64,000 nucleotides of DNA from Paracoccaceae bacterium (lineage in GTDB: Bacteria > Pseudomonadota > Alphaproteobacteria > Rhodobacterales > Rhodobacteraceae), in NCBI GenBank assembly GCA_023260655.1, contig JALQUU010000004.1, forward strand, positions 1 to 64,000, read 5' to 3'. Below, piece by piece: positions 1-64,000 of the stretch. Under the pieces are notes generated by a model that saw only the letters and a list, made by a program, of their open reading frames with translations, searched no databases and was not told where the DNA came from. Within the stretch, counting starts at the first letter, position 1. Each line of letters starts with the position of its first letter. Position numbers and translations under genes: made by a program.

Positions 1-342
1 GCGCACGGTCGTGCCAAACAGGGGCTGGTAGCGAGGGTCATCGGGATGCGCGACCAGAGCAACACACGCCGGAATCAGCTCGGGGCGCGTGGTCTCGATC
101 TCGATCGTGCCGCCGTCGGGTGTGTGAAACGACACACGGTGGAAGGCACCGGGCATCTCTTTGTCTTCGAGTTCGGCCTGGGCGACGGCGGTGCGGAACG
201 TGACATCCCACAGCGTCGGGGCGTCGGCGCGATAGGCCTCGCCGCGAGCGAGGTTGCGCAGAAACGCCGTTCCGGCCAGAAGGGTGATGCCGAAGCACAG
301 TGCCAAGAGCGGCAGCGGGATGAGGGATGTGAGCGCGTCCAT
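1..342 (-). pseudogene. Partial valyl-tRNA synthetase-like fragment with foreign N-terminus
   Basis: This reading frame starts at ATG 342-340 and stays open to the left edge (114 codons), so its end is not visible. From about residue 25 it reads like valyl-tRNA synthetase: FLRNLARGEAYRADAPTLW, then FRTAVAQAELED, ETTRPE and HPDDPRYQPLFGTTV, which match the catalytic/editing-domain boundary of the actinobacterial-style ValS. The first 24 residues (MDALTSLIPLPLLALCFG and on) are a hydrophobic, membrane-like stretch with no counterpart in ValS. The HIGH-containing N-terminal part of the synthetase is missing. An in-frame TGA lies a short way upstream, and no clear ribosome-binding site is seen. 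It may be a remnant made by recombination, a chimeric gene, or an assembly join. It is very unlikely to be a working ValS. Confidence 0.55.
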
Positions 343-502
343 GGGCGAAGTTGTGACATAGCCCGCTCAGGCCCACTAGAGCCGCCCGAAAGAATTTCAA
401 CGCGCAACTTTCGAAATTGCCGCAGTGTTTGGCGGGTATTTTTGTTGCGCTGCAACTGCGAAGGCGCTACCTCCTCTGGCAGATATTAAAAGGATGCTCG
501 AC

Positions 503-2188
503 ATGGCTCATGACGGACAGGACATGCTGCGCGCAGACGTGGCGATTTTCCCCGACCTTCTGGCGCTGGCCGAGGCTGCAGTGCCCGCCGCAGAAGCGAT
601 TTTCGACGCCGCCAAGGCTCGCGTGAAGGAAACGGTCAGCGAAGGCGGCAAGGTTTCGGCGAAGAAGATGGACGCCAACCAGACCGCGACGCATGGCCTC
701 GCATGGCTCGCCACCTATGTGGAATCGCTGCGCCAGATGCACGCCTGGGCAGGCCGCCTGCAGGAGCAGGGCCGTTTCGGTGAAGTCGAAAAGCTGCTTC
801 TCCAGATCGGCTTTGGGGAATACCTCGCGCAGATCAAGGGCGGCATCCTGATGAACCAGGGCGAGATCGTGCGCCTGCGCGATCTGGGGCTTTCAGCCTC
901 GGAAACCGCTGCGCTCGATATCGCGGCCGTGGAAATGCTGATCGAAGCGGGCAACTCGCAAACCGCGCGCATCCGGCTCGTGCAACTGATGCAAGAGCGC
1001 AATGCCGACATCACCGTGGGCGCAACCGGCCTTGATGAAGAGCTCGAGATGATCCGCGAGCAGTTCCGCCGCTACTCGCTCGACAAGGTGGAGCCCTTCG
1101 CCCACGAATGGCACCTGAAGGACGAGCTGATCCCGATGGAGGTGATCGACGAACTGGCCAAGATGGGCGTGTTCGGCCTGACTATTCCTGAAGAATTCGG
1201 CGGGCTTGGCCTGACGAAGGCCTCGATGGTGGTGGTCTCGGAAGAGCTTTCGCGCGGCTATATCGGCGTGGGCTCCTTGGGCACCCGTTCGGAGATTGCG
1301 GCGGAACTCATCCTCTGCGGCGGCACGCCCGAGCAGAAGGAAAAGTGGCTGCCGAGGCTCGCCTCGGGGGAAATCCTGCCGACCGCCGTGTTCACCGAAC
1401 CGAACACCGGCTCGGACTTGGGCTCGCTCCGCACCCGCGCCAAGAAAGACGGCGATGACTGGGTGGTGAACGGCAACAAGACGTGGATCACCCACGCCGC
1501 CCGCACCCATGTGATGACTGTGCTCGCGCGCACCATCCCGGACACCAACGATTATCGTGGCCTGTCGATGTTCCTCGCCGAGAAAACCCCCGGCACCGAC
1601 GAGACGCCTTTCATCGATCCCGGCCTTTCCGGCGGCGAGATCGAAGTGCTCGGCTATCGCGGCATGAAGGAATACACGGTCAACTTCGACGATTTCAAAG
1701 TGAAGGGCGATAACCTTCTCGGCGGCGTCGAAGGCCAAGGCTTCAAGCAGCTGATGCAGACCTTTGAATCGGCCCGTATCCAGACCGCCGCTCGTGCGAT
1801 CGGTGTGGCGCAGGCCGCGCTCGATACCGGCATGCAATACGCGCAAGACCGCAAGCAGTTCGGCCGTGCGCTGATCGAATTCCCGCGCGTGGCCTCGAAG
1901 CTCGCGATGATGGCGGTAGAAATCATGGTGGCGCGCCAGCTCACCTATTTCTCGGCTTGGGAAAAAGACCATGACCGCCGCTGCGACCTCGAAGCCGGTA
2001 TGGCGAAGCTCCTTGGCGCCCGCGTGGCATGGGCGGCGGCAGATAACGCGCTGCAGATCCATGGCGGCAACGGTTTCGCGCTCGAATACAAGATCAGCCG
2101 CATCCTCTGCGACGCACGCATCCTGAACATCTTCGAAGGTGCCGCCGAAATTCAGGCGCAAGTGATCGCACGTCGCTTGCTCGACTGA
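503..2188 (+). CDS. mcd: (2S)-methylsuccinyl-CoA dehydrogenase
   Basis: Acyl-CoA dehydrogenase-family flavoprotein of 561 residues. Residues from about 178 on form the usual ACAD fold, with FTEPNTGSDLGS near 297, DRKQFGRALIEFP, IHGGNGFALEY and a C-terminal IFEGAAEIQ whose glutamate (about 544) is the expected catalytic base. The roughly 175-residue helical N-terminal extension is the feature that sets methylsuccinyl-CoA dehydrogenase apart from ordinary acyl-CoA dehydrogenases. Mcd oxidises (2S)-methylsuccinyl-CoA to mesaconyl-CoA in the ethylmalonyl-CoA pathway, which assimilates acetyl-CoA in Rhodobacterales without isocitrate lyase. I chose ATG 503 because AAAAGG lies about 9 nt upstream; ATG 494 and a longer frame from 425 are also open. 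It stands alone and is followed by a strong terminator. The nearby taurine genes produce acetyl-CoA, so the pathway fits the setting. A different long-chain ACAD is possible but less likely. Confidence 0.85.
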   Translation: MAHDGQDMLRADVAIFPDLLALAEAAVPAAEAIFDAAKARVKETVSEGGKVSAKKMDANQTATHGLAWLATYVESLRQMHAWAGRLQEQGRFGEVEKLLLQIGFGEYLAQIKGGILMNQGEIVRLRDLGLSASETAALDIAAVEMLIEAGNSQTARIRLVQLMQERNADITVGATGLDEELEMIREQFRRYSLDKVEPFAHEWHLKDELIPMEVIDELAKMGVFGLTIPEEFGGLGLTKASMVVVSEELSRGYIGVGSLGTRSEIAAELILCGGTPEQKEKWLPRLASGEILPTAVFTEPNTGSDLGSLRTRAKKDGDDWVVNGNKTWITHAARTHVMTVLARTIPDTNDYRGLSMFLAEKTPGTDETPFIDPGLSGGEIEVLGYRGMKEYTVNFDDFKVKGDNLLGGVEGQGFKQLMQTFESARIQTAARAIGVAQAALDTGMQYAQDRKQFGRALIEFPRVASKLAMMAVEIMVARQLTYFSAWEKDHDRRCDLEAGMAKLLGARVAWAAADNALQIHGGNGFALEYKISRILCDARILNIFEGAAEIQAQVIARRLLD

Positions 2189-2210
2189 TCTGTCTGCACA
2201 GCAATACCGA

Positions 2211-2238
2211 AGGCCGCGCCCCAATGCGCGGCCTTTTT
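2211..2238 (+). terminator. Rho-independent terminator after mcd
   Basis: A perfect 8-bp stem (GGCCGCGC at 2212-2219 with GCGCGGCC at 2226-2233) has a 6-nt loop and is followed by TTTTT. It lies 23 nt after the mcd stop codon. Confidence 0.85.
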
Positions 2239-2253
2239 CGTTGGAGGGGGCGA

Positions 2254-2315
2254 GGCTGGCCGTGGGGGCGGCCATCCGCTGCCTCGGGGGCGCGTGCCGC
2301 GCCGTTCCCCGAGGC
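2254..2315 (+). repeat. Palindromic intergenic repeat, copy 1
   Basis: A 62-bp element matches, in inverted orientation, the sequence at 4328-4389 with about 5 mismatches. It contains an imperfect palindrome whose outer arms are GCCTCGGGG (2281-2289) and CCCCGAGGC (2307-2315), with inner GCGCG/CGCGC arms. It sits between mcd and the cyclase gene. It resembles a REP-type dispersed element. It has no T-run, so it is not a simple terminator. Confidence 0.75.
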
Positions 2316-2377
2316 TTGCGCATTCCCCATTGCCTCACCGCCCTTGCCCTGCCAGCATCACGCGGGGAGGATCAGCG

Positions 2378-3406
2378 ATGCGTTGGAAAAATAGGCCGGA
2401 AGGCTCGAACTGGGGCGATTTCGGCCCCGAGGATCAACTGGGGCGGCTCAACCTCATCACGCCCGAGAAGGTGCGCCAAGGCATTGCCGAGGTGCGGGAC
2501 GGGCTGAGTTTCTGCCTCTCGCTGCCCTTGGACTATCCCGGTGGCTCCGGCCTCAATCCGCGCCGCCACCCACCCGTGCTGCGTCCGACGCTTCGGGGCA
2601 CGTCGGCCAATTTCAACGTCGCGGTGCCGGATGCGCCCGATGTGATCTGTGATGATCTGGCGCTTCTGCACCTCCAATACTCGACCCAGTGGGACAGTTT
2701 CGCCCATGTCGGCCAGCGCTTCGATGCGGATGGCGACGGTGTGGCCGAACATGTGTTCTACAACGGGTGGCGCGGCGGGGTGGATGTGGTGGGCCCCGAG
2801 AGCATCGAGGGCGCAGGCCCCGGGCCAACTTCTACCTCTTCTGCCAAACGCCTCGGCATCGAGAATTTCGCCGCCCATGGCATTCAGGGGCGGGCGGTGC
2901 TCGTGGACCTTCTGAAGCACTTCGGCCCTTCGCGCCGCCTCATCACCGGCCCCGATCTGGCGCTCGCGATGGCGGCGGACGGGGTGCGCGTGGAAAAGGG
3001 CGATATGCTGTGCCTCCATACAGGATTTGCCCAAGCGCTTCTGGATGCGGAGAAGGCCCCCTCCGACGATCTCTTGCACAATCAATACGCCGTTCTGGAT
3101 GGCCGTTGCCCCTATCTGCAAGCCTTCATCCGCGATAGCGGGATTTCGGCGCTCATTGCGGATAACTACGCCGTGGAGGCCTATCCGGCGCGGCCTTGCG
3201 ACCATGCGGGGCATGATTGCTCGATCCTGCCGCTGCACGAGCTCTGCCTCTTCAAGCTGGGCATTCCTTTGGGCGAGTTGTGGCACCTTACCCCCTTGGC
3301 CGCGCATTTGAGTGCCCAAGGTCGCACGCGCTTCTTCCTGACCGCCCCGCCCCTGCGCTTGCCCGGTGCGGTGGGATCGCCCGTTACCCCGATCGCAACG
3401 GTCTAG
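2378..3406 (+). CDS. Cyclase-family metal-dependent hydrolase
   Basis: 342-residue member of the cyclase/kynurenine-formamidase-like family (Pfam PF04199 type). The diagnostic metal-site region is the stretch STQWDSFAHVGQRFDADGD around residues 101-120, the QWD-xFAH variant of the usual HxGTHxD motif. DNYAVEAYP and DHAGHDCSILPLHELCL near 265-290 form the second conserved block. No signal peptide is visible, so it is probably cytoplasmic. ATG 2378 follows GGGGAGG at a spacing of 7 nt. The gene precedes a BKACE-family gene on the same strand (75-nt gap), and the two lie between inverted copies of a palindromic repeat. They may act together on a small oxo- or amino-acid. The exact substrate cannot be told from sequence. 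Confidence 0.8.
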   Translation: MRWKNRPEGSNWGDFGPEDQLGRLNLITPEKVRQGIAEVRDGLSFCLSLPLDYPGGSGLNPRRHPPVLRPTLRGTSANFNVAVPDAPDVICDDLALLHLQYSTQWDSFAHVGQRFDADGDGVAEHVFYNGWRGGVDVVGPESIEGAGPGPTSTSSAKRLGIENFAAHGIQGRAVLVDLLKHFGPSRRLITGPDLALAMAADGVRVEKGDMLCLHTGFAQALLDAEKAPSDDLLHNQYAVLDGRCPYLQAFIRDSGISALIADNYAVEAYPARPCDHAGHDCSILPLHELCLFKLGIPLGELWHLTPLAAHLSAQGRTRFFLTAPPLRLPGAVGSPVTPIATV

Positions 3407-3481
3407 GCCCTTGCGAGGAGGGAAAGATATGTGGCAGTGTCAACTATTATCGGCTGAGTCCGAGCGAGGAGAACGCGCGAC

Positions 3482-4312
3482 ATGACCAAACCCTGCATTA
3501 TCTGCGTAGCGATCACCGGATCTCTGCCGAAGAAGGCCGATAACCCGGCTGTTCCGATCACCGTTTCCGAACAGGTGGAATCGACCCACGAAGCCTTCGA
3601 GGCCGGCGCGCGGATCGTGCACGCCCATGTGCGCAACGACGACGAAACCCCCTCCTCGGACCCCGAGAAATTCGCGCGGTTGAAGGAAGGGCTGGAAAAG
3701 CACTGCCCCGGCATGATCATCCAGTTCTCCACGGGCGGCCGCTCGGGTGCGGGACAAGCGCGCGGCGCGATGTTGTCTTTGCGCCCCGATATGGCCTCGC
3801 TTTCGGTGGGCTCGAACAACTTCCCGACCCGCGTTTACGAGAACCCGCCGGATCTGGTGGACTGGCTCGCCTCCGAGATGAAGACCTACGGTGTTAAGCC
3901 CGAGATCGAGGCGTTCGATCTCTCGCATATCCACCAAGCCGCCAAGATGAATGCCGATGGCCGCATTCCGGGCGATATCTATTTGCAATTCGTCATGGGC
4001 GTGAAGAACGCGATGCCTGTGGATCGTCCGACGTTCGATTTCTACATCGACACCGTGAAGCGCCTGATGCCGAAAGCGGAATGGTGCGCGGCGGGGATCG
4101 GGTCGGGGCAGATCGTTCTGAACGAATGGTCGGTTTCGGCAGGCGGCCATGCGCGCACCGGGCTTGAGGATAACGTGCGGATCGACAAGACCACGCTCGC
4201 GCCCTCGAATGCGGCTCTGGTGAAGCGGGTCGTGGAGCTTTGCGACAAGTACGAGCGCCCCGTGGCAACCGTGGCCGAAGCCCGCGCGATGCTGGGACTG
4301 AAGGCGGTTTAA
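3482..4312 (+). CDS. BKACE-family 3-keto acid cleavage enzyme
   Basis: 276-residue protein of the beta-keto acid cleavage enzyme family (DUF849; 3-keto-5-aminohexanoate cleavage enzyme Kce is the archetype). The TIM-barrel zinc site is visible as VHAHVR (H47, H49), with the partner glutamate in TGLEDNVR near 229. The N-terminal PCIICVAITG strand and FSTGG are also typical. Family members condense a beta-keto acid with acetyl-CoA to give acetoacetate plus a new CoA thioester. The substrate side chain is set by residues I cannot assign. GAGGAG lies about 12 nt before ATG 3482. It follows the cyclase-family gene and is probably co-transcribed with it. No terminator is seen between them. Confidence 0.85.
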   Translation: MTKPCIICVAITGSLPKKADNPAVPITVSEQVESTHEAFEAGARIVHAHVRNDDETPSSDPEKFARLKEGLEKHCPGMIIQFSTGGRSGAGQARGAMLSLRPDMASLSVGSNNFPTRVYENPPDLVDWLASEMKTYGVKPEIEAFDLSHIHQAAKMNADGRIPGDIYLQFVMGVKNAMPVDRPTFDFYIDTVKRLMPKAEWCAAGIGSGQIVLNEWSVSAGGHARTGLEDNVRIDKTTLAPSNAALVKRVVELCDKYERPVATVAEARAMLGLKAV

Positions 4313-4327
4313 GACATCAAGCCAATA

Positions 4328-4389
4328 GCCTCGGGGAATAGCGCGGCACGCGCCCCCGAGGCAGCAGATGGCCGCCCCATCGGCCAGCC
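4328..4389 (-). repeat. Palindromic intergenic repeat, copy 2 (inverted)
   Basis: Inverted copy of the element at 2254-2315, about 57 of 62 positions identical. The palindromic arms are GCCTCGGGG at 4328-4336 and CCCCGAGGC near 4354-4362. It starts 15 nt after the BKACE stop codon, so the cyclase and BKACE genes are bracketed by the two copies. The rest of the gap to 4518 shows nothing recognisable. Confidence 0.75.
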
Positions 4390-4518
4390 GCTTTGTCACC
4401 CGCGCGCGGGGATAAATGCTGGGCGGATTTGGCTGGCATAAAGCGCAGACCACGAAAGATTGCGCGGCTAGCCGCGGCCATCCCCAGCCTCTCTGATTTC
4501 ACCAGAATTTTCCGCGCC

Positions 4519-5778
4519 TCAGCGGATAATCACTGCGCGGAAGTCGTTTACATTGGTGCCTGTCGGCCCCGGCGCGAAGATCGCGCCTACGGCATCGAAG
4601 GCCCCCCAGGCATCGTGCTTGGCCAAGGCGGCGCTCGGATCAACCCCTGCGGCGCGCATGGCGCGGGCGGTGTCGCCATCCGCGAAGGCGCCTGCGTTTG
4701 GTTCCGTGCCGTCGATGCCGTCTGTGTCAGCGGCCAGCGCTGCGATGCCGGAAAGCCCGTCCACTGCGCGAGCGAAGCTCAGAAGGAACTCGGTATTCCT
4801 CCCGCCGCGCCCGCCCTCGGCTTTGATCGTCACCGTGGTTTCGCCGCCCGACAGAAGCACAACCGGCGCTTTGAAGGGGCGCGCGCGCGTCACCACTTCG
4901 CGGGCCAGCGCGGCATGGACCAAGCCCACATCCCGCGCCTCGCCCTCGATGGCGTCCGAGAGGATTGCCGCCGAAACGCCTGCCGCTTCCGCCACAGCCC
5001 CAGCCGCCTCCAAGGAACGCGCCGCCGAGGCCACCACTTGCACGACATTTCCGGCAAAACGCGGATCGTTGGGCATCGGCGGCTCAGGCGAGGTTTCGAG
5101 CCATTTGGCCACGGCGGCGGGCAAAACCACGCCATAGGCCGCGGCCAGCGCCAAGGCTTCTGCCTTGCCCACCGCATCCGGCACTGTCGGGCCGGAGGCC
5201 ACTTGCGCGGGATCATCCCCCGGCACATCCGAGACGATCAGGGAAACCACCCGCGCCGGATGCGCAGCCAAGGCCAAGCGCCCGCCCTTGATCCGGCTCA
5301 CCTGCTTGCGGATCGCGTTCATCACGCCAATCGGCGCGCCGGAGGCCAAAAGCGCCTTGTTGAGCGCCACCTCATCCTCGAAGGAAAGCCCGTCGGCAGG
5401 AGCGGGCAACAACGCCGAGCCACCACCGCACACCAGCGCAATCACCAGATCATCTGCCGTGAGGCCCTCAAGCGCCGCAAAAAGCGCCTCCGAGGCGGCG
5501 AGGCCTGCCGCATCCGGCACGGGGTGGGCGGCTTCCATCACGCGGAGGAACTGCGTTTCGCAGGCATAGCCGTAGCGCGTGACCACGACGCCCTCGCACG
5601 GCCCCCAAAGCCGCTCGAACGCTGCCGCCATCTGCGCAGCACCTTTGCCCGCGCCGATCACCACGGTGCGCCCTTTGGGGCGTTCGGGCAAATGCGGGGC
5701 CAAGGCCTTTTCCGGCTCTGCTGCTGCCACAGCCGCCTCGAACATTGCCACCAGAAGATCCCGATCCCGCGCGTCCAT
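4519..5778 (-). CDS. Glycerate 2-kinase (MOFRL family)
   Basis: 419-residue ATP-dependent glycerate kinase of the GckA/TtuD type, which phosphorylates D-glycerate, generally to 2-phosphoglycerate. The N-terminal domain carries VVIGAGKGAAQMA near residue 40 and VCGGGSALLPAP near 115. NAIRKQVSRIKGGRLA and SDVPGDD follow. The MOFRL C-terminal domain begins near VVLLSGGETTVTI (about 305) and ends with GPTGTNVNDFRA. The full family length is present. It follows tauC on the same strand but is separated by a terminator hairpin at 5785-5819, so it is probably expressed on its own or by readthrough. It would feed glyoxylate- or hydroxypyruvate-derived glycerate into central metabolism. Confidence 0.9.
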   Translation of the reverse strand: MDARDRDLLVAMFEAAVAAAEPEKALAPHLPERPKGRTVVIGAGKGAAQMAAAFERLWGPCEGVVVTRYGYACETQFLRVMEAAHPVPDAAGLAASEALFAALEGLTADDLVIALVCGGGSALLPAPADGLSFEDEVALNKALLASGAPIGVMNAIRKQVSRIKGGRLALAAHPARVVSLIVSDVPGDDPAQVASGPTVPDAVGKAEALALAAAYGVVLPAAVAKWLETSPEPPMPNDPRFAGNVVQVVASAARSLEAAGAVAEAAGVSAAILSDAIEGEARDVGLVHAALAREVVTRARPFKAPVVLLSGGETTVTIKAEGGRGGRNTEFLLSFARAVDGLSGIAALAADTDGIDGTEPNAGAFADGDTARAMRAAGVDPSAALAKHDAWGAFDAVGAIFAPGPTGTNVNDFRAVIIR

Positions 5779-5784
5779 TTTCCC

Positions 5785-5819
5785 TCTGCAAAAACGAAAG
5801 AGGGGGCCGAAGCCCCCTC
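5785..5819 (-). terminator. Terminator after tauABC
   Basis: An 8-bp perfect stem, GAGGGGGC (5800-5807) with GCCCCCTC (5812-5819), closes a CGAA/TTCG tetraloop. Read on the minus strand it is followed by a T-rich tail ending in TTTTTGC. It lies between the tauC stop and the glycerate kinase start. Confidence 0.85.
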
Positions 5820-5832
5820 GGTCGCGCCAACC

Positions 5833-7098
5833 TTAGCCGCGCCCTTTCCAAGGCACCAGCCAGCGTTCGGCCATGCGGAAGAGAATGTCGATCCCGTAGC
5901 CGATGAGGCCGATGAGGATGATCCCCATGATCACGATATCGGTCAGCTGGAAGCGGGAGGCGACCATGATCATCATGCCCACACCCTTTTCAGCCGCCAC
6001 GAGTTCTGCGGCCACCACCGTGCCCCAGCAGACGCCCATCGCCACACGCGCCCCGGTGAAGATATCGGGCAGCGAATTGGGGATGATCACGTGGCGCATC
6101 AACTGCCACTTCGAGGCCCCCAGCGAATAGGCCGCATGCACCTTGGAAATCCGCACGCCCGACACGCCGGATCGCGCCGCAATCGCCATGATCCAAAGGG
6201 CTGCGAGGAAGAGGAGGATAATCTTGCCGCTTTCCCCAATCCCCGCCCAGATGATCACCAAGGGGATCAGGGCCAAGGGCGGCACGGGGCGCATGAATTC
6301 GACGATCGGGTCGAACCAGCCACGGAACCAGTCGGAAAGGCCCATCGCATAGCCCAAGGGAATGCCGACAATCGCGCCGAGAACAAAGCCCATCACCACG
6401 CGATAGAGCGAGAAGCCGAGATGCTCCCAGAGGGTGAAGTTCTGGTAGCCTTCGCGGGCAATCTCGCCCACGCGCGCCACCACAGCTTCGGGGGGCGGCA
6501 GCCAGATCGCTTCCATCTGCATGCCCTTTGCAGGCGCGAAATTGAGCGTGCCTTTCTCGGTCATGGTCACGGTGCCATTGGGCACTTCCACCGTCACGCC
6601 GGGGCTGATCGGCTGGCCCTCAACGGCTACAACCTTCGCGCCATCCTTGCGCTTCGCATCGTCGTTGCCGTCCCAGATGAGAAGCTTCGAGCGCATCGCG
6701 CCAACGCTCATGGCATCGTTCTTGGCAAAGCCCTCGCCCGACTCGGCCACGGGTTCTTCCACGCTCTCGCCCACGCGGAACACGCGGACCTGAACCGAAG
6801 CATCGTCTTTCACCCCTGCCCCGTCTTCGACGGTGTAGGTAAAGGCCGTGTCACCGAGGAAGGGCCCCGGCACGTGGACGGGCATCCATTTCGATCCGGT
6901 GAACGCGCCCCAGATCAGGAAGATGGTGAGGATCGAAACCACGCTCGCCACCCGATCGGGGCGCACGGCGCTTTCATCCCCGAAGGTCACGGTCTTGAGC
7001 GAGGTGAAATCGTGCTTCTCGAACATCTTCTTCATGCCGACGCGGACGATGAAGAACGAAGCGACGAAGATGATAACGTATGCGGAAATCGGGATCAT
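5833..7098 (-). CDS. tauC: Taurine ABC transporter permease with long periplasmic insertion
   Basis: 421-residue inner-membrane permease. The C-terminal 220 residues are a standard binding-protein-dependent permease of the TauC/SsuC type, with the EAA loop AAYSLGASKWQLMRHVIIPNSLPDIFTG near 330-360. The N-terminal part is unusual. Transmembrane helices at about 5-20 and 47-63 flank and precede a soluble stretch of about 120 residues. That stretch contains FTYTVEDGAGVKDDASVQVRV and GVTVEVPNGTVTM...GTLNFAPAKG, which look like fragments of a cadherin- or VCBS-like beta-sandwich. E. coli TauC is about 275 residues, so roughly 150 are extra. The start overlaps the tauB stop (ATGA), which indicates translational coupling. 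The partners are TauB and TauA, encoded upstream. Confidence 0.85.
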   Translation of the reverse strand: MIPISAYVIIFVASFFIVRVGMKKMFEKHDFTSLKTVTFGDESAVRPDRVASVVSILTIFLIWGAFTGSKWMPVHVPGPFLGDTAFTYTVEDGAGVKDDASVQVRVFRVGESVEEPVAESGEGFAKNDAMSVGAMRSKLLIWDGNDDAKRKDGAKVVAVEGQPISPGVTVEVPNGTVTMTEKGTLNFAPAKGMQMEAIWLPPPEAVVARVGEIAREGYQNFTLWEHLGFSLYRVVMGFVLGAIVGIPLGYAMGLSDWFRGWFDPIVEFMRPVPPLALIPLVIIWAGIGESGKIILLFLAALWIMAIAARSGVSGVRISKVHAAYSLGASKWQLMRHVIIPNSLPDIFTGARVAMGVCWGTVVAAELVAAEKGVGMMIMVASRFQLTDIVIMGIILIGLIGYGIDILFRMAERWLVPWKGRG

Positions 7099-7904
7099 GC
7101 TTCGGCTCCTTCGCTGCGGCCCATGATCTCTTCTTCCATGTCCCAGATCATGCCGAGGATTTCTTCACGCTTCTGCGCGAACTCGGGCTCTTTTTTCACG
7201 CTGCGCAAATCGCGGGTCACGCCCATATCGGCGAAGGGCAGGCGGTATTCTTTGTGGATACGTCCGGGGCGCGGAGCCATGACGAGAAGCCGTTCACCCA
7301 AGAGAAGCGCCTCTTCCACCGAGTGGGTGATGAGGATGATCGTCTTGCCGGTTTCTTTCCAGAGCTTCAGCACCAGCCCCTGCATTTTCTCGCGGGTGAG
7401 CGCATCAAGCGCGCCCAAAGGCTCGTCCATCAGGATCACATCGGGATCATTGGCGAGGCAACGGGCCAAGGCCACGCGCTGCTGCATGCCGCCCGACAAT
7501 TCGTAAACGGCCTTTTCTTTGAAGTCCTTGAGGCCCACCACATCGAGGAGGTGGTCCACAGTGTCTTTCCACTCCACCTCGCGCTGGCCCTTCATGCGCG
7601 GGCCGAAACTGACGTTGTCGCGCACGCTCATCCATTCGAACAAGGCGCCCTGCTGGAACACCATGCCGCGTTCCCGCGCAGGCCCCGTCACGCGCTTGCC
7701 GTTCAGGCGAATCTGCCCCTCGGTGGGCGCCAGAAAGCCCGCGACAATGTTCAGAAGCGTGGTCTTACCGCAGCCCGACGGCCCCAGCACGCTCAACAAC
7801 TCGCCTGATTTCAACGTCAGGCTCACGTCTTTCAACGCTTGAACCGACGAGCCGTTCGGCAAGTCGAAGCGCATCGAAACACGATCTATCTCAAGGAAAG
7901 CCAT
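7095..7904 (-). CDS. tauB: Taurine ABC transporter ATP-binding protein
   Basis: 269-residue ABC ATPase that energises taurine import. It has Walker A GPSGCGKTT (residues 41-49), the Q-loop region GMVFQQGALFEWMSV, the signature LSGGMQQRVALARCLA, Walker B VILMDEPLGALD and the switch histidine ITHSVEEA. The C-terminus extends past the core with a charged tail (MIWDMEEEIMGRSEGAEA). The length and sequence fit the nitrate/sulfonate/taurine ABC group. It lies between tauA (97-nt gap holding a hairpin) and tauC (4-nt overlap). Confidence 0.92.
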   Translation of the reverse strand: MAFLEIDRVSMRFDLPNGSSVQALKDVSLTLKSGELLSVLGPSGCGKTTLLNIVAGFLAPTEGQIRLNGKRVTGPARERGMVFQQGALFEWMSVRDNVSFGPRMKGQREVEWKDTVDHLLDVVGLKDFKEKAVYELSGGMQQRVALARCLANDPDVILMDEPLGALDALTREKMQGLVLKLWKETGKTIILITHSVEEALLLGERLLVMAPRPGRIHKEYRLPFADMGVTRDLRSVKKEPEFAQKREEILGMIWDMEEEIMGRSEGAEA

Positions 7905-7959
7905 ACCCGCCCCTTAATCGGAGGCGCTCCAGCCCCCTTCTTCGTAGTCTGATGGAAAA

Positions 7960-7992
7960 CTGAAAAGGCGGGCCACGCGTGCGCGGCCCGCC
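7960..7992 (-). terminator. Intercistronic hairpin between tauA and tauB
   Basis: An 8-bp stem, GGCGGGCC (7967-7974) with GGCCCGCC (7985-7992), lies just after the tauA stop and is followed on the minus strand by only TTTTCAG. A weak terminator or mRNA-stabilising hairpin would let the binding protein be made in excess over TauBC, as is common in ABC operons. Confidence 0.6.
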
Positions 7993-8001
7993 CTGTCAGG
8001 A

Positions 8002-9000
8002 TTAGTTGCCGAGAGCCTTGAGCGGGCCGACGTTTACGGCCGCGTCATAGCTGTCGAGCTTCGAAGGGATCGAGCCCGCATCGACGAAGACCTGCGCCAC
8101 ACCCTGCATGAACGCCTGCGCGCCACCACCGAGCCACTTCGGGCCGAGCTGGTCGGCAACCGACGGGAAGATGAAGGTCGCCATGGTGTCGGCGGTGCCC
8201 TGCTCGTCCATACCTGCGTCCTTCGCGATCACCGGGATCATCGCCTTGGCCGCATCGCCACCAGCGTTCCAGACGGCGTTGGCATCAGCCGTCACCTTGA
8301 GGAACTTAGCGACCAGATCGGGGTTCTCTGCCACAAACGCTGCCGGAGCGGAGGTCACGTCGAACACGAGAATGCCGAGTTCTTCTTTCTCTGCACCGGT
8401 CAGGAGCACGTTACCATGCTCTTTCGCACGGCGAAGCGAGCCACCCCAGCCGCAGAACATATCCACAGCGCCTTGAGCGATTGCTGCTGCGCCATCCGGC
8501 GGTGCCATGTTCACGACTTCGAGCGAGCCGAGATCAACGCCGAAGTGCGACATCTGCTTCAGGAAGCCATAGTGCGCTGCGGTGCCGAGCGGCACAGCCA
8601 CTTTCTTGCCTGCGAGTTCGGCGGCGTTGTCTTTGGTGATTTCGAGGCCCGAGGCCACGACGCAGTTGTCGTTGTCCGAGTAGGACACGGCCACGTCGAT
8701 GATCTGGAGGTCCTGACCTGCCGAAGTGGCAACCACGAAGGGCGGCACGCCTTGGCTGACGGAGATGTGCACGTCACCCGACGCCATCGCCGCCGACATC
8801 GCGGTTCCGGTGTCGAATGCACGCCAGTTCACCTTCACGCCCATCTCGGCGTCATAGGTGCCATTGACCTTGGCAAACTCGAAGGGCATCGGCCATTCGA
8901 GGAAGTAACCCACGGTGATCTCGTCGAGCGCCATGGCAGAAGTGCCGCTCAGCATCGCAACAGCGGCAGCAGCGGACATCAGTTTCGTGCGGATCTTCAT
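8002..9000 (-). CDS. tauA: Taurine ABC transporter substrate-binding protein
   Basis: 332-residue periplasmic binding protein. Residues 1-24 (MKIRTKLMSAAAAVAMLSG and on to AMA) form a Sec signal peptide. The mature part begins LDEITVGYFLEWPMPFEFAK, characteristic of TauA-type taurine receptors. It continues with DTGTAMSAAMASGDVHISVSQG and KKVAVPLGTAAHYGFLK, as in the NMT1/SsuA-like fold. ATG 9000 has GGGAG about 8 nt upstream; a start 33 nt further out is open but would spoil the signal peptide. It is the first gene of tauABC and is transcribed divergently from tpa across a 381-nt regulatory region. Confidence 0.92.
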   Translation of the reverse strand: MKIRTKLMSAAAAVAMLSGTSAMALDEITVGYFLEWPMPFEFAKVNGTYDAEMGVKVNWRAFDTGTAMSAAMASGDVHISVSQGVPPFVVATSAGQDLQIIDVAVSYSDNDNCVVASGLEITKDNAAELAGKKVAVPLGTAAHYGFLKQMSHFGVDLGSLEVVNMAPPDGAAAIAQGAVDMFCGWGGSLRRAKEHGNVLLTGAEKEELGILVFDVTSAPAAFVAENPDLVAKFLKVTADANAVWNAGGDAAKAMIPVIAKDAGMDEQGTADTMATFIFPSVADQLGPKWLGGGAQAFMQGVAQVFVDAGSIPSKLDSYDAAVNVGPLKALGN

Positions 9001-9381
9001 TCTTTCGTCTCCCTGTAGACGCGGCCCTGGCATCTTTATCTGGCCAGGTGCCTAAATGAGCATTGACGAACAGCCTCTTGCCGTTCCGTCAGCCACCATT
9101 CCGACTGCAAATGCCGATTCCGATCAATGTTTTTCTGACCCCCCTTTATGCCTTTTGCGGAACACCGCCGATTATTTCAGCAATCCAGAATTCGATTTTT
9201 CTATATTTTTAAGTCAGTTGGAGGCCGGCCAGAAAATTCCACGACAACAGATCACCACAAACTGGCCTTATATCACTTATCGGGGTGGCCCTATTTCCGA
9301 ACGCATTTCGGCATGAAATAGTAGCAGTAGTCCCCCGCAGTGAACGGGGCGTCATTCCATTCAGCAAAGCGGAGAGCCCCC
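9001..9381. promoter_or_regulatory. Divergent tauA / tpa control region
   Basis: This 381-nt region has no gene I can support. It is clearly more A+T rich than its surroundings, especially 9160-9220, as expected of promoters. It contains the CTGGCC-type direct repeat at 9261-9293. Both tauABC and tpa must be driven from here, so TauR control of uptake and deamination is probably joint. Confidence 0.75.
9261..9293 (+). promoter_or_regulatory. Probable TauR operator at tauA/tpa
   Basis: The two half-sites are ACTGGCCTTAT (TGGCC at 9263-9267) and GGTGGCCCTAT (TGGCC at 9286-9290), a direct repeat with a 23-nt period. The same motif and near-identical period occur before tauR and xsc. MocR-type regulators are known to bind direct repeats about two helical turns apart. 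Assignment to TauR is inference from location and recurrence. Confidence 0.65.
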
Positions 9382-10773
9382 ATGATGGACGGCAAGTTCG
9401 ACAACGATATCCAAGCCGTCGTGGACGCAGACCGCGCCCATGTCTGGCACCACCTGAGCCAGCACAAACCCTACGAGACCTCCGATCCGCGTATCATCGT
9501 GGAAGGCAAGGGGATGCGCGTCTGGGACCAGAAGGGCAAAGAGCACCTCGACGCGGTCTCGGGCGGCGTCTGGACTGTGAACGTGGGCTACGGCCGTGAA
9601 AGCATCGCAAATGCCGTGCGCGACCAGATCCTCAAGCTCTGCTACTTCGCAGGCTCCGCAGGCTCGATCCCCGGTGCGATCTTCTCGGAAAAGCTCCTCG
9701 AAAAGATGCCCGGCCTCTCGCGCGTCTACTATTGCAACTCCGGCTCGGAAGCGAACGAGAAGGCGTTCAAGATGATCCGCCAGATCGCGCACAAGCGCTA
9801 TGGCGGCAAGAAGCACAAGATCCTCTACCGTGAGCGCGACTATCACGGCACGACCATCGGCTGCCTCTCGGCGGGCGGTCAGGACGAGCGCAACGCCCAG
9901 TATGGGCCGTTCGCTCCCGGCTTCGTGCGTGTGCCGCATTGCCTCGAATACCGCGCCTACCAGCAGGAAGGTGCCGATCTCGAGAACTACGGTGAATGGG
10001 CAGCAGACCAGATCGAGAAGGTCATCCTTGCCGAAGGCCCCGATACCGTGGGCGGCCTCTGCCTCGAACCCGTGACCGCAGGCGGCGGCGTGATCGTTCC
10101 GCCGAAAGGTTACTGGGAGCGCGTTCAGGAAATCTGCAAGAAATACGATATCCTTCTGCACATCGACGAAGTGGTTTGCGGCGTGGGCCGCACCGGCACT
10201 TGGTTCGGTTACCAGCATTACGGCATCAAGCCCGACATGGTGACCATGGCGAAGGGCGTGGCCTCGGGCTATGCCGCCATCGCCTGCCTCGTGACCACCG
10301 AAGAGGTGTTCAACATGTTCAAGGATAACGCGGCAGACCCGATGAACTACTTCCGCGACATCTCCACCTTCGGCGGCTGCACGGCAGGCCCGGCGGCGGC
10401 TATCGAGAACATGCGCATCATCGAGGACGAGGACCTGCTCGGGAACACCACGAAGATGGGCGACTACATGCTCGACCAGCTGAACGCGCTTTCGGAAAAG
10501 CACGCGGTCATCGGCCAAGCGCGCGGCAAGGGCCTCTTCCTCGGCGCAGAACTGGTGAAAGACCGCACCACGCGCGAACCGATGGACGAAGCCAAGGTGC
10601 AAGCCGTGGTGCGCGACTGCATGGAGCAAGGCGTGATCATCGGCGCGACCAACCGTTCGCTGCCAGGCCTGAACAACACGCTCTGCTTCTCGCCCGCGCT
10701 TATCGCCACCAAGGACGACATCAACCAGATCGTCTCGGCGGTGGATGGCGCATTGGGCCGTGTATTCGGCTGA
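9382..10773 (+). CDS. tpa: Taurine--pyruvate aminotransferase
   Basis: 463-residue class III PLP aminotransferase that converts taurine and pyruvate to sulfoacetaldehyde and L-alanine in the cytoplasm. DAVSGGVWTVNVGYG, YYCNSGSEANEKAFK, the aspartate in LLHIDEVVCGVGRTG and the PLP lysine in VTMAKGVASGY (about residue 289) are all present. Its position between tauABC and xsc supports the taurine specificity over omega-amino acid alternatives. ATG 9382 follows GGAG at 7 nt; the next codon but none is another ATG, at 9385, and the frame is open back to 9340. Two hairpins follow the gene, so it is probably transcribed alone. Confidence 0.92.
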   Translation: MMDGKFDNDIQAVVDADRAHVWHHLSQHKPYETSDPRIIVEGKGMRVWDQKGKEHLDAVSGGVWTVNVGYGRESIANAVRDQILKLCYFAGSAGSIPGAIFSEKLLEKMPGLSRVYYCNSGSEANEKAFKMIRQIAHKRYGGKKHKILYRERDYHGTTIGCLSAGGQDERNAQYGPFAPGFVRVPHCLEYRAYQQEGADLENYGEWAADQIEKVILAEGPDTVGGLCLEPVTAGGGVIVPPKGYWERVQEICKKYDILLHIDEVVCGVGRTGTWFGYQHYGIKPDMVTMAKGVASGYAAIACLVTTEEVFNMFKDNAADPMNYFRDISTFGGCTAGPAAAIENMRIIEDEDLLGNTTKMGDYMLDQLNALSEKHAVIGQARGKGLFLGAELVKDRTTREPMDEAKVQAVVRDCMEQGVIIGATNRSLPGLNNTLCFSPALIATKDDINQIVSAVDGALGRVFG

Positions 10774-10784
10774 TGTGGATTTAG

Positions 10785-10855
10785 TGAGGGGCGCTGCCCC
10801 TCACACTCCCCGGGATATTTTGAAAGCGAGAGAGGGGCTGCGGCCCCTTTTTTTT
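10785..10855 (+). terminator. Tandem hairpins ending tpa
   Basis: A first hairpin (TGAGGGGC at 10785-10792 with GCCCCTCA at 10795-10802) lacks a T-run. A second (AGGGGC at 10833-10838 with GCCCCT at 10843-10848) runs straight into eight T residues and is a good intrinsic terminator. Confidence 0.85.
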
Positions 10856-10935
10856 GTGTCTGGGTGCAGGGCGGAAGGCCTTGCACCCGATATGATGCAC
10901 ACTTACCATTCCCTCAGGGAACGAGGGAGAGTGCC

Positions 10936-12144
10936 ATGGTTTTGGATGTATCACGGTTCGATCTGAATGCGATCGGAGCGGATTTTATCGAGAACCCGCA
11001 TCCGGTTTTGCATGCGTTGCGCGCGCAGTCACCGGTGCACCGCAATAGCGACGGGTCGGTTTACCTGACGCGCTATGCGGATGTGGTGAAGGTGTACCAG
11101 AGCCGCGATATGCTATCCGACAAGACCGTGGAATTCGGCAAGAAATTCGGCCAGTGCCCGCTTTACAAGCATCATACGACCTCGCTCATTTTCAACGATC
11201 CGCCCTATCACACGGTGGTGCGGAAGCTGATTTCGGGGGCATTCACGCCGCGCAAACTGGCGGAGTTCGAGCCCCTGATCGACGGGATCGTCGACCGGCT
11301 TCTGGATCGGGTCGAAGAGATGGGGCAACTCGATCTGATCAACGATTTCGCCAAGGTGCTGCCGACCGAGATCATTTCCTTTATGCTCGGCATTCCCGAA
11401 GAATACCGCGCGCGGTTGCGGGATTATTCCATCGCGATCCTTGGCGCGCTCGATCCGGTGGTGCCGAAAGAGCGGTTGGAAGCGGGCAATCGGGCGGTAA
11501 CGGAGTTTTCCGAAATCCTCGACGAGTTGATCAACCATCGCCGCGCCAATCCGGACGGGGCAGCGCAGGGCGAGGTTTTGGAAGCGCTGATTTTCGGCGA
11601 ACACGAGGGGCGGCGTTTGACGCAGGAGGAGTTGATCCAGAACTGCATTTTCCTCCTGAACGCGGGCCACGAGACCACGACTTCGATGGTGGGCAATTCA
11701 CTGGGGCTTTTGCTTGATCATCCGGGCGAGCATCGCCAGCTTCTGGAAGTCCCCACTCTGATCGGGTCCGCCGTGGAAGAGTTTCTTCGCGTGGAAAGTC
11801 CTTTGCAGATCGGCAACCGCTTGGCCGGCGAAGATATCGAGCTTCAGGATTGCGTGCTGCCCAAGGGCACCTATATCCACACCTCGATTGGCGGGGCCAA
11901 CCGGGATCCGGCGCAGTTTTCCGAGCCTGACCGCTTCGACATTACCCGCAAGCCGAACCGCCAGATCGCCTTCATCACCGGCATCCACGTGTGCCTGGGC
12001 GCGACGCTGGCGCGGGTTGAGGGAAAAATCGCGATTGGAAAATTTGTCGAGCGTTTCCCTAGGCTTGCGCAGACGGGGCCACGCACGCGCCTACCTTTGG
12101 CGCGGTTCCGGGGATATACGGCCTTCCCGATTTCGGTGCGCTGA
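10936..12144 (+). CDS. Cytochrome P450 in the taurine island
   Basis: 402-residue soluble bacterial-type P450. The I-helix oxygen-binding motif is NAGHETTTS (about 242-250), ExxR is EEFLR, and the haem-ligand cysteine sits in ITGIHVCLGATLAR at about 353. ATG 10936 is preceded by GAGGGAGAG. No ferredoxin or reductase gene is adjacent. It converges with zero spacing on the ABM-domain gene and lies between tpa and tauR, with its own promoter region after the tpa terminator. No TauR-type repeat is seen before it. P450s are not part of known taurine dissimilation. It might oxidise a sulfonate precursor or simply be a lodger; I cannot assign a substrate. Confidence 0.88.
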   Translation: MVLDVSRFDLNAIGADFIENPHPVLHALRAQSPVHRNSDGSVYLTRYADVVKVYQSRDMLSDKTVEFGKKFGQCPLYKHHTTSLIFNDPPYHTVVRKLISGAFTPRKLAEFEPLIDGIVDRLLDRVEEMGQLDLINDFAKVLPTEIISFMLGIPEEYRARLRDYSIAILGALDPVVPKERLEAGNRAVTEFSEILDELINHRRANPDGAAQGEVLEALIFGEHEGRRLTQEELIQNCIFLLNAGHETTTSMVGNSLGLLLDHPGEHRQLLEVPTLIGSAVEEFLRVESPLQIGNRLAGEDIELQDCVLPKGTYIHTSIGGANRDPAQFSEPDRFDITRKPNRQIAFITGIHVCLGATLARVEGKIAIGKFVERFPRLAQTGPRTRLPLARFRGYTAFPISVR

Positions 12145-12489
12145 TCAGCCGTGCAAGGCGCGGCTGTCGGCGGGGGCATCGTCGCGGTCGTGCTTGCCGT
12201 AATCGCGCATCACCGAGACCACTTTCAGCCGGTAACCCTTGAACATTCGGTTGCGTCCGGCGGTCTGGGCGGCGCGGTGTTCGGCCATCTGCCGCCAGTT
12301 CTCCAGCGCCGCTTCGTTTTCCCAGAAGGAAAGCGACAGGAGCTTGCCGGGGTTCGTGATACTCTCGAACCGCTCGACCGAGATGAAGCCCGGCACGGTT
12401 TCCACGAGCGCCCGCATCTTGGCGGCCATTTCGAGATAGGGGCCCGTCATGCCCTCTTCCGGTTCCACTTCGAAAATCACAGCGATCAT
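12145..12489 (-). CDS. ABM-domain (antibiotic biosynthesis monooxygenase-like) protein
   Basis: 114-residue protein of the dimeric alpha/beta-barrel ABM superfamily. The core reads VIFEVEPEEGMTGPYLEMAAKMRALVETVPGFIS, then FESITNPGKLLSLSFWENEAALENWR, a usual pattern for small cofactor-free oxygenases or haem-binding proteins of this fold. A basic and acidic C-terminal tail (RDYGKHDRDDAPADS) has no clear role. It is transcribed away from tauR, sharing a 110-nt intergenic region that holds a TauR-type repeat, so it is probably under the same control. Its reaction in sulfonate metabolism is unknown. Confidence 0.8.
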   Translation of the reverse strand: MIAVIFEVEPEEGMTGPYLEMAAKMRALVETVPGFISVERFESITNPGKLLSLSFWENEAALENWRQMAEHRAAQTAGRNRMFKGYRLKVVSVMRDYGKHDRDDAPADSRALHG

Positions 12490-12558
12490 CGGTTTTCCTC
12501 CTGTTGCGCCCCCTCAGCATTGGGCTTTGCCGCAATCGGCGCAAGCCCTCTCTCCATC

Positions 12559-12589
12559 AGGCCAGTTGAAAGCTGATGTAAGGCCAGTT
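12559..12589 (-). promoter_or_regulatory. Probable TauR operator at tauR / ABM gene
   Basis: AGGCCAGTT occurs twice, at 12559-12567 and 12581-12589, a direct repeat with a 22-nt period. It is the reverse complement of the AACTGGCCT half-site seen before tpa. It ends 10 nt before the tauR start codon, a place suited to autoregulation and to control of the divergent ABM gene. Confidence 0.65.
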
Positions 12590-12599
12590 AGCGTGGGGC

Positions 12600-14060
12600 A
12601 TGGGTATCGCTATCGACACGTTCTTTCTTGATCCAAACGCGCAGGGCACGCTGCAGGCGCGTATCCAGCAGATGATTGCCCAAGGCATTCTGGCGGGCCG
12701 CTTTCGGCCGGGCGAAAAGCTGCCCTCGACACGCGCCTTGGCGCAGCATCTGGGCGTGAGCCGGATCACCGTGACGCTCGCCTATACCGAACTTCTGGTC
12801 AATGACTATCTCGATGCGAAAGGGCGCTCGGGCTATTACGTGTCGGAAAACGCGCCCGAACCGCTGCCACAACCGGCGCTGATTTCGAAAGCCGATAGCG
12901 TGGATTGGGGCCGCGCGATCGGGCAGAAATTCACAGGCGGCGTGACACCGAAGAAGCCGCAGGACTGGGCGCGATACAAATATTCCTTCGTCTACGGGCA
13001 GGCCGATCCCACGCTGTTCGATCACGCCATCTGGCGGCTTTGCGCCTTGCAAGCCTTGGGCGCGAAGGATTTCTCGGCGCTCACATCGGACTATTACGAC
13101 GAGGACGATCCCCTTCTGATCGAGTTTCTCCTGCGCCAGACCCTTCCCCGGCGCGGGATTCTGGCGCGCCCGTCGGAGGTGTTGCTCACGCTTGGCGCGC
13201 AGAACGCGCTTTGGCTCACGGCGCAGGTGCTTCTTACGCAGCGGCGCGTCGCAGCCATCGAAGACCCCTGCTATCACGCGCTGCGAGACATTCTGAACCA
13301 GTCGCGCTGCCATGTCGTGCCGGTGCCTGTGGATGCCGAAGGCCTACCGCCCGAAGCACTGCCGGATGAGACAGATGTGATCTTCACCACCCCTTCGCAC
13401 CAATGCCCGACCACCGCCACCATGCCTCTGGCGCGGCGGCAGGCGCTCTTGGCAAAGGCGCGGGATATGGATGCGCTCATCGTCGAGGATGATTACGAAT
13501 TCGAGATGTCCTTCCTCGGCCCGCCCTCACCTGCCTTGAAGAGCCTCGATCAGGACGGGCGGGTGGTTTATGTGGGTTCCTTCTCGAAATCGGTATTTCC
13601 GGGGCTGCGGCTCGGCTACCTCGTGGGCCATGAAAGCTTCATCCGCGAAGCCCGTGCGCTGCGGGCTTCAGTCCTGCGCCATCCTCCCGGATTGATCCAG
13701 CGAACGGCCGCCTATTTCCTCTCGCTCGGGCATTACGACGCCCAGATCCGCAAGATGGGCCGGGTGCTTTCCGAACGCCGCCGCGTGATGGAAAAAGCCA
13801 TTCACGCCCATTGCTTACAGGTTTCCGGCCGGGGTGCGCATGGCGGCTCTTCCTTCTGGATGCAGGCACCAGGGCTCGATTCGGAAGCCCTGGCGCAAGA
13901 CCTGCGCAATGACGGCGTATTGATCGAACCGGGGCGACCCTTCTTTGCCGATCCCGAACAGGGCGCAGGGCATTTCCGCCTCGCTTACTCCTCGATTCCC
14001 TCCGAACGCATCCCCGAAGGTATCGCCCGCATTGCGCGTGCCATCGCTAAGGCGCGGTAA
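12600..14060 (+). CDS. tauR: MocR-type transcriptional regulator of taurine genes
   Basis: 486-residue GntR/MocR regulator. Residues 1-75 carry a winged helix: IQQMIAQGILAGRFRPGEKLPSTRALAQHLGVSRITVTLAY is the GntR signature. The rest is an aminotransferase-like domain with HQCPTTATMP, VEDDYEFE and the PLP-lysine motif SFSKSVFPGLRLGY (K330). In Rhodobacter capsulatus the orthologous TauR activates taurine genes, and the location here between tpa and xsc fits. The start at ATG 12600 has only a weak GTGGGG upstream. The effector is probably a taurine-PLP adduct, by analogy with other MocR proteins. Confidence 0.88.
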   Translation: MGIAIDTFFLDPNAQGTLQARIQQMIAQGILAGRFRPGEKLPSTRALAQHLGVSRITVTLAYTELLVNDYLDAKGRSGYYVSENAPEPLPQPALISKADSVDWGRAIGQKFTGGVTPKKPQDWARYKYSFVYGQADPTLFDHAIWRLCALQALGAKDFSALTSDYYDEDDPLLIEFLLRQTLPRRGILARPSEVLLTLGAQNALWLTAQVLLTQRRVAAIEDPCYHALRDILNQSRCHVVPVPVDAEGLPPEALPDETDVIFTTPSHQCPTTATMPLARRQALLAKARDMDALIVEDDYEFEMSFLGPPSPALKSLDQDGRVVYVGSFSKSVFPGLRLGYLVGHESFIREARALRASVLRHPPGLIQRTAAYFLSLGHYDAQIRKMGRVLSERRRVMEKAIHAHCLQVSGRGAHGGSSFWMQAPGLDSEALAQDLRNDGVLIEPGRPFFADPEQGAGHFRLAYSSIPSERIPEGIARIARAIAKAR

Positions 14061-14094
14061 CTGGCTCTATCCGGCTACCTGCTCTGGCCCTAAC
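14061..14094 (+). promoter_or_regulatory. Probable TauR operator before xsc
   Basis: ACTGGCTCTAT (TGGC from 14062) and TCTGGCCCTAA (TGGC from 14085) form a direct repeat with a 23-nt period, matching the arrays at tpa and tauR. It lies about 87 nt before the xsc start. Confidence 0.6.
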
Positions 14095-14180
14095 GCCAAG
14101 CCCCTTGCACCCCTAGTGTTAGCGCCAATGCCACGCGCAGGGCGCGGCCCCTATTGTCGATCTCACGAGGAGTTCCATCC

Positions 14181-15956
14181 ATGAAAATGACCACCGAAGA
14201 AGCCTTCGTGAAGGTCCTGCAACGCCACGGCATCCAGCATGCTTTCGGCATCATCGGCTCGGCTTTCATGCCGATCTCCGACCTCTTCCCCCGCGCGGGC
14301 ATCCAGTTCTGGGACTGCGCCCATGAAGGTTCGGGCGGTATGATGGCCGATGGCTACACCCGCGCGTCGGGCAAGATGTCGATGATGATCGCGCAGAACG
14401 GCCCCGGCATCACCAACTTCGTCACGGCTGTGAAAACCGCCTACTGGAACCACACGCCGCTCCTTCTGGTCACCCCGCAAGCCGCGAACAAGACCATCGG
14501 CCAAGGCGGCTTCCAAGAAGTCGAGCAGATGGCGCTCTTCAAGGATATGGTCTGCTATCAGGAAGAGGTTCGCGACCCCTCGCGCGTGGCCGAAGTGCTG
14601 AACCGCGTGATCCTGCAGGCAAAGCGCCAGTCCGCCCCCGCCCAGATCAACTTCCCGCGCGATTTCTTCACCCAAGTGATCGACATCGAACTGCCCGCCA
14701 TCGTCGAATTCGAGCGCCCCTCGGGTGGCGAAGATGCGGTCCAGCGCGCGGCCGATCTTCTGTCCTCCGCCAAGTTCCCCGTGATCCTGAACGGTGCGGG
14801 CGTGGTCATCAGTGGTGCAATCCCCGCCTCGATGAAGCTCGCCGAGCGCCTCGATGCGCCGGTTTGCGTGGGCTACCAGCACAATGACGCCTTCCCCGGC
14901 TCGCACCCGCTTTTCGCCGGCCCCTTGGGCTACAACGGCTCGAAAGCAGGCATGGAACTGATCGCCAAGGCCGATGTCGTGCTCTGCCTCGGCACCCGCC
15001 TCAACCCCTTCTCCACCCTCCCTGGCTACGGCATCGACTACTGGCCGAAAGACGCCAAGATCATTCAGGTCGATATCAACCCCGACCGCATCGGCCTCAC
15101 CAAGAAGGTCTCCGTGGGCATCGTCGGTGACGCGAAGAAAGTCGCCAAAAGCATCCTCGCACGGCTTGGCGACCACGCAGGTGACGAAGGCCGCGCAGAT
15201 CGCAAGGCGCTGATTTCCAAAACGAAATCGACTTGGGCGCAGCAGCTTTCCGGCATGGACCACGAGGATGACGATCCGGGCACCAACTGGAACGAACGCG
15301 CACGTACCGCCAAGCCCGAATGGATGAGCCCCCGCATGGCATGGCGCGCGATCCAATCGGCGCTCCCGAAAGACGCGATCATCTCGTCCGACATCGGCAA
15401 CAACTGCGCCATCGGCAACGCCTACCCGAGCTTCGAGGAAGGCCGCAAATACCTCGCACCGGGCCTCTTCGGCCCCTGCGGCTACGGCCTGCCTTCGATC
15501 ATCGGTGCCAAGATCGGCTGCCCGGATGTGCCCGTGGTGGGCTTCGCAGGTGACGGTGCCTTCGGTATCGCCGTGACCGAACTTACCGCCATTGGCCGCC
15601 CCGAGTGGCCCGCGATCACCATGGTCGTGTTCCGCAACTACCAGTGGGGCGCGGAAAAGCGCAACTCCACCCTCTGGTTCGATGACAACTTCGTCGGCAC
15701 CGAGTTGGATACCAACGTCTCCTATGCCGGCATCGCCCGCGCCTGTGGCCTGCAAGGCGTTCAGGCCAAGTCGATGGACGAGCTGCGCGAAGTGCTGAAC
15801 AAGGCCATCGAAGACCAGATGAAGCACGGCAAGACCACGCTCATCGAAGCCCTCATCAACCAGGAACTCGGTGAACCCTTCCGCCGTGACGCCATGAAGA
15901 AGCCTGTCGAAGTCGCAGGCATCAGCGTGGCGGATATGATCGAGCAAAAGGTCTAA
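14181..15956 (+). CDS. xsc: Sulfoacetaldehyde acetyltransferase
   Basis: 591-residue ThDP-dependent enzyme that splits sulfoacetaldehyde with phosphate into acetyl phosphate and sulfite. The N-terminal PYR domain has FGIIGSAFMPISDLFP and AHEGSGGMMADGYTRASGK with the conserved glutamate. The central domain follows, and the C-terminal PP domain has the ThDP motif GDGAFGIAVTELTAIG...NYQWGAEKRN at about 457-495. GSAFMPI and HEGSGG are typical of Xsc and separate it from acetolactate synthase. ATG 14181 has CGAGGAG about 8 nt before it. It is followed at 3 nt by ackA, which would use its product. Confidence 0.93.
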   Translation: MKMTTEEAFVKVLQRHGIQHAFGIIGSAFMPISDLFPRAGIQFWDCAHEGSGGMMADGYTRASGKMSMMIAQNGPGITNFVTAVKTAYWNHTPLLLVTPQAANKTIGQGGFQEVEQMALFKDMVCYQEEVRDPSRVAEVLNRVILQAKRQSAPAQINFPRDFFTQVIDIELPAIVEFERPSGGEDAVQRAADLLSSAKFPVILNGAGVVISGAIPASMKLAERLDAPVCVGYQHNDAFPGSHPLFAGPLGYNGSKAGMELIAKADVVLCLGTRLNPFSTLPGYGIDYWPKDAKIIQVDINPDRIGLTKKVSVGIVGDAKKVAKSILARLGDHAGDEGRADRKALISKTKSTWAQQLSGMDHEDDDPGTNWNERARTAKPEWMSPRMAWRAIQSALPKDAIISSDIGNNCAIGNAYPSFEEGRKYLAPGLFGPCGYGLPSIIGAKIGCPDVPVVGFAGDGAFGIAVTELTAIGRPEWPAITMVVFRNYQWGAEKRNSTLWFDDNFVGTELDTNVSYAGIARACGLQGVQAKSMDELREVLNKAIEDQMKHGKTTLIEALINQELGEPFRRDAMKKPVEVAGISVADMIEQKV

Positions 15957-15959
15957 GCT

Positions 15960-17120
15960 ATGGAAGACCCGGCACAAATGCGCGTTCTCGTGCTCAATGC
16001 CGGGTCGTCCTCCATCAAGTTCGCTGTGTTCAACGGCGGCCTTCGCGAAGAGATCACCGGCGTTGCGGAAGGCATCGGCGGTGCATCGCGGCTGAAGATC
16101 GGTTCCGAAGCGATTGCGGAACCCTTCTTCGATCACCGCTCGGCTCTTACCGCCATTCTGGATGCGCTCCGCCAAAAGGGCTTTGGCCCCGAAACCCTCA
16201 CTGCAGCAGGGCACCGCGTGGTGCATGGCGGGCGGAAACTCACGCAGCCTGTGCGGATTTCCGGCGATGTGCGCGCCGAAATCGTGGCCTGCTCACCGCT
16301 CGCGCCCCTGCACAACCCCCACAGCCTCGCCGCGATCGACACGCTTTCGGCGCTTGTGCCCGATCTGCAGCAATACGCGAGTTTCGACACCTCGTTCCAC
16401 GCCACCAACCCGGATGTGGCCACCCGCTACGCCATTCCGCGCATGCAGGAGACCAAGGGCATCCGCCGCTACGGCTTCCACGGGTTAAGCTACGCCTCTT
16501 GCGTGCGCCGCCTGCCCGAGATTTCCGGCGCGCCCCTGCCCTCGCGTCTTCTGGCCTTCCATTTGGGCAACGGGGCCTCGATCTGCGCGATCAAGAACGG
16601 CGCATCGGTTGCCACCACCATGGGCTATTCCCCGCTCGACGGCCTCACCATGGGCACGCGCTCGGGCGGGATCGACGCGAATGCCGTGCTCCGCCTTGTC
16701 GAAGACAACGGGCTTGAGCGCACCAAAGCCATTCTCAATCACGAAAGCGGGCTTCTGGGCCTTTCGGGCGGCAAGTCCGATATGCGCAACCTCATGCTCG
16801 ACGCCTCCGCCGATAGCGCCTTCGCGGTCGAGCATTTCTGCTACTGGACACTCCGGCACGCAGGATCGCTTATTGCCGCGATGGAAGGGCTGGATGCCAT
16901 CGCCTTCACAGGCGGCATCGGTGAAAACGCCATCGGCGTCCGCGCCCGCATCCTCAGAGGCCTAGAATGGCTCGGCGTGCGGATGAACCCCGATGCCAAC
17001 CACGCCCGCACCGCGCGGCTTCACGCCGAAAGTTCGAAAATCGCGATCTGGGTCGTGCCCGCCGAAGAAGAGCGCATGATTGCCGCCGATGTGCTTTCCC
17101 TCATCGCGGAGGCCGCGTGA
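15960..17120 (+). CDS. ackA: Acetate kinase
   Basis: 386-residue cytoplasmic acetate kinase (acetyl phosphate + ADP = acetate + ATP). It shows LNAGSSSIKF (12-21), HRVVHGG, IRRYGFHGLSY, HLGNGASICAI, the second kinase signature TMGTRSGGID and FTGGIGENAIGVR. Sitting 3 nt after xsc, it most likely acts on acetyl phosphate from taurine and so gives ATP by substrate-level phosphorylation. AAAGG lies before ATG 15960; ATG 15978 is an alternative. The gene ends 4 nt from the end of the convergent pta. Confidence 0.92.
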   Translation: MEDPAQMRVLVLNAGSSSIKFAVFNGGLREEITGVAEGIGGASRLKIGSEAIAEPFFDHRSALTAILDALRQKGFGPETLTAAGHRVVHGGRKLTQPVRISGDVRAEIVACSPLAPLHNPHSLAAIDTLSALVPDLQQYASFDTSFHATNPDVATRYAIPRMQETKGIRRYGFHGLSYASCVRRLPEISGAPLPSRLLAFHLGNGASICAIKNGASVATTMGYSPLDGLTMGTRSGGIDANAVLRLVEDNGLERTKAILNHESGLLGLSGGKSDMRNLMLDASADSAFAVEHFCYWTLRHAGSLIAAMEGLDAIAFTGGIGENAIGVRARILRGLEWLGVRMNPDANHARTARLHAESSKIAIWVVPAEEERMIAADVLSLIAEAA

Positions 17121-17124
17121 TGGC

Positions 17125-17994
17125 TTACGCGCCCATCGCCACGGTCACCGCCGTTGCCGCCACGATATCCTCCACCGTGGCCCCCCGGCTCAGGTCACAA
17201 ACGGGCCGTTTGAAGCCCTGCAAGAACGGCCCCACCGCCTGCGCGCCTGCCATTTCCTGCGCCAGCTTGTATGCGATATTGCCCGCGTCGAGGTTCGGGA
17301 AGATCAGCACATTCGCGTCGCCTTCGCCCATGCCCTTCTTCGCCGCGATACGCGGATTGAGCGCGGCATCAGCCTGCACCGGCCCCATAAAGCCCGTCGC
17401 TTCTGCGGCCGCACGCACACGGTCCACACTCGCACCTGCGCCGCTTGCGCCTGTGGAGAAGGAAAGCATCGCCACGCGGGCCGAACCCAGCAATGCTTCG
17501 GCCGATTTCGCCGAAGCCATTGCAATTGCGGCCAATTCTTCTGCCGACGGATCAACGTTTACCGCGCAATCGGCAAAGACCATCTCGCGCCCGTCGGGAA
17601 ATACCATAAGAAAAAACGATGACGATACAGAAACGCCATCTTGCAAACCTATGGCGATAGAGGCCGCTTCGATCACTTTTTTCGTTGGGCTATCGGCGCC
17701 TGCCACCATCGCATCGGCTTCGCCTGCGGCGACCATGGCCGCTGCGCGGAACAAAGGCCGCTCCAGCATCCGCCGCGCGATCCCCTCTTTCAGCCCACGC
17801 GCCGCAACCAGCGCCGCCACATGCGCCTCGCTCACAGGCGCGAGCGGCACGGGTTCTGCCAAGCCTTCCGCTGCCAGCCGCGCCATGGCCTCTGCCACGC
17901 GCGGTTCATCGGCTTCGGGAAACACCACACGCGCTTTCAGCGCCTTTGCAGTAGCGAATGCGGTTTCAAGCACGGATTTTCGCGAATGGGCCAT
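17125..17994 (-). CDS. pta: Phosphate acetyltransferase (short form)
   Basis: 289-residue enzyme of the PTA/PTB family that converts acetyl phosphate and CoA to acetyl-CoA. It has VVFPEADEPRVAEA at the N-terminus, then VAGADSPTKKVIEA, MLSFSTGASGAGASVDRVR, GPVQADAALNP and the C-terminal ANVLIFPNLDAGNIAYKL. It lacks the extra N-terminal domains of E. coli Pta; short Pta proteins are usual beside xsc. ATG 17994 follows GGGAGG. It is antisense to its neighbours: convergent with ackA (4 nt) and divergent from the citrate synthase (33 nt). Confidence 0.9.
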   Translation of the reverse strand: MAHSRKSVLETAFATAKALKARVVFPEADEPRVAEAMARLAAEGLAEPVPLAPVSEAHVAALVAARGLKEGIARRMLERPLFRAAAMVAAGEADAMVAGADSPTKKVIEAASIAIGLQDGVSVSSSFFLMVFPDGREMVFADCAVNVDPSAEELAAIAMASAKSAEALLGSARVAMLSFSTGASGAGASVDRVRAAAEATGFMGPVQADAALNPRIAAKKGMGEGDANVLIFPNLDAGNIAYKLAQEMAGAQAVGPFLQGFKRPVCDLSRGATVEDIVAATAVTVAMGA

Positions 17995-18027
17995 GGGGTC
18001 CTCCCTTGGCCTCGAAAGGAGACAGGC

Positions 18028-19161
18028 ATGAGCGACGACGTCAAGATCAACCGCGGGCTCATCGGGGTATACTTCGACCGCTCCGGCATCAGCCATATCG
18101 ACGGCGCGAAGGGCGAGTTGAGCTATCGCGGCTATTCCATCCATGATCTCGCCACCAAATCCACCTTCGAGGAAGTCTGCTACCTCCTCATGCATGGTGA
18201 TCTACCGAACGCCGCCCAACTGGCCGAATTCGATGCCGCGCTGAAAGCCGCTCGCCATCTGCCCGCCGAGGTGCATAGCATCATCGCCGCCTGCAAGGAT
18301 GGCCACCCGATGGATGTGCTCCGCACGGCCGTTTCGGCATTGGCCGCGCTTGAACCCGCCTCGCAGGACGCAAGCCTTGAGTGCTTTACCGCGAACGGCA
18401 TCCGCCTCACAGCGCAAGTGCCGATGATCATCGCCGCGCATCACGCGATCCGCCAAGGCCGCACACCGGTTGCGCCTGATCCCACCCTCAGCCACGCCGC
18501 CAACTGGCTCTGGATGCTGAAGGGCGAAAAACCTTCTGAAGATGCCGCGCGTCTTGCCGATGTGGATTTCATCCTCCACGCCGAACACGGCTCGAACGCC
18601 TCATCTTTTGCCGCCCGCGTAACCGTGGGCACCGATGCGAACCTCCACGGTGCGATCGTCACCGCGCTTTCCACGCTCGCAGGCCCCGCGCATGGCGGTG
18701 CCGCCGAAGACGTGATGAAGATGGTTCACGAGATCGGCACCCCCGATAACGCCGCAGCCTACGTGAAAGCCAAGCGCGCCGCGAAAGAGCCCGTGACGGG
18801 CTTCGGCCACCGCGTTTACCGTGCCGAAGACCCCCGCGCCCGCCACATGCGCGAAGGCGTACGCAAGCTCGGCGAGGAAATGGGCGCGCCCGAATGGTAC
18901 GCGATCCTGCAAGGCGTTGTGGAAGCGATGAAGCCCTACGCCCGCCACGGCCTCAACGTGAACGTCGATTTCTATTCCGGCGTGATCTACCAGCTCCACG
19001 GCATCCCGATGGACCTCTACGTGCCGATCTTCGCCATCGGCCGTATGCCCGGCTGGATAATCCAGTGCATCGAACAGAAGCGCTCGAACATCCTCCTGCG
19101 CCCGCTCACACTCTATAACGGGCCGGAGATGCGCGATTACGTCGAGATGGCTCAGCGGTGA
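18028..19161 (+). CDS. Citrate / 2-methylcitrate synthase
   Basis: 377-residue type of citrate synthase without the N-terminal extension of the main alphaproteobacterial GltA. The N-terminus INRGLIGVYFDRSGISHIDG is of the CitZ/PrpC style. Catalytic residues are visible in LHAEHGSNASSF (about 183), GPAHGGAAEDV (about 220), GFGHRVYRAEDPRA (about 258) and the aspartate of NVDFYSG (about 312). AAAGGAGA precedes ATG 18028. Its location after xsc-ackA and before tauE-soeABC suggests it draws taurine-derived acetyl-CoA into the TCA cycle. PrpC activity cannot be excluded. Its 33-nt upstream gap is too short for a full promoter outside pta. Confidence 0.88.
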   Translation: MSDDVKINRGLIGVYFDRSGISHIDGAKGELSYRGYSIHDLATKSTFEEVCYLLMHGDLPNAAQLAEFDAALKAARHLPAEVHSIIAACKDGHPMDVLRTAVSALAALEPASQDASLECFTANGIRLTAQVPMIIAAHHAIRQGRTPVAPDPTLSHAANWLWMLKGEKPSEDAARLADVDFILHAEHGSNASSFAARVTVGTDANLHGAIVTALSTLAGPAHGGAAEDVMKMVHEIGTPDNAAAYVKAKRAAKEPVTGFGHRVYRAEDPRARHMREGVRKLGEEMGAPEWYAILQGVVEAMKPYARHGLNVNVDFYSGVIYQLHGIPMDLYVPIFAIGRMPGWIIQCIEQKRSNILLRPLTLYNGPEMRDYVEMAQR

Positions 19162-19916
19162 TCACACTCGGCCTCTCCACAGGCGAACTGGCCTATGCGC
19201 TCGCGGCGGTTTTCGTCGCGGGCGTTGTGCGCGGGTTCACGGGCTTTGCCCTCTCGGCGATGATCATGGCGTCGCTCACGCTGATACTGCCGCCTGTGGA
19301 TCTGTTGCCGGTCTGTGTGCTTCTTGAACTCCTCGCCTCTGCGCTTCTCTTGCCGGGCGGATTTGGCCACGCCGACAAGAAGATGGTCCTCCAGCTTCAA
19401 ACCGGCGCGCTGATCGGAACGCCGCTCGGCCTCATGCTGACAACCTCGATGCCAGCGGACGCCTCCCGCCTCTTGGCGCAAAGCCTCGTCGCGGTTCTCG
19501 CCGTCGTCCAACTGCTGCGGCTGCGTCTACCCGTCTCCGGCTCCGGCCTTGGCACTACGGCCACGGGGATCCTCTCGGGCTTCGTCACGGGCGTTGCCTC
19601 AATCGGCGGCATGGTGATCGCGCTTTACACGCTGGCCCGCCAACTGCCGCCCGCTTCGGTGCGCGGCTCGCTTATTCTGGTTATCTTCATCGGCGGCAGC
19701 CTCACACTTCTGTGGCAACTCGCCCTCGGTGTTATGACCCAAACAGGTGCCACCCGCGCCGCCGCCTTGGCCATCCCGATGGTCACGGGCGTGCTCGTGG
19801 GGCGCGCCTTCTTCACTCCGAAATTCGAGAAATACTACCGCCCCGTCTGCCTGTCGCTCCTGATCGCCCTAGCGGCGTTCGGGATCGCGCGCACGGTGTT
19901 CAGCACGGCAGGATAG
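19158..19916 (+). CDS. tauE: TauE/SafE (TSUP) family permease, probable sulfite exporter
   Basis: 252-residue integral membrane protein of the TSUP family with about eight predicted helices. The first repeat has GVVRGFTGFALSAMIMASL (12-40) and the second has ILSGFVTGVASIGGMVIALY. It begins with GTG overlapping the stop codon of the citrate synthase, so the two are coupled. It precedes soeA by 17 nt. Family members in sulfonate gene clusters are thought to export sulfite or sulfoacetate; here export of sulfite released by Xsc is the likely job. Substrate is inferred from context. Confidence 0.85.
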   Translation: MITLGLSTGELAYALAAVFVAGVVRGFTGFALSAMIMASLTLILPPVDLLPVCVLLELLASALLLPGGFGHADKKMVLQLQTGALIGTPLGLMLTTSMPADASRLLAQSLVAVLAVVQLLRLRLPVSGSGLGTTATGILSGFVTGVASIGGMVIALYTLARQLPPASVRGSLILVIFIGGSLTLLWQLALGVMTQTGATRAAALAIPMVTGVLVGRAFFTPKFEKYYRPVCLSLLIALAAFGIARTVFSTAG

Positions 19917-19933
19917 GGCACAGGGAGAGCGCT

Positions 19934-22756
19934 ATGAACCAACCCAAGATCAACACCTCCCCGAAGGTTTCCGACGAGGTCAAGAAAACGACCTGCTACA
20001 TGTGCGCCTGCCGCTGCGGCATCAACGTGCACCTGAAAGACGGGCGCGTAGCCTATATCGAAGGCAACCGCGACCATCCGATCAACAAGGGCGTCCTTTG
20101 CGCCAAAGGCTCGGCGGGGATCATGCAAGTGAACGCCCCCTCCCGCCTCCGCGCGCCTCTTAAGCGCGTGGGCCCGCGCGGCTCGGGCGAGTTCGAGGAA
20201 ATCTCGTGGGAGGAAGCGCTTTCGCTCGCCACTTCTTGGCTCAAACCCCTCCGTGAAACCGCCCCCGAAAAGCTCGCCTTCTTCACGGGCCGCGACCAGT
20301 CGCAAAGCTTCACAGGCTGGTGGGCGCAAAACTTCGGCACGCCGAATTTCGCGGCTCACGGCGGTTTCTGCTCGGTCAACATGGCCGCTGCCGGCATCTA
20401 CACGATGGGCGGGGCCTTCTGGGAATTCGGCTCGCCCGACTGGGATCACGCCAAGCTCTTCCTCCTCTTCGGTGTCGCAGAAGACCACGACTCGAACCCG
20501 ATCAAGATGGGCATGGGCAAGCTGAAAGCGCGCGGCGCGCGGGTGGTTTCGGTCAATCCGGTTCGCACGGGTTACAATGCCGTGGCCGACGACTGGTTCG
20601 CCATCACACCGGGCAGCGACGGGCTTCTGGTGCTCTCGCTCATCCACCTCCTTTTGAAAGCGGGCAAGATCGACCTCGATTTCCTCGCCCATTTCACCAA
20701 CGCCCCTGTGCTACTGGACAGCGACCCGAAATCGCCCACCCACGGCCTCTTCCTCCGCGATCCCGAGGGCCGCCCGCAGGTGATCGACCGCCGCACCGGC
20801 AAGCTCGCGCCGTGGGATGGTGAGGGCGTGGAACCGGATCTTTCCGCGACCCACCGCGCCGCTGGCATCACCCACCGCCCCGTGTTCCATGCCTTGGCCG
20901 AGCGCTACCTCTCCGAAGACTACGCCCCCGAAGCCGTGGCCCAGCGCACCGGCATTGCCGCCTCGCAAATCCGTGCCCTTGCTGGCGAGATCGCTCGCTG
21001 CGCCTTTGATGAAGCCGTCACCATCAACCGCGAATGGACCGATTTCCGCGGTGTCACCCGCCAGACCATGATCGGCCGCCCCGTTGCCATGCACGCCATG
21101 CGCGGGGTCTCGGCGCACTCGAACGGCTTCCAGACCGCCCGCGCCATCCACCTCCTGCAATCGCTGATCGGGGCCGTCGAAACCCCCGGCTCGATGCGCT
21201 TCAAACCGCCCTATCCGAAGCCCGCCACCGCGCACCCGAAACCGCATTGCAAGGTCACCCCCGGCCAGCCCCTCAATGGCCCGCATCTGGGCTACCCCCA
21301 GTCCCCCGCCGATCTCTGCCTCACCCCCGAAGGCACGCCCGCGCGAATCGACAAGGCCTATACATGGGAAAACCCGCTCTCGGCCCACGGCCTCATGCAT
21401 ATGGTGATCTCGAACGCCCATGCAGGCGATCCCTACAAGATCGACACGCTCTTCCTCTACATGGCCAATATGTCGTGGAACTCCTCTATGAATACATCGG
21501 GCGTCATGCAGATGCTCTCGGACACCGATGAAAACGGCGACTATGTGATCCCGCGCATCATCTATTCCGATGCCTATAGCTCCGAGATGGTGGCCTATGC
21601 CGATCTCGTCCTTCCCGACACGACCTATCTGGAACGGCACGACTGTATCTCGCTTCTCGACCGCCCGATTTCCGAACCGGGCGGCGCTGCCGATGCGATC
21701 CGCTACCCCGTAATCCAGCCCGACCGCGACGTGCGCGGCTTCCAATCCGTGCTTCTCGATTTGGGGGCGCGCTTGGGCCTTCCCGCCATGGTCAAGGCTG
21801 ACGGCTCGCCGAAATTCGCTGACTACGCCGATTACATCGTCAACCACGAGCGCAAGCCCGGCATCGGGCCTTTGCACGGCTTCCGCATGGGCGAAAACGG
21901 CGTGCAACACGGGCGCGGTGCGCCCAACGCGGCGCAGATCGACGAATACATCAAGAAAGGTGGCTTCCACGTCAGCCACATCCCCGATGGGGCCGCCTAT
22001 TTCAAACCGTGGAACCGCGCCTATCAAGATTGGGCCGTTCACATCGGCCTTTATGACAAGCCCGATCCCTACCTGATCCAGCTCTGGGTCGAGCCGCTGC
22101 GCCACTTCCAACTGGCCGCCGAAGGCGTCGGCGCGCACCAGCCGCCCGAACACCTCCGCGCGCGGATCAAAACCACGCTCGATCCCCTGCCTGTCTGGTA
22201 TCCGCCCTTCCTTGATGAGGCAGTGGACCCAGAGGAATTCCCGATCCACGCCCTCACCCAGCGCCCCATGGCCATGTATCACTCATGGGGCACGCAAAAC
22301 GCGTGGCTCCGCCAGATCCATGGGCATAACCCCCTCTTCGTACCCACCGCACTCTGGGAGGAGCATGGCTTCAAAGATGGCGACTGGGCCCGCGTCACCT
22401 CTCCGCATGGCGAAATCGTCGTGCCCGCCGTGAACATGGCCGCGCTCAATTCCCACACCGTCTGGACATGGAACGCCATCGGCAAACGCAAAGGCGCGTG
22501 GGCCTTGGCGGAAGATGCCCCCGAAGCCACCAAAGGCTTCCTCCTCAACCACCTGATCCACGAGCTTCTGCCCCCGAAAGGCGATGGCCTGCGCTGGTCG
22601 AACTCCGACCCCGTAACGGGCCAAGCGGCGTGGTTCGACCTCCGCGTAAAAATCGCTCGCGCCGATGCGCCCCCGGAAAGCCAGCCCAATCATCCGGCAC
22701 AGAAATCCCCCGTGGGCCAAGGCCCCGCCAATCTCGCATGGCAGGTTCGGAAATGA
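19934..22756 (+). CDS. soeA: Sulfite dehydrogenase molybdopterin subunit
   Basis: 940-residue Mo-bis-MGD oxidoreductase of the DMSO reductase family. The [4Fe-4S] motif is CYMCACRCGINVH (C21, C24, C28) with the fourth cysteine in NKGVLCAKG. There is no twin-arginine signal, so the enzyme faces the cytoplasm, as SoeABC of Allochromatium and Roseobacter does. The active-site region SVNMAAAGIYTMGGAFWEFG and the C-terminal MoPterin-binding part RQIHGHNPLF are intact. With SoeB and SoeC it oxidises sulfite to sulfate and passes electrons to quinone. It follows a CAGGGAGAG ribosome-binding site and overlaps soeB by 4 nt. Confidence 0.92.
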   Translation: MNQPKINTSPKVSDEVKKTTCYMCACRCGINVHLKDGRVAYIEGNRDHPINKGVLCAKGSAGIMQVNAPSRLRAPLKRVGPRGSGEFEEISWEEALSLATSWLKPLRETAPEKLAFFTGRDQSQSFTGWWAQNFGTPNFAAHGGFCSVNMAAAGIYTMGGAFWEFGSPDWDHAKLFLLFGVAEDHDSNPIKMGMGKLKARGARVVSVNPVRTGYNAVADDWFAITPGSDGLLVLSLIHLLLKAGKIDLDFLAHFTNAPVLLDSDPKSPTHGLFLRDPEGRPQVIDRRTGKLAPWDGEGVEPDLSATHRAAGITHRPVFHALAERYLSEDYAPEAVAQRTGIAASQIRALAGEIARCAFDEAVTINREWTDFRGVTRQTMIGRPVAMHAMRGVSAHSNGFQTARAIHLLQSLIGAVETPGSMRFKPPYPKPATAHPKPHCKVTPGQPLNGPHLGYPQSPADLCLTPEGTPARIDKAYTWENPLSAHGLMHMVISNAHAGDPYKIDTLFLYMANMSWNSSMNTSGVMQMLSDTDENGDYVIPRIIYSDAYSSEMVAYADLVLPDTTYLERHDCISLLDRPISEPGGAADAIRYPVIQPDRDVRGFQSVLLDLGARLGLPAMVKADGSPKFADYADYIVNHERKPGIGPLHGFRMGENGVQHGRGAPNAAQIDEYIKKGGFHVSHIPDGAAYFKPWNRAYQDWAVHIGLYDKPDPYLIQLWVEPLRHFQLAAEGVGAHQPPEHLRARIKTTLDPLPVWYPPFLDEAVDPEEFPIHALTQRPMAMYHSWGTQNAWLRQIHGHNPLFVPTALWEEHGFKDGDWARVTSPHGEIVVPAVNMAALNSHTVWTWNAIGKRKGAWALAEDAPEATKGFLLNHLIHELLPPKGDGLRWSNSDPVTGQAAWFDLRVKIARADAPPESQPNHPAQKSPVGQGPANLAWQVRK

Positions 22757-23517
22757 CCCAGCTTCCCGCTAAAACCGAGCGCAAACTCGGCCTCGTGATC
22801 GACCTCGACACCTGCGTCGGCTGCCACGCCTGCGTGGTATCCTGCAAAGGCTGGAACACCGAGAATTACGGCGCGCCGCTTGCGGATACCGATGCCTATG
22901 GCGGCAACCCCGTCGGCACCTTCCTCAACCGCGTGCACAGCTATGAGGTGACCACACCCGAAGCCCCGCCGCGCCTCGTGCACTTCCCGAAATCCTGCCT
23001 GCATTGCGAGGATGCCCCCTGCGTCACCGTCTGCCCCACCGGCGCCAGCTACAAACGCGTTGAAGACGGCATCGTTCTTGTGAACGAAAGCGCCTGCATC
23101 GGCTGCGGCCTCTGCGCTTGGGCCTGCCCTTACGGCGCGCGCGAACTCGACGCCGTCGAGAAGGTGATGAAGAAATGCACCCTCTGCGTTGACCGCATCT
23201 ATAACGAAAACCTCCCCGAAGAGGACCGCACCCCCGCCTGTGTCCGCACCTGCCCCGCAGGCGCGCGCCACTTCGGCGATTTCGCCGACCCGGACTCGAA
23301 CGTCTCCCGCCTCACCGCCGAACGCGGTGGCGTCGATCTGATGCCCGAACAGGGCACCAAACCCACCAACAAATACCTCCCCCCGCGCCCGCGCGATGCG
23401 CTCCGCGAAGAGGTCGATGTGCTCGCCCCCTTCCTAGCGCCCGTCGCCGAAACCCCCACAGGCTTCCTCGGCTGGCTCGATCGCACCCTTTCCAAACTCC
23501 CGGGAGGGCCGAACTGA
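22753..23517 (+). CDS. soeB: Sulfite dehydrogenase iron-sulfur subunit
   Basis: 254-residue ferredoxin-type electron carrier. Four cysteine groups are seen: CVGCHACVVSCK, CLHCEDAPCVTVCPTG, CIGCGLCAWACPYG, and CTLC with CVRTCPAG, enough for four [4Fe-4S] clusters. It is of the DmsB/NrfC type and links SoeA to the membrane subunit. The ATG overlaps the soeA stop as ATGA; an in-frame ATG at 22738 is a second choice. It ends in TGATG, coupling it to soeC. Confidence 0.92.
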   Translation: MTQLPAKTERKLGLVIDLDTCVGCHACVVSCKGWNTENYGAPLADTDAYGGNPVGTFLNRVHSYEVTTPEAPPRLVHFPKSCLHCEDAPCVTVCPTGASYKRVEDGIVLVNESACIGCGLCAWACPYGARELDAVEKVMKKCTLCVDRIYNENLPEEDRTPACVRTCPAGARHFGDFADPDSNVSRLTAERGGVDLMPEQGTKPTNKYLPPRPRDALREEVDVLAPFLAPVAETPTGFLGWLDRTLSKLPGGPN

Positions 23518-24386
23518 TGCATCCCGCCAAATCCATCATCGCCTTCACCACGCTTTCCGGCCTCGGCTTCGGCCTTCTTTTCTGGCTAGGCTCGGGCCTT
23601 GCCGATTTCACAGGCTGGGTCGGCTTCACCTTCCACGTGATCGGTCTCGGCCTCGCGAGCGCTGGCCTCCTCGCCTCCACCCTCCACTTGGGCCATCCCG
23701 AACGCGCGCTCCGCGCCTTCACCCAATGGCGCACGAGCTGGCTCTCCCGCGAAGGTCTGGCAGCTGTCGGCGCGCTTACGGCCATGGGCCTTCACACGCT
23801 CACCGTGCTGAACGGCACCCCCATCACCGCCTTGGGCTTTCTGGGTGCCGCCCTCAGCTTCGCCACCGTCTTCACCACCTCGATGATCTACGCCCAGTTG
23901 AAAACCGTGCCGCGCTGGCACACTTGGGCCACGCCCGCGCTCTTCATGGCACTCTCGCTCGGTGGCGGCGCGCTTCTCGCCGCCCAAACCCAAATCGCGG
24001 CCCCCCTCCTCGCCGCCGCCGCCGCGCTCCAACTCCTATGGTGGATGAAAGGCGATCAGGCCTTCCGCCAAAGCGCCACCACGCTCGCCACCGCCACCCG
24101 CCTCGGCCCAGGCCAAGTGCGCGCCTTCGAGCCCCCGCACACAGGCACCAATTACCTCATGCAGGAAATGGTCTACCGCGTCGGCCGCCGCCACGCCCGC
24201 CGCCTCCGCATCCTCGCGCTGGCCTTGGGCTACGGCCTGCCGCTCGCGCTCCTGATGCTGCCGATGGGCCATATGGCGGCCCTCGTCGCGGTTCTCAGCC
24301 ACCTCCTCGGCATCCTCGCCTCGCGCTGGCTCTTCTTCGCCGAAGCCGAACATGTCGTCGGCCTCTACTACGGCCGCCCCCAATAA
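23517..24386 (+). CDS. soeC: Sulfite dehydrogenase membrane anchor
   Basis: 289-residue membrane protein of the DmsC family with about eight helices. Conserved pieces include STLHLGHPERALRAFTQWRTSWLSREG (about 57-83) and FFAEAEHVVGLYYG at the C-terminus, the usual DmsC-like patterns. It anchors SoeAB at the cytoplasmic face and delivers electrons to the quinone pool. It is translationally coupled to soeB and is the last gene of the string, followed by a hairpin that also faces lysS. Confidence 0.92.
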   Translation: MHPAKSIIAFTTLSGLGFGLLFWLGSGLADFTGWVGFTFHVIGLGLASAGLLASTLHLGHPERALRAFTQWRTSWLSREGLAAVGALTAMGLHTLTVLNGTPITALGFLGAALSFATVFTTSMIYAQLKTVPRWHTWATPALFMALSLGGGALLAAQTQIAAPLLAAAAALQLLWWMKGDQAFRQSATTLATATRLGPGQVRAFEPPHTGTNYLMQEMVYRVGRRHARRLRILALALGYGLPLALLMLPMGHMAALVAVLSHLLGILASRWLFFAEAEHVVGLYYGRPQ

Positions 24387-24391
24387 CGAAA

Positions 24392-24420
24392 AGGCGCGAG
24401 GAGAACCCCGCGCCTCTTTC
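24392..24420. terminator. Hairpin between soeC and lysS
   Basis: AGGCGCG (24392-24398) pairs with CGCGCCT (24409-24415), followed by CTTTC on the plus strand and TTTTCG on the minus strand. It is a likely two-way terminator for the convergent soeC and lysS genes. Confidence 0.65.
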
Positions 24421-24500
24421 ATATTGGCCCAAATATCCAAATCTCCGAGGGGAAGGCACAGCCTGACCCGAGATGTCAAGGGCGGCGCAGCCGCTCCGCT

Positions 24501-26156
24501 TTACGAAACGAATTCGCCCGCCAAACCGGCTTCGATCAGCGCGATGGACTCGTCCAGCCCGTAAAGCGCGATGAACCCGCCAAAGCGCGGCCCGTCCGAC
24601 GAGCCCAGAAGCACTTCGTAAAGCGCCTTGAACCAGTCCCGAAGCGGCTCGAACCCGTTGAGCTTGCCCACTGCAAACACGATCGACTGCAGGAACTCCT
24701 CGTTGCCGAAATCCACCACGGGAAGCGCCTGATCGGGCTGGCCTGCCTGCTGGTTCTTCCGCGCAATAAGATCGAGCGCCACGGCCCCCGCGCAATCCTT
24801 CAGCGCCGCTACCAGATCACCTATCGCTGCGCGTTCCTTCTCGTCGGCCAAGCGGAACACCTTCGCGGGCTTCACCTTGTCCTGATAGTAGCGCACGGCA
24901 AAACCTGCCGCCGCGTCGAGGTCCGGATGGGTCTCGGGCGAGGCACCCGGTGCGTAGCGGTTTAGGAAGCCCCAAAGCTGGGTCTTGTCCTCAGCCCCGG
25001 CCGCGCTCGCGAGGTTCAGAAGCATCCCGAACGGCACCACCATGCCGCTCTTCGGCGGCTCACCGCCGTGGATGTGCCATACCGGGTTATCCACCTGCTG
25101 CTCGACCGATTGCAGCGCGAAGGCGTTCAGCTGCTGGTGATACTCGTCCACCGCACGCGGGATCACATCCCAAGACATGCGCTTCGCCGTCTTCGGCTTC
25201 TGATACATGAAATACGAAAGCGATTCCGAAGCCGCATAGGTCAGCCACTCGTCAATCGTCAGGCCATTGCCCTTCGATTTCGAGATCTTCTGCCCTTCCG
25301 CATCGAGGAACAGCTCGTAGGTGAAGTGGTTCGGCTTCTTGCCACCGAGGATCTCGCAAATGCGGTCATAGATCGGCGTGTTCGTCGAGTGGTCCTTGCC
25401 GTACATCTCGAAGTCCACATCCAGCGCCGCCCAGCGCGCGCCAAAGTCGGGCTTCCATTGCAGCTTCACGTTGCCGCCCGTCACAGGCAGGGTCCATTCG
25501 CGGCCCGTCTCGTCGTCGAAGGTGATCGTGCCATCCTTGGCGTTCACTTCCTTCATCGGCACGTAAAGCACGCGGCCGGTTTCCGGATGGATCGGCAGGA
25601 AGCAGGAATAGGTCTGCTGGCGCTCTTCACGCAGGCTCGCCAGCATCACTTTCATGATCGCGTAATACTTCTCTGTCGCGCGCAGAAGCGTCTCGTCAAA
25701 CCGGCCCGACTTGTAGAAATCGGTCGCCGAGATGAACTCGTATTCGAAACCGAAGGTGTCGAGGAAGCGGCGCAGCATGGCGTTGTTATGGCCACCGAAG
25801 CTGTCGAACTCGCCGAAGGGGTCCGGCACGGCGGTCAGCGGCTTTTGCAGATTCGCATAAAGAAGCTCCTGCTGCGGCACGTTCTCCGGCACTTTCCGCA
25901 TCCCGTCCATGTCGTCCGAGAAGCAGATGAGCCGAGTCGGGATATCCGAGATCACTTCGAAAGCACGGCGGATCATCGTCGTGCGCGCCACCTCGCCAAA
26001 GGTGCCGATATGCGGCAGGCCCGAGGGGCCATAACCGGTTTCGAACAGCACATATCCCTTCTCGGGCGGCGCCTTTTCATAACGTTTCGCCAGCGCACGG
26101 GCCTCTTCAAAGGGCCAAGCCTTGGATTTAAGGGCTGCGTCGCGCAAGCTCGTCAT
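24501..26156 (-). CDS. lysS: Lysyl-tRNA synthetase, class I
   Basis: 551-residue class I LysRS (LysK type), the archaeal-like enzyme found in many alphaproteobacteria in place of the class II form. The HIGH-like motif is PHIGTFGE near residue 53 and the KMSKS-like motif is KISKSKGNG near 290. [11 protein letters not shown] and [17 protein letters not shown] are also typical. ATG 26156 follows GGAG; a longer frame from 26195 lacks support. It is a single gene, divergent from the TerB-like gene. Confidence 0.93.
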
Positions 26157-26282
26157 GATGGTCTCCGATCGGCAATACTTAGAACGGCCTCGCACCCCAT
26201 GTGCAGACCGGACACCGCTTCCTATTGAACGGGGCGCGGGGCGTCAATAATCTAGGGGAAACAGTGGCAAGGAGCCGAACCG

Positions 26283-26708
26283 ATGGCCGATCAGATCTCG
26301 CACCCCCTCAGCCCTCAGGATTGCCTCGTCGCCATCATGATCGCCGTCTCGCTTTCCGATGAACAGGTCCGCACCGCCGAGCTTCTGAAGATCGAAGGCG
26401 CGGTGAACAACCTGCCCGTCTTTGCCGAATACGATATCGACCGGATGCGGATCATGTCGCAAACCGTGCAGGATCTTTTCGCCGAGGAAGAAGGCCTCGA
26501 TGCGCTCTTCGGCCTCATCCGCGACAACCTCCCCGAGCGGCTCTTCGAAACCGCCTATGCGCTGGCCTGCGACGTGGCCGCCTCCGACGGCACGCTGCGC
26601 GAAGCCGAACTGCGGCTCCTCGAAGAAATCCGCTACGAATTGAACATTGACCGCCTCCACGCCGCCGCCATCGAACGCGGCGCACGAGCACGGCACGTGC
26701 GGGCGTAA
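26283..26708 (+). CDS. TerB-like tellurite resistance family protein
   Basis: 141-residue all-helical cytoplasmic protein. The pattern DCLVAIMIAVSLSDEQVRTAELLKIEGAV and TAYALACDVAASDGTLREAELRLLEEIRYEL matches the TerB/DjlA domain, where paired acidic helices may bind divalent metal. Proteins of this kind are widespread in Rhodobacterales and rarely tied to tellurite. It is divergent from lysS with a 126-nt gap, and no partner ter genes are present. Function is unknown. Confidence 0.75.
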   Translation: MADQISHPLSPQDCLVAIMIAVSLSDEQVRTAELLKIEGAVNNLPVFAEYDIDRMRIMSQTVQDLFAEEEGLDALFGLIRDNLPERLFETAYALACDVAASDGTLREAELRLLEEIRYELNIDRLHAAAIERGARARHVRA

Positions 26709-26776
26709 ATCGCGCCCGCACCGCCAAAACCTGACCAAACAGGCAAAATTTCAACGCTTTATCAATCAACTGCGAC

Positions 26777-26802
26777 AATATGGGGGGCCTAATCCCCATA
26801 TT
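26777..26802. repeat. Inverted repeat upstream of dctP
   Basis: AATATGGGG (26777-26785) and CCCCATATT (26794-26802) form a perfect 9-bp inverted repeat around GGCCTAAT. There is no T-run after it. It lies about 116 nt before the TRAP binding protein and may be an operator or an RNA hairpin of the preceding transcript. Confidence 0.5.
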
Positions 26803-26917
26803 CCCGCCTCATTTCCTCTTGCAGCAGCGCCCCCTCCCCCCTATGTCGATCTCGTGCTGCGACGCAGCGCATCGGCTCCCGCCGGTTTGGTTCACTCCAA
26901 ATTGGGAGGCCTGACAC

Positions 26918-27961
26918 ATGAAGGCATTCGTCATCACCGCAGCTGCGGTTCTTCTCTCCACCACGGCCGCATTCGCGCAAGAAGTCACGCTGCGCTTCCA
27001 GCACTTCGTGTCCCCCGCCTCGGCGAACCCCGCCCATTTCATCGAGCCTTGGGCCAAAAAGGTCGAAGCGGAATCGAATGGTCGCATCAAGATCGAGATT
27101 TTCCCCTTCATGCAGTTGGGCGGGAAAGCCCCCGAGCAATATGACCTCATCCGCGATGGCGTGATCGACGGCGGCTGGGTCATCCCCTCCTACCAGCCCG
27201 GTCGTTTCCCCGAAGCCGAAGCGCTCGAACTGCCGTTCATGGTAACGAAATCCGCCGAAGAGGCCTCCATCGCCGCTTGGGACTACACCCAGAAGCACCT
27301 GATGGACGATTTCGCCGATGTGCACGTTTTCGCAGCGCATATGCACGGGCGTGGCCTCGTCTACAAGAAGGGTGAACCGATCGCCAAGGTCGAGGATTTC
27401 CAAGGCCTGTCGCTGCGCGGCCCCTCGCGCCCCGCAACGATGCTCCTGAAAAAGCTCGGCGCAACGGCTGTCGGCATGCCTGTGCCCGCCTTCCCCGAAG
27501 CGCTTTCCAAGAGCGTGGTTGATGGCGGCGTGATCACCTTCGAGCAGGCGCCTTCGCTGAAGCTGCACGAACTTACCGACAGCCACACCGACGTGGCGGG
27601 AGAACAGTCGCTCTACAACCTCTATTTCATCTGGGCGATGAACAAGGCGAAGTATGAAAGCCTGCCCAAAGATCTTAAGAAGGTGATCGACGATAACGCA
27701 GGCCTCATGGCCTCCGCATGGGCTGGCCGCGCGCACGACATCGGCGATGCCGAAGGTCGCACCGTTCTCGCCGCCTCGCCGAACAAGGCCGCCGAGCTTT
27801 CGGTCGAGGAAACTGCCCGCGTTGCCGCTCTCGGTGCCGAAGTCACCGCCGAGTGGATCACGGAAATGACCGCCAAAGGCCTGCCCGCCGAGGAACTGGT
27901 GAACGATGCCCGCGCCGCCGTCGAAGCTGCCCGCGGCAAAGCCACCCAGCCCGCGAACTGA
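26918..27961 (+). CDS. TRAP transporter solute-binding protein (DctP family)
   Basis: 347-residue periplasmic protein. Residues 1-20 (MKAFVITAAAVLLSTTAAFA) are a Sec signal peptide with an AFA cleavage site. The mature part has the DctP fold with GGKAPEQYDLIRDGVIDGGW and the ligand-carboxylate arginine region FQGLSLRGPSRPATMLLKKLGA. A TTGGGAGG ribosome-binding site precedes the start. No DctQ or DctM gene is next to it: the next gene is a convergent MFS transporter. It must work with a membrane pair encoded elsewhere or be an orphan receptor. The ligand is unknown; organic acids are usual. Confidence 0.88.
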   Translation: MKAFVITAAAVLLSTTAAFAQEVTLRFQHFVSPASANPAHFIEPWAKKVEAESNGRIKIEIFPFMQLGGKAPEQYDLIRDGVIDGGWVIPSYQPGRFPEAEALELPFMVTKSAEEASIAAWDYTQKHLMDDFADVHVFAAHMHGRGLVYKKGEPIAKVEDFQGLSLRGPSRPATMLLKKLGATAVGMPVPAFPEALSKSVVDGGVITFEQAPSLKLHELTDSHTDVAGEQSLYNLYFIWAMNKAKYESLPKDLKKVIDDNAGLMASAWAGRAHDIGDAEGRTVLAASPNKAAELSVEETARVAALGAEVTAEWITEMTAKGLPAEELVNDARAAVEAARGKATQPAN

Positions 27962-29179
27962 TCAGGCTTCGAACTTCATGCGCCCCCGGCCCAGCCGGGG
28001 GTGCAGCGTTCCGGCAATCCCCCAAGCCACCCAAAGCCCCGCGCCACAGGCCACGAACACCCCTGTGATCGGCGCGAACAAAAGCACCGCCCAAGCCACA
28101 CCGGGCGTCACGATCCCCGACACATCGCGGAACGACGAATACACCGCCGACATTTCTGTCCTCTCCGAAGGCTTCACCGCCATCAGGAACGGCAGGCCTC
28201 CGGTCACGTCCAAGAGGATCAGGAACCACGAGGCGCACATCGAAGCGATCACGCCCCACCACGGCATCCATTCGCCCAATCCGGCGATGAAAAACAGCCC
28301 CCCCGCCATCAGGAACCCCAAACGCACCGCCGCGCGAATGGTCGTCCGCTGGATGCCTTTCAGCATCAAAGGCGTGAGGAACAGCGTGCCATTGGTGATG
28401 GAAAGCACGATCCCGCCCACCTGATCCCCCAGCCCGTATTCCACTGCGAAAATCGGCAGATAGACCACGTAAACCCACCACCCGCAGGAGCGGATCACGG
28501 CAAAAAGCCAGCCCGCAATCAGGCGCGGCTGCTGGAAGAACCGCTTCAGAAACGCCAAGGGATTGGGCGCAGGGCCCCGCGCTTTGGAAATCAGCTTCCC
28601 GTTCCCGAGCCTCAGAACCCAGAAGTTAATCAACAAACCAAACGCCGCGATCCCCGAAATCAGGAAAGGCGCAGGCCGCCACCAGTCCAAGAGGAAAACG
28701 CCAAAGATCGGCCCTACCGTCCAGCCCAAGGCCGAATAGAACATCCGCGTGCTCTCGCAACGGCTCAAATCCTGCTTGGCGATAAAATCGAGCACATAGG
28801 CATTGAAGCAAACGAAGGTGATCACCGTGGCCAGCGTATTGGCCAGCACCGTCACCACGATCCAATCGGCTCCACCCAGCACAGTCGCGCCCGCGCCGAA
28901 CACGTAAAGCAGCCCGCCGCTCGTATATAGCCAGCGCCGCGGGATGAAGCGCGCCGCCCAAGGCACCATCAGCCCCGCGAAGAGCGACAAGAGCCCCACC
29001 ATGAAATAGACACGGCTCACCACCGAGGCATCGCCCAGCGCGCGATACATCTCCAGCGGAAGCACGGAAACCAGCATCCCCCGCGTGATCGCCTCGAAGC
29101 CTTGCAACATCGCGAAGCCGCGCACACCGGGCACAGGGGCATGTTTCAACCAAACAGGAATATAACGCGTCGCAGCCAT
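27962..29179 (-). CDS. MFS transporter
   Basis: 405-residue integral membrane protein with about 12 predicted helices in two halves. The inter-helix 2-3 motif is seen as AARFIPRRWLYTSGGLLYVFGAG (about 74-100). MFYSALGWTVGPIFGVFLLDWW is in the middle, and a short cytoplasmic loop with NPLAFLKRFFQQPRL joins the halves. It ends immediately beside the convergent dctP stop codon. No substrate can be assigned. The 240 nt upstream, to 29419, show no gene. Confidence 0.85.
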   Translation of the reverse strand: MAATRYIPVWLKHAPVPGVRGFAMLQGFEAITRGMLVSVLPLEMYRALGDASVVSRVYFMVGLLSLFAGLMVPWAARFIPRRWLYTSGGLLYVFGAGATVLGGADWIVVTVLANTLATVITFVCFNAYVLDFIAKQDLSRCESTRMFYSALGWTVGPIFGVFLLDWWRPAPFLISGIAAFGLLINFWVLRLGNGKLISKARGPAPNPLAFLKRFFQQPRLIAGWLFAVIRSCGWWVYVVYLPIFAVEYGLGDQVGGIVLSITNGTLFLTPLMLKGIQRTTIRAAVRLGFLMAGGLFFIAGLGEWMPWWGVIASMCASWFLILLDVTGGLPFLMAVKPSERTEMSAVYSSFRDVSGIVTPGVAWAVLLFAPITGVFVACGAGLWVAWGIAGTLHPRLGRGRMKFEA

Positions 29180-29419
29180 CAGGATCTCCTCCCCCGACCC
29201 TGAATCGCCCGCCCCGCGGCCTCTTTGCCGAAAGCGGCGCGTTTGTGTCGTTTTCCCCTGATTGCTCTTTGAAGCGCCTCCCGGAGCGCCGGTCGCTTTC
29301 CGGCTTTCTTACCGCCTCTCCCTACGATAAAGACGAAAACCAACAGAAAATGCCGTGTTTCCGGGCGTTTCCTCGCCTATCCAAGCCGGACAAAACTTTT
29401 GAACTTCAGGACGATTGCC

Positions 29420-30751
29420 ATGTCAAAGCAGCCAACCCCATTCCGCACGGCTGCTGCCGACGTCGGTGCTTGGTGTCACGCACTCGACCACCGCCTCTGG
29501 CCCTTGTGCCGCTCGCTCACCGGCCCCGGCACCCGCGAAACCCTCCGCCTTCTGGCCGAAGAGCTCCCCGGCCTCACGATGCAGGCCGTCCCCTCCGACA
29601 GCGCCGCCTTCGACTGGACCGTGCCCGAAGAATGGACCATCTGAGCCGCCTATATCGAAGACGAGGCAGGCAACCGCGTGGTCGATTTCGCGCAGAACAA
29701 TCTCCATCTCGTCGGCTATTCCGAACCCATCGATACGTGACTTTCCTTGGAAGACCTCCAGCCCTTCCTTTATTCGCTCCCCGAACAGCCCGACGCGATC
29801 CCCTACGTCACCTCCTACTATAAGCGCCGCTGGGGCTTCTGCCTCTCGCAGAACCAGCGCGATGCGCTTAAGCCCGGCAAATATCACGTCGTTGTCGATG
29901 CCGATCTCGCGCCCAGTGAATTGAACTATTCCGAACTGGTCATCCCCGGAACGTCCGACAAAGAGATTTTCATCTCCACCTATGTTTGCCACCCCTCCAT
30001 GGCAAATAACGAGCTGTCCGGCCCCGTGGTCACCGCCGCCATCGCCAAATGGCTCGCCTCCCTGCCCGAGCGCCACTACACCTACCGCATCGTCTTCATC
30101 CCCGAGACCATCGGCGCGCTCGTCTATCTCAGCAGCAACCTGCCGCACCTCAAAGCCCATGTGCACGCAGGCTTCAACGTCTCCTGCATCGGCGATGACC
30201 GCGCCTATTCCTACCTTCCCTCCCGCAACGGCGAAACAGTGTCGGACCGCGTGGCAAAACATGTGCTCACCCACATGGCCCCCGATTACAAAACCTACAC
30301 GTGGCTCCAGCGCGGCAGCGACGAGCGCCAGTATTGCGCCCCCGGTGTCGATCTGCCGATGGCCACGATCATGCGTTCGAAATTCGGTGAATACCCCAAA
30401 TACCACACCTCGCTCGACGATCTCGAAAACGTCGTCACCCCCTCCGGTCTCGGTGGCGGTTTCGCCGCCCTCCAGCGCGCGCTCTTGGTGCTCGAAGAGG
30501 ATTTCATCCCCCGCGTCACCACCTTGGGCGAGCCGCAACTCGGCAAGCGCGGCCTTTACCCGAACGTCTCGGTGAAAGGCTCCGCCGATGGCGTGCGCGT
30601 CATGATGAACGTGATCTCCTATTGCGACGGCACCCGCAGCCTTCTCGAAATCGCCGACGTAATCGGCCGCCCCTTCTGGGAACTTTCCGGCCTGATGGGA
30701 CCACTTCTGAAGGAAGGTCTGATCGTCAAGGAAAGCATGAAACTCGCCTGA
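29420..30751 (+). pseudogene. DUF4910-type aminopeptidase-like gene with two in-frame TGA codons
   Basis: One continuous frame of 444 codons encodes an aminopeptidase-like protein (DUF4910/DUF2172 type, often near polysaccharide genes). It is interrupted only by TGA at 29642-29644 (after EEWTI) and TGA at 29738-29740 (after EPIDT). Both flanks are clearly homologous: [50 protein letters not shown] with the metal-site region, [15 protein letters not shown], and a C-terminal winged-helix-like tail. No frameshift is present, and codon use stays as in the neighbours. The simplest view is a recently inactivated gene, perhaps by CGA-to-TGA changes. Restart at TTG 29747 could give a 334-residue truncated product, and stop readthrough is a remote option. 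Confidence 0.75.
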
Positions 30752-30771
30752 TCTTTTCGCGCGGGTTAACA

Positions 30772-30793
30772 GGCAAGCGTCATGACGCTTGCC
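30772..30793. repeat. 22-bp perfect palindrome
   Basis: The half-site GGCAAGCGTCA is followed at once by its exact reverse complement. It is 20 nt after the aminopeptidase-like gene and is followed by three CCATAC repeats (30792-30824). It could be a dimer-binding site or a terminator stem without a T-run. Confidence 0.55.
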
Positions 30794-30876
30794 ATACACA
30801 TGCCATACGCAATCCATACGCTTCGGAAACGGGGTTTCGGCCTGCCGTTAACCAGTCGAAACGGGCCGGAAAATGG

Positions 30877-31875
30877 TCAACAGAACCGCTCGATACCGGA
30901 CCATTGCGCGGCCGAATACCGATCCCCATGCGCCCATCCAACAGGCAGGATCGCCTCGATCCGCGCCATGTCCTCGGGGGTTAGATCCAAGGTGCAGCCC
31001 CGCACCAACTCTTTGAAATGGCTAACGGATCTCGTACCGGGGATCGGCAGGATATGTTCGCCCCGATGCAGCAGCCACGCCATCGCCAAAGCCGCCGCAG
31101 GCACCTCCATCTCCGCCGCCAAGCGCCGGAACCCGTCCGAAATCACGCGATTGGCACGGTAGGCTTCCGGCTGGAAGCGTGGATTTTGCCCTAGAAATGG
31201 GAGGGTTGCGGCCACGGCTTGGGGCACCGGATGGTCTGTCAGCATCGAACGCCCCACAGGCGAAAACGCCACGAGGCTCACATACAATTCCGCACAGGCC
31301 TGCACCAAACCCAGCTCCGGTGAACGCGTCGCCAGCGAATATTCAGACTGCACAGCCGCCAGATTTGGCCCGCCCACAACAGCTTTGCGGAGGCTCGACG
31401 GAGCGATCTCCGAAAACCCGTAAGACCGGATTTTCCCCTTCTTCACAAAGCCTTCCAGCGTCTCGACCACATACTCGATAGGCCGCGCCTCTTCGCGCCG
31501 GTGCACGTAGTAAAGCTCGACGCTTTCAATCCCCATCCGCTTCAGCGAGGCATCAAGCGCGCTTTCCAGATACTCCGGCGAATTGTCGAACCGCCGCCCC
31601 CGCGCGTCGTTAACGATTCCGCCTTTTGTGCAGATTACAAATTCGTCACGCGCCCCGGGATTGTCCCGCAAGAACTGCCCGATCGCGTTTTCCGACCGCC
31701 CCATGCCGTAAATATCCGAGGTATCAATGAAATTCACCCCAGCATCGAGCGCCGCCGCCAAAATGGCGAAACTGTTTTCCTCGGTTGTCGGTCCGTAAAA
31801 CTCCGCAAATGACATCGCGCCGATCCCCATCGGCGATACTTCAATGCCCGTCCGGCCCAACACCCGCTGCTTCAC
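30877..31875 (-). CDS. Aldo/keto reductase
   Basis: 332-residue NADPH-dependent oxidoreductase of the AKR fold. It has [10 protein letters not shown] near 20, the catalytic Asp and Tyr in [15 protein letters not shown] (about 49-63), the lysine in FVICTKGG and the histidine in LYYVHRREE. The nucleotide-binding region is [15 protein letters not shown] near 285. Members reduce aldehydes or ketones; the substrate is unknown. Its start overlaps the cmk stop by 4 nt, so it is the last gene of aroA-cmk-AKR. Confidence 0.9.
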
Positions 31876-32468
31876 CGCTTCGCCTCCACTGCATCCACCG
31901 CTGCCGCAACAGCCGCTTCAATGCTCAAATCCGAGGTATCCAGCATGACCGCATCTTCCGCAGGCCGCAACGGCGCATCGGCGCGGCCCATATCGCGGGC
32001 ATCGCGTTCTTTCACTTCGGCCAGAACCTCTTCGAAGGCCTGCGAAATGCCCTTCTCGGAAAGTTCCTTCCAACGCCGCTCCGCCCGCACTTCCGCACTG
32101 GCGGTTACGTAAATCTTAACTTCTGCTTCGGGGCAGATCACCGTTCCGATGTCCCGCCCATCCAGAACAGCACCGCCCTCACGCCGCGCGAACTCCTTCT
32201 GGAATGCCACCAGAGCCGCCCGAACCGCAGGAATAGCCGCCACACGGCTCGCCGCCTGCGCCACCTCGGGCGTCCGCAAACCATCTGCCGCCAAGTCCTC
32301 GGGCGTCAAGGCGCGCGCCGCTGCAAGAGGATCGCCGCCCTTCGCGCCAACGGCTCTATAAAGCAGCCCCGTATCGAGATACGCAAACCCGAAATGTGCC
32401 GCTAACGCCTTGGAAATAGTGCCTTTTCCAGCCGCCGCAGGCCCGTCGATGGCTACTGTGAACGCCAT
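31872..32468 (-). CDS. cmk: Cytidylate kinase
   Basis: 198-residue CMP/dCMP kinase. It has the P-loop [14 protein letters not shown] (8-21), the CMP-binding [33 protein letters not shown] and the LID region [28 protein letters not shown]. Length is a little below the E. coli enzyme but all motifs are there. It follows aroA with a 1-nt gap, the typical aroA-cmk arrangement, where pyrimidine and aromatic synthesis genes are co-transcribed. Confidence 0.93.
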
Positions 32469-32469
32469 C

Positions 32470-33813
32470 TCAAACCCTCTCGATATCCGCGCCGAGGCCT
32501 CCCATCAGGCCTTCGAAAATCGGGAAAGAGGTCGCAATCGGGCTGCCATCATCCACCCGCATCGGCTTCTCGCTGGCCATGCCCATCACGAGGAAGGACA
32601 TCGCGATCCGGTGGTCGAGATGGCTCACCGTCTCCACGCCCCCCGGCACATTGCCATGCCCGCGCCCGTGCACGATCCACCAATCCGGCCCGTCTTCCAC
32701 TTCGATGCCCGCCAAGCGCAACCCATCCGCCATAGCGGCGATACGGTCGCTTTCCTTAACACGAAGTTCCTTCACCCCGCGCATCACCGTGGCCCCTTCG
32801 GCAAAGGCCGCAACGACCGAGAGCACCGGATATTCGTCGATCATCGACGCCGCACGCTCGGGCGGCACCTCGATGCCTTTCAGGTTCGGTGAGAACCGCG
32901 CCCGCAAATCCGCCGCAGGCTCACCGCCCTCTTCGCGGAGGTTCTCGTAGGTCAGGTCCGCGCCCATCTCGCGCAGCGTCTCGAAAAGGCCCGCGCGGGT
33001 GGGGTTCAAGCCGATATTCGGCACCAGCACATCCGATCCGGGCACGATGAGTGCCGCACAAACCGGGAAAGCCGCCGAAGATGGATCACGAGGTACATCA
33101 ATGGTTTGCGGCTTCAATTCAGGCTGCCCAGTCAGCGTAATGACGCGGCCTTCCTCGGTTTCCATCGTGGTAATCTCAGCCCCGAAGCCCGCAAGCATCC
33201 GCTCGGAATGGTCGCGCGTGGCTTCCTTTTCGATCACCACCGTTTGCCCCGGCGCGTTCAACCCCGCGAGCAGTACCGCCGATTTCACCTGCGCCGAAGG
33301 CACTGGAACCGTGTAACGCACCGGAACCGGATCAGCGGCACCAACGATGGTCATCGGCAGGCGCCCGCCCGTGCGGCCATAGGCCTTCGCACCAAAGAGC
33401 GCCAAGGGATCGGTCACGCGGCCCATCGGGCGCTTGCGGAGCGAGGCATCGCCCGTGAAGGTCGCCGTGATCGGTGAGGTCGCCATCGCCCCCATGATGA
33501 GGCGCACACCGGTGCCCGCATTGCCGCAGTCAATCACGTCCGCAGGTTCGGCAAACCCGCCCACGCCCACACCATGCACGTGCCACGTGTCGCCCTTCTT
33601 TTCCACGGTCGCCCCGAAGGCGCGCATGGCTTTCGCGGTGTCCAGCACGTCTTGCCCTTCGAGAAGGCCGCGCACCTTGGTTTCGCCCACGGCCATCGCG
33701 CCGAGGATCAGCGAACGGTGGCTGATCGACTTGTCGCCCGGCACATGCGCCTCCCCCTTCAGGGGGCCGCATTTGCGGGACATCATCGGAATAGGATCGC
33801 CGTGGCCAGACAT
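32470..33813 (-). CDS. aroA: 3-phosphoshikimate 1-carboxyvinyltransferase (EPSP synthase)
   Basis: 447-residue shikimate-pathway enzyme. The N-terminal signature [21 protein letters not shown] and the motif [16 protein letters not shown] are present, with the second EPSP signature as [15 protein letters not shown] and the catalytic region [16 protein letters not shown]. An alanine follows LIMG in the PEP-loop ([15 protein letters not shown]), as in the class II, glyphosate-tolerant type. AAGGAG lies 7 nt before ATG 33813. First gene of aroA-cmk-AKR. Confidence 0.92.
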
Positions 33814-33939
33814 CGAAAAGCTCCTTGAAAGCATCCGCACCCGATTATCCAAATCGCCGCGCCCCGTCCACAGGCTTCCCTGACTCTCCCAATTGCACTA
33901 CCTTAGCGCGAGTAATACTCGCCCATTGGGGAGGCCGCT

Positions 33940-34776
33940 ATGAAACCGATCACCGACATTCTCGCCAACGGCACCCGCCGCCACTTCCAGCCGCCCCGCA
34001 CCCGCGCCGAGAACGATCCCGAGAGCGGCATGCAGGCGCGATTGGCCAAGCTCGTGGGCTTCGTGGCCTTCGCCCTGCCGATCGTGCTGATGTTGGGCGC
34101 GGCCAACGGAAGCTGCATGCGCGACAGTATCAGCCACTTCTATTACGCCCAGTTTCTCGGGCCGATCTTCGTGGGCATGCTCTCGTTTATCGGTGGGTTC
34201 CTCATCGCCTATCGCGGCGAGCATTGGTTGGAAAACCGGGGCGCAACCCTCGCGGGCCTCGGGGCCTTTGGCGTTGCGGTGCTGCCCACAACGGGGAACG
34301 GCTGCGAGATGGCCACTGGCCGATTGTTCCGGACCTTCGCAACGCTCGATGAAAACGGCCTGCCCATTATCGTCGAAGGCCGCAACGCGTTCGAACTATT
34401 CTCCCGCGTTCACCATCTGCATACGATCGCGGCTGCTCTGGTCTTCGGGCTTCTGGCGCTCTTCATCCTCGTGGTCCTGCGCCGCGTGGTGCCGGAACGC
34501 CATGAGCATAACGGCGAGATCATCCCGACGAAACGCAAGCGCAACGTGCTTTACAGCCTCTGCGGCGGGGCAATCCTGCTGTGCATTGCACTCCTCGGGG
34601 CCAAGCAAATGGCCTCCGAGGCGTTCCTCGTAAAATGGAACACCCTCAATCTGACCTTCGTTTTCGAGGCAATCGCGCTTTGGGCATTCGGGATCGCATG
34701 GCTCGCGAAAGGCCGCCAGTTCGAAGAGTTGAACGACCCGTCCGAGAGGGATCAGTGGCGGCGGAACGTGAGGTAG
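33940..34776 (+). CDS. Conserved membrane protein of unknown function
   Basis: 278-residue protein with about six hydrophobic helices (near 37-57, 70-92, 98-118, 158-182, 205-225 and 238-258). Notable parts are NGSCMRDSISHFYYAQFLGPIFVG and TTGNGCEMATGRLF, which hold two cysteines facing the same side, and FSRVHHLHTIAAALVFG with a histidine cluster. I do not recognise the family. The histidines within or next to membrane helices could bind haem or metal, but that is a guess. GGGGAGG precedes ATG 33940. Its 3' end overlaps the convergent trmB by 25 nt. Confidence 0.7.
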   Translation: MKPITDILANGTRRHFQPPRTRAENDPESGMQARLAKLVGFVAFALPIVLMLGAANGSCMRDSISHFYYAQFLGPIFVGMLSFIGGFLIAYRGEHWLENRGATLAGLGAFGVAVLPTTGNGCEMATGRLFRTFATLDENGLPIIVEGRNAFELFSRVHHLHTIAAALVFGLLALFILVVLRRVVPERHEHNGEIIPTKRKRNVLYSLCGGAILLCIALLGAKQMASEAFLVKWNTLNLTFVFEAIALWAFGIAWLAKGRQFEELNDPSERDQWRRNVR

Positions 34777-35471
34777 TGCGGTGTGCGCCCCTCGCGCAAT
34801 GCCTTCTGCTCGTAGCGGGTCGAGATCCAGTCCGACCACGGCTTCCGCCAGTCTTCCGGCCCTTCGGCCAGCCACTCGAACCCGGCCCGCGGCACCTCTT
34901 CCAAGGTCTGGCGCACGTAGTCGGGAATATCCGTGGCCACGCGGAAAATCGCCCCCGGCTTCATCACGCGGTGCAAGGGCTGAAGATGCTCCGGCGTCAC
35001 GAAACGGCGGCGATGGTGGCGCGCCTTGGGCCAAGGATCGGGATAGAGCAGGAACGCCTTGTCGATGCATTGATCGGGCAGCACTTCGCATAGCTCGCGC
35101 ACATCCCAAGCATGGATCCGGATACGCTCTTCAAGCCCCGCATCCTCGATCTTGGCCAGCGCCATCGCCACACCATTCAGGAAGGGTTCACAGCCGATAA
35201 TGCCCACCTCGGGGTAAGTCTCGGCCATATGCGCCATATGCTCGCCACCACCAAACCCGACCTCGAGCCATGTCTCGCGGCCCGGAAAAATCGCGCCAAC
35301 ATCCAGCGGCGTCCGCTCCGGGTTCTCCTCCAGTGTCACTGTACCGGGCGAGAGCTTTGGCAACAGCTCTTCCACGAGCCGCTTCTGGCGGTCGCGCAGG
35401 GTCTTGCCGTGGATACGGCCATAGAAGTTGCGCCAAGGCGCGCCGGAGGGGTGATGATCTTTATCGCTCAT
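34752..35471 (-). CDS. trmB: tRNA (guanine-N7-)-methyltransferase
   Basis: 239-residue SAM-dependent methyltransferase making m7G46 in tRNA. The SAM site is WLEVGFGGGEHMAHMAE near 75-90; the family signature is CIDKAFLLYPDPWPKARHHRRRFV (about 145-165), and the C-terminal TRYEQKALREG is also typical. ATG 35471 gives the usual N-terminus with RNFYGRIHGKTLRDRQ. It overlaps the end of the preceding membrane-protein gene. It lies two genes downstream of metK, which supplies SAM. Confidence 0.92.
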   Translation of the reverse strand: MSDKDHHPSGAPWRNFYGRIHGKTLRDRQKRLVEELLPKLSPGTVTLEENPERTPLDVGAIFPGRETWLEVGFGGGEHMAHMAETYPEVGIIGCEPFLNGVAMALAKIEDAGLEERIRIHAWDVRELCEVLPDQCIDKAFLLYPDPWPKARHHRRRFVTPEHLQPLHRVMKPGAIFRVATDIPDYVRQTLEEVPRAGFEWLAEGPEDWRKPWSDWISTRYEQKALREGRTPHYLTFRRH

Positions 35472-35586
35472 GCGCGGCCTCCTAGCCCAGCTACCGCGCT
35501 GACGCAATCCGTGCGGTGCAAGGAGGCCAGGCCTGCAATGTGGAAAATCGAAAACCAAGTGCCACTCAAATTGTGATGGCTACCGA

Positions 35587-36075
35587 TCAAGGCGCAGGAT
35601 CACCGCCCTGCATCTCTTGGAAAGCCGCTTCCATCTGGGAAATCGCCGCCGAGATATCCTGTTCCGTCAGGTAGAACCCCTGAACCCGCACGATCGGCAA
35701 ATGAAGCTCGGTGCCCTCGGCACCTTCGGAAATCAGGCTTCCGTGCAGTTCGAGCACTTGGGTCGGCGGGAATACCGTTGTCTCGGAATTCCCCCGTAGC
35801 AAAATCCGCACCTGCCATTCGCTCCCCTCGAAAGCCCGCAAATGCAGCGCTTCGCCTTCGCGGATTTCACGGCTCCACCCTGCCTGCCGCAGGGCCATTG
35901 CCACATCCCGACGTGTGATATGGCGTGGAGAGATGCCGCCCAAACGGCGCCTCTCTTCTAGCCAACGGGCCATCGCCTCTTGGCGGCGTAGCTCGGTTTC
36001 AGTCGCAGGAAGCAAAGGGGCGGGCGCAGTTGACCCGCGCCCGCCCCTTCCGAAAATCTTTGCGAGAAACCGCAT
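35587..36075 (-). CDS. Conserved hypothetical protein between metK and trmB
   Basis: 162-residue protein starting at [12 protein letters not shown]. Its ATG overlaps the metK stop (TGATG), which implies coupled translation. A basic, low-complexity N-terminus is followed by a helical stretch TELRRQEAMARWLEERRRLGGISPRHITRRDVAMALRQAGW and a mixed alpha/beta part ending in FYLTEQDISAAISQMEAAFQEMQGG. No known domain is recognised. Its position between metK and trmB suggests a Rhodobacterales-specific partner of this operon. Cytoplasmic. Confidence 0.75.
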   Translation of the reverse strand: MRFLAKIFGRGGRGSTAPAPLLPATETELRRQEAMARWLEERRRLGGISPRHITRRDVAMALRQAGWSREIREGEALHLRAFEGSEWQVRILLRGNSETTVFPPTQVLELHGSLISEGAEGTELHLPIVRVQGFYLTEQDISAAISQMEAAFQEMQGGDPAP

Positions 36076-37241
36076 CAGAGCGCCTTTTTCAGGGCCTCCA
36101 CGAGGTCCGTTTTTTCCCACGAGAACCCGCCATCCGCTTCCGGCGCGCGGCCGAAGTGGCCGTAAGCCGCCGTGCGCTGGTAGATCGGACGGTTCAGTTG
36201 CAGCGTTTCGCGAATGCCTCGCGGGGTGAGGTCCATCACCTTCGGGATCGCCACTTCGATTGCCGCCGCATCGGCCGAACCCGTGCCATGGGTATCCACG
36301 TAGATCGACAGGGGCTTGGCCACACCGATCGCGTAGGACACCTGAATGGTGCAACGCTCTGCAAGGCCGGCCGCAACCACGTTCTTCGCCAAATAGCGCG
36401 CTGCATAAGCTGCCGAACGGTCAACCTTCGTCGGATCTTTCCCCGAGAATGCGCCGCCACCATGCGGAGCCGCGCCACCGTAGGTATCCACGATTATCTT
36501 GCGGCCCGTGAGGCCCGCGTCCCCATCGGGGCCGCCGATCACGAAGGTGCCCGTGGGGTTTACGTGCCATTCGGTCTTCTTGGTGATCCAGCCCTCGGGC
36601 AGGATTTCACGGATATAGGGTTCGACGATCCCGCGGATCACCTTGGAAGTCTGGCGCTTGAACGCATGCTGGGTGGAAAGCACGATGGAGGTCACTTCCA
36701 CGGGCTTGCCATCCACATAACGCAGCGAGATCTGCGATTTGGCATCCGGCCCGAGCGTCGGCTCGGTGCCGTTCTTCCGCACTTCCGCAAGGCGGCGCAG
36801 GATTGCGTGGGAATACTGGATCGGAGCCGGCATCAACTCGGGCGTTTCGGTCGTGGCGTAACCGAACATGATGCCCTGATCGCCTGCGCCGTCACGGTCC
36901 ACACCCTGAGCGATATGGGCGGATTGCTGGTGCAGGTAGTTATGAACGCGGATCTTTTCCCAATGGAACTTCTTCTGCTCATAGCCGATGTCGCGCACGC
37001 ATTCGCGCACGATGCCTTCGACCTGATCCATCATGGCCTTGGTCTTTTCTTTCGACGAAAGACCGACCTCGCCACCAACCACAACGCGGTTGGTCGTGGC
37101 AAAGGTTTCGCAAGCGACGCGCGCATTCGGCTCTTCGCGCAGGAATGCATCAAGAACGGCGTCGGAAATTCGATCACAAACTTTGTCAGGATGCCCTTCG
37201 GAAACGGATTCCGAGGTAAAAATGTAGTTCTGTCTGGACAT
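36075..37241 (-). CDS. metK: S-adenosylmethionine synthetase
   Basis: 388-residue enzyme making SAM from methionine and ATP. It has [25 protein letters not shown] at 8-32, the signature [23 protein letters not shown] (about 120-142) and the phosphate-loop [23 protein letters not shown] (about 261-284). ATG 37241 is preceded by GGAG at 8 nt, and that ribosome-binding site lies inside a SAM/SAH riboswitch, so translation is expected to fall when SAM is high. Confidence 0.95.
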
Positions 37242-37247
37242 GAAAGG

Positions 37248-37296
37248 CGCTCCATTGGGGTTAACCTGCCACGCCAGGAAGCCGTTGTGGCAGGGG
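37248..37296 (-). promoter_or_regulatory. SAM/SAH riboswitch upstream of metK
   Basis: On the minus strand, CCTGCCAC (37294-37287) pairs with GTGGCAGG (37272-37265) around the loop AACGGCTTCCTGGC. A short linker follows, then AATGGAGC. The loop UUCC can form a pseudoknot with GGAG at 37253-37250, the metK ribosome-binding site. The core CACAACGGCTTCCTGGCGTG plus ATGGAGC matches the SAM/SAH class (Rfam RF01727 type) known from Rhodobacterales metK leaders. Confidence 0.87.
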
Positions 37297-37323
37297 TTGG
37301 GTCTCGTTATGCCTCCTAACGGC

Positions 37324-38832
37324 TCAGGTCAATCGCCGCCTTAGAACGAAGGACGAGATCAGAGAAAAGAGAATCAGGAATGCAACAGGTGCGTCCCCGG
37401 TGCGCGCGTAAAGCGTCTTTGGTTTGGCCGCAGGAAGCGGTGCGTCGATCCATCCGGCCGTGTTGAGCGCGATCTCAGCTGTCACGCGCCCTTCCGCGTC
37501 GATCATCGCCGAAACGCCCGTGTTGGCCACCCGAACCATCGGCAGGCCCTGCTCGATGGCGCGGAACCGCGCTTGTACGAGGTGCTGATAAGGGCCGGAA
37601 ATCTCGCCGAACCAGCCATCGTTGGTGATCTGGACAAGGAAGTCGGGGCGGGCAGGTGCTGCGTTCACATCATGGGCGAATACCGCCTCATAGCAGATCA
37701 GCGGCAGGCCCATGCCAAAGCGCGGCCCGAAATCCATCAAGGCAGGCGCCGGCCCACCCGAATACCCCTGCCCTTCCGACGCCGCGAAACCGTAAATCCC
37801 GAACCGCGCCATAAACTCACCGAAGGGAACGTATTCGCCAAAGGGCACCAAATGGTGCTTGTCGTAGAGCGCGCGCTGTTTACCATCCGGGCCAATGAGC
37901 ACAGCGGAGTTCATCAAGCGCATACCCTCGTAGCGCTGAATGCCCAGCAAAAGCGGCGCTCCCGCTGCTTGCCCGATATAGGCCAACATCTCATCCGCAT
38001 CTTCCAAAAGGATCGGGACCGCCGTTTCGGGCCAGACGATCAGATCGGGGCGCGGCCCGCCTGCGGCACTCCCCTCGGCCGTAAAGCGCACCTGCCTGTC
38101 GAAGAAGGTGCGGGCCATTTCGGGGTCCCACTTCAGCTTTTGTGTGGCATTGGGCTGGATAAGGCGCACCACAGGAGCATCGAGAGCGGTTTTCTCGGTA
38201 GACGCCGGAAGCGGCACCAGAAACAGGGCCAGCGATGCAACGCAAAGCGCTTTCAGGGGCCGCGACCGGGAAAGCACTCCGAGAGCAACCGAAACCAAGA
38301 GCAACCACTGGAGCCCATGCACACCCCAAAGGGCTGTCGTCTGGGCCACCCAGCCGCCAATCAGCCCGTGCGCTGGCATAGCCCATGGAAAGCCTGTGAA
38401 CACGTAGGCGCGAAGCAATTCCACACCCACGAAACTGTTGGCCAGAACGAGGGCAGGCACCGCGCCATTTCGGGGGGCGATCCAACGGGCCAAAGCGAAC
38501 GCACCGCCCCAGAAAAGGGCAAGCCCCGCCGCCATGAACACCAAGGCAAACGGCGCCATCCAGCCGTAGATTTCCGGCTCGATCATGAAGGGTTCGACAA
38601 TCCAGACCAGCGCAACAGCGAAATGTCCCACGCCGAAAGCCCAGCCGATCAGCGCAGCAGTCTTGGGATTTTTCGCACCGGCCCAAATCCAAACGGCCAA
38701 GGCCAATCCGACAAGGAGTGCAGGCACCCAGATCAAAGGTGCCTGACCGAGTGCCGCCAACACGCCTGCGATCACCGCCAGACCAAAGCGTTGCGCGCCT
38801 CCGTTAGGAAGGCGCAACCGCTCAGGCGGCAT
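37324..38832 (-). CDS. lnt: Apolipoprotein N-acyltransferase
   Basis: 502-residue inner-membrane enzyme that adds the third acyl chain to lipoproteins. Six or so N-terminal helices span about 15-210, with [12 protein letters not shown] typical of Lnt. The C-terminal nitrilase domain faces the periplasm and shows the catalytic Glu in [10 protein letters not shown], Lys in [16 protein letters not shown] and Cys in [25 protein letters not shown] and [11 protein letters not shown] are conserved. It overlaps corC by 11 nt at its start. Confidence 0.93.
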
Positions 38833-39721
38833 CCCGTGCTCCGTTCAACCGAACCCGCAACCGCTTGATCCGGCGGGGATCGGCATCCACCACCTCGAAC
38901 TCGGGGCCGGATGGGTGTTTAACCACCTCGCCGCGCGCGGGCACTCGGCCCGCCAGCATGAAGACGAGACCCCCGAGAGTGTCGATCTCTTCTTCATCGA
39001 CATCCTCATGCTCCGTAAGCGAATGCCCGATCTCGGCTTCGAATTCTTCCAGCGGGGTTTTGGCCAAGGCGAGCCACTGACCGGGCTTTTCTTCGCTCCA
39101 GTAGCTGTCGTCCTCGGTGTCGTGCTCGTCCTCGATTTCACCGATGACCTGTTCGATCAGGTCCTCGATGGTCACAAGCCCGTCGACACCGCCATATTCA
39201 TCAATCACCAGCGCCATATGCCGACGCTCGCTTTGCATCTTCTGCAAGAGCACGCCGATAGACATGGACGGCGGAACGAAAAGCAGCGGCCTCAACATGG
39301 ATTTCAGCGTGAACCGGGCACCATTCGAGGAATTGAACCCATGCTTCAAGGCAAAATCCTTGAGGTGCACCAAGCCTTGCGGGCTATCCAACGTGCCTTT
39401 GTAAACGGGGACACGGGTCAGGCCGCTTTCGCGAAATACCTCGACCAACTCCTCTTTGGAGATGCCCATCGGCACGGCGATAATATCTGCCTTTGGAATG
39501 GCGACATCTTCAACGCGCATACGCCGCAAGTTGCCTATGCCGAGCGACGCACTGGGCGTGCCAAGGCGCGGTTGCGGAGCCGGTGCTGCCTCGCCTGTAT
39601 CAGACGGGCTCAAAGCCCCGATAATTCGGCGAAAAAACCCACCCTGCCTCGAACTCTCCGAAGTGTCTTCCGGTTGCGCGCTTTGCGCTGCCTCAGAAGA
39701 ACCGTCTATGCTGTCGCCCAT
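38822..39721 (-). CDS. corC: CBS-domain CorC/HlyC-type protein
   Basis: 299-residue cytoplasmic protein. Two CBS domains span about 70-205 (MRVEDVAIPKADIIAV, then LVHLKDFAL and MALVIDEYGGVDGLVTIEDLIEQVIGEIEDEHD). The C-terminal CorC_HlyC domain includes IDTLGGLVFMLAGRVPARGEV. It has no membrane domain. The ybeZ-ybeY-corC-lnt order is the same as in E. coli. The N-terminal 60 residues are low complexity. Role in ion homeostasis or envelope stress is inferred from the family. Confidence 0.9.
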   Translation of the reverse strand: MGDSIDGSSEAAQSAQPEDTSESSRQGGFFRRIIGALSPSDTGEAAPAPQPRLGTPSASLGIGNLRRMRVEDVAIPKADIIAVPMGISKEELVEVFRESGLTRVPVYKGTLDSPQGLVHLKDFALKHGFNSSNGARFTLKSMLRPLLFVPPSMSIGVLLQKMQSERRHMALVIDEYGGVDGLVTIEDLIEQVIGEIEDEHDTEDDSYWSEEKPGQWLALAKTPLEEFEAEIGHSLTEHEDVDEEEIDTLGGLVFMLAGRVPARGEVVKHPSGPEFEVVDADPRRIKRLRVRLNGARDAA

Positions 39722-39745
39722 GATCCCTTTCCGTGTTGGCGGGAG

Positions 39746-40264
39746 CTATTTCCCGTCATCCTCATTATATGGGTCTGCAATTCCCATTTTGCCAAGTATC
39801 TCGGTTTCAATACTTTCCATCAAGTGAGCGTCTTTCTCTCTCACGTGATCAAATCCAAGCAAATGCATGGTTCCATGCACCAAGAGGTGCAGAACATGTG
39901 CGTCGAAGCTTTTGTTCTGGGCCTCGGCTTCGCGCTGGCATGTCTCGTAGGCAATCGCGATATCGCCAAGCTCGAGGCCGAAGGGGTCTTCGGGATCGAA
40001 TTCTGGCAGGAACGGCTCTTCGCCATCTTCCTCCGCGCCCCGTTCTTCGGATGGCCACGAGAGCACATTGGTCGGCGTCGGCTTGCCGCGAAATTCGGTG
40101 TTCAGTTCGGCAATGCGGGCGTCGTCACAGCCCATGACGGCTGCTTCGATCTCGTCGCTATCCAAATCGAAATGCGCCATCACAGCGTGAAAAGCCTTGT
40201 CGGCCAACTCTGCCAGATGCGCCTCGTCCCAAGCGCCACATTCGATGATCGTATCTACTGCCAT
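39746..40264 (-). CDS. ybeY: rRNA maturation endoribonuclease YbeY
   Basis: 172-residue zinc-dependent RNase involved in 16S rRNA 3'-end maturation and ribosome quality control. The zinc motif H-x3-H-x5-H is visible as HLLVHGTMHLLGFDH (about 126-140). LNTEFRGKPTPTNVLSWPSEE is the other conserved block. A short acidic insertion (ERGAEEDGEEPFLPEFDPEDP) is typical of alphaproteobacterial members. It sits between phoH and corC. Confidence 0.92.
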   Translation of the reverse strand: MAVDTIIECGAWDEAHLAELADKAFHAVMAHFDLDSDEIEAAVMGCDDARIAELNTEFRGKPTPTNVLSWPSEERGAEEDGEEPFLPEFDPEDPFGLELGDIAIAYETCQREAEAQNKSFDAHVLHLLVHGTMHLLGFDHVREKDAHLMESIETEILGKMGIADPYNEDDGK

Positions 40265-40340
40265 TCCAGCCTCTTACGCGGCACGCATGGAAAGCGAAAG
40301 CGAAACCTGTGCGCCAACTTCTTTGCAGCAATAGAGCAAA

Positions 40341-41363
40341 TCAACCGATTGACGGCGTGTCTGCCTCGTAGGCTTCGATGATCGCAGCGACCAGAGGATG
40401 GCGAACCACGTCTTTCGAGGTGAAGTAATTGAAGCTGAGCGCAGGGATCGACTTCAGCAACCGTTCGGCATCCCCAAGCCCCGAAGAAACTCCACGCGGA
40501 AGGTCGATCTGGGTACGGTCTCCCGTGATCACCATCCGCGATCCTTCGCCGAGGCGCGTGAGGAACATCTTCATCTGCATCGAAGTGGCGTTCTGGGCTT
40601 CATCGAGGACGATGAAAGCATTCGAGAGCGTCCGGCCACGCATAAAGGCCAGCGGCGCGATCTCGATGCGCTTTTCCTCGATCAGCTTGGCCACTTGCTT
40701 GCCCGGCAGGCAATCGCTGAGCGCGTCGTATAGCGGCTGCATGTAGGGATCGACTTTTTCCTTCATGTCGCCGGGCAGATAACCGAGCTTCTCGCCCGCC
40801 TCGACCGCCGGACGCGACAAGATGATCTTGTCCACTTGCCCCGTGATGAACATGCTGACGCCGACAGCGACAGCGAGATAGGTTTTCCCCGTGCCCGCCG
40901 GCCCGATGCCGAAGCAAAGCTCGTGCTTGAAAAGGTTTTGTACATAGGCCTTCTGCGCTTCTGTGCGCGGCTCGATCAGCTTTCGGCGGGTCTTGATCTC
41001 GACAGGTCCGCCACGGAACATCTCGAGCTGATCGCCCGGCTGGATGCCTGTGCCTTTTTCCGAGGCCCCCATACGGAGTTCCCGATCTATGTCGCCAGTC
41101 TCCAGATCTTTGCCCGCTTCCAAACGCTCGTAGAGTGATTCCAGCACCAGCTTGGCCTCGGCGATGGCTGGCTCTTCGCCCATGACCGCCAATTGATTGC
41201 CACGCCTCAGGATCTGAACCGACAGTTTTTGCTCTATTGCAGCAAGATTTCGATCGTACTGGCCGCAAAGATCTATCAGCAGTCTGTTGTCCGGAAACTC
41301 AAGGCGCACTTCTTTGAGGGGTATGGCCTCGGCGAGCGGGGGCGGAAGGACTGTGGCAGACAA
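40341..41363 (-). CDS. phoH: PhoH-like ATPase (YbeZ)
   Basis: 340-residue P-loop protein. A KH-like N-terminal part (KLSVQILRRGNQLAVMGEEPAIAEAKLVLE) precedes the PhoH domain with Walker A GPAGTGKTYLAVAVG (about 154-168), AVEAGEKLGYLPGD, FIVLDEAQNATSMQMKMFLTRLGEGSRMVITGD and LPRG. It is the usual partner of YbeY in RNA metabolism and starts the run phoH-ybeY-corC-lnt. miaB, often just before it, is separated here by the OmpA/lipoprotein pair. Confidence 0.92.
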   Translation of the reverse strand: MSATVLPPPLAEAIPLKEVRLEFPDNRLLIDLCGQYDRNLAAIEQKLSVQILRRGNQLAVMGEEPAIAEAKLVLESLYERLEAGKDLETGDIDRELRMGASEKGTGIQPGDQLEMFRGGPVEIKTRRKLIEPRTEAQKAYVQNLFKHELCFGIGPAGTGKTYLAVAVGVSMFITGQVDKIILSRPAVEAGEKLGYLPGDMKEKVDPYMQPLYDALSDCLPGKQVAKLIEEKRIEIAPLAFMRGRTLSNAFIVLDEAQNATSMQMKMFLTRLGEGSRMVITGDRTQIDLPRGVSSGLGDAERLLKSIPALSFNYFTSKDVVRHPLVAAIIEAYEADTPSIG

Positions 41364-41458
41364 TCAGATCTCCTTCTACAAGCTTATGTATCCATGGTGC
41401 CAACGAGCACTAACTCTGGCAAGACCTCATCGCACTTCCCTCCCAAAGAATAGAAAAC

Positions 41459-41490
41459 GGGCTGCGGAGTTTTTGTCCGCAGCCCATTTT
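41459..41490. terminator. Terminator between phoH and the lipoprotein gene
   Basis: GGGCTGCGGA (41459-41468) pairs perfectly with TCCGCAGCCC (41476-41485). On the plus strand an ATTTTTT follows. On the minus strand, the direction of the upstream lipoprotein gene, GTTTTC follows. It insulates phoH from the OmpA/lipoprotein genes. Confidence 0.85.
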
Positions 41491-41506
41491 TTGATCGACT
41501 GATAGC

Positions 41507-41821
41507 TTACAGCGGGTCGTTGATCGTTTGCGTGCCTTTGTAGGGGCCAATCGCCGTGTTCGGCGGAGCTGCATCGGAGCAAACCGGCTTGCCCTAGGGA
41601 TCAAGGCGCATGGAGAGGTAGCCTTCCACACCGTCATCGATGATCCAGTGATCACAGCCGTTGGGATCAACCCAGATGCCTGCGGTCATGGTCGAGAGGT
41701 GGTGCGAGCGGAAGCCGTAGTCTTGCGTCTTGTCGGTGTGCACACGACCGCCACCGCCCTCGCCTCAAGCCGATACCAGTGCCACTGCGCCGAGAAGAGA
41801 GATCAATTTCACAGTTTTCAT
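41507..41821 (-). pseudogene. Small lipoprotein gene with stops at lipobox Cys and mid-frame
   Basis: From ATG 41821 the frame reads MKTVKLISLLGAVALVSA, then TGA (41767-41765) exactly where the lipobox cysteine should be. GEGGGGRVHTDKTQDYGF and so on follow, with a TAG at 41596-41594 in LDP*GKPVC and a final TAA at 41507. Between the stops, GIWVDPNGCDHWIIDDGVEGYLSMRLDP aligns closely with WVDPDGCEHWVMDDGFEGYMSNHVN of the OmpA protein just upstream, where the TAG position is Q (CAG). GAGGGGAAG precedes the ATG. It therefore looks like a once-working lipoprotein of 104 codons, paired with and related to the OmpA gene, and now disabled by two point changes. Confidence 0.75.
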
Positions 41822-41832
41822 TTTTCTTCCCC

Positions 41833-42435
41833 TCAGCGGATGCAAATGATCTTGACGCGGCGGTTCTGCGCCATGCCGGACGCCGAATTATTCGGCTTTT
41901 TGGGCATACGCTCACCGTATCCACGCACGTCGATCACCTTTGCGCCGACACTTGCCGCCACAGCGGCCACAGCGTTGGCTCGATTGTAGCTCAGGCGCAT
42001 GTTATATTCATCGGAGGCGCGTGCATCGGTGTGGCCGGCAATGATGTAGGCACGCGAATTCGCGGACGAGAAGAAGTTCGCGAGGTTCTGGCGGCCACCT
42101 GCGGACAGCTTGTAGCTGTTGGTCGCGAAGTATTGGTCGGTGTTCATCACACCACAGACATTCGCACGGTGGCAGACCGGGATGCCCTGGCGGTTGACGT
42201 GATTCGACATATAGCCTTCGAAGCCATCGTCCATCACCCAGTGTTCGCATCCATCCGGGTCGACCCAGACAGTCGGAGCGTAACGCTCACCGGTGGCTTT
42301 ACCATCATTATCCAAAAGACGCCCGAACAGCCCATCCTGGGCTAGCGCGGTGCTAGACGTGAAGATGCCCATAACAAGCGAGACAGCGGCAGCAGCCGTC
42401 ATGAACTTGCGGGCGAAGTTAGCGTGATGTCCCAC
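41833..42435 (-). CDS. OmpA-family protein
   Basis: 200-residue envelope protein. A signal peptide spans about 1-33 (hydrophobic AAAAVSLVMGIFTSSTALAQ). Residues 50-85 form a module, WVDPDGCEHWVMDDGFEGY, shared with the neighbouring lipoprotein gene. The C-terminal 100 residues are an OmpA/MotB peptidoglycan-binding domain: AYIIAGHTDARASDEYNMRLSYNRANAVAAVAASVGAKVIDVRGYGERMP and the final NRRVKIICIR. It probably anchors the outer envelope to peptidoglycan. The lipoprotein gene starts 11 nt after its stop, so they were one operon. Confidence 0.88.
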   Translation of the reverse strand: MGHHANFARKFMTAAAAVSLVMGIFTSSTALAQDGLFGRLLDNDGKATGERYAPTVWVDPDGCEHWVMDDGFEGYMSNHVNRQGIPVCHRANVCGVMNTDQYFATNSYKLSAGGRQNLANFFSSANSRAYIIAGHTDARASDEYNMRLSYNRANAVAAVAASVGAKVIDVRGYGERMPKKPNNSASGMAQNRRVKIICIR

Positions 42436-42596
42436 AGCTACGACCCTATTGTTATTTCCCCCTGAGCAAGAAATATACCCTAAAGCATATATTTCCCAAC
42501 ACGAATTTGAGTTTGAAGGAAATTTTGGCCTGTGTGAAGTGCTATTTGGGTAGGATCGGCCCGCTCAGACTAACTTTGTCCGCCCTCGCGGCAAGT

Positions 42597-43916
42597 TCAC
42601 ATCAGAATTGCCGAAAGCGAGTTCGGGCCAGCTCCAGTCACCCGCACGCGCTTCAGATCACCGACTTTAATTTCATCCGCAGTAATATGAACGGCATGAA
42701 GATGATCGGATTTACCCACCATTTGCCCCAGCTGGCGTCCGGCTTTCTCGAAAAGCACGTTAACATCCTTGCCGACCATGGAATCCAATGAGGCGCGCTG
42801 CATCTGGTTGATCAGCTCCTGGAGCCGATACAAACGCTCGTCGGCAACCTCGTCGGGAAGGCAAGGGCGTTCCGCCGCAGGTGTTCCGGGCCTTGCCGAG
42901 TATTTGAACGTATAGGCCGCGCCGAACTTAACTTCCCGGATCAGTGCCAGTGTATCTTCAAAATCCTGCTCTGATTCTTCGGGGAAACCAGCAATAAAAT
43001 CAGAGGTTAGAAGGATGTCCGGTCGCACCATCCGAAGGCGCTCGATCAGGCGGAGATATTCTTCAGCCGTATGGCCACGGTTCATTCGCTTGAGAACCCG
43101 GTCCGCCCCTGACTGCACCGGAAGATGGAGATAGGGCATGAGCTTCTCCACCTCGCCATGCGCAGCGATCAGATCATCATCCATGTCGCGCGGGTGGCTA
43201 GTGGTGTAACGGATCCGCTGGAGCCCATCGATTTTCGCCAGCTCGCGGATGAGGCGGGCAAGGCTCCAGATGCCGCCGTCGCCTTCGCCATGATAGGCGT
43301 TCACGTTCTGGCCAAGCAAGGTAATGTCCTTGACCCCACGCTCCACAAGATCGCGCGCTTCGTTCAGAACTCGCGCCGCCGGCCGGCTGACTTCGGCGCC
43401 ACGCGTGTAAGGCACAACGCAAAAGGCGCAGAATTTGTCGCACCCTTCCTGCACTGTCAGGAATGCCGTCGGCCCCCGCGCCGCTTTGGGGCGATCCGCG
43501 AGATGCTCGAACTTGTCTTCCTCGGGGAAATCCGTGTCGACCGCCTTTTCGCCCTTCCGTGCCTTTGCCTCAAGCTCGGGAAGCCGGTGGTAGGCCTGTG
43601 GCCCGATAACCAGATCGACCATCGGCGCGCGCGACAGGATTTCTTTTCCCTCGGCTTGAGCCACACAACCGGTGACCGCGATCTTGAGGTCGGGGTTCTC
43701 ATCCTTCAAGTGCCGCAGGCGGCCCAACTCGTGATAAACCTTCTCGGCAGCACGCTCGCGAATGTGGCAAGTGTTCAGCAGAATCATATCCGCATTTTCG
43801 GCGGTTTCGGTCTGGACGTAACCTTTGCCACCCATGGCCTCGGCCATACGCTCGCTGTCATAGACATTCATCTGGCAGCCATAGGTCTTGATGAAGAGCT
43901 TCTTTGGCTCAGTCAT
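42597..43916 (-). CDS. miaB: tRNA-2-methylthio-N6-dimethylallyladenosine synthase
   Basis: 439-residue radical-SAM methylthiotransferase that modifies A37 of tRNAs. The UPF0004 domain shows [35 protein letters not shown] and [10 protein letters not shown] (three cysteines for the auxiliary cluster). The radical-SAM motif is [15 protein letters not shown] (about 160-175). The C-terminal TRAM domain carries [25 protein letters not shown] 43916 was chosen over an 11-codon longer start on fit with the family. The 160-nt gap to ompA holds an A+T-rich probable promoter and no gene. Confidence 0.94.
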
Positions 43917-44024
43917 GGCGGTGTCCTCATTCGGAAAGCAGTCCTTCACTTATCCTTTAGCGCCTTGCCTTGCAATGCATCGGGATATACCCGACTTTGA
44001 AGCAAGAAATTTCGAGGCGACGAC

Positions 44025-44894
44025 ATGCGCTATACGAGCATCAGCGATTTCTTGAGCAAGAGCAGAAACGCGCTCCTCAAGGGCCCGATTGCGATGATCT
44101 TCTGTGAAGACGACGTCGAAATCGACTCGACTGTGCGCCATCACTTTTCTTGCGGCTTCACGCATGTCTTGCTGTTTGCCGAGCCGGAGTATGCCGTCAG
44201 TGACGACGTTGCCGAAAAAGTGCACCGCATTGATTTCGGCCTCCCCACGCCGGAAACGCTGACCGCCGCGGTCAATGCGTTGAATGAGGCCAGTCCAGGT
44301 GTCTGGATGTATTTCTGCTATAATGCGGAGTATCTTTTCTATCCGTTCTCCGCGAAACGGACCGTCGGAGAGATGCTGTCGTTCCATACTGAAGAACGCC
44401 GCGACGCCATGTTGACCTATGTGGTCGATCTCTATGCAGGCGACCTTTACCAATTCCCGAATGGTGTATCCTTGGAAGACGCCTATCTCGACAAGTCAGG
44501 GTATTATGCACTCGCCCGACCTGATCTGAGCAATCATAGTTTCCCGAAAGAACGTCAGCTCGACTTTTTCGGCGGCTTGAGATGGCGTTATGAAGAGCAC
44601 ATTCCGCCCGCCCGCAGAAAGATCGACCGTATCGCCATTTTCAGATCGAAGCCCGGGCTGGCATTGCGGATGGATCACACGTTCAACGACGAAGAATACA
44701 ATACTTACGCCTGCCCGTGGCACCACAATCTGACTGCTGCGATCTGCTCTTTCCGGACGGCAAAAGCCTTGAAGCGAAATCCGGGGTCAACCTTCGATAT
44801 TGAAACCTTCAAATGGCACAACTCGACCCCGTTCCAGTGGCACTCCCGCCAATTCCTGGACCTTGGCTTGATGGAACCTGGCCAGTGGTTCTAA
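44025..44894 (+). CDS. Hypothetical protein, possible glycosyltransferase-like
   Basis: 289-residue cytoplasmic protein with no signal peptide or membrane helix. The start MRYTSISDFLSKSRNALLKGPIAMIFCEDDVEIDSTVRHHFSCGFTHVLLF has a strand-helix-strand arrangement with acidic residues like that of the family 2-like glycosyltransferases (Glyco_tranf_2_4), but the DxD is unusual. Tryptophan- and histidine-rich blocks follow (YEEHIPPARRKIDRIAIFRSKP, MDHTFNDEEYNTYACPWHHN and FKWHNSTPFQWHSRQFLDLG). Assignment is tentative. It is divergent from miaB and convergent with lldD. Confidence 0.6.
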   Translation: MRYTSISDFLSKSRNALLKGPIAMIFCEDDVEIDSTVRHHFSCGFTHVLLFAEPEYAVSDDVAEKVHRIDFGLPTPETLTAAVNALNEASPGVWMYFCYNAEYLFYPFSAKRTVGEMLSFHTEERRDAMLTYVVDLYAGDLYQFPNGVSLEDAYLDKSGYYALARPDLSNHSFPKERQLDFFGGLRWRYEEHIPPARRKIDRIAIFRSKPGLALRMDHTFNDEEYNTYACPWHHNLTAAICSFRTAKALKRNPGSTFDIETFKWHNSTPFQWHSRQFLDLGLMEPGQWF

Positions 44895-44943
44895 CTCAGC
44901 GCGCTCTGCGGAGCGGGCTCGACACCTGAAGGCATGAATGCAA

Positions 44944-44976
44944 AAGGCCGGTGGGACAGTATCTCTACCGGCCTTT
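44944..44976. terminator. Two-way terminator between hypothetical gene and lldD
   Basis: AAGGCCGGT (44944-44952) pairs with ACCGGCCTT (44967-44975), followed by T on the plus strand and TTTTGC on the minus strand. It serves two convergent genes. Confidence 0.8.
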
Positions 44977-44992
44977 CCAATTCAAAGGGCGA

Positions 44993-46159
44993 TTATTTTT
45001 CCCAGCGCCCCGAGAAACCTTCCGGAATCTGGAGGATGTCGCGCCCGAGTTCATCGACCCGTCGCCGACCGCAAAGGGCCATCGAGACGTCCATTTCCTT
45101 TTGGATGACTTCCAGAGCCTTCGTGACGCCTGCTTCCCCCATGGCTCCCAAGCCATAGATGAAGGCGCGTCCGATCCAAGTGCCTTTGGCGCCCATCGAA
45201 ACGGCCTTCAACACATCCTGCCCCGAGCGCACACCACTATCGAGGTGCACTTCGATCTTGTCACCGACGGCGTCGAGGATCGGGCCCAGCGCTTTGATTG
45301 AAGAAATCGCGCCGTCAAGTTGCCGTCCACCGTGATTGGAAACGACGATGGCGTCCGCGCCGACTTGCAGAGCCATTTTCGCATCTTCAGCGTCGAGGAT
45401 GCCCTTCAGGATCACGGGGCCGCCCCACATTTCCTTGATTTTCTTAATCTTGTTCCAATCCAGCGTGGGATCGAACTGCTCGGAGGTCCAGCTCATCAGC
45501 GAGGATGCGTCGGAAATCCCTTTCACGTGGCCAACAATGTTCCCGAACTGGCGACGCTTGGTGCCTAGCATCTCCAAGCCCCAAGCCCATTTCGTCGCGA
45601 GGTTGGCAATCGTAGATGGAGTGAGCTTGGGCGGAGCGGAAAGACCGTTCTTGAGATCTTTGTGACGCTGACCGAGGATTTGCAAATCGAGCGTGATGAC
45701 AAGAGCGGAACACTTCGCGTCTTTCGCCCGCTGGATCAGGCGGTGCAGGTAGTCTTCATCGCGCATGACGTAGAGTTGGAACCAGAACGGCTTTTCGGTG
45801 TTCTCGGCAACGTCTTCGATGGAGCAGATCGACATTGTAGAAAGCGTGAAGGGCACGCCGAACTTCCCTGCCGCGCGCGCCGCCTTAATCTCTCCGTCCG
45901 CGTGCTGCATCCCCGTCATGCCGACAGGAGCTAGCGCCACAGGCATCGCAACATCCAGACCGATCAACTGGGTTTTCGTCGACCGCCCCGACATATCGAC
46001 TGCCACCCGTTGGCGTAGACGGATCTGGTCGAAATCCGACACGTTTTCGCGAAAGGTCTGCTCCGTCCACGATCCGCTTTCGCAGTAATCGTAGAACATC
46101 TTGGGGACGCGCCGTTTATAGATCGCTTTCAGATCTCCAATGTTCGTAATGACGGCCAT
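44993..46159 (-). CDS. lldD: L-lactate dehydrogenase (FMN, quinone-linked)
   Basis: 388-residue FMN-dependent alpha-hydroxy-acid oxidase family protein. It has APVGMTGMQHADGE, STMSICSIEDVAE, the arginine and Lys in PVILKGILDAEDA and the active-site signature VVSNHGGRQLDGA (about 280). GTKRRQFGNIVGHV and DSGVRSGQDVLKAVSMGAKGTWIGRAF are also conserved. It oxidises L-lactate to pyruvate, delivering electrons to the respiratory chain. Other alpha-hydroxy acids are possible. Pyruvate is a co-substrate of Tpa, but the two are far apart. No regulator is adjacent. Confidence 0.88.
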   Translation of the reverse strand: MAVITNIGDLKAIYKRRVPKMFYDYCESGSWTEQTFRENVSDFDQIRLRQRVAVDMSGRSTKTQLIGLDVAMPVALAPVGMTGMQHADGEIKAARAAGKFGVPFTLSTMSICSIEDVAENTEKPFWFQLYVMRDEDYLHRLIQRAKDAKCSALVITLDLQILGQRHKDLKNGLSAPPKLTPSTIANLATKWAWGLEMLGTKRRQFGNIVGHVKGISDASSLMSWTSEQFDPTLDWNKIKKIKEMWGGPVILKGILDAEDAKMALQVGADAIVVSNHGGRQLDGAISSIKALGPILDAVGDKIEVHLDSGVRSGQDVLKAVSMGAKGTWIGRAFIYGLGAMGEAGVTKALEVIQKEMDVSMALCGRRRVDELGRDILQIPEGFSGRWEK

Positions 46160-46278
46160 TTCGAAGCCTCCTCACCAAACTGGTCATGTTCTCTTACCAA
46201 AACAGCCTGAAACAAGAAAATGCAAGACATTGCTTCACATCAAGGATTTCGACACCCTGCGCAAAACGGGAGAGCGCT

Positions 46279-46716
46279 ATGTATTTCGAAGACTTTTACG
46301 TCGGCTTCACATTCACGACCGAGAGCCGGACGCTGGGCAAAGAAGAGATCATTACATTTGCCAAACAGTATGATCCCCAACCTTTCCATATCGACGAACT
46401 GGCCGCGAAAGGATCGATCTATGGCGGTATAATCGCTTCGGGCTTTCACACCATGACAACGGCTTTTGCCCTTTCCTTGGAGACCGGGCTGTGGGCCGAC
46501 GCCTCCATGGGGTCGCCAGGTATGGAAGAAGTACGTTGGTTCAAACCGGTGCGGCCCGGAGACACACTGACGGTGCGGGCCGAAGTGACCTCTTCCGAGG
46601 CATCAAAGTCGCGGGCAGATATCGGGCGGACAGGTATGCTCTATAAGACCTTCAACCAAGACGGCGAGGAAGTGATGAGATGGAGAACGATCCACCTCCT
46701 GAAGCGCCGGCCATAA
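46279..46716 (+). CDS. MaoC-family dehydratase
   Basis: 145-residue hot-dog-fold enzyme. The hydratase-2 motif is visible as FAKQYDPQPFHIDELAAKGSIYGGIIASGFHTM (about 27-60), with the catalytic Asp and His in the YDPQPFH segment. EEVRWFKPVRPGDTLTVRAEV is the second conserved block. Such enzymes hydrate enoyl-CoA to 3-hydroxyacyl-CoA; the substrate is not predictable. GGGAGAG precedes ATG 46279. It is divergent from lldD and followed by the ZIP gene 78 nt on. Confidence 0.85.
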   Translation: MYFEDFYVGFTFTTESRTLGKEEIITFAKQYDPQPFHIDELAAKGSIYGGIIASGFHTMTTAFALSLETGLWADASMGSPGMEEVRWFKPVRPGDTLTVRAEVTSSEASKSRADIGRTGMLYKTFNQDGEEVMRWRTIHLLKRRP

Positions 46717-46794
46717 AATGCAATTGCGAATGACTTGCAACTAACAACCCGACGCACTAGCTTCGAGGCAACTGTTTTCGAACCAGGACTTGTA

Positions 46795-47574
46795 ATGGAT
46801 CCGATCCTTGCTGGCACTTTAGGTGGTTTTATTGCGGCAATGGCGACGGCGCTTGGGGCGCTTCCTGCCCTTGTCGGCAAGTCGATGTCGCAACGCATGA
46901 CCGATACGATGCTTGGCTTCGCTGCGGGCGTCATGCTCTCTGCCTCCTATTTCTCACTCATTATCCCAGGCATTGACGCAGCCGAAGGCCTCTACGGTTC
47001 GGTCACAGTAGCTTCACTGGTGGCAGGATGCGGCATTCTATTGGGCGCAGGCTTTGTTGCGCTTTTGAATGCAACGATCCCGCACGAACACTTCAAGACA
47101 GGGCCGGAGGGCGGCGCGGATAGCGCGCGCCTTGCCCGTATCTGGCTTTTCGTGTTGGCGATTGCCATTCACAACTTCCCGGAAGGCCTGTCCATCGGCG
47201 TGGCCTTCGGCGGTGGAAACCAGACGAATGGCCTTTCTGTGATGACGGGCATTTCCCTGCAAGACATCCCTGAAGGTCTTGCTGTGGCAGTAGCACTCGT
47301 GGGCTTGGGATACTCTCGGCTTAAGTGCTTCGTGGTCACCGCACTGACTGGCTTGGTTGAACCTGTCGGCGCATTGATCGGCTCGGCGGCAGTGACCGTT
47401 TCGAGTTCCCTATTGCCGTGGGGCCTCACCTTCGCTGCAGGGGCAATGCTCTATATTATCAGCCATGAAATCCTTCCAGAAACGCATCGCAATGGCCATC
47501 AGAACCGCGCGACGGCCGGCCTTCTGATCGGGCTGGTTCTGATGATGGTTCTCGATGTGGCGCTCGCAGCCTAA
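46795..47574 (+). CDS. ZIP-family metal transporter
   Basis: 259-residue membrane protein with eight predicted helices. The two metal-binding signatures are HNFPEGLSIGVAFG in helix 4 (about 124-138) and QDIPEGLAVAVAL in helix 5 (about 155-167). A histidine-containing loop (PHEHFKTGPEGG) lies between helices 3 and 4. It takes up zinc or a similar divalent cation. ATG 46795 follows AGGA; a longer frame from 46735 is less likely. No Zur-type site was recognised. Confidence 0.9.
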   Translation: MDPILAGTLGGFIAAMATALGALPALVGKSMSQRMTDTMLGFAAGVMLSASYFSLIIPGIDAAEGLYGSVTVASLVAGCGILLGAGFVALLNATIPHEHFKTGPEGGADSARLARIWLFVLAIAIHNFPEGLSIGVAFGGGNQTNGLSVMTGISLQDIPEGLAVAVALVGLGYSRLKCFVVTALTGLVEPVGALIGSAAVTVSSSLLPWGLTFAAGAMLYIISHEILPETHRNGHQNRATAGLLIGLVLMMVLDVALAA

Positions 47575-47634
47575 GCTTGCGTCGAAAGGGTTCAGGGCGT
47601 ATCAGGCGCGCATATTAATCCGCAGGAGGCAATC

Positions 47635-48555
47635 ATGGCCCATAAGGTATTTATCGACGGTGAAGCTGGCACGACCGGGCTGAAAATCCGCGATCGCCTT
47701 CTGAAGCGTGCGGATATCGAACTGGTTCAGGTGGATCCGGCGCGCCGGAAAGAAGCTGCGGCACGGGCCGAGGCTTTCGCTGCCGCCGACGTTGCAATTC
47801 TTTGCCTGCCGGATGAAGCCGCCAAGGAAGCTGTAGAGTTGGCTCGGCCCTACGGCACCAAAATCATCGATGCGTCGACGGCTTTCCGCGTCGATCCGGA
47901 TTGGGCTTTCGGTTTCCCGGAAATGTCGAAGTCTCAGCGTGCAACCATTTCGAAAGCGACTTATGTGTCCAATCCCGGATGCTGGTCGACTTGCGCCATC
48001 GCCTTGACCAGACCGTTGGTGGAAGCTGGCCTTATTGACGCAAAGGCTGGACTGTCGATTTCCGGTGTGTCTGGATACACAGGCGGCGGAAAGTCCATGA
48101 TCGCCGAGTTCGAGAATGGCGAGATCAATGGCGCTTTCCTCTATGCCGCGGCACAGGGCCATAAGCATTGGCCGGAAATGATGAAGCACGGGCTTCTAGA
48201 CCGCCCGCCGGTCTTTGTACCTTCGGTGGGCCAATACGCGCAGGGCATGGCCGTGGCAATTCACCTGCCGGACCTCGGGTCCGATGGCATGGCGAAAGCT
48301 GTAGACGCGTTGAAGAACCATTACGACGGAGAGCGCTTTGTATCTGTGGTCGACGCCTCGGCTCACAGCCCTCGCGTGATGCCGCAGGCCCTGAACGGGA
48401 CGAATATGCTCGAACTGTCGATCCACGGAAATTCGAAGACGGGTGCCGCCACGGCAATCGCTGTGCTTGACAATCTCGGCAAAGGGGCGTCGGGCGCAGC
48501 GGTTCAGAACCTCAACATCCTTCTTGGATGCGATGAGGCAGCTGGACTGGCCTGA
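47635..48555 (+). CDS. argC: N-acetyl-gamma-glutamyl-phosphate reductase
   Basis: 306-residue type 2 ArgC of arginine synthesis. The NAD(P)-binding start is KVFIDGEAGTTGLKIRDRL and the active-site cysteine is in VSNPGCWSTCAIAL (about 115-128). SGVSGYTGGGKSMIAE and a histidine in HSPRVMPQALNG follow. The type 2 form is shorter than the E. coli enzyme and common in alphaproteobacteria. Its strong terminator is at 48587-48617. Not clustered with other arg genes. Confidence 0.92.
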   Translation: MAHKVFIDGEAGTTGLKIRDRLLKRADIELVQVDPARRKEAAARAEAFAAADVAILCLPDEAAKEAVELARPYGTKIIDASTAFRVDPDWAFGFPEMSKSQRATISKATYVSNPGCWSTCAIALTRPLVEAGLIDAKAGLSISGVSGYTGGGKSMIAEFENGEINGAFLYAAAQGHKHWPEMMKHGLLDRPPVFVPSVGQYAQGMAVAIHLPDLGSDGMAKAVDALKNHYDGERFVSVVDASAHSPRVMPQALNGTNMLELSIHGNSKTGAATAIAVLDNLGKGASGAAVQNLNILLGCDEAAGLA

Positions 48556-48586
48556 AGCGAGATCCAGACAAGAACCCGACACAGAC

Positions 48587-48617
48587 AAAAAAGGCAGGCT
48601 TAACGCCTGCCTTTTTT
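48587..48617. terminator. Two-way terminator between argC and fabI
   Basis: A 13-bp stem (AAAAAAGGCAGGC with GCCTGCCTTTTTT) around the loop TTAAC lies between the convergent argC and fabI genes. It has T-runs on both strands. Confidence 0.92.
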
Positions 48618-48642
48618 AATCGGGAACACCGGATTTTAGTTA

Positions 48643-49431
48643 TCAGATGTTTTCGGGCTGAGGCATACCCAGCACGTGGTAACCACCATCTACGCGGATG
48701 ATTTCGCCAGTGGTGCACGAGCCTGCATCGGAAATCAGATAAACTGCCGTTCCGCCCACAGCCTCCAGAGTGGCATTCGAGCGCAGAGGAGAATTCTGTT
48801 CCGTATGTTTGTAAGTCTTACGCGCCCCGCCGATGGCCGCGCCAGCCAGCGTTTTCATGGGACCCGGGCTAATGGCATTTACGCGAATACCTTCTGGGCC
48901 CAGATCATTCGCCAGATACCGGACAGCCGCTTCCAGAGCCGCTTTCGCAACACCCATGACGTTGTAGAAAGGCGTAACACGGTTAGACCCTTGATAAGTC
49001 AGGGTTAGTACCGTTCCGCCATTTTCCACCATCATCGGATGGGCCCGACGCGCTACTTCGATCAGCGAATAGCACGAAATGTCGAGCGAATTCTTGAAGT
49101 TCGCACGGCTTGTATCGAGGAAACGCCCGGTCAATTCGTTCTTGTCCGAAAAGGCGATGGCGTGAACGACGAAGTCGAGGCTATCCCAGCGAGCTTTCAA
49201 CTGATCGAAAGCGGCGTCCAGAGATGCATCGTCGGTAACATCGACATCGACCATAAAGTCGGATCCGACCGACTGGGCCAATGGCGCAAGGCGCTGTCCG
49301 AAGGCCTCGCCCTGATAGGTGAACGCCAGTTCGGCACCGGCTTCCGCACAGGCTTTGGCAATTCCCCAAGCGATCGAACGCTCGTTCGCGACGCCCATAA
49401 CCAGCCCGCGCTTACCGCTCAGAACACCCAT
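48643..49431 (-). CDS. fabI: Enoyl-[acyl-carrier-protein] reductase (NADH)
   Basis: 262-residue enoyl-ACP reductase of fatty acid synthesis. The NADH-binding part is GVANERSIAWGIAKACAEAGA (about 13-33). The Y-x6-K active site is YNVMGVAKAALEAAVRYLANDLG (about 155-178), and VNAISPGPMKTLAGAAI follows. It comes 3 nt after fabB and shares its transcript. Confidence 0.93.
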   Translation of the reverse strand: MGVLSGKRGLVMGVANERSIAWGIAKACAEAGAELAFTYQGEAFGQRLAPLAQSVGSDFMVDVDVTDDASLDAAFDQLKARWDSLDFVVHAIAFSDKNELTGRFLDTSRANFKNSLDISCYSLIEVARRAHPMMVENGGTVLTLTYQGSNRVTPFYNVMGVAKAALEAAVRYLANDLGPEGIRVNAISPGPMKTLAGAAIGGARKTYKHTEQNSPLRSNATLEAVGGTAVYLISDAGSCTTGEIIRVDGGYHVLGMPQPENI

Positions 49432-49434
49432 GGA

Positions 49435-50664
49435 TTACCCCCGATATTTCGACAAGAGCATGGAGCCGTTCGTTCCGCCAAAGCCGAACGAGTTGGTCAT
49501 GACGGTATCAAGGCCCGCATTTTCGATCAGCGACGTGGCGATTTCGCCCGCGTCGATTGCTGGATCGAGCGTTTCGACGTTGATCGACGGGGTGATGAAG
49601 TCGTGTTCCAGCATCAGAAGGCAATAAACCGCCTCCTGTGCACCAGTGGCGCCTTGGCTGTGGCCCGTCATGGATTTGGTCGACGAGATCAGAGGCGTCT
49701 GGCCACGGCGAAAGACGCGACGAACCGCTTCGACTTCTCCAACATCGCCAACAGGCGTCGAGGTGCCGTGTGCGTTGATGTAATTCACCTTACGATCGGC
49801 GGCGATATCTTTGAGTGCCAGCCGCATAGCGCGTTCGCCGCCTTCGCCTGACGGGGCGACCATGTCTGCGCCGTCCGAAGTGGCACCGAAACCCGTTACC
49901 TCGGCGTAGATCTTGGCACCACGCGCCAAGGCGCGATCAAGGCTCTCAAGAACAACGACAGCGCCACCACCACCGATGACAAAGCCGTCACGGTTCGCAT
50001 CGAAAGCGCGCGACGCTTTTTCAGGGGTATCATTATACTTGGAGGACATTGCCCCCATCGCGTCGAAGAGGCAGGACAGCGTCCAATCCAGTTCCTCGCC
50101 GCCACCAGCAAACATTACGTCCTGCATGCCCAGCGCGACTTGCTGAGCAGCAAGGCCAATGCAATGCAGCGAGGTAGAGCATGCGGAGGTGATGGAGAAG
50201 TTCATCCCCTTGATCTGGTAGGAGGTCGCGAGGTTCGCACTGATCGTGGAGCCCATGCATTTCGGCACTGCGAAAGGCCCGATCCGCTTCGTTGCGCCAG
50301 TCGATAGAACGGATTGGTGCGCCGTGAGCATCGCAGATGTCGAAGGCCCGCCAGAGCCTGCGATAACGCCAGTCATCGGATTGACGACATCGGACTGCTC
50401 GAGACCAGCGTCGGCAATCGCTTGCCCCATCGCGATATGCGCGTAGGCGGCACCGGGCCCCATGAAGCGCAGCGTGCGTTTGTCCACATGTTCCGCGATA
50501 TCAAGCTTCACATCGCCAGCGATCTGGCTCCGAAAACCGTGTTCTTTCATCGCCTCATTGGCGCGGATGCCGGATGCTCCGGCTTTCAGCGAGGCCAAAA
50601 CCTCTTCGGCATTGTTGCCAATGCTGGACACGATCCCCAGCCCGGTGACTACGACGCGGCGCAT
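49435..50664 (-). CDS. fabB: 3-oxoacyl-[acyl-carrier-protein] synthase I
   Basis: 409-residue beta-ketoacyl-ACP synthase. Active-site cysteine in SITSACSTSLHCIGLA (about 163), histidines in NAHGTSTPVGDVGE and TGHSQGATGAQEA. GGAGG lies 6 nt before ATG 50664. FabB elongates unsaturated intermediates and pairs with FabA. Clustering with fabA supports FabB rather than FabF. A terminator-like hairpin between fabA and fabB implies partly separate expression. Confidence 0.93.
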   Translation of the reverse strand: MRRVVVTGLGIVSSIGNNAEEVLASLKAGASGIRANEAMKEHGFRSQIAGDVKLDIAEHVDKRTLRFMGPGAAYAHIAMGQAIADAGLEQSDVVNPMTGVIAGSGGPSTSAMLTAHQSVLSTGATKRIGPFAVPKCMGSTISANLATSYQIKGMNFSITSACSTSLHCIGLAAQQVALGMQDVMFAGGGEELDWTLSCLFDAMGAMSSKYNDTPEKASRAFDANRDGFVIGGGGAVVVLESLDRALARGAKIYAEVTGFGATSDGADMVAPSGEGGERAMRLALKDIAADRKVNYINAHGTSTPVGDVGEVEAVRRVFRRGQTPLISSTKSMTGHSQGATGAQEAVYCLLMLEHDFITPSINVETLDPAIDAGEIATSLIENAGLDTVMTNSFGFGGTNGSMLLSKYRG

Positions 50665-50766
50665 TCGTGCCCTCCTTCCAAAACCTTTTGTCTTACTAGG
50701 CACTGACGAGACGGCGCGCAAGACGGAAGGCTTACTGGTGTAGGATGTAGGCTCTGTGCTTGCATA

Positions 50767-50791
50767 ATAAAAAAGAGGCCTACCGGCCTCT
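50767..50791 (-). terminator. Terminator between fabA and fabB
   Basis: On the minus strand AGAGGCC (50791-50785) pairs with GGCCTCT (50780-50774) around GGTA and is followed by TTTTTTATT. It lies 27 nt after the fabA stop. Confidence 0.85.
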
Positions 50792-50817
50792 CTTCAGGTT
50801 TAGTCTGATGATGCGCC

Positions 50818-51327
50818 TCAGCTTTCGCTGAGGGCCACCTTCATGTCCTTGACGATGTAAATCACTTCGCCATCGGCCTCCACGATACCGTCGGCAAGAC
50901 CCATGGTCAGGCGGCGTGTCTGAATGGCCTTGGTGAAGTCGACCTTGTAGGTCAGCATTTTCCGATCCGGGCGGACCATGCCCGTGAGTTTCACTTCACC
51001 GACGCCAAGGGCGTAGCCGCGGCCCTGCCACCCGCGCCAGCCGAGATTGAAGCCCGTGAGCTGCCACAGGCCGTCAAGGCCAAGGCAGCCCGGCATGATG
51101 GGGTTACCCGGGAAGTGACAGTCGAAGAACCACAGATCCGGTGTGATATCGAACTCAGCGACCACGTGGCCCTTGCCATGCAAGCCTGCGTCTTCCGAAA
51201 TCTCGGTGATGCGGTCCATCATGAGCATCGGCGGCGCGGGCAGCTGGGCGTTGCCCGGCCCGAACAATTCACCACGGGCGCACTTCAGGAGACCTTCGCG
51301 ATCGAAACTGGTTGGAAACTGGGGCAT
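50818..51327 (-). CDS. fabA: 3-hydroxydecanoyl-[acyl-carrier-protein] dehydratase/isomerase
   Basis: 169-residue FabA, which dehydrates 3-hydroxydecanoyl-ACP and isomerises the double bond to start unsaturated fatty acids. The catalytic His is in [24 protein letters not shown] (about 68-92) and the Asp in the same region (GLDG). [20 protein letters not shown] is the other signature. ATG 51327 gives the standard length. It is divergent from irr, an arrangement common in Rhodobacterales. Confidence 0.94.
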
Positions 51328-51502
51328 GGGATGCGTGGTCCTATGTGATAAGCTTGTTACAATCGTCCTAACACCCAGCAACTTGCCCGCGCAAGCCTGA
51401 CACGATGCACGAGGGATAGCTAAAGCTTGGGGCATTTTTGTTTGAAATGGGCGGTTCTCGCAGCATATACTTGTTTTCGCGGACAGTAATTCGGATCGAC
51501 CC

Positions 51503-51928
51503 ATGGATGGCGCTATCGAGACAACGGCCAAGCGGGCCCAAATCTGGCTTTCCAAAGCGGGTGTGCGACCGACAAGGCAGAGGTTGGCCCTTGCTATCGC
51601 CCTCGTCGGAGATGGTCAGCACCGCCACGTCACAGCGGAAAGCCTTTACGAGGCTGCTCATGCGCGTGGTGATGGCGTATCGTTAGCTACGGTTTACAAC
51701 ACGTTGCGCGCGTTCTGCGATGCCGGGTTGATGCACGAAATTACCGTCGACGGCTCAAAGAGCTATTTCGACACCAATACTCACGACCACCCTCATTTCT
51801 ACTGGGAAGACACGGGGCTTCTTTGCGACGCTCCAGAAGATCAGCTGGAAATCGCACGGTTGCCCGATCTTCCGGAAGGCGCAGAACTTGCTTCTGTGGA
51901 TGTGGTAATCCGGCTGCGGCGGACCTGA
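51503..51928 (+). CDS. irr: Iron response regulator (Fur family)
   Basis: 141-residue winged-helix repressor/activator. [57 protein letters not shown] is the Fur-type DNA-binding domain. The C-terminal dimer part has [20 protein letters not shown], the histidine stretch used for haem/iron sensing in Irr, and lacks the CxxC motifs of Fur. In alphaproteobacteria Irr controls haem synthesis and iron uptake. It is divergent from fabA across 175 nt; I did not find a clear ICE-box there. Confidence 0.9.
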
Positions 51929-51964
51929 AGCGCCAACCGCAGCCGCTAAAGGCTTGGGCTATTT

Positions 51965-52393
51965 TCAGGCAATTGCCACGAGTTCGATATCGAAAACCAA
52001 GTCCTTTCCCGCGAGGGGGTGGTTTGCGTCCAAAGTAACTTCGGCGTCGGTCACTTCGGCCACGACGACAACCATGGTTTGGCCCGTTTGGGTCTGGACC
52101 TGTAGTTGAGAACCCAGATCAAGCGGAATGTGCGGGGGGATTTCGCTTCTGGGGATCGACTGCCGCGCCTCCGGATTGCTTTCGCCATAAGCTTCCAAGC
52201 AAGGAACCGGAACCGACTTTTTCTCGCCGACCTGCATGCCAGGCAGCGCCTTGTCCAATCCGCCGATGATTTGCCCCGAACCCACGACAAACTCGAGTGG
52301 ATCCCGACCGTTCGAGCTGTCGAAAATGGTCCCGTCGGTGAGCGTGCCTGTGTAATGAATGCGAACGGTGTCGCCGATTTTGACCTCGGCCAT
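51965..52393 (-). CDS. FKBP-type peptidyl-prolyl isomerase (SlyD-like)
   Basis: 142-residue cytoplasmic PPIase/chaperone. It has VRIHYTGTLTDGTIFDSSNGRDPLEFVVGSGQIIGGLDKALPGMQVGEKKSV, the standard FKBP core, then an inserted-in-flap region EAYGESNPEARQSIPRSEIP and DANHPLAGKDLVFDIELV. The C-terminus ends there, so it lacks the His-rich tail of E. coli SlyD. It stands alone, convergent with irr. Confidence 0.9.
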   Translation of the reverse strand: MAEVKIGDTVRIHYTGTLTDGTIFDSSNGRDPLEFVVGSGQIIGGLDKALPGMQVGEKKSVPVPCLEAYGESNPEARQSIPRSEIPPHIPLDLGSQLQVQTQTGQTMVVVVAEVTDAEVTLDANHPLAGKDLVFDIELVAIA

Positions 52394-52572
52394 CGTAGAT
52401 TTCCTATTTCCTGGAGGGTGAATTTAGGGGGCCGTCTTGGCGTTCCCGTCGAACATGGACGATACTAAGGGCTGAACCCGCAAATAGCAAATCAGGCCCG
52501 GAATCTCCTTTCCGTCGCGCAAAACAAATGGCAGGCTGCACGATGCGGCGGAAAAGATCGGGAGTTTCCAAA

Positions 52573-53253
52573 TTGATAACCACATGCGTTTTCGATGCTT
52601 ACGGAACCCTATTCGATGTGTCTGCTGCGGCGCGCGAAGCGGCGTCTGAACCGGGAGGAGAAGCCCTAGCTGCCTCTTGGCCGTCGATTGCGGAGAATTG
52701 GCGGCGGAAGCAACTCGAGTACTCGTGGCTCCGTGCCGTGACAGGCGAACATACCGATTTCTGGACTGTGACCCAAGACGGCCTCGATTGGGCGTTGGAA
52801 GCAGAGGGCGTCAACGATCCAGCGCTACGCGAACGGCTGCTATCACTTTATTGGAGCCTCTCCGCCTATCCGGAGGTGCCCCAAATGCTCAACACCCTTC
52901 AAACGGGCGGGAAGAGCACAGCAATTCTATCCAACGGGTCACCGGATATGCTTGGTGGCGCTGTCCACTCCGCAGGTTTGGGCGACCTTCTTGACGATGT
53001 TCTTTCTGTCGAGGCGGTCGGCGTCTTCAAACCGTCTGCGAAGGTTTATGACATGGTTATTCAGCGCTTTGGCGTTGCGAAATCACATGTACTTTTCGTT
53101 TCTTCCAATGGCTGGGATGCCGCTTCTGCTGCCAGCTACGGCTTCGTCACAGCTTGGGTAAATCGGGCCGGTTTGCCGCTTGACCGGTTGCCAGGGCGGC
53201 CAACCTACATTCTTGACGACCTTACCGAAATCCCGAAATTGGCAGGCCTGTAA
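52573..53253 (+). CDS. (S)-2-haloacid dehalogenase, type II (HAD)
   Basis: About 226 residues from the TTG start. The nucleophile is the Asp in TTCVFDAYGTLFDV, the Ser/Asn motif is AILSNGSPDML, the Lys is in FKPSAKVYDMVI and the last motif is SSNGWDAASAASYGF, all diagnostic of L-2-haloacid dehalogenases. These hydrolyse L-2-haloalkanoic acids to D-2-hydroxy acids. TTG 52573 has GGGAG at 8 nt and gives the family N-terminus; ATG 52528 and 52543 are longer, unsupported choices. It overlaps the next gene as TAATG. Confidence 0.85.
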   Translation: MITTCVFDAYGTLFDVSAAAREAASEPGGEALAASWPSIAENWRRKQLEYSWLRAVTGEHTDFWTVTQDGLDWALEAEGVNDPALRERLLSLYWSLSAYPEVPQMLNTLQTGGKSTAILSNGSPDMLGGAVHSAGLGDLLDDVLSVEAVGVFKPSAKVYDMVIQRFGVAKSHVLFVSSNGWDAASAASYGFVTAWVNRAGLPLDRLPGRPTYILDDLTEIPKLAGL

Positions 53254-54080
53254 TGCCCCACTTTAATGCCCAAGATGGAACACAGCTCTATTTCGAAGAA
53301 ACAGGGCGTGGTCTGCCGATCTTGTGCCTTGCCGGATTGACGCGAAACTCCCGCGATTTCGATTTCGTTGCCCCACATTTGACGGATGTTCACCTGATCA
53401 GGATGGACTACCGTGGGCGTGGAAAATCTGCGCGGGCGCCCTCGCAAACATATAGCATCCTCCAAGAGGCCGCCGACGCGATCGCCTTGTTGGATCACTT
53501 GGGAATCGAGAAAGCGGCCATTCTGGGAACTTCGAGAGGCGGGCTTATTGCCATGACGATCGCCGTTCTTTCCAAGAACAGGCTGCTCGGTGCGGCGTTG
53601 AATGACGTGGGGCCAGTTCTCGAACAAGAGTTCCTGAGCACGTTGGCAGAGTACGTAGGCAAGGAGCCGCTGTCTCCGGATATGGAAACGCTAGCGGCGG
53701 CGACAGCGGCTTGGTACGCGAAAGAGTTTCCCGGCGTTTCGAAGGAACGTTGGCGGCAGCACATTTCGAACACCTATGAACTCAATCAGGGGCGACCTGC
53801 ACTCAACTATGATGGGCCTGGTCTTCGAGAGGCAGTCATTGCAGCCGGTGAAACTCCCCTGCCGGATTTGTGGCCTTTGTTTTCCGAACTGGCGACATTA
53901 CCGACTGCAATGATCCATGGGATGAATTCGACTTTGATTTCGCCAGAAACGGTGGAAGAGATGCAACGCTGCGCCCCGGGTCTAATCGTTGCCCGTGTCC
54001 CTGACCGAGGGCACGTACCATTCCTAGACGAACCTGAATCGCTCGACGCCCTGAAACGCTGGATTGAGGCCCTCCAATGA
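53253..54080 (+). CDS. Alpha/beta hydrolase
   Basis: 275-residue cytoplasmic hydrolase. The oxyanion/first-strand region is GRGLPILCLAGLTRNSRDFD, and DYRGRGKSARAP is the loop typical of epoxide-hydrolase-like members. The nucleophile elbow is GTSRGGLIAM with Ser near 92, and the catalytic His is in DRGHVPFLDEPE near the C-terminus (Asp is likely at about 227). Substrate is unknown. Start and stop both overlap neighbours (TAATG and ATGA), so it is translated together with them. Confidence 0.88.
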   Translation: MPHFNAQDGTQLYFEETGRGLPILCLAGLTRNSRDFDFVAPHLTDVHLIRMDYRGRGKSARAPSQTYSILQEAADAIALLDHLGIEKAAILGTSRGGLIAMTIAVLSKNRLLGAALNDVGPVLEQEFLSTLAEYVGKEPLSPDMETLAAATAAWYAKEFPGVSKERWRQHISNTYELNQGRPALNYDGPGLREAVIAAGETPLPDLWPLFSELATLPTAMIHGMNSTLISPETVEEMQRCAPGLIVARVPDRGHVPFLDEPESLDALKRWIEALQ

Positions 54081-55048
54081 ACATCGACATGATCCAAGAA
54101 GCCGCCATTCGCCTGAAAGGCCATGCACGGGTTACCCCCCTGTTGTCGTCGCCTTTCTTGGACGAGATCGCGGGGCGGCGTGTTTTCGTGAAAGCGGAGT
54201 GCCTCCAGCACACCGGCTCATTCAAATATCGCGGTGCCTTTTCAGCTCTTTCTGCGCTTTCACCCGAAGTACGTTCGGGTGGTGTTATCGCCTTCTCTTC
54301 CGGCAATCATGCTCAGGGTGTTGCTTTCGCCGCCCGGCAACATGGAGTACCGGCCGTCATCATTATGCCGTCCGATGCACCCAAGCTGAAAATCGCGAAC
54401 ACGCGGGCATATGGAGCGGAAGTTGTGCTCTATGATCGCGCGAACGAAGACCGCGACGCTATCGGGGAAAAGCTTTCAAAGGAACGCGGCCTTACCCTGA
54501 TCAAGCCGTTTGACGATGCGCAGGTGATTGCGGGTCAAGGGACCACAGGCTTGGAAATCGCGGAGCAGGCCAAAGCCGAAGGGATTGAATCCGCGGATGT
54601 ATTTGTCTGTTGCGGCGGCGGCGGCCTGACGAGCGGGATCGCACTGGCGCTCGCGGCCAATGCTCCTAACCTGCGGGCACGACCAGCCGAACCCGTTGGC
54701 TTCGACGATGTGGCGCGCAGCCTTGAAGTCGGCACCATCCAGCGCAACCCCAAACTTTCTGGTTCGATCTGCGACGCCATCGTGACACCTGCTCCGGGCA
54801 ATCTTACCTTCCCAATCCTGAAGGCTCACTGCGGACCCGGCGTCGCCGTATCCGATGACGAAGCCCTGCACGCGATGGCACTTGCCTTTAGCCGCCTGAA
54901 AATTGTTGTTGAGCCGGGTGGGGCGGTGGCGCTTGCCGCAGCACTATTCAATCCCGAGGCATCGCAGGGAGACGCCGTGATCGCCGTTGCCTCAGGCGGA
55001 AACGTGGATACCGACGTGTTCGCTCAGGCCCTGTCCCGGTTTGGCTGA
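54077..55048 (+). CDS. Threonine/serine dehydratase-like PLP enzyme
   Basis: 323-residue fold-type II PLP enzyme. The PLP lysine is in TGSFKYRGA (about 50), the Asn in FSSGNHAQGVA and the glycine-rich phosphate loop in VCCGGGGLTSG (about 180). This short form has no regulatory ACT domain, so it is a catabolic threonine dehydratase, serine racemase or threo-3-hydroxyaspartate dehydratase type; sequence alone does not decide. It is coupled to the hydrolase and followed by a terminator. Confidence 0.85.
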   Translation: MNIDMIQEAAIRLKGHARVTPLLSSPFLDEIAGRRVFVKAECLQHTGSFKYRGAFSALSALSPEVRSGGVIAFSSGNHAQGVAFAARQHGVPAVIIMPSDAPKLKIANTRAYGAEVVLYDRANEDRDAIGEKLSKERGLTLIKPFDDAQVIAGQGTTGLEIAEQAKAEGIESADVFVCCGGGGLTSGIALALAANAPNLRARPAEPVGFDDVARSLEVGTIQRNPKLSGSICDAIVTPAPGNLTFPILKAHCGPGVAVSDDEALHAMALAFSRLKIVVEPGGAVALAAALFNPEASQGDAVIAVASGGNVDTDVFAQALSRFG

Positions 55049-55093
55049 GGGTCAGTAATTCCCGCATTGCCGGATAGGTTTTGCTTGTGAGAC

Positions 55094-55120
55094 GGTAAGT
55101 TCATTGAACTTACCCTTTTT
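55094..55120 (+). terminator. Terminator after the dehydratase-like gene
   Basis: GGTAAGTTC (55094-55102) pairs with GAACTTACC (55106-55114) around ATT, followed by CTTTTT. It ends the three-gene unit that began at 52573 and lies just before the small membrane protein gene. Confidence 0.85.
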
Positions 55121-55134
55121 CAAGTGAGCCAATT

Positions 55135-55461
55135 ATGGACATTCCATTACCTGCCTCTAAAGGCATTCTGATCGCTTTGGCAGCTGTGGGCTACGCCGCC
55201 GCCACTTACTTCATGAAAAATGCCGCAGCCATGGGAGAACTGGCGTCTGTTGGTTTTGCGATGCTGACCTTCCAGCTGGTTGTGATCGTGGAGGTATTTC
55301 TTCTCAAACCCACGGAACTCTCGAATGCTTACATGATGATCATTGGCGCAGAAACACTGGTGATCATTGCCATATCACTCTGGTATGGCGAGGTTTTTTC
55401 CATGCGCAACATGCTGGGCGGAGGGCTTGTTCTGGCGGGCCTAATTTTAGTGAACGAATAG
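55135..55461 (+). CDS. Small four-helix membrane protein (EamA/SMR-like)
   Basis: 108-residue protein made almost wholly of four hydrophobic helices (about 8-30, 37-58, 65-84 and 90-106). The size and layout resemble half an EamA transporter or an SMR protein, and GYAAATYFMKNAA and NMLGGGLVLAGLILVNE fit that style. The conserved helix-1 glutamate of SMR pumps is not in the usual place. No substrate can be assigned. It has its own gap upstream with a terminator and faces pobA on the same strand 91 nt further on. Confidence 0.7.
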   Translation: MDIPLPASKGILIALAAVGYAAATYFMKNAAAMGELASVGFAMLTFQLVVIVEVFLLKPTELSNAYMMIIGAETLVIIAISLWYGEVFSMRNMLGGGLVLAGLILVNE

Positions 55462-55516
55462 GGCAGCTTCGCCAGACACGCGCGCCGCAACCAAAATGAT
55501 TGACATCGCAAACTAA

Positions 55517-56718
<1,202 letters not shown>

Positions 56719-56719
<1 letters not shown>

Positions 56720-57507
56720 TGCGTATAGCAAATCTCGGCGACATTCGCCTTCATTACCGGATCGACGGCAACCCGAACGGGCGCCCCGTCGTTTTTGCAA
56801 ACTCGCTTGGGACGGACCTTCGTCTCTGGGATCAGCTTCTCCCGCTCCTCCCGCAGAACTTGAAATATATCCGCTATGACAAGCGTGGGCATGGGTTGTC
56901 CGAATGCCCGACCGGCGCGTATTCGATGGGAACGCTTGTGCGGGATGTCGAGCGATTGATGGACCATCTCGAGGTTAAGGACGCGATGTTCGTCGGCCTT
57001 TCAGTCGGTGGCATGATTGCCCAAGGCTTGGCAGTTAAGCGCCTCGAGCTTGTTCGCGCGATGGTCTTGTCAAATACGGGAGCCAAGATCGGCACACCCG
57101 AAATGTGGGATCAGCGGATTGCAGCCGTGAAAGAAGGCGGCATCGAGGCTTTGGCTGACTCGATCATGCTGCGGTGGTTCTCTGGGCCGTTCCGGGAAAC
57201 CGAAGCGTTCCACGCGTGGCGCAACATGCTGGTCCGCCAACCCCAAGATGGTTACACGGGTTGCTCCGCGGCGATTTCGGGAACGGACTTCTACTCAACG
57301 ACCGCAACGCTCCGTTTGCCGACTTTGGGTATCGCCGGGACTGAAGATGGCTCAACTCCGCCTGACCTGGTGAAAGAGACCGTCGATCTCGTCCCGGGCT
57401 CGCAATTCCACCTCATCCGCAAGGCAGGCCATCTGCCCTGCGTCGAGCAGCCGGAAGAATACGCTGAAACCTTGATAAAGTTCTTCAAGGAAACGGGCCA
57501 TGTCTGA
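56719..57507 (+). CDS. pcaD: 3-oxoadipate enol-lactonase
   Basis: 262-residue alpha/beta hydrolase. FANSLGTDLRLWDQLLPLL and RYDKRGHGLSECPTGAYSM are typical of PcaD, the nucleophile elbow is GLSVGGMIAQGLA (Ser about 95) and the catalytic His is in IRKAGHLPCVEQPE. It hydrolyses 3-oxoadipate enol-lactone to 3-oxoadipate. It overlaps pobA as TGATG and pcaC by 8 nt. Confidence 0.92.
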
Positions 57508-57880
57508 CCGCCACGAAAAAGGCATGAAGGTCCGCCGAAAGGTTCTGGGCGATGCGCATGTAGATCGTGCTGAGGCGTTGAAAACCGAGTTCGACACCCC
57601 TTTCCAGAACCTGATCACCGAAGGCGCTTGGGGGACCGTTTGGGCATCCGATGGCATTTCCCTTCGGGAACGGTCGATGCTGACGCTCGCCCTCTTGGCC
57701 GCAACAGGGAATTTCGAAGAAATCCCGATGCATATCAGGGCAACGGCGCGCACAGGGGCAACAAAGCGGGATGTCCTTGAGGCATTCCAGCATGTCGCCA
57801 TCTATGCAGGCGTTCCACGCGCAAACCACGCCTTGAAACTAGCCAAACAAACGTACGCCGAAATGGAGGAGAAAAGCTGA
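57500..57880 (+). CDS. pcaC: 4-carboxymuconolactone decarboxylase
   Basis: 126-residue enzyme of the CMD/AhpD fold. GMKVRRKVLGDAHVDRA is the typical start, with FDTPFQNLITEGAWGTVWAS and the helix of SMLTLALLAATGNFEEIPMHIRATARTGATKRDVLEAFQHVAIYAG. It decarboxylates 4-carboxymuconolactone to the enol-lactone used by PcaD. It is free-standing rather than fused to PcaD as in some bacteria. It overlaps pcaH by one base (TGATG). Confidence 0.93.
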   Translation: MSDRHEKGMKVRRKVLGDAHVDRAEALKTEFDTPFQNLITEGAWGTVWASDGISLRERSMLTLALLAATGNFEEIPMHIRATARTGATKRDVLEAFQHVAIYAGVPRANHALKLAKQTYAEMEEKS

Positions 57881-58608
57881 TGTCAGACCTCGGGCCACTG
57901 GTCCCTCGCCGCCGGGATATGCACCCGGTTCCGTTTGACCCGGACTACAAGACGTCCGTCACGCGCAGCCCTCGCTGGCCGCTCCTGTCGATGGAGTCGA
58001 CACCGTCGGAAGAGACCGGGCCGCGGTTCGGGCATTCCCTTATTGGCCCGCTCGACAACAACTTGATCCTGAATTGGTCCAAGGATGGCACTCCTGCGAT
58101 TGGCGAACGCATCCTGATGCATGGCCGTGTGATGGATGAATTCGGTCGCCCGGTGCCGCATACTCTCGTCGAAATCTGGCAGGCGAATGCTGGTGGGCGC
58201 TATCGGCATGTAAAAGACACCTACTTCGCCCCGCTTGACCCGAATTTCGGCGGATGCGGCCGCGCGCTGACGGATGAACAAGGGCGTTACCAATTTCTGA
58301 CCATTCGCCCCGGCGCCTATCCGTGGCCGAACCGCGCCAACGACTGGCGCCCCATGCACATCCATATTTCGGTGTTTGGTCATAGCTTCGGGCAACGCCT
58401 CATCACCCAGATGTATTTCGAAGGTGATCCCTTGATTGACCGCTGCCCGATTGCCGCAACGATCAAGGAAAGAAGCCAATTGGACCGCCTTGTGGCACCG
58501 CTCGATATGGCGATGTCGCGGCCTCTCGATTTTCTGGCCTACAAATTTGACATCGTCTTGCGGGGCCGTCGCCAGACCATGTTCGAAAACAAGTTGGAGG
58601 GCATGTAA
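57880..58608 (+). CDS. pcaH: Protocatechuate 3,4-dioxygenase beta subunit
   Basis: 242-residue intradiol dioxygenase subunit holding the catalytic iron. The ligands appear as Tyr near 108 (GRYRHVKDTYFAP), Tyr near 147 (RPGAYPWPN) and His 160/162 (MHIHISVFG). The family signature GRVMDEFGRPVPHTLVEIWQANAGGRY is at 85-112. With PcaG it cleaves protocatechuate to 3-carboxy-cis,cis-muconate. Coupled to pcaG as TAATG. Confidence 0.94.
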   Translation: MSDLGPLVPRRRDMHPVPFDPDYKTSVTRSPRWPLLSMESTPSEETGPRFGHSLIGPLDNNLILNWSKDGTPAIGERILMHGRVMDEFGRPVPHTLVEIWQANAGGRYRHVKDTYFAPLDPNFGGCGRALTDEQGRYQFLTIRPGAYPWPNRANDWRPMHIHISVFGHSFGQRLITQMYFEGDPLIDRCPIAATIKERSQLDRLVAPLDMAMSRPLDFLAYKFDIVLRGRRQTMFENKLEGM

Positions 58609-59207
58609 TGGTCCAGTCTCTCGACACTCTAGTGGAAACCGCATCTCAAACCGGTGGCCCATACGTCCATATCGGATGCATCCCGACCTTTGCCGGCCTT
58701 GGAGCCGTATATCCCGAGGATCTTGGATTGCGCGCAATCGAGGATGGGGCCAAGGGTGAAATCATCACGATCACAGGCGAGGTTATCGACGGCACTGGCT
58801 GGGCCTTCCGTGATGCACTTCTGGAAAGCTGGCAAGCCGACGCTTCTGGCAAATTCGCCGGCCAAGAAGGGGCAGACCCCCTTGTGAACGGGTTTGCGCG
58901 CTTCGCTGCCGACAAGGAAACGGGCCTCTGGACGCTCCGCACCGTAAAGCCCGGCAAGGTGAAAACGCGCGACGGCCGCCTTCAGGCACCGCACATCTCA
59001 CTTTGGATCGCGGCGCGCGGCATCAACATCAGCCTGCACACACGGATCTACTTCGAGGACGAAGACAATTCCGAAGATCCGTTGCTGAATAGGATCGAAC
59101 AGCGGAACCGCGTTCCCACTTTGATGGCAAAAAAGACTGGCGCAGGAGAATATCGCTTCGACATTCATCTGCAGGGTGCCAGTGAAACGGTGTTCCTCGA
59201 TATTTGA
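58608..59207 (+). CDS. pcaG: Protocatechuate 3,4-dioxygenase alpha subunit
   Basis: 199-residue partner of PcaH. It has the same jelly-roll dioxygenase fold (ITGEVIDGTGWAFRDALLESWQADASGKF, then LRTVKPGKVKTRDGRLQAPHISLWIAARG and TRIYFEDE), without the full iron-ligand set, as is normal for the alpha chain. It is the last gene of pobA-pcaDCHG and is followed by a terminator. Confidence 0.93.
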   Translation: MVQSLDTLVETASQTGGPYVHIGCIPTFAGLGAVYPEDLGLRAIEDGAKGEIITITGEVIDGTGWAFRDALLESWQADASGKFAGQEGADPLVNGFARFAADKETGLWTLRTVKPGKVKTRDGRLQAPHISLWIAARGINISLHTRIYFEDEDNSEDPLLNRIEQRNRVPTLMAKKTGAGEYRFDIHLQGASETVFLDI

Positions 59208-59248
59208 GGCCAGAGGCACCCCTGGGATTTTTGTTGCTCAGAGCACGA

Positions 59249-59278
59249 AAGAAGGCGCTTGTTAGAGCGCCTTCTTTT
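59249..59278 (+). terminator. Terminator after pcaG
   Basis: GAAGGCGCT (59251-59259) pairs with AGCGCCTTC (59266-59274), followed by TTTTC. It ends the pobA-pcaDCHG unit 42 nt after pcaG. Confidence 0.85.
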
Positions 59279-59312
59279 CATTTACTTGATATGTTAAGCA
59301 ATGGAGGTGGCC

Positions 59313-60731
59313 ATGCAGTGGACGGATTTCCCGAAATGGGGAAAATGGGCAGCAGACTGGGCTCTCAAGTACCACAGCGGGTTGCGGGATAAGCCGGTTC
59401 GTTCTCAGGCACGCCCCGGAGAAACCCTTGCCGCGCTTCCGCTGGCCCCGCCAGAGCAACCGGTCCCAATGGATGCCATCGTCGCCGATTTCGAGCGGAT
59501 CGTGATGCCCGGCATAACGCATTGGCAGCATCCGCGTTTCTTTGCCTACTTCCCGTCCAACGCATCTCCCGCCGCCGTTCTGGCCGAACAGTTGGTCACG
59601 GTCATGGCCCCCCAGTGCATGCTCTGGCAAACTTCACCTGCCGCCACAGAAATGGAAACGCGGATGATGGACTGGTTGCGTCAAGCCATCGGCCTGCCGA
59701 CGGAGTTCCATGGCGTTATCCAGGATAGTGCCTCGTCGGCCACTCTGGCGGCGATGCTGGTGATGCGCGAAAGGGCTTTGGAGTGGCAGGGAAATAACCA
59801 AGGGCTGTTCGGCCAACAGCGTTTGCGCGTCTATTGCTCGAACCAAGTCCATAGCAGCATTGATCGTGCCGCTTGGGTATCCGGCATCGGACAGGACAAC
59901 CTTATCAAAGTTGGCACTAGAACGGGTGACCCCACCAATGGAATTGACCTGCAAGAGCTGCAAGAACGCATCAGCGAAGACAGGAAGGCAGGCTACCTTC
60001 CTGCTGGTATCATTGCAGTCACCGGCGCGACGGGCACCGGAGCTTGCGACCAGATCGCAGCAGTAGCAGATATCGCAGAAGCGGAAGGTCTTTTCCTCCA
60101 CGTAGATGCTGCTTGGGCCGGCGCGGCAATGATCTGCCCCGAGTTCCGGCCACTTTGGGAAGGGATCGAGCGTGCAGACAGCGTTGTGCTGAACCCCCAC
60201 AAATGGCTTGGAACACAGTTCGATTTGTCAGCCCACTACATCAAGCGGCCCGAAGATCTGACGCGCACTCTGGCCATTCAGCCTGAGTATCTCAAAACCC
60301 ATGGGGCAGACGGGATCATCAACTACTCTGAATGGTCCGTGCCTTTAGGCCGTCGTTTCCGCGCACTGAAACTCTGGTTCCTAATAAGAGCCTACGGGCT
60401 CGACGGCTTGCGCTCGATGATCCGCAATCACGTCAGCTGGTCACAAAAGTTGGCGGAAAGGCTTCGCGCGACGCCCGGTTTCGAAATCATTACCGAATCG
60501 GTCCTGTCACTTTTCACGTTCCGCCTGACGCGCCCCGGCACCGATCTAGACGCTTTGAACCTCGCATTGGTGCAAGCCATCAATGATGGCGGGCGGATCT
60601 ATATCACTCAAACCCGTGCAAACGGCGCGCTTGTGATCCGCTTCCAAGCAGGACAATTTGATGCGACCGAAGCAGACATCGACGTCGCTTACGATGTTAT
60701 CACCGAACTCGCGAAAAACCTGGAGACTTGA
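59313..60731 (+). CDS. Group II PLP-dependent amino acid decarboxylase
   Basis: 472-residue enzyme of the aromatic-L-amino-acid decarboxylase family. It has ITHWQHPRFFAYFPSNASPAAVLAEQL near 70-97, the substrate/PLP region VQDSASSATLAA, LHVDAAWAGAAMI and the PLP lysine in VLNPHKWLGTQFD (about 300). ATG 59313 has GGAGG at 5 nt; ATG 59301 lies upstream of that site and is unlikely. It starts a unit with the aldolase and GntR genes. Whether it decarboxylates DOPA-, tryptophan- or phenylalanine-like substrates is not visible. Confidence 0.88.
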   Translation: MQWTDFPKWGKWAADWALKYHSGLRDKPVRSQARPGETLAALPLAPPEQPVPMDAIVADFERIVMPGITHWQHPRFFAYFPSNASPAAVLAEQLVTVMAPQCMLWQTSPAATEMETRMMDWLRQAIGLPTEFHGVIQDSASSATLAAMLVMRERALEWQGNNQGLFGQQRLRVYCSNQVHSSIDRAAWVSGIGQDNLIKVGTRTGDPTNGIDLQELQERISEDRKAGYLPAGIIAVTGATGTGACDQIAAVADIAEAEGLFLHVDAAWAGAAMICPEFRPLWEGIERADSVVLNPHKWLGTQFDLSAHYIKRPEDLTRTLAIQPEYLKTHGADGIINYSEWSVPLGRRFRALKLWFLIRAYGLDGLRSMIRNHVSWSQKLAERLRATPGFEIITESVLSLFTFRLTRPGTDLDALNLALVQAINDGGRIYITQTRANGALVIRFQAGQFDATEADIDVAYDVITELAKNLET

Positions 60732-60733
60732 GA

Positions 60734-61504
60734 ATGCCGGCACCAGAAAACACGTTCAAGACTAGGCTCCTGGCGGGAGAGACCGTCTGGGGATGCTGGG
60801 CCGGCTTTGCCGACCCGTACGCGACTGAAGTGTTGTCGACTGCCGATTTCGATTGGCTCCTGATTGACGGCGAACACGCTCCGAATGATTTGAGAACCAT
60901 CACAGCCCAGTTGCAGATCTTGCAGGGCAAGCAATCACATGGCGTGGTTCGTTTGCCCGTCGGCAATGAGTGGTTGATCAAGCAGGTGCTTGATGCGGGC
61001 GCTCAAACCTTGCTGATCCCGATGGTCGAGACGGCTGAGCAGGCGCAGGATCTCGTTCGTGCAATGCGCTATCCGCCGGAGGGAATACGCGGCTCGGGCG
61101 CTGCACTTGCGCGCGCTTCGATGTTCTCGCTCCACACCGAATACGTACAAACGGCGAATGCGCAGATGTGCCTGCTGGTTCAGGTCGAAACCAAAAAGGG
61201 TATCGAGAACCTCGATGCGATCAACGCGGTCAAGGGTGTCGACGGTGTATTCATCGGACCCTCTGACCTGGCTGCGGATATGGGCTATCCCGGCAATTCA
61301 AATGCAGATGCTGTGCAGGCGTGCATTAAAGATGCTCTCGCGCGCATTGCGGCCGCTGGCAAATCCCCGGGAATCCTTGCGACTGACGATGCAACAGTTG
61401 CGAAATATCGCAATTGGGGCGCGCGTTTCATTGCCGTCGGGATCGACGTATTGATGCTGGCGCAAGCGGCGCGTGCCAAGGCGCGGCACTGGAAAGGGCA
61501 GTAG
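60734..61504 (+). CDS. HpcH/HpaI aldolase family protein
   Basis: 256-residue class II pyruvate aldolase. It has LLIDGEHAPNDLRTI (metal/His), VRLPVGNEWLIKQVLDAGAQTLLIPMVETAEQA with the catalytic Arg and metal-binding Glu, and VDGVFIGPSDLAADMGYPGN. It resembles HpaI, which cleaves 4-hydroxy-2-oxoheptanedioate, but relatives accept other 2-oxo-hydroxy acids. GGAG lies 8 nt before ATG 60734. It follows the decarboxylase with a 2-nt gap and precedes the GntR gene by 3 nt. Confidence 0.88.
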   Translation: MPAPENTFKTRLLAGETVWGCWAGFADPYATEVLSTADFDWLLIDGEHAPNDLRTITAQLQILQGKQSHGVVRLPVGNEWLIKQVLDAGAQTLLIPMVETAEQAQDLVRAMRYPPEGIRGSGAALARASMFSLHTEYVQTANAQMCLLVQVETKKGIENLDAINAVKGVDGVFIGPSDLAADMGYPGNSNADAVQACIKDALARIAAAGKSPGILATDDATVAKYRNWGARFIAVGIDVLMLAQAARAKARHWKGQ

Positions 61505-61507
61505 GTC

Positions 61508-62158
61508 GTGGCCGGACAGACCGAGACCATTCTCCAATCCATTCTTACCGCGTTTGAAACGGGCGGATTGAACCCGGGCGACGTAATCGAGGAACAAGCG
61601 CTGGCTGACGAGCATTCCGTCAGCCGTACTCCAATTCGGGAGGCTTTGCTCCAACTTGAAGCCACGGGTTTGGTCCGGCGACTGCCTCGAAAAGGGGCGG
61701 TCGTATTCAAACCGACACTAGAAGAGTTCTTGGCGATCCTCGAAGTACACGCCAAGCTTGAAGGCCAAGCGGCGTTTCTTGCCGCAAGGCGGTTATCCCC
61801 TGCTTTTTCCAAAAGGCTCGAGGCGGCAACTCAGGCCTGCGAGGAGCATTCCAGAACTTTGGTCGATAGCGAGCCAGACCGCTATTACCAACTGAACTTG
61901 GAATTTCACCGCGTTGTTGCGGAAGCGGCTGGAAATCCTTTTCTCCTCGATCTTATCAAAACCAATGCTCGAAAGCTGATGGCCTATTACCGTGCAAGAT
62001 ACCGGTATGCCGGGGTCATCAAGGCAAGCGCACAAGAGCATCGGGAAATCGCCAACCTCATCACCGCCCGGAGTGCTGAAGCCGCTGAAATTGCGATGGC
62101 GCGCCACGTGGCTTTCGATCACGTTACAGCAATGGATTTGTTGGCTGCCCTCAGCTAA
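61508..62158 (+). CDS. GntR-family (FCD subfamily) regulator
   Basis: 216-residue regulator starting with GTG. The winged helix has FETGGLNPGDVIEEQALADEHSVSRTPIREALLQLEATGLVRRLPRKGAVV. The FCD effector domain shows a histidine/aspartate metal site (LNLEFHRVVAEAAGNPFLLDL and EHREIANLITAR...HVAFDHV). It is the third gene of the decarboxylase-aldolase unit and probably controls it, and perhaps the adjacent P450. The signal is likely a small carboxylic acid. Confidence 0.88.
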   Translation: MAGQTETILQSILTAFETGGLNPGDVIEEQALADEHSVSRTPIREALLQLEATGLVRRLPRKGAVVFKPTLEEFLAILEVHAKLEGQAAFLAARRLSPAFSKRLEAATQACEEHSRTLVDSEPDRYYQLNLEFHRVVAEAAGNPFLLDLIKTNARKLMAYYRARYRYAGVIKASAQEHREIANLITARSAEAAEIAMARHVAFDHVTAMDLLAALS

Positions 62159-62861
62159 CAGCGTTTTCGAAAAATCGAGCGATGGTCTCTGTCCACGCTG
62201 AGGTGCTGACAGGCTCGGCCAGTGTCGCTTTTGCGTTCGCTATCGCTTCGACCGGAAGAAATTGCTCGAGGTGCCCTACCAGTGCGGCGAAGAACTCTGG
62301 GCGCATTTCCGGATGATACTGGGTTGTGAAGACCGTGCTGCCGATCCTGAAGCCGGCGAGAGGGCAGTTCTGACTCGACGCACAATTCTCGGCGCCGATG
62401 GGCAGCTTGGTTACTTGCTCTACATGCGCCGCGTAAAGCCGATACGTTGAAGGCAAAGCCTTGGCCCAAGAGGGTGAGCCTTCGATATTGATGTCCTGCA
62501 CCCCTAGCGCCCAGCCAGAAGGTGATTTCTCAACATGGCCACCGAGCGCTTGTGCGATAACCTGATGGCCAAAACATGCTCCGAACATCGGCGCTTCAGC
62601 CGCAACCCTATCACGGATCAGCGCCTGAAGTTTCACAATCCAGTCTGTCTGATCATGAACTGACGCAGGGCTTCCCGTCACGATCCAACCGTCAAAGTTG
62701 GTCGGGTCTTCAGGAAAGATGCCATCTTTGACCGAAAAGCAGCTGAATCGCCAAGACGGGCGCACGCTGGAAATCAAGGCTTCGAACTTCTGACAGTCTC
62801 GCGGCCATTGCGCCGCGAAGTGGCTTTCGTCCGTATTCGTCATGAGGATCGCCAAGTGCAT
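62151..62861 (-). CDS. Class I glutamine amidotransferase-like protein
   Basis: About 236-residue GATase1-fold protein. The triad is visible: Cys in FGACFGHQVIAQALGG (about 95), His and Glu in TTQYHPEMRPEFF. IVTGSPASVHDQTDWI is the usual loop before it. It is free-standing and shares similarity with gamma-glutamyl-polyamine or GMP-synthase-like amidases. The ATG at 62861 fits MHLAILMTNTD, with a GTG start at 62879 possible. It overlaps the GntR gene by 8 nt at its end, convergently. Confidence 0.82.
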   Translation of the reverse strand: MHLAILMTNTDESHFAAQWPRDCQKFEALISSVRPSWRFSCFSVKDGIFPEDPTNFDGWIVTGSPASVHDQTDWIVKLQALIRDRVAAEAPMFGACFGHQVIAQALGGHVEKSPSGWALGVQDINIEGSPSWAKALPSTYRLYAAHVEQVTKLPIGAENCASSQNCPLAGFRIGSTVFTTQYHPEMRPEFFAALVGHLEQFLPVEAIANAKATLAEPVSTSAWTETIARFFENAVS

Positions 62862-62936
62862 CTTCAGCTCGAATTCCACTTTACATATTTAAAAGCACTC
62901 ATAATATACAAAACATGTTAAATAAAGAGGCCTTTC
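62862..62936. promoter_or_regulatory. A+T-rich divergent promoter region
   Basis: This 75-nt gap between the divergent amidotransferase and P450 genes is far richer in A and T than the flanks (long runs near 62880-62925). It contains ATGTTAA at 62915, a heptamer also present just before the decarboxylase (59291). Shared control by the GntR protein is possible but unproven. Confidence 0.4.
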
Positions 62937-64000
62937 ATGACAGTCTGGGCGCCGACAGATAACGGCCACGCCGACATCACGAGCCACGACAGTTACCTTG
63001 AGGGGGTGCCTCATAACACGTTTGCCCGCCTGAGACGTGACGATCCTCTGCACTGGACTGAATACTCCCAAGGCAAGGCATTTTGGTCGGTGACGCGCCA
63101 TGCCGACATTTTAGCCATGAACGCCAAACCTGCGATTTTTTCCTCCGCCCAGGGCATCCGGATGGAGGATCAGACCTACGAGGAATATCTTGCGCGTCGG
63201 ACCTTTCAGGAAACCGACGCCCCCGAACATATGATGACCCGCATGAAGGTCGCGAAAGCCTTTTCTGGCCCAGTGATTGCCGGCTTCGAGGAGGCAATCA
63301 GGCAGCTTTGCGCTGAAATTCTCGACGAAGCGCTCTCGGTCTCTGAGTTCGATGCAACGAAGACAATCGCGCGCCAACTGCCGATGCGAATGCTTGGGCG
63401 CATCCTTGGGCTTCCGGATGAGGATCTGCCTTGGCTGGTCGAAAAGGGCGACGCGTTGATAGCGAATACCGATCCCGACTTCACCACCCATGTCCTCGAC
63501 AAGATGACAACACATGAATTCCGGATGATGCCTTTCAACTCTCCAGCCGGTGCCGAACTATACGTTTACGCGAAAGACTTGATGGCTCGGAAGGCTGCCG
63601 CCGGTGAGAACGACGGTGTATTGAATATGATTTTGCAGCCCGGGAAAGATGGCAGCACAATCACGGATGAAGAGTTCCGAAATTTCTTCTGCCTTCTGGT
63701 CGCGGCCGGGAACGATACGACGCGATATTCCATCGCGGCTGGCATTCAGGCGATGTGCCATCAACCGGAACTCTTGGACCAGATGCGTTCCGATACTGCG
63801 ATTTGGGAAACGGCGGGCGATGAAATCATCCGCTGGGCAACCCCTGCGATCTACTTCCGCAGAACCGCAACGGAAGATGTCGAAATGCACGGCAAGACAA
63901 TTCGCGCCAGAGACAAGGTAATCTATTGGTTCGCTTCGGGAAATCGTGACGAGGCCGCTTTTGAAACACCATTCAAAGTAGACCTCTCCAGAAAGCCGAA
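62937..64000 (+). CDS. Cytochrome P450 (3' end outside window)
   Basis: Starts at ATG 62937 with AAAGAGG 6 nt upstream and stays open to the right edge (354 full codons). P450 hallmarks are the I-helix LLVAAGNDTTRYSIA (about 255-270), ExxR in DEIIRWATP and the RRTATEDVEMHGKTI strand region. The haem-cysteine part is beyond the window. The style of the C-terminal half recalls the bacterial steroid/alkyl-chain groups such as CYP125-like enzymes; that is a guess. It is divergent from the amidotransferase gene. Confidence 0.85.
   Translation, partial: MTVWAPTDNGHADITSHDSYLEGVPHNTFARLRRDDPLHWTEYSQGKAFWSVTRHADILAMNAKPAIFSSAQGIRMEDQTYEEYLARRTFQETDAPEHMMTRMKVAKAFSGPVIAGFEEAIRQLCAEILDEALSVSEFDATKTIARQLPMRMLGRILGLPDEDLPWLVEKGDALIANTDPDFTTHVLDKMTTHEFRMMPFNSPAGAELYVYAKDLMARKAAAGENDGVLNMILQPGKDGSTITDEEFRNFFCLLVAAGNDTTRYSIAAGIQAMCHQPELLDQMRSDTAIWETAGDEIIRWATPAIYFRRTATEDVEMHGKTIRARDKVIYWFASGNRDEAAFETPFKVDLSRKP

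Follow-up and report, generated by a model that had tools for sequence, protein, structure and literature searches.

The OmpA-like/lipoprotein locus

The window, that is, the whole 64,000-nucleotide stretch analysed here, lies on contig C210 in the draft genome (G000) of a Rhodobacteraceae-type bacterium; the draft amounts to 2.67 Mb in 265 contigs and is 77.5% complete. On its reverse strand, an open gene of the OmpA family (PF00691; 41833..42435) ends 11 bases upstream of the ATG of a lipoprotein frame (41507..41821), which comprises 105 codons with the final TAA and contains two internal stops. A weak promoter-like site lies upstream of the OmpA-family gene on the same strand (42472..42499), one being found against 0.8 expected by chance. 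Just 3' of the lipoprotein gene, again on the reverse strand, there is a terminator-like hairpin of 15 pairs (41454..41490), which is a consensus match only, three having been found in the region against 1.2 expected.

Read from 41821 to 41507, the lipoprotein frame gives the leader MKTVKLISLLGAVALVSA, a first stop and then the conserved mature part, which starts with GEGGGG, is interrupted by a second stop after SMRLDP and continues with GKPVCSDAAPPNTAIGPYKGTQTINDPL to the natural TAA. The first stop is a TGA at codon 19 (41765..41767), the position of the lipobox cysteine, and the second is a TAG at codon 76 (41594..41596). The coordinates and both stops of the initial annotation are correct, as are strand and frame; on the coding strand the TGA reads 41767-41765 and the TAG 41596-41594. 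No second copy of the lipoprotein gene was found in the G000 assembly, where the matches consisted of the copy in the window and the OmpA paralogue.

In this family the two tandem proteins have the motif WVDPxGCxHWxxDDGxEGYxxxxxxxxGxPVC in common (41507-42435, alignment A1), and none of the Pfam or NCBIfam models that cover it scores above its cut-off. In the OmpA-family protein the copy reads WVDPDGCEHW...PVC and occupies the N-terminal part. The upstream gene is a member of the OmpA family carrying this motif, whereas the lipoprotein is without an OmpA domain. The tandem arrangement of an OmpA-like gene and the lipoprotein gene was present in 28 of 29 family loci (L009-L037); at the remaining one (L029) the lipoprotein alone was seen. 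The OmpA domain of one protein and the lipobox of the other point to a possible role of the pair in the cell envelope.

Searches for a family, domain or fold of the lipoprotein itself gave no acceptable candidate. Pfam and NCBIfam contained no family over cut-off, the sub-threshold matches being DUF6440 (E 0.056) and Omp10 (E 0.012), and a 41-row profile found no sequence match in the PDB. The structure model of an intact orthologue (L062) had a mean pLDDT of 70.8, and Foldseek returned no match to it at E <=0.001.

Orthologues and the residues expected at the stops

The read-through lipoprotein has an open copy in a genome of the same genus (G001; 82% identity), where the contig runs out shortly ahead of the gene's 3' end. 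Another open copy is present in the relative G003 (65% identity). Across the family, orthologues are widespread: 183 of 295 genomes, the window's own counted in, match the lipoprotein gene or its paralogue. The frame at 41507-41821 is no mere product of chance, as its read-through translation matches open copies in relatives. The initial annotation had read this frame as a real lipoprotein gene that has been lost, and this is well supported, with open orthologues in G001, in G003 and across the family. These orthologues resemble other lipoproteins with a type II signal peptide in having an N-terminal Lys, a run of hydrophobic residues and a Cys that follows Ala or Gly. The window gene differs in that its Cys codon is TGA, so that as it stands it encodes no lipoprotein.

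That Cys was to be expected at the TGA, as previously proposed, was borne out by the codons of other loci. Among 118 lipoprotein loci including that of the window, the lipobox codon was TGC in 55, TGT in 55, TGA in one (the window itself), unaligned in two and something else in five. Seven of the 117 other loci were thus misregistered or unaligned, leaving TGC or TGT in 110. Three of the five other cases (L067, L112 and L135) have the Cys in a different register, whereas the alignments of the remaining two (L028 and L083) start past the signal peptide and are uninformative on this residue. Of the two unaligned loci, L041 has a leader that ends in LSGC. In an alignment of 41 hand-picked rows, which did not include the odd-leader loci L028, L083 and L135, all 41 have the Cys. 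Some genomes are present twice among the 117 loci, and a similar set amounts to 102 distinct aligned sequences.

At codon 76, the 117 other loci have Tyr in 80, Asp in 27, Asn in four and Phe in three, with single occurrences of Met, Thr and Glu and none of Gln. Since Tyr dominates and Gln is absent, the TAG most likely replaces a Tyr codon. The alignment of this TAG with Gln, proposed initially, applies to the OmpA-like paralogue next door ('NRQGIPVC') and does not extend to the lipoprotein orthologues.

Another relative, G002, is closer, with 90-93% DNA identity over aligned stretches. Its contigs break at the locus, so that its lipoprotein gene is not visible, and the OmpA paralogue is its sole match to the read-through lipoprotein. 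The contig bearing its OmpA-like gene (L043) departs from the alignment before the end of the gene and continues for 176 bases (5016-5191); when these and the 26 preceding bases were used as a query, only the self-match was found in four genus genomes. The departure reflects either a contig artefact or a rearrangement. The search made of IMG/VR gave no relative.

Divergence and age of the loss

Compared with G001, the core of the lipoprotein has a dN of 0.031 and a dS of 1.32, and the whole mature part a dN of 0.098 and a dS of 1.08; the leader is too variable for such an estimate. By these estimates, divergence of the core from G001 is strongly constrained, and the loss should therefore be young. 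Apart from the stops, the mature part contains no residue that is unseen in the 102 distinct orthologue sequences. Five of its residues are rare, and each of these also occurs in one to six other orthologues. With no unseen residue in the mature part, long neutral decay is unlikely and the loss looks recent.

The possible single substitutions in the lipoprotein gene would create a stop in 2.3-2.7% of cases and a missense change in about 70%. By our estimate, the chance that a second stop follows a first inactivating one before any missense change is about 4%. A pattern of stops only is therefore unusual without being decisive, and the case was selected for looking unusual.

Stop codons as working stops

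Conserved genes in this genome end at the three usual stop codons. Orthologues were paired between about 1 Mb of G000 and about 0.8 Mb of G003. In 112 of the 147 pairs both genes stop at the same place, and there the G000 stop is TGA in 73, TAA in 31 and TAG in 8. RF2 is intact in G000 and scored over cut-off in a search in which RF1 had no model of its own. No anticodon that would read a stop codon was found in the approximately 1 Mb of G000 scanned, which holds 14 tRNA genes, one of them probably counted twice as two loci overlap.

Selenocysteine at the lipobox was considered and rejected. None of the five genomes searched (G000 and four relatives) gave SelB or tRNA-Sec over cut-off, with a gap possible in G000 at its completeness of 77.5%, and four of the tRNA-Sec look-alikes were classed by ARAGORN as tRNA-Ser (three) and tRNA-Leu (one). 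The RNA 3' of the TGA folds no better than shuffled sequence: no structured element was detected in the 68 nt starting at the TGA (z -0.41), whose fold 59 of 200 shuffles equalled or bettered.

Other broken genes in the genome

Three further genes of G000 are interrupted by in-frame stops. On the forward strand of the window, a DUF4910/DUF2172/HTH_47 gene (29420-30751) has two in-frame TGA codons (29642 and 29738) and no frameshift. In three homologues from plasmids the first TGA corresponds to Arg, and the second to Trp, Gln or Glu; no match to the gene was present in the three genus mates searched. On the reverse strand of another contig (C167; L166 and L167, near 30816 and at 34168-34926) there are a membrane-protein-like gene of DUF2189 type with one TAA and an HTH-like gene with two TAG codons. 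In the HTH-like gene the first TAG corresponds to Tyr in G003 and the other to Ala or a Pro-like residue, and the single TAA of the DUF2189-like gene corresponds to Cys in G003. The names HTH and DUF2189 are presumptive labels for the C167 genes, judged from their sequence. The stops in these broken genes of G000 fall on unrelated residues and point to no consistent reassignment. Exactly two stops occur in three of the four broken genes examined, and no frameshift lies within any of the four.

When 707 proteins, nearly all from G003 and a few from G001 and G002, were compared with a sample of G000, 161 had a homologue there (52,066 aligned residues), and four in-frame stops in three genes together with three putative frame switches were recorded. 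The filter used overlooked the TGA of the lipoprotein itself because leaders are too variable. In the reverse comparison, 147 of 891 proteins had a homologue, with five stops and zero frame switches; the five stops were dropped, all of them lying in one forward-strand frame (38915-40378) opposite reverse-strand frames that were taken as the real genes. In this protein comparison G000 is the genome with more apparently broken genes than its relative. An earlier unfiltered comparison, with 48 and 47 homologues, had yielded 11 and 10 stops and zero frame switches, most of the stops lying in frames judged by eye to be antisense or non-coding.

In a coding-potential scan of 995,961 bases of G000, 14 rows remained that no other frame outcompeted. 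They comprise the two stops of the DUF4910 gene, the DUF2189-type stop and 11 rows that were judged by eye, from the printed peptides, to be gene boundaries or antisense frames. In G003, scanned as a control, 400,000 bases yielded 10 rows, which by eye are likewise mostly boundaries. Taken alone, the scan gives a raw rate in G000 that is not above that of G003; it is insensitive to short genes and left the lipoprotein's own stops unflagged.

Nonsense pseudogene or assembly error

Recent bacterial nonsense pseudogenes carry premature in-frame stops in a sequence that is otherwise conserved and whose counterparts in relatives are open. The lipoprotein gene of the window agrees with them in all these respects, but differs in that its two stops are accompanied by neither an indel nor an unseen mature residue, and in that one stop falls on the lipidation cysteine. 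Among the papers listed from a literature search, no such case was named in the abstract beginnings, which is no proof of absence.

The gene is probably a young nonsense pseudogene, recently inactivated by ordinary loss and not by way of a new genetic code. This reading is based on the stops being in frame, on the orthologues being open and having Cys, on TGA and TAG working as terminators, on the lack of any unseen mature residue and on the lack of a second copy. The OmpA-family gene and the small lipoprotein with the same motif would form a two-gene unit, presumably co-transcribed, of which the second gene would have been inactivated recently by nonsense mutations. Translation would end after 18 leader residues, ahead of the lipidation cysteine. 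The lipoprotein would then be absent from the cell, while the OmpA-like gene stays open. That the loss is young is suggested by sequence divergence. Two observations sit less easily with a pseudogene: it has two stops yet no unseen mature residue, and three of the four broken genes have exactly two stops with no frameshift. Moreover, the excess of stops and frame switches in G000 over the reverse comparison may reflect a poorer consensus.

The main rival is an error of the draft consensus, so that one or both stops would not exist in the organism. The fragmented and incomplete state of the assembly favours it, as do the stops in three genes and the three putative frame switches found in G000 among 161 compared proteins, the reverse comparison giving no credible stop. 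However, random errors would mostly be missense (about 70% against 2.5% nonsense), and the mature part has no change that is unseen in orthologues. By our estimate, for two of two amino-acid-changing errors to be both nonsense would have a chance of about 0.1%. An error of this kind is considered improbable, and the stops are probably present in the organism as well as in the assembly.

Possible selected loss and a probable parallel decay

Selected loss is a version of the pseudogene reading, with which its odds overlap. Dropping the lipoprotein would have been advantageous and nonsense alleles would have been favoured. The two stops without any missense change unseen in orthologues are in line with this, and so is another member of the family, G179, where the same gene pair (L038, about 1469-2420, reverse strand) has stops in both genes: the OmpA-like gene is interrupted by two TAA, and the lipoprotein gene by a TGA at its conserved Trp. 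Parallel decay of the pair in G179 is probable from its sequence. Reading TGA as Trp there was rejected, because the lipoprotein has TGA whereas the upstream gene has TAA at the corresponding position and another TAA later in its frame; this is a case of mixed decay. Stops flagged in G018, G261 and G273 proved from the translations to be natural gene ends. On the other hand, decayed cases number two among the lipoprotein matches listed from 295 genomes, and neutral loss also fits. Selection for the loss is considered unlikely, and one loss here plus the probable parallel decay in G179 is too little to establish it.

Recoding or leaky termination, both unlikely

The initial annotation had also raised a phase of recoding. 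In that case UGA would code for Cys and UAG for Tyr, and the protein would still be made; the conserved mature protein, the short spacing after the OmpA-family gene and the terminator-like hairpin still in place would suit such a state. Against it, TGA and TAG are the normal ends of conserved genes, RF2 is intact, and neither selenocysteine machinery over cut-off nor a stop-reading tRNA was found within the limits of the searches. Elsewhere TGA takes the place of Arg or of a variable residue, one TAG that of Tyr and the other that of an Ala or Pro-like residue, and TAA that of Cys; no single reassignment therefore fits these mixed replacements. Genome-wide reassignment finds no support, with RF2 kept and the replaced residues varying among the broken genes, and recoding is highly unlikely. 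Equally slight is the likelihood of leaky termination, in which near-cognate tRNAs would insert Cys at UGA and Tyr at UAG and some lipidated protein would be made; it was considered because the mature protein looks constrained despite the stops and two other genes of this genome have two stops each with no frameshift.

Implications for the gene pair

Readthrough of the stops would make lipidation dependent on a recoded cysteine. That would be a remarkable situation, but the evidence here points against it. As a recent gene loss the case is ordinary. It may serve as a mildly useful and easily checked example of a widely conserved OmpA-like/lipoprotein pair that is losing one partner by stops alone.
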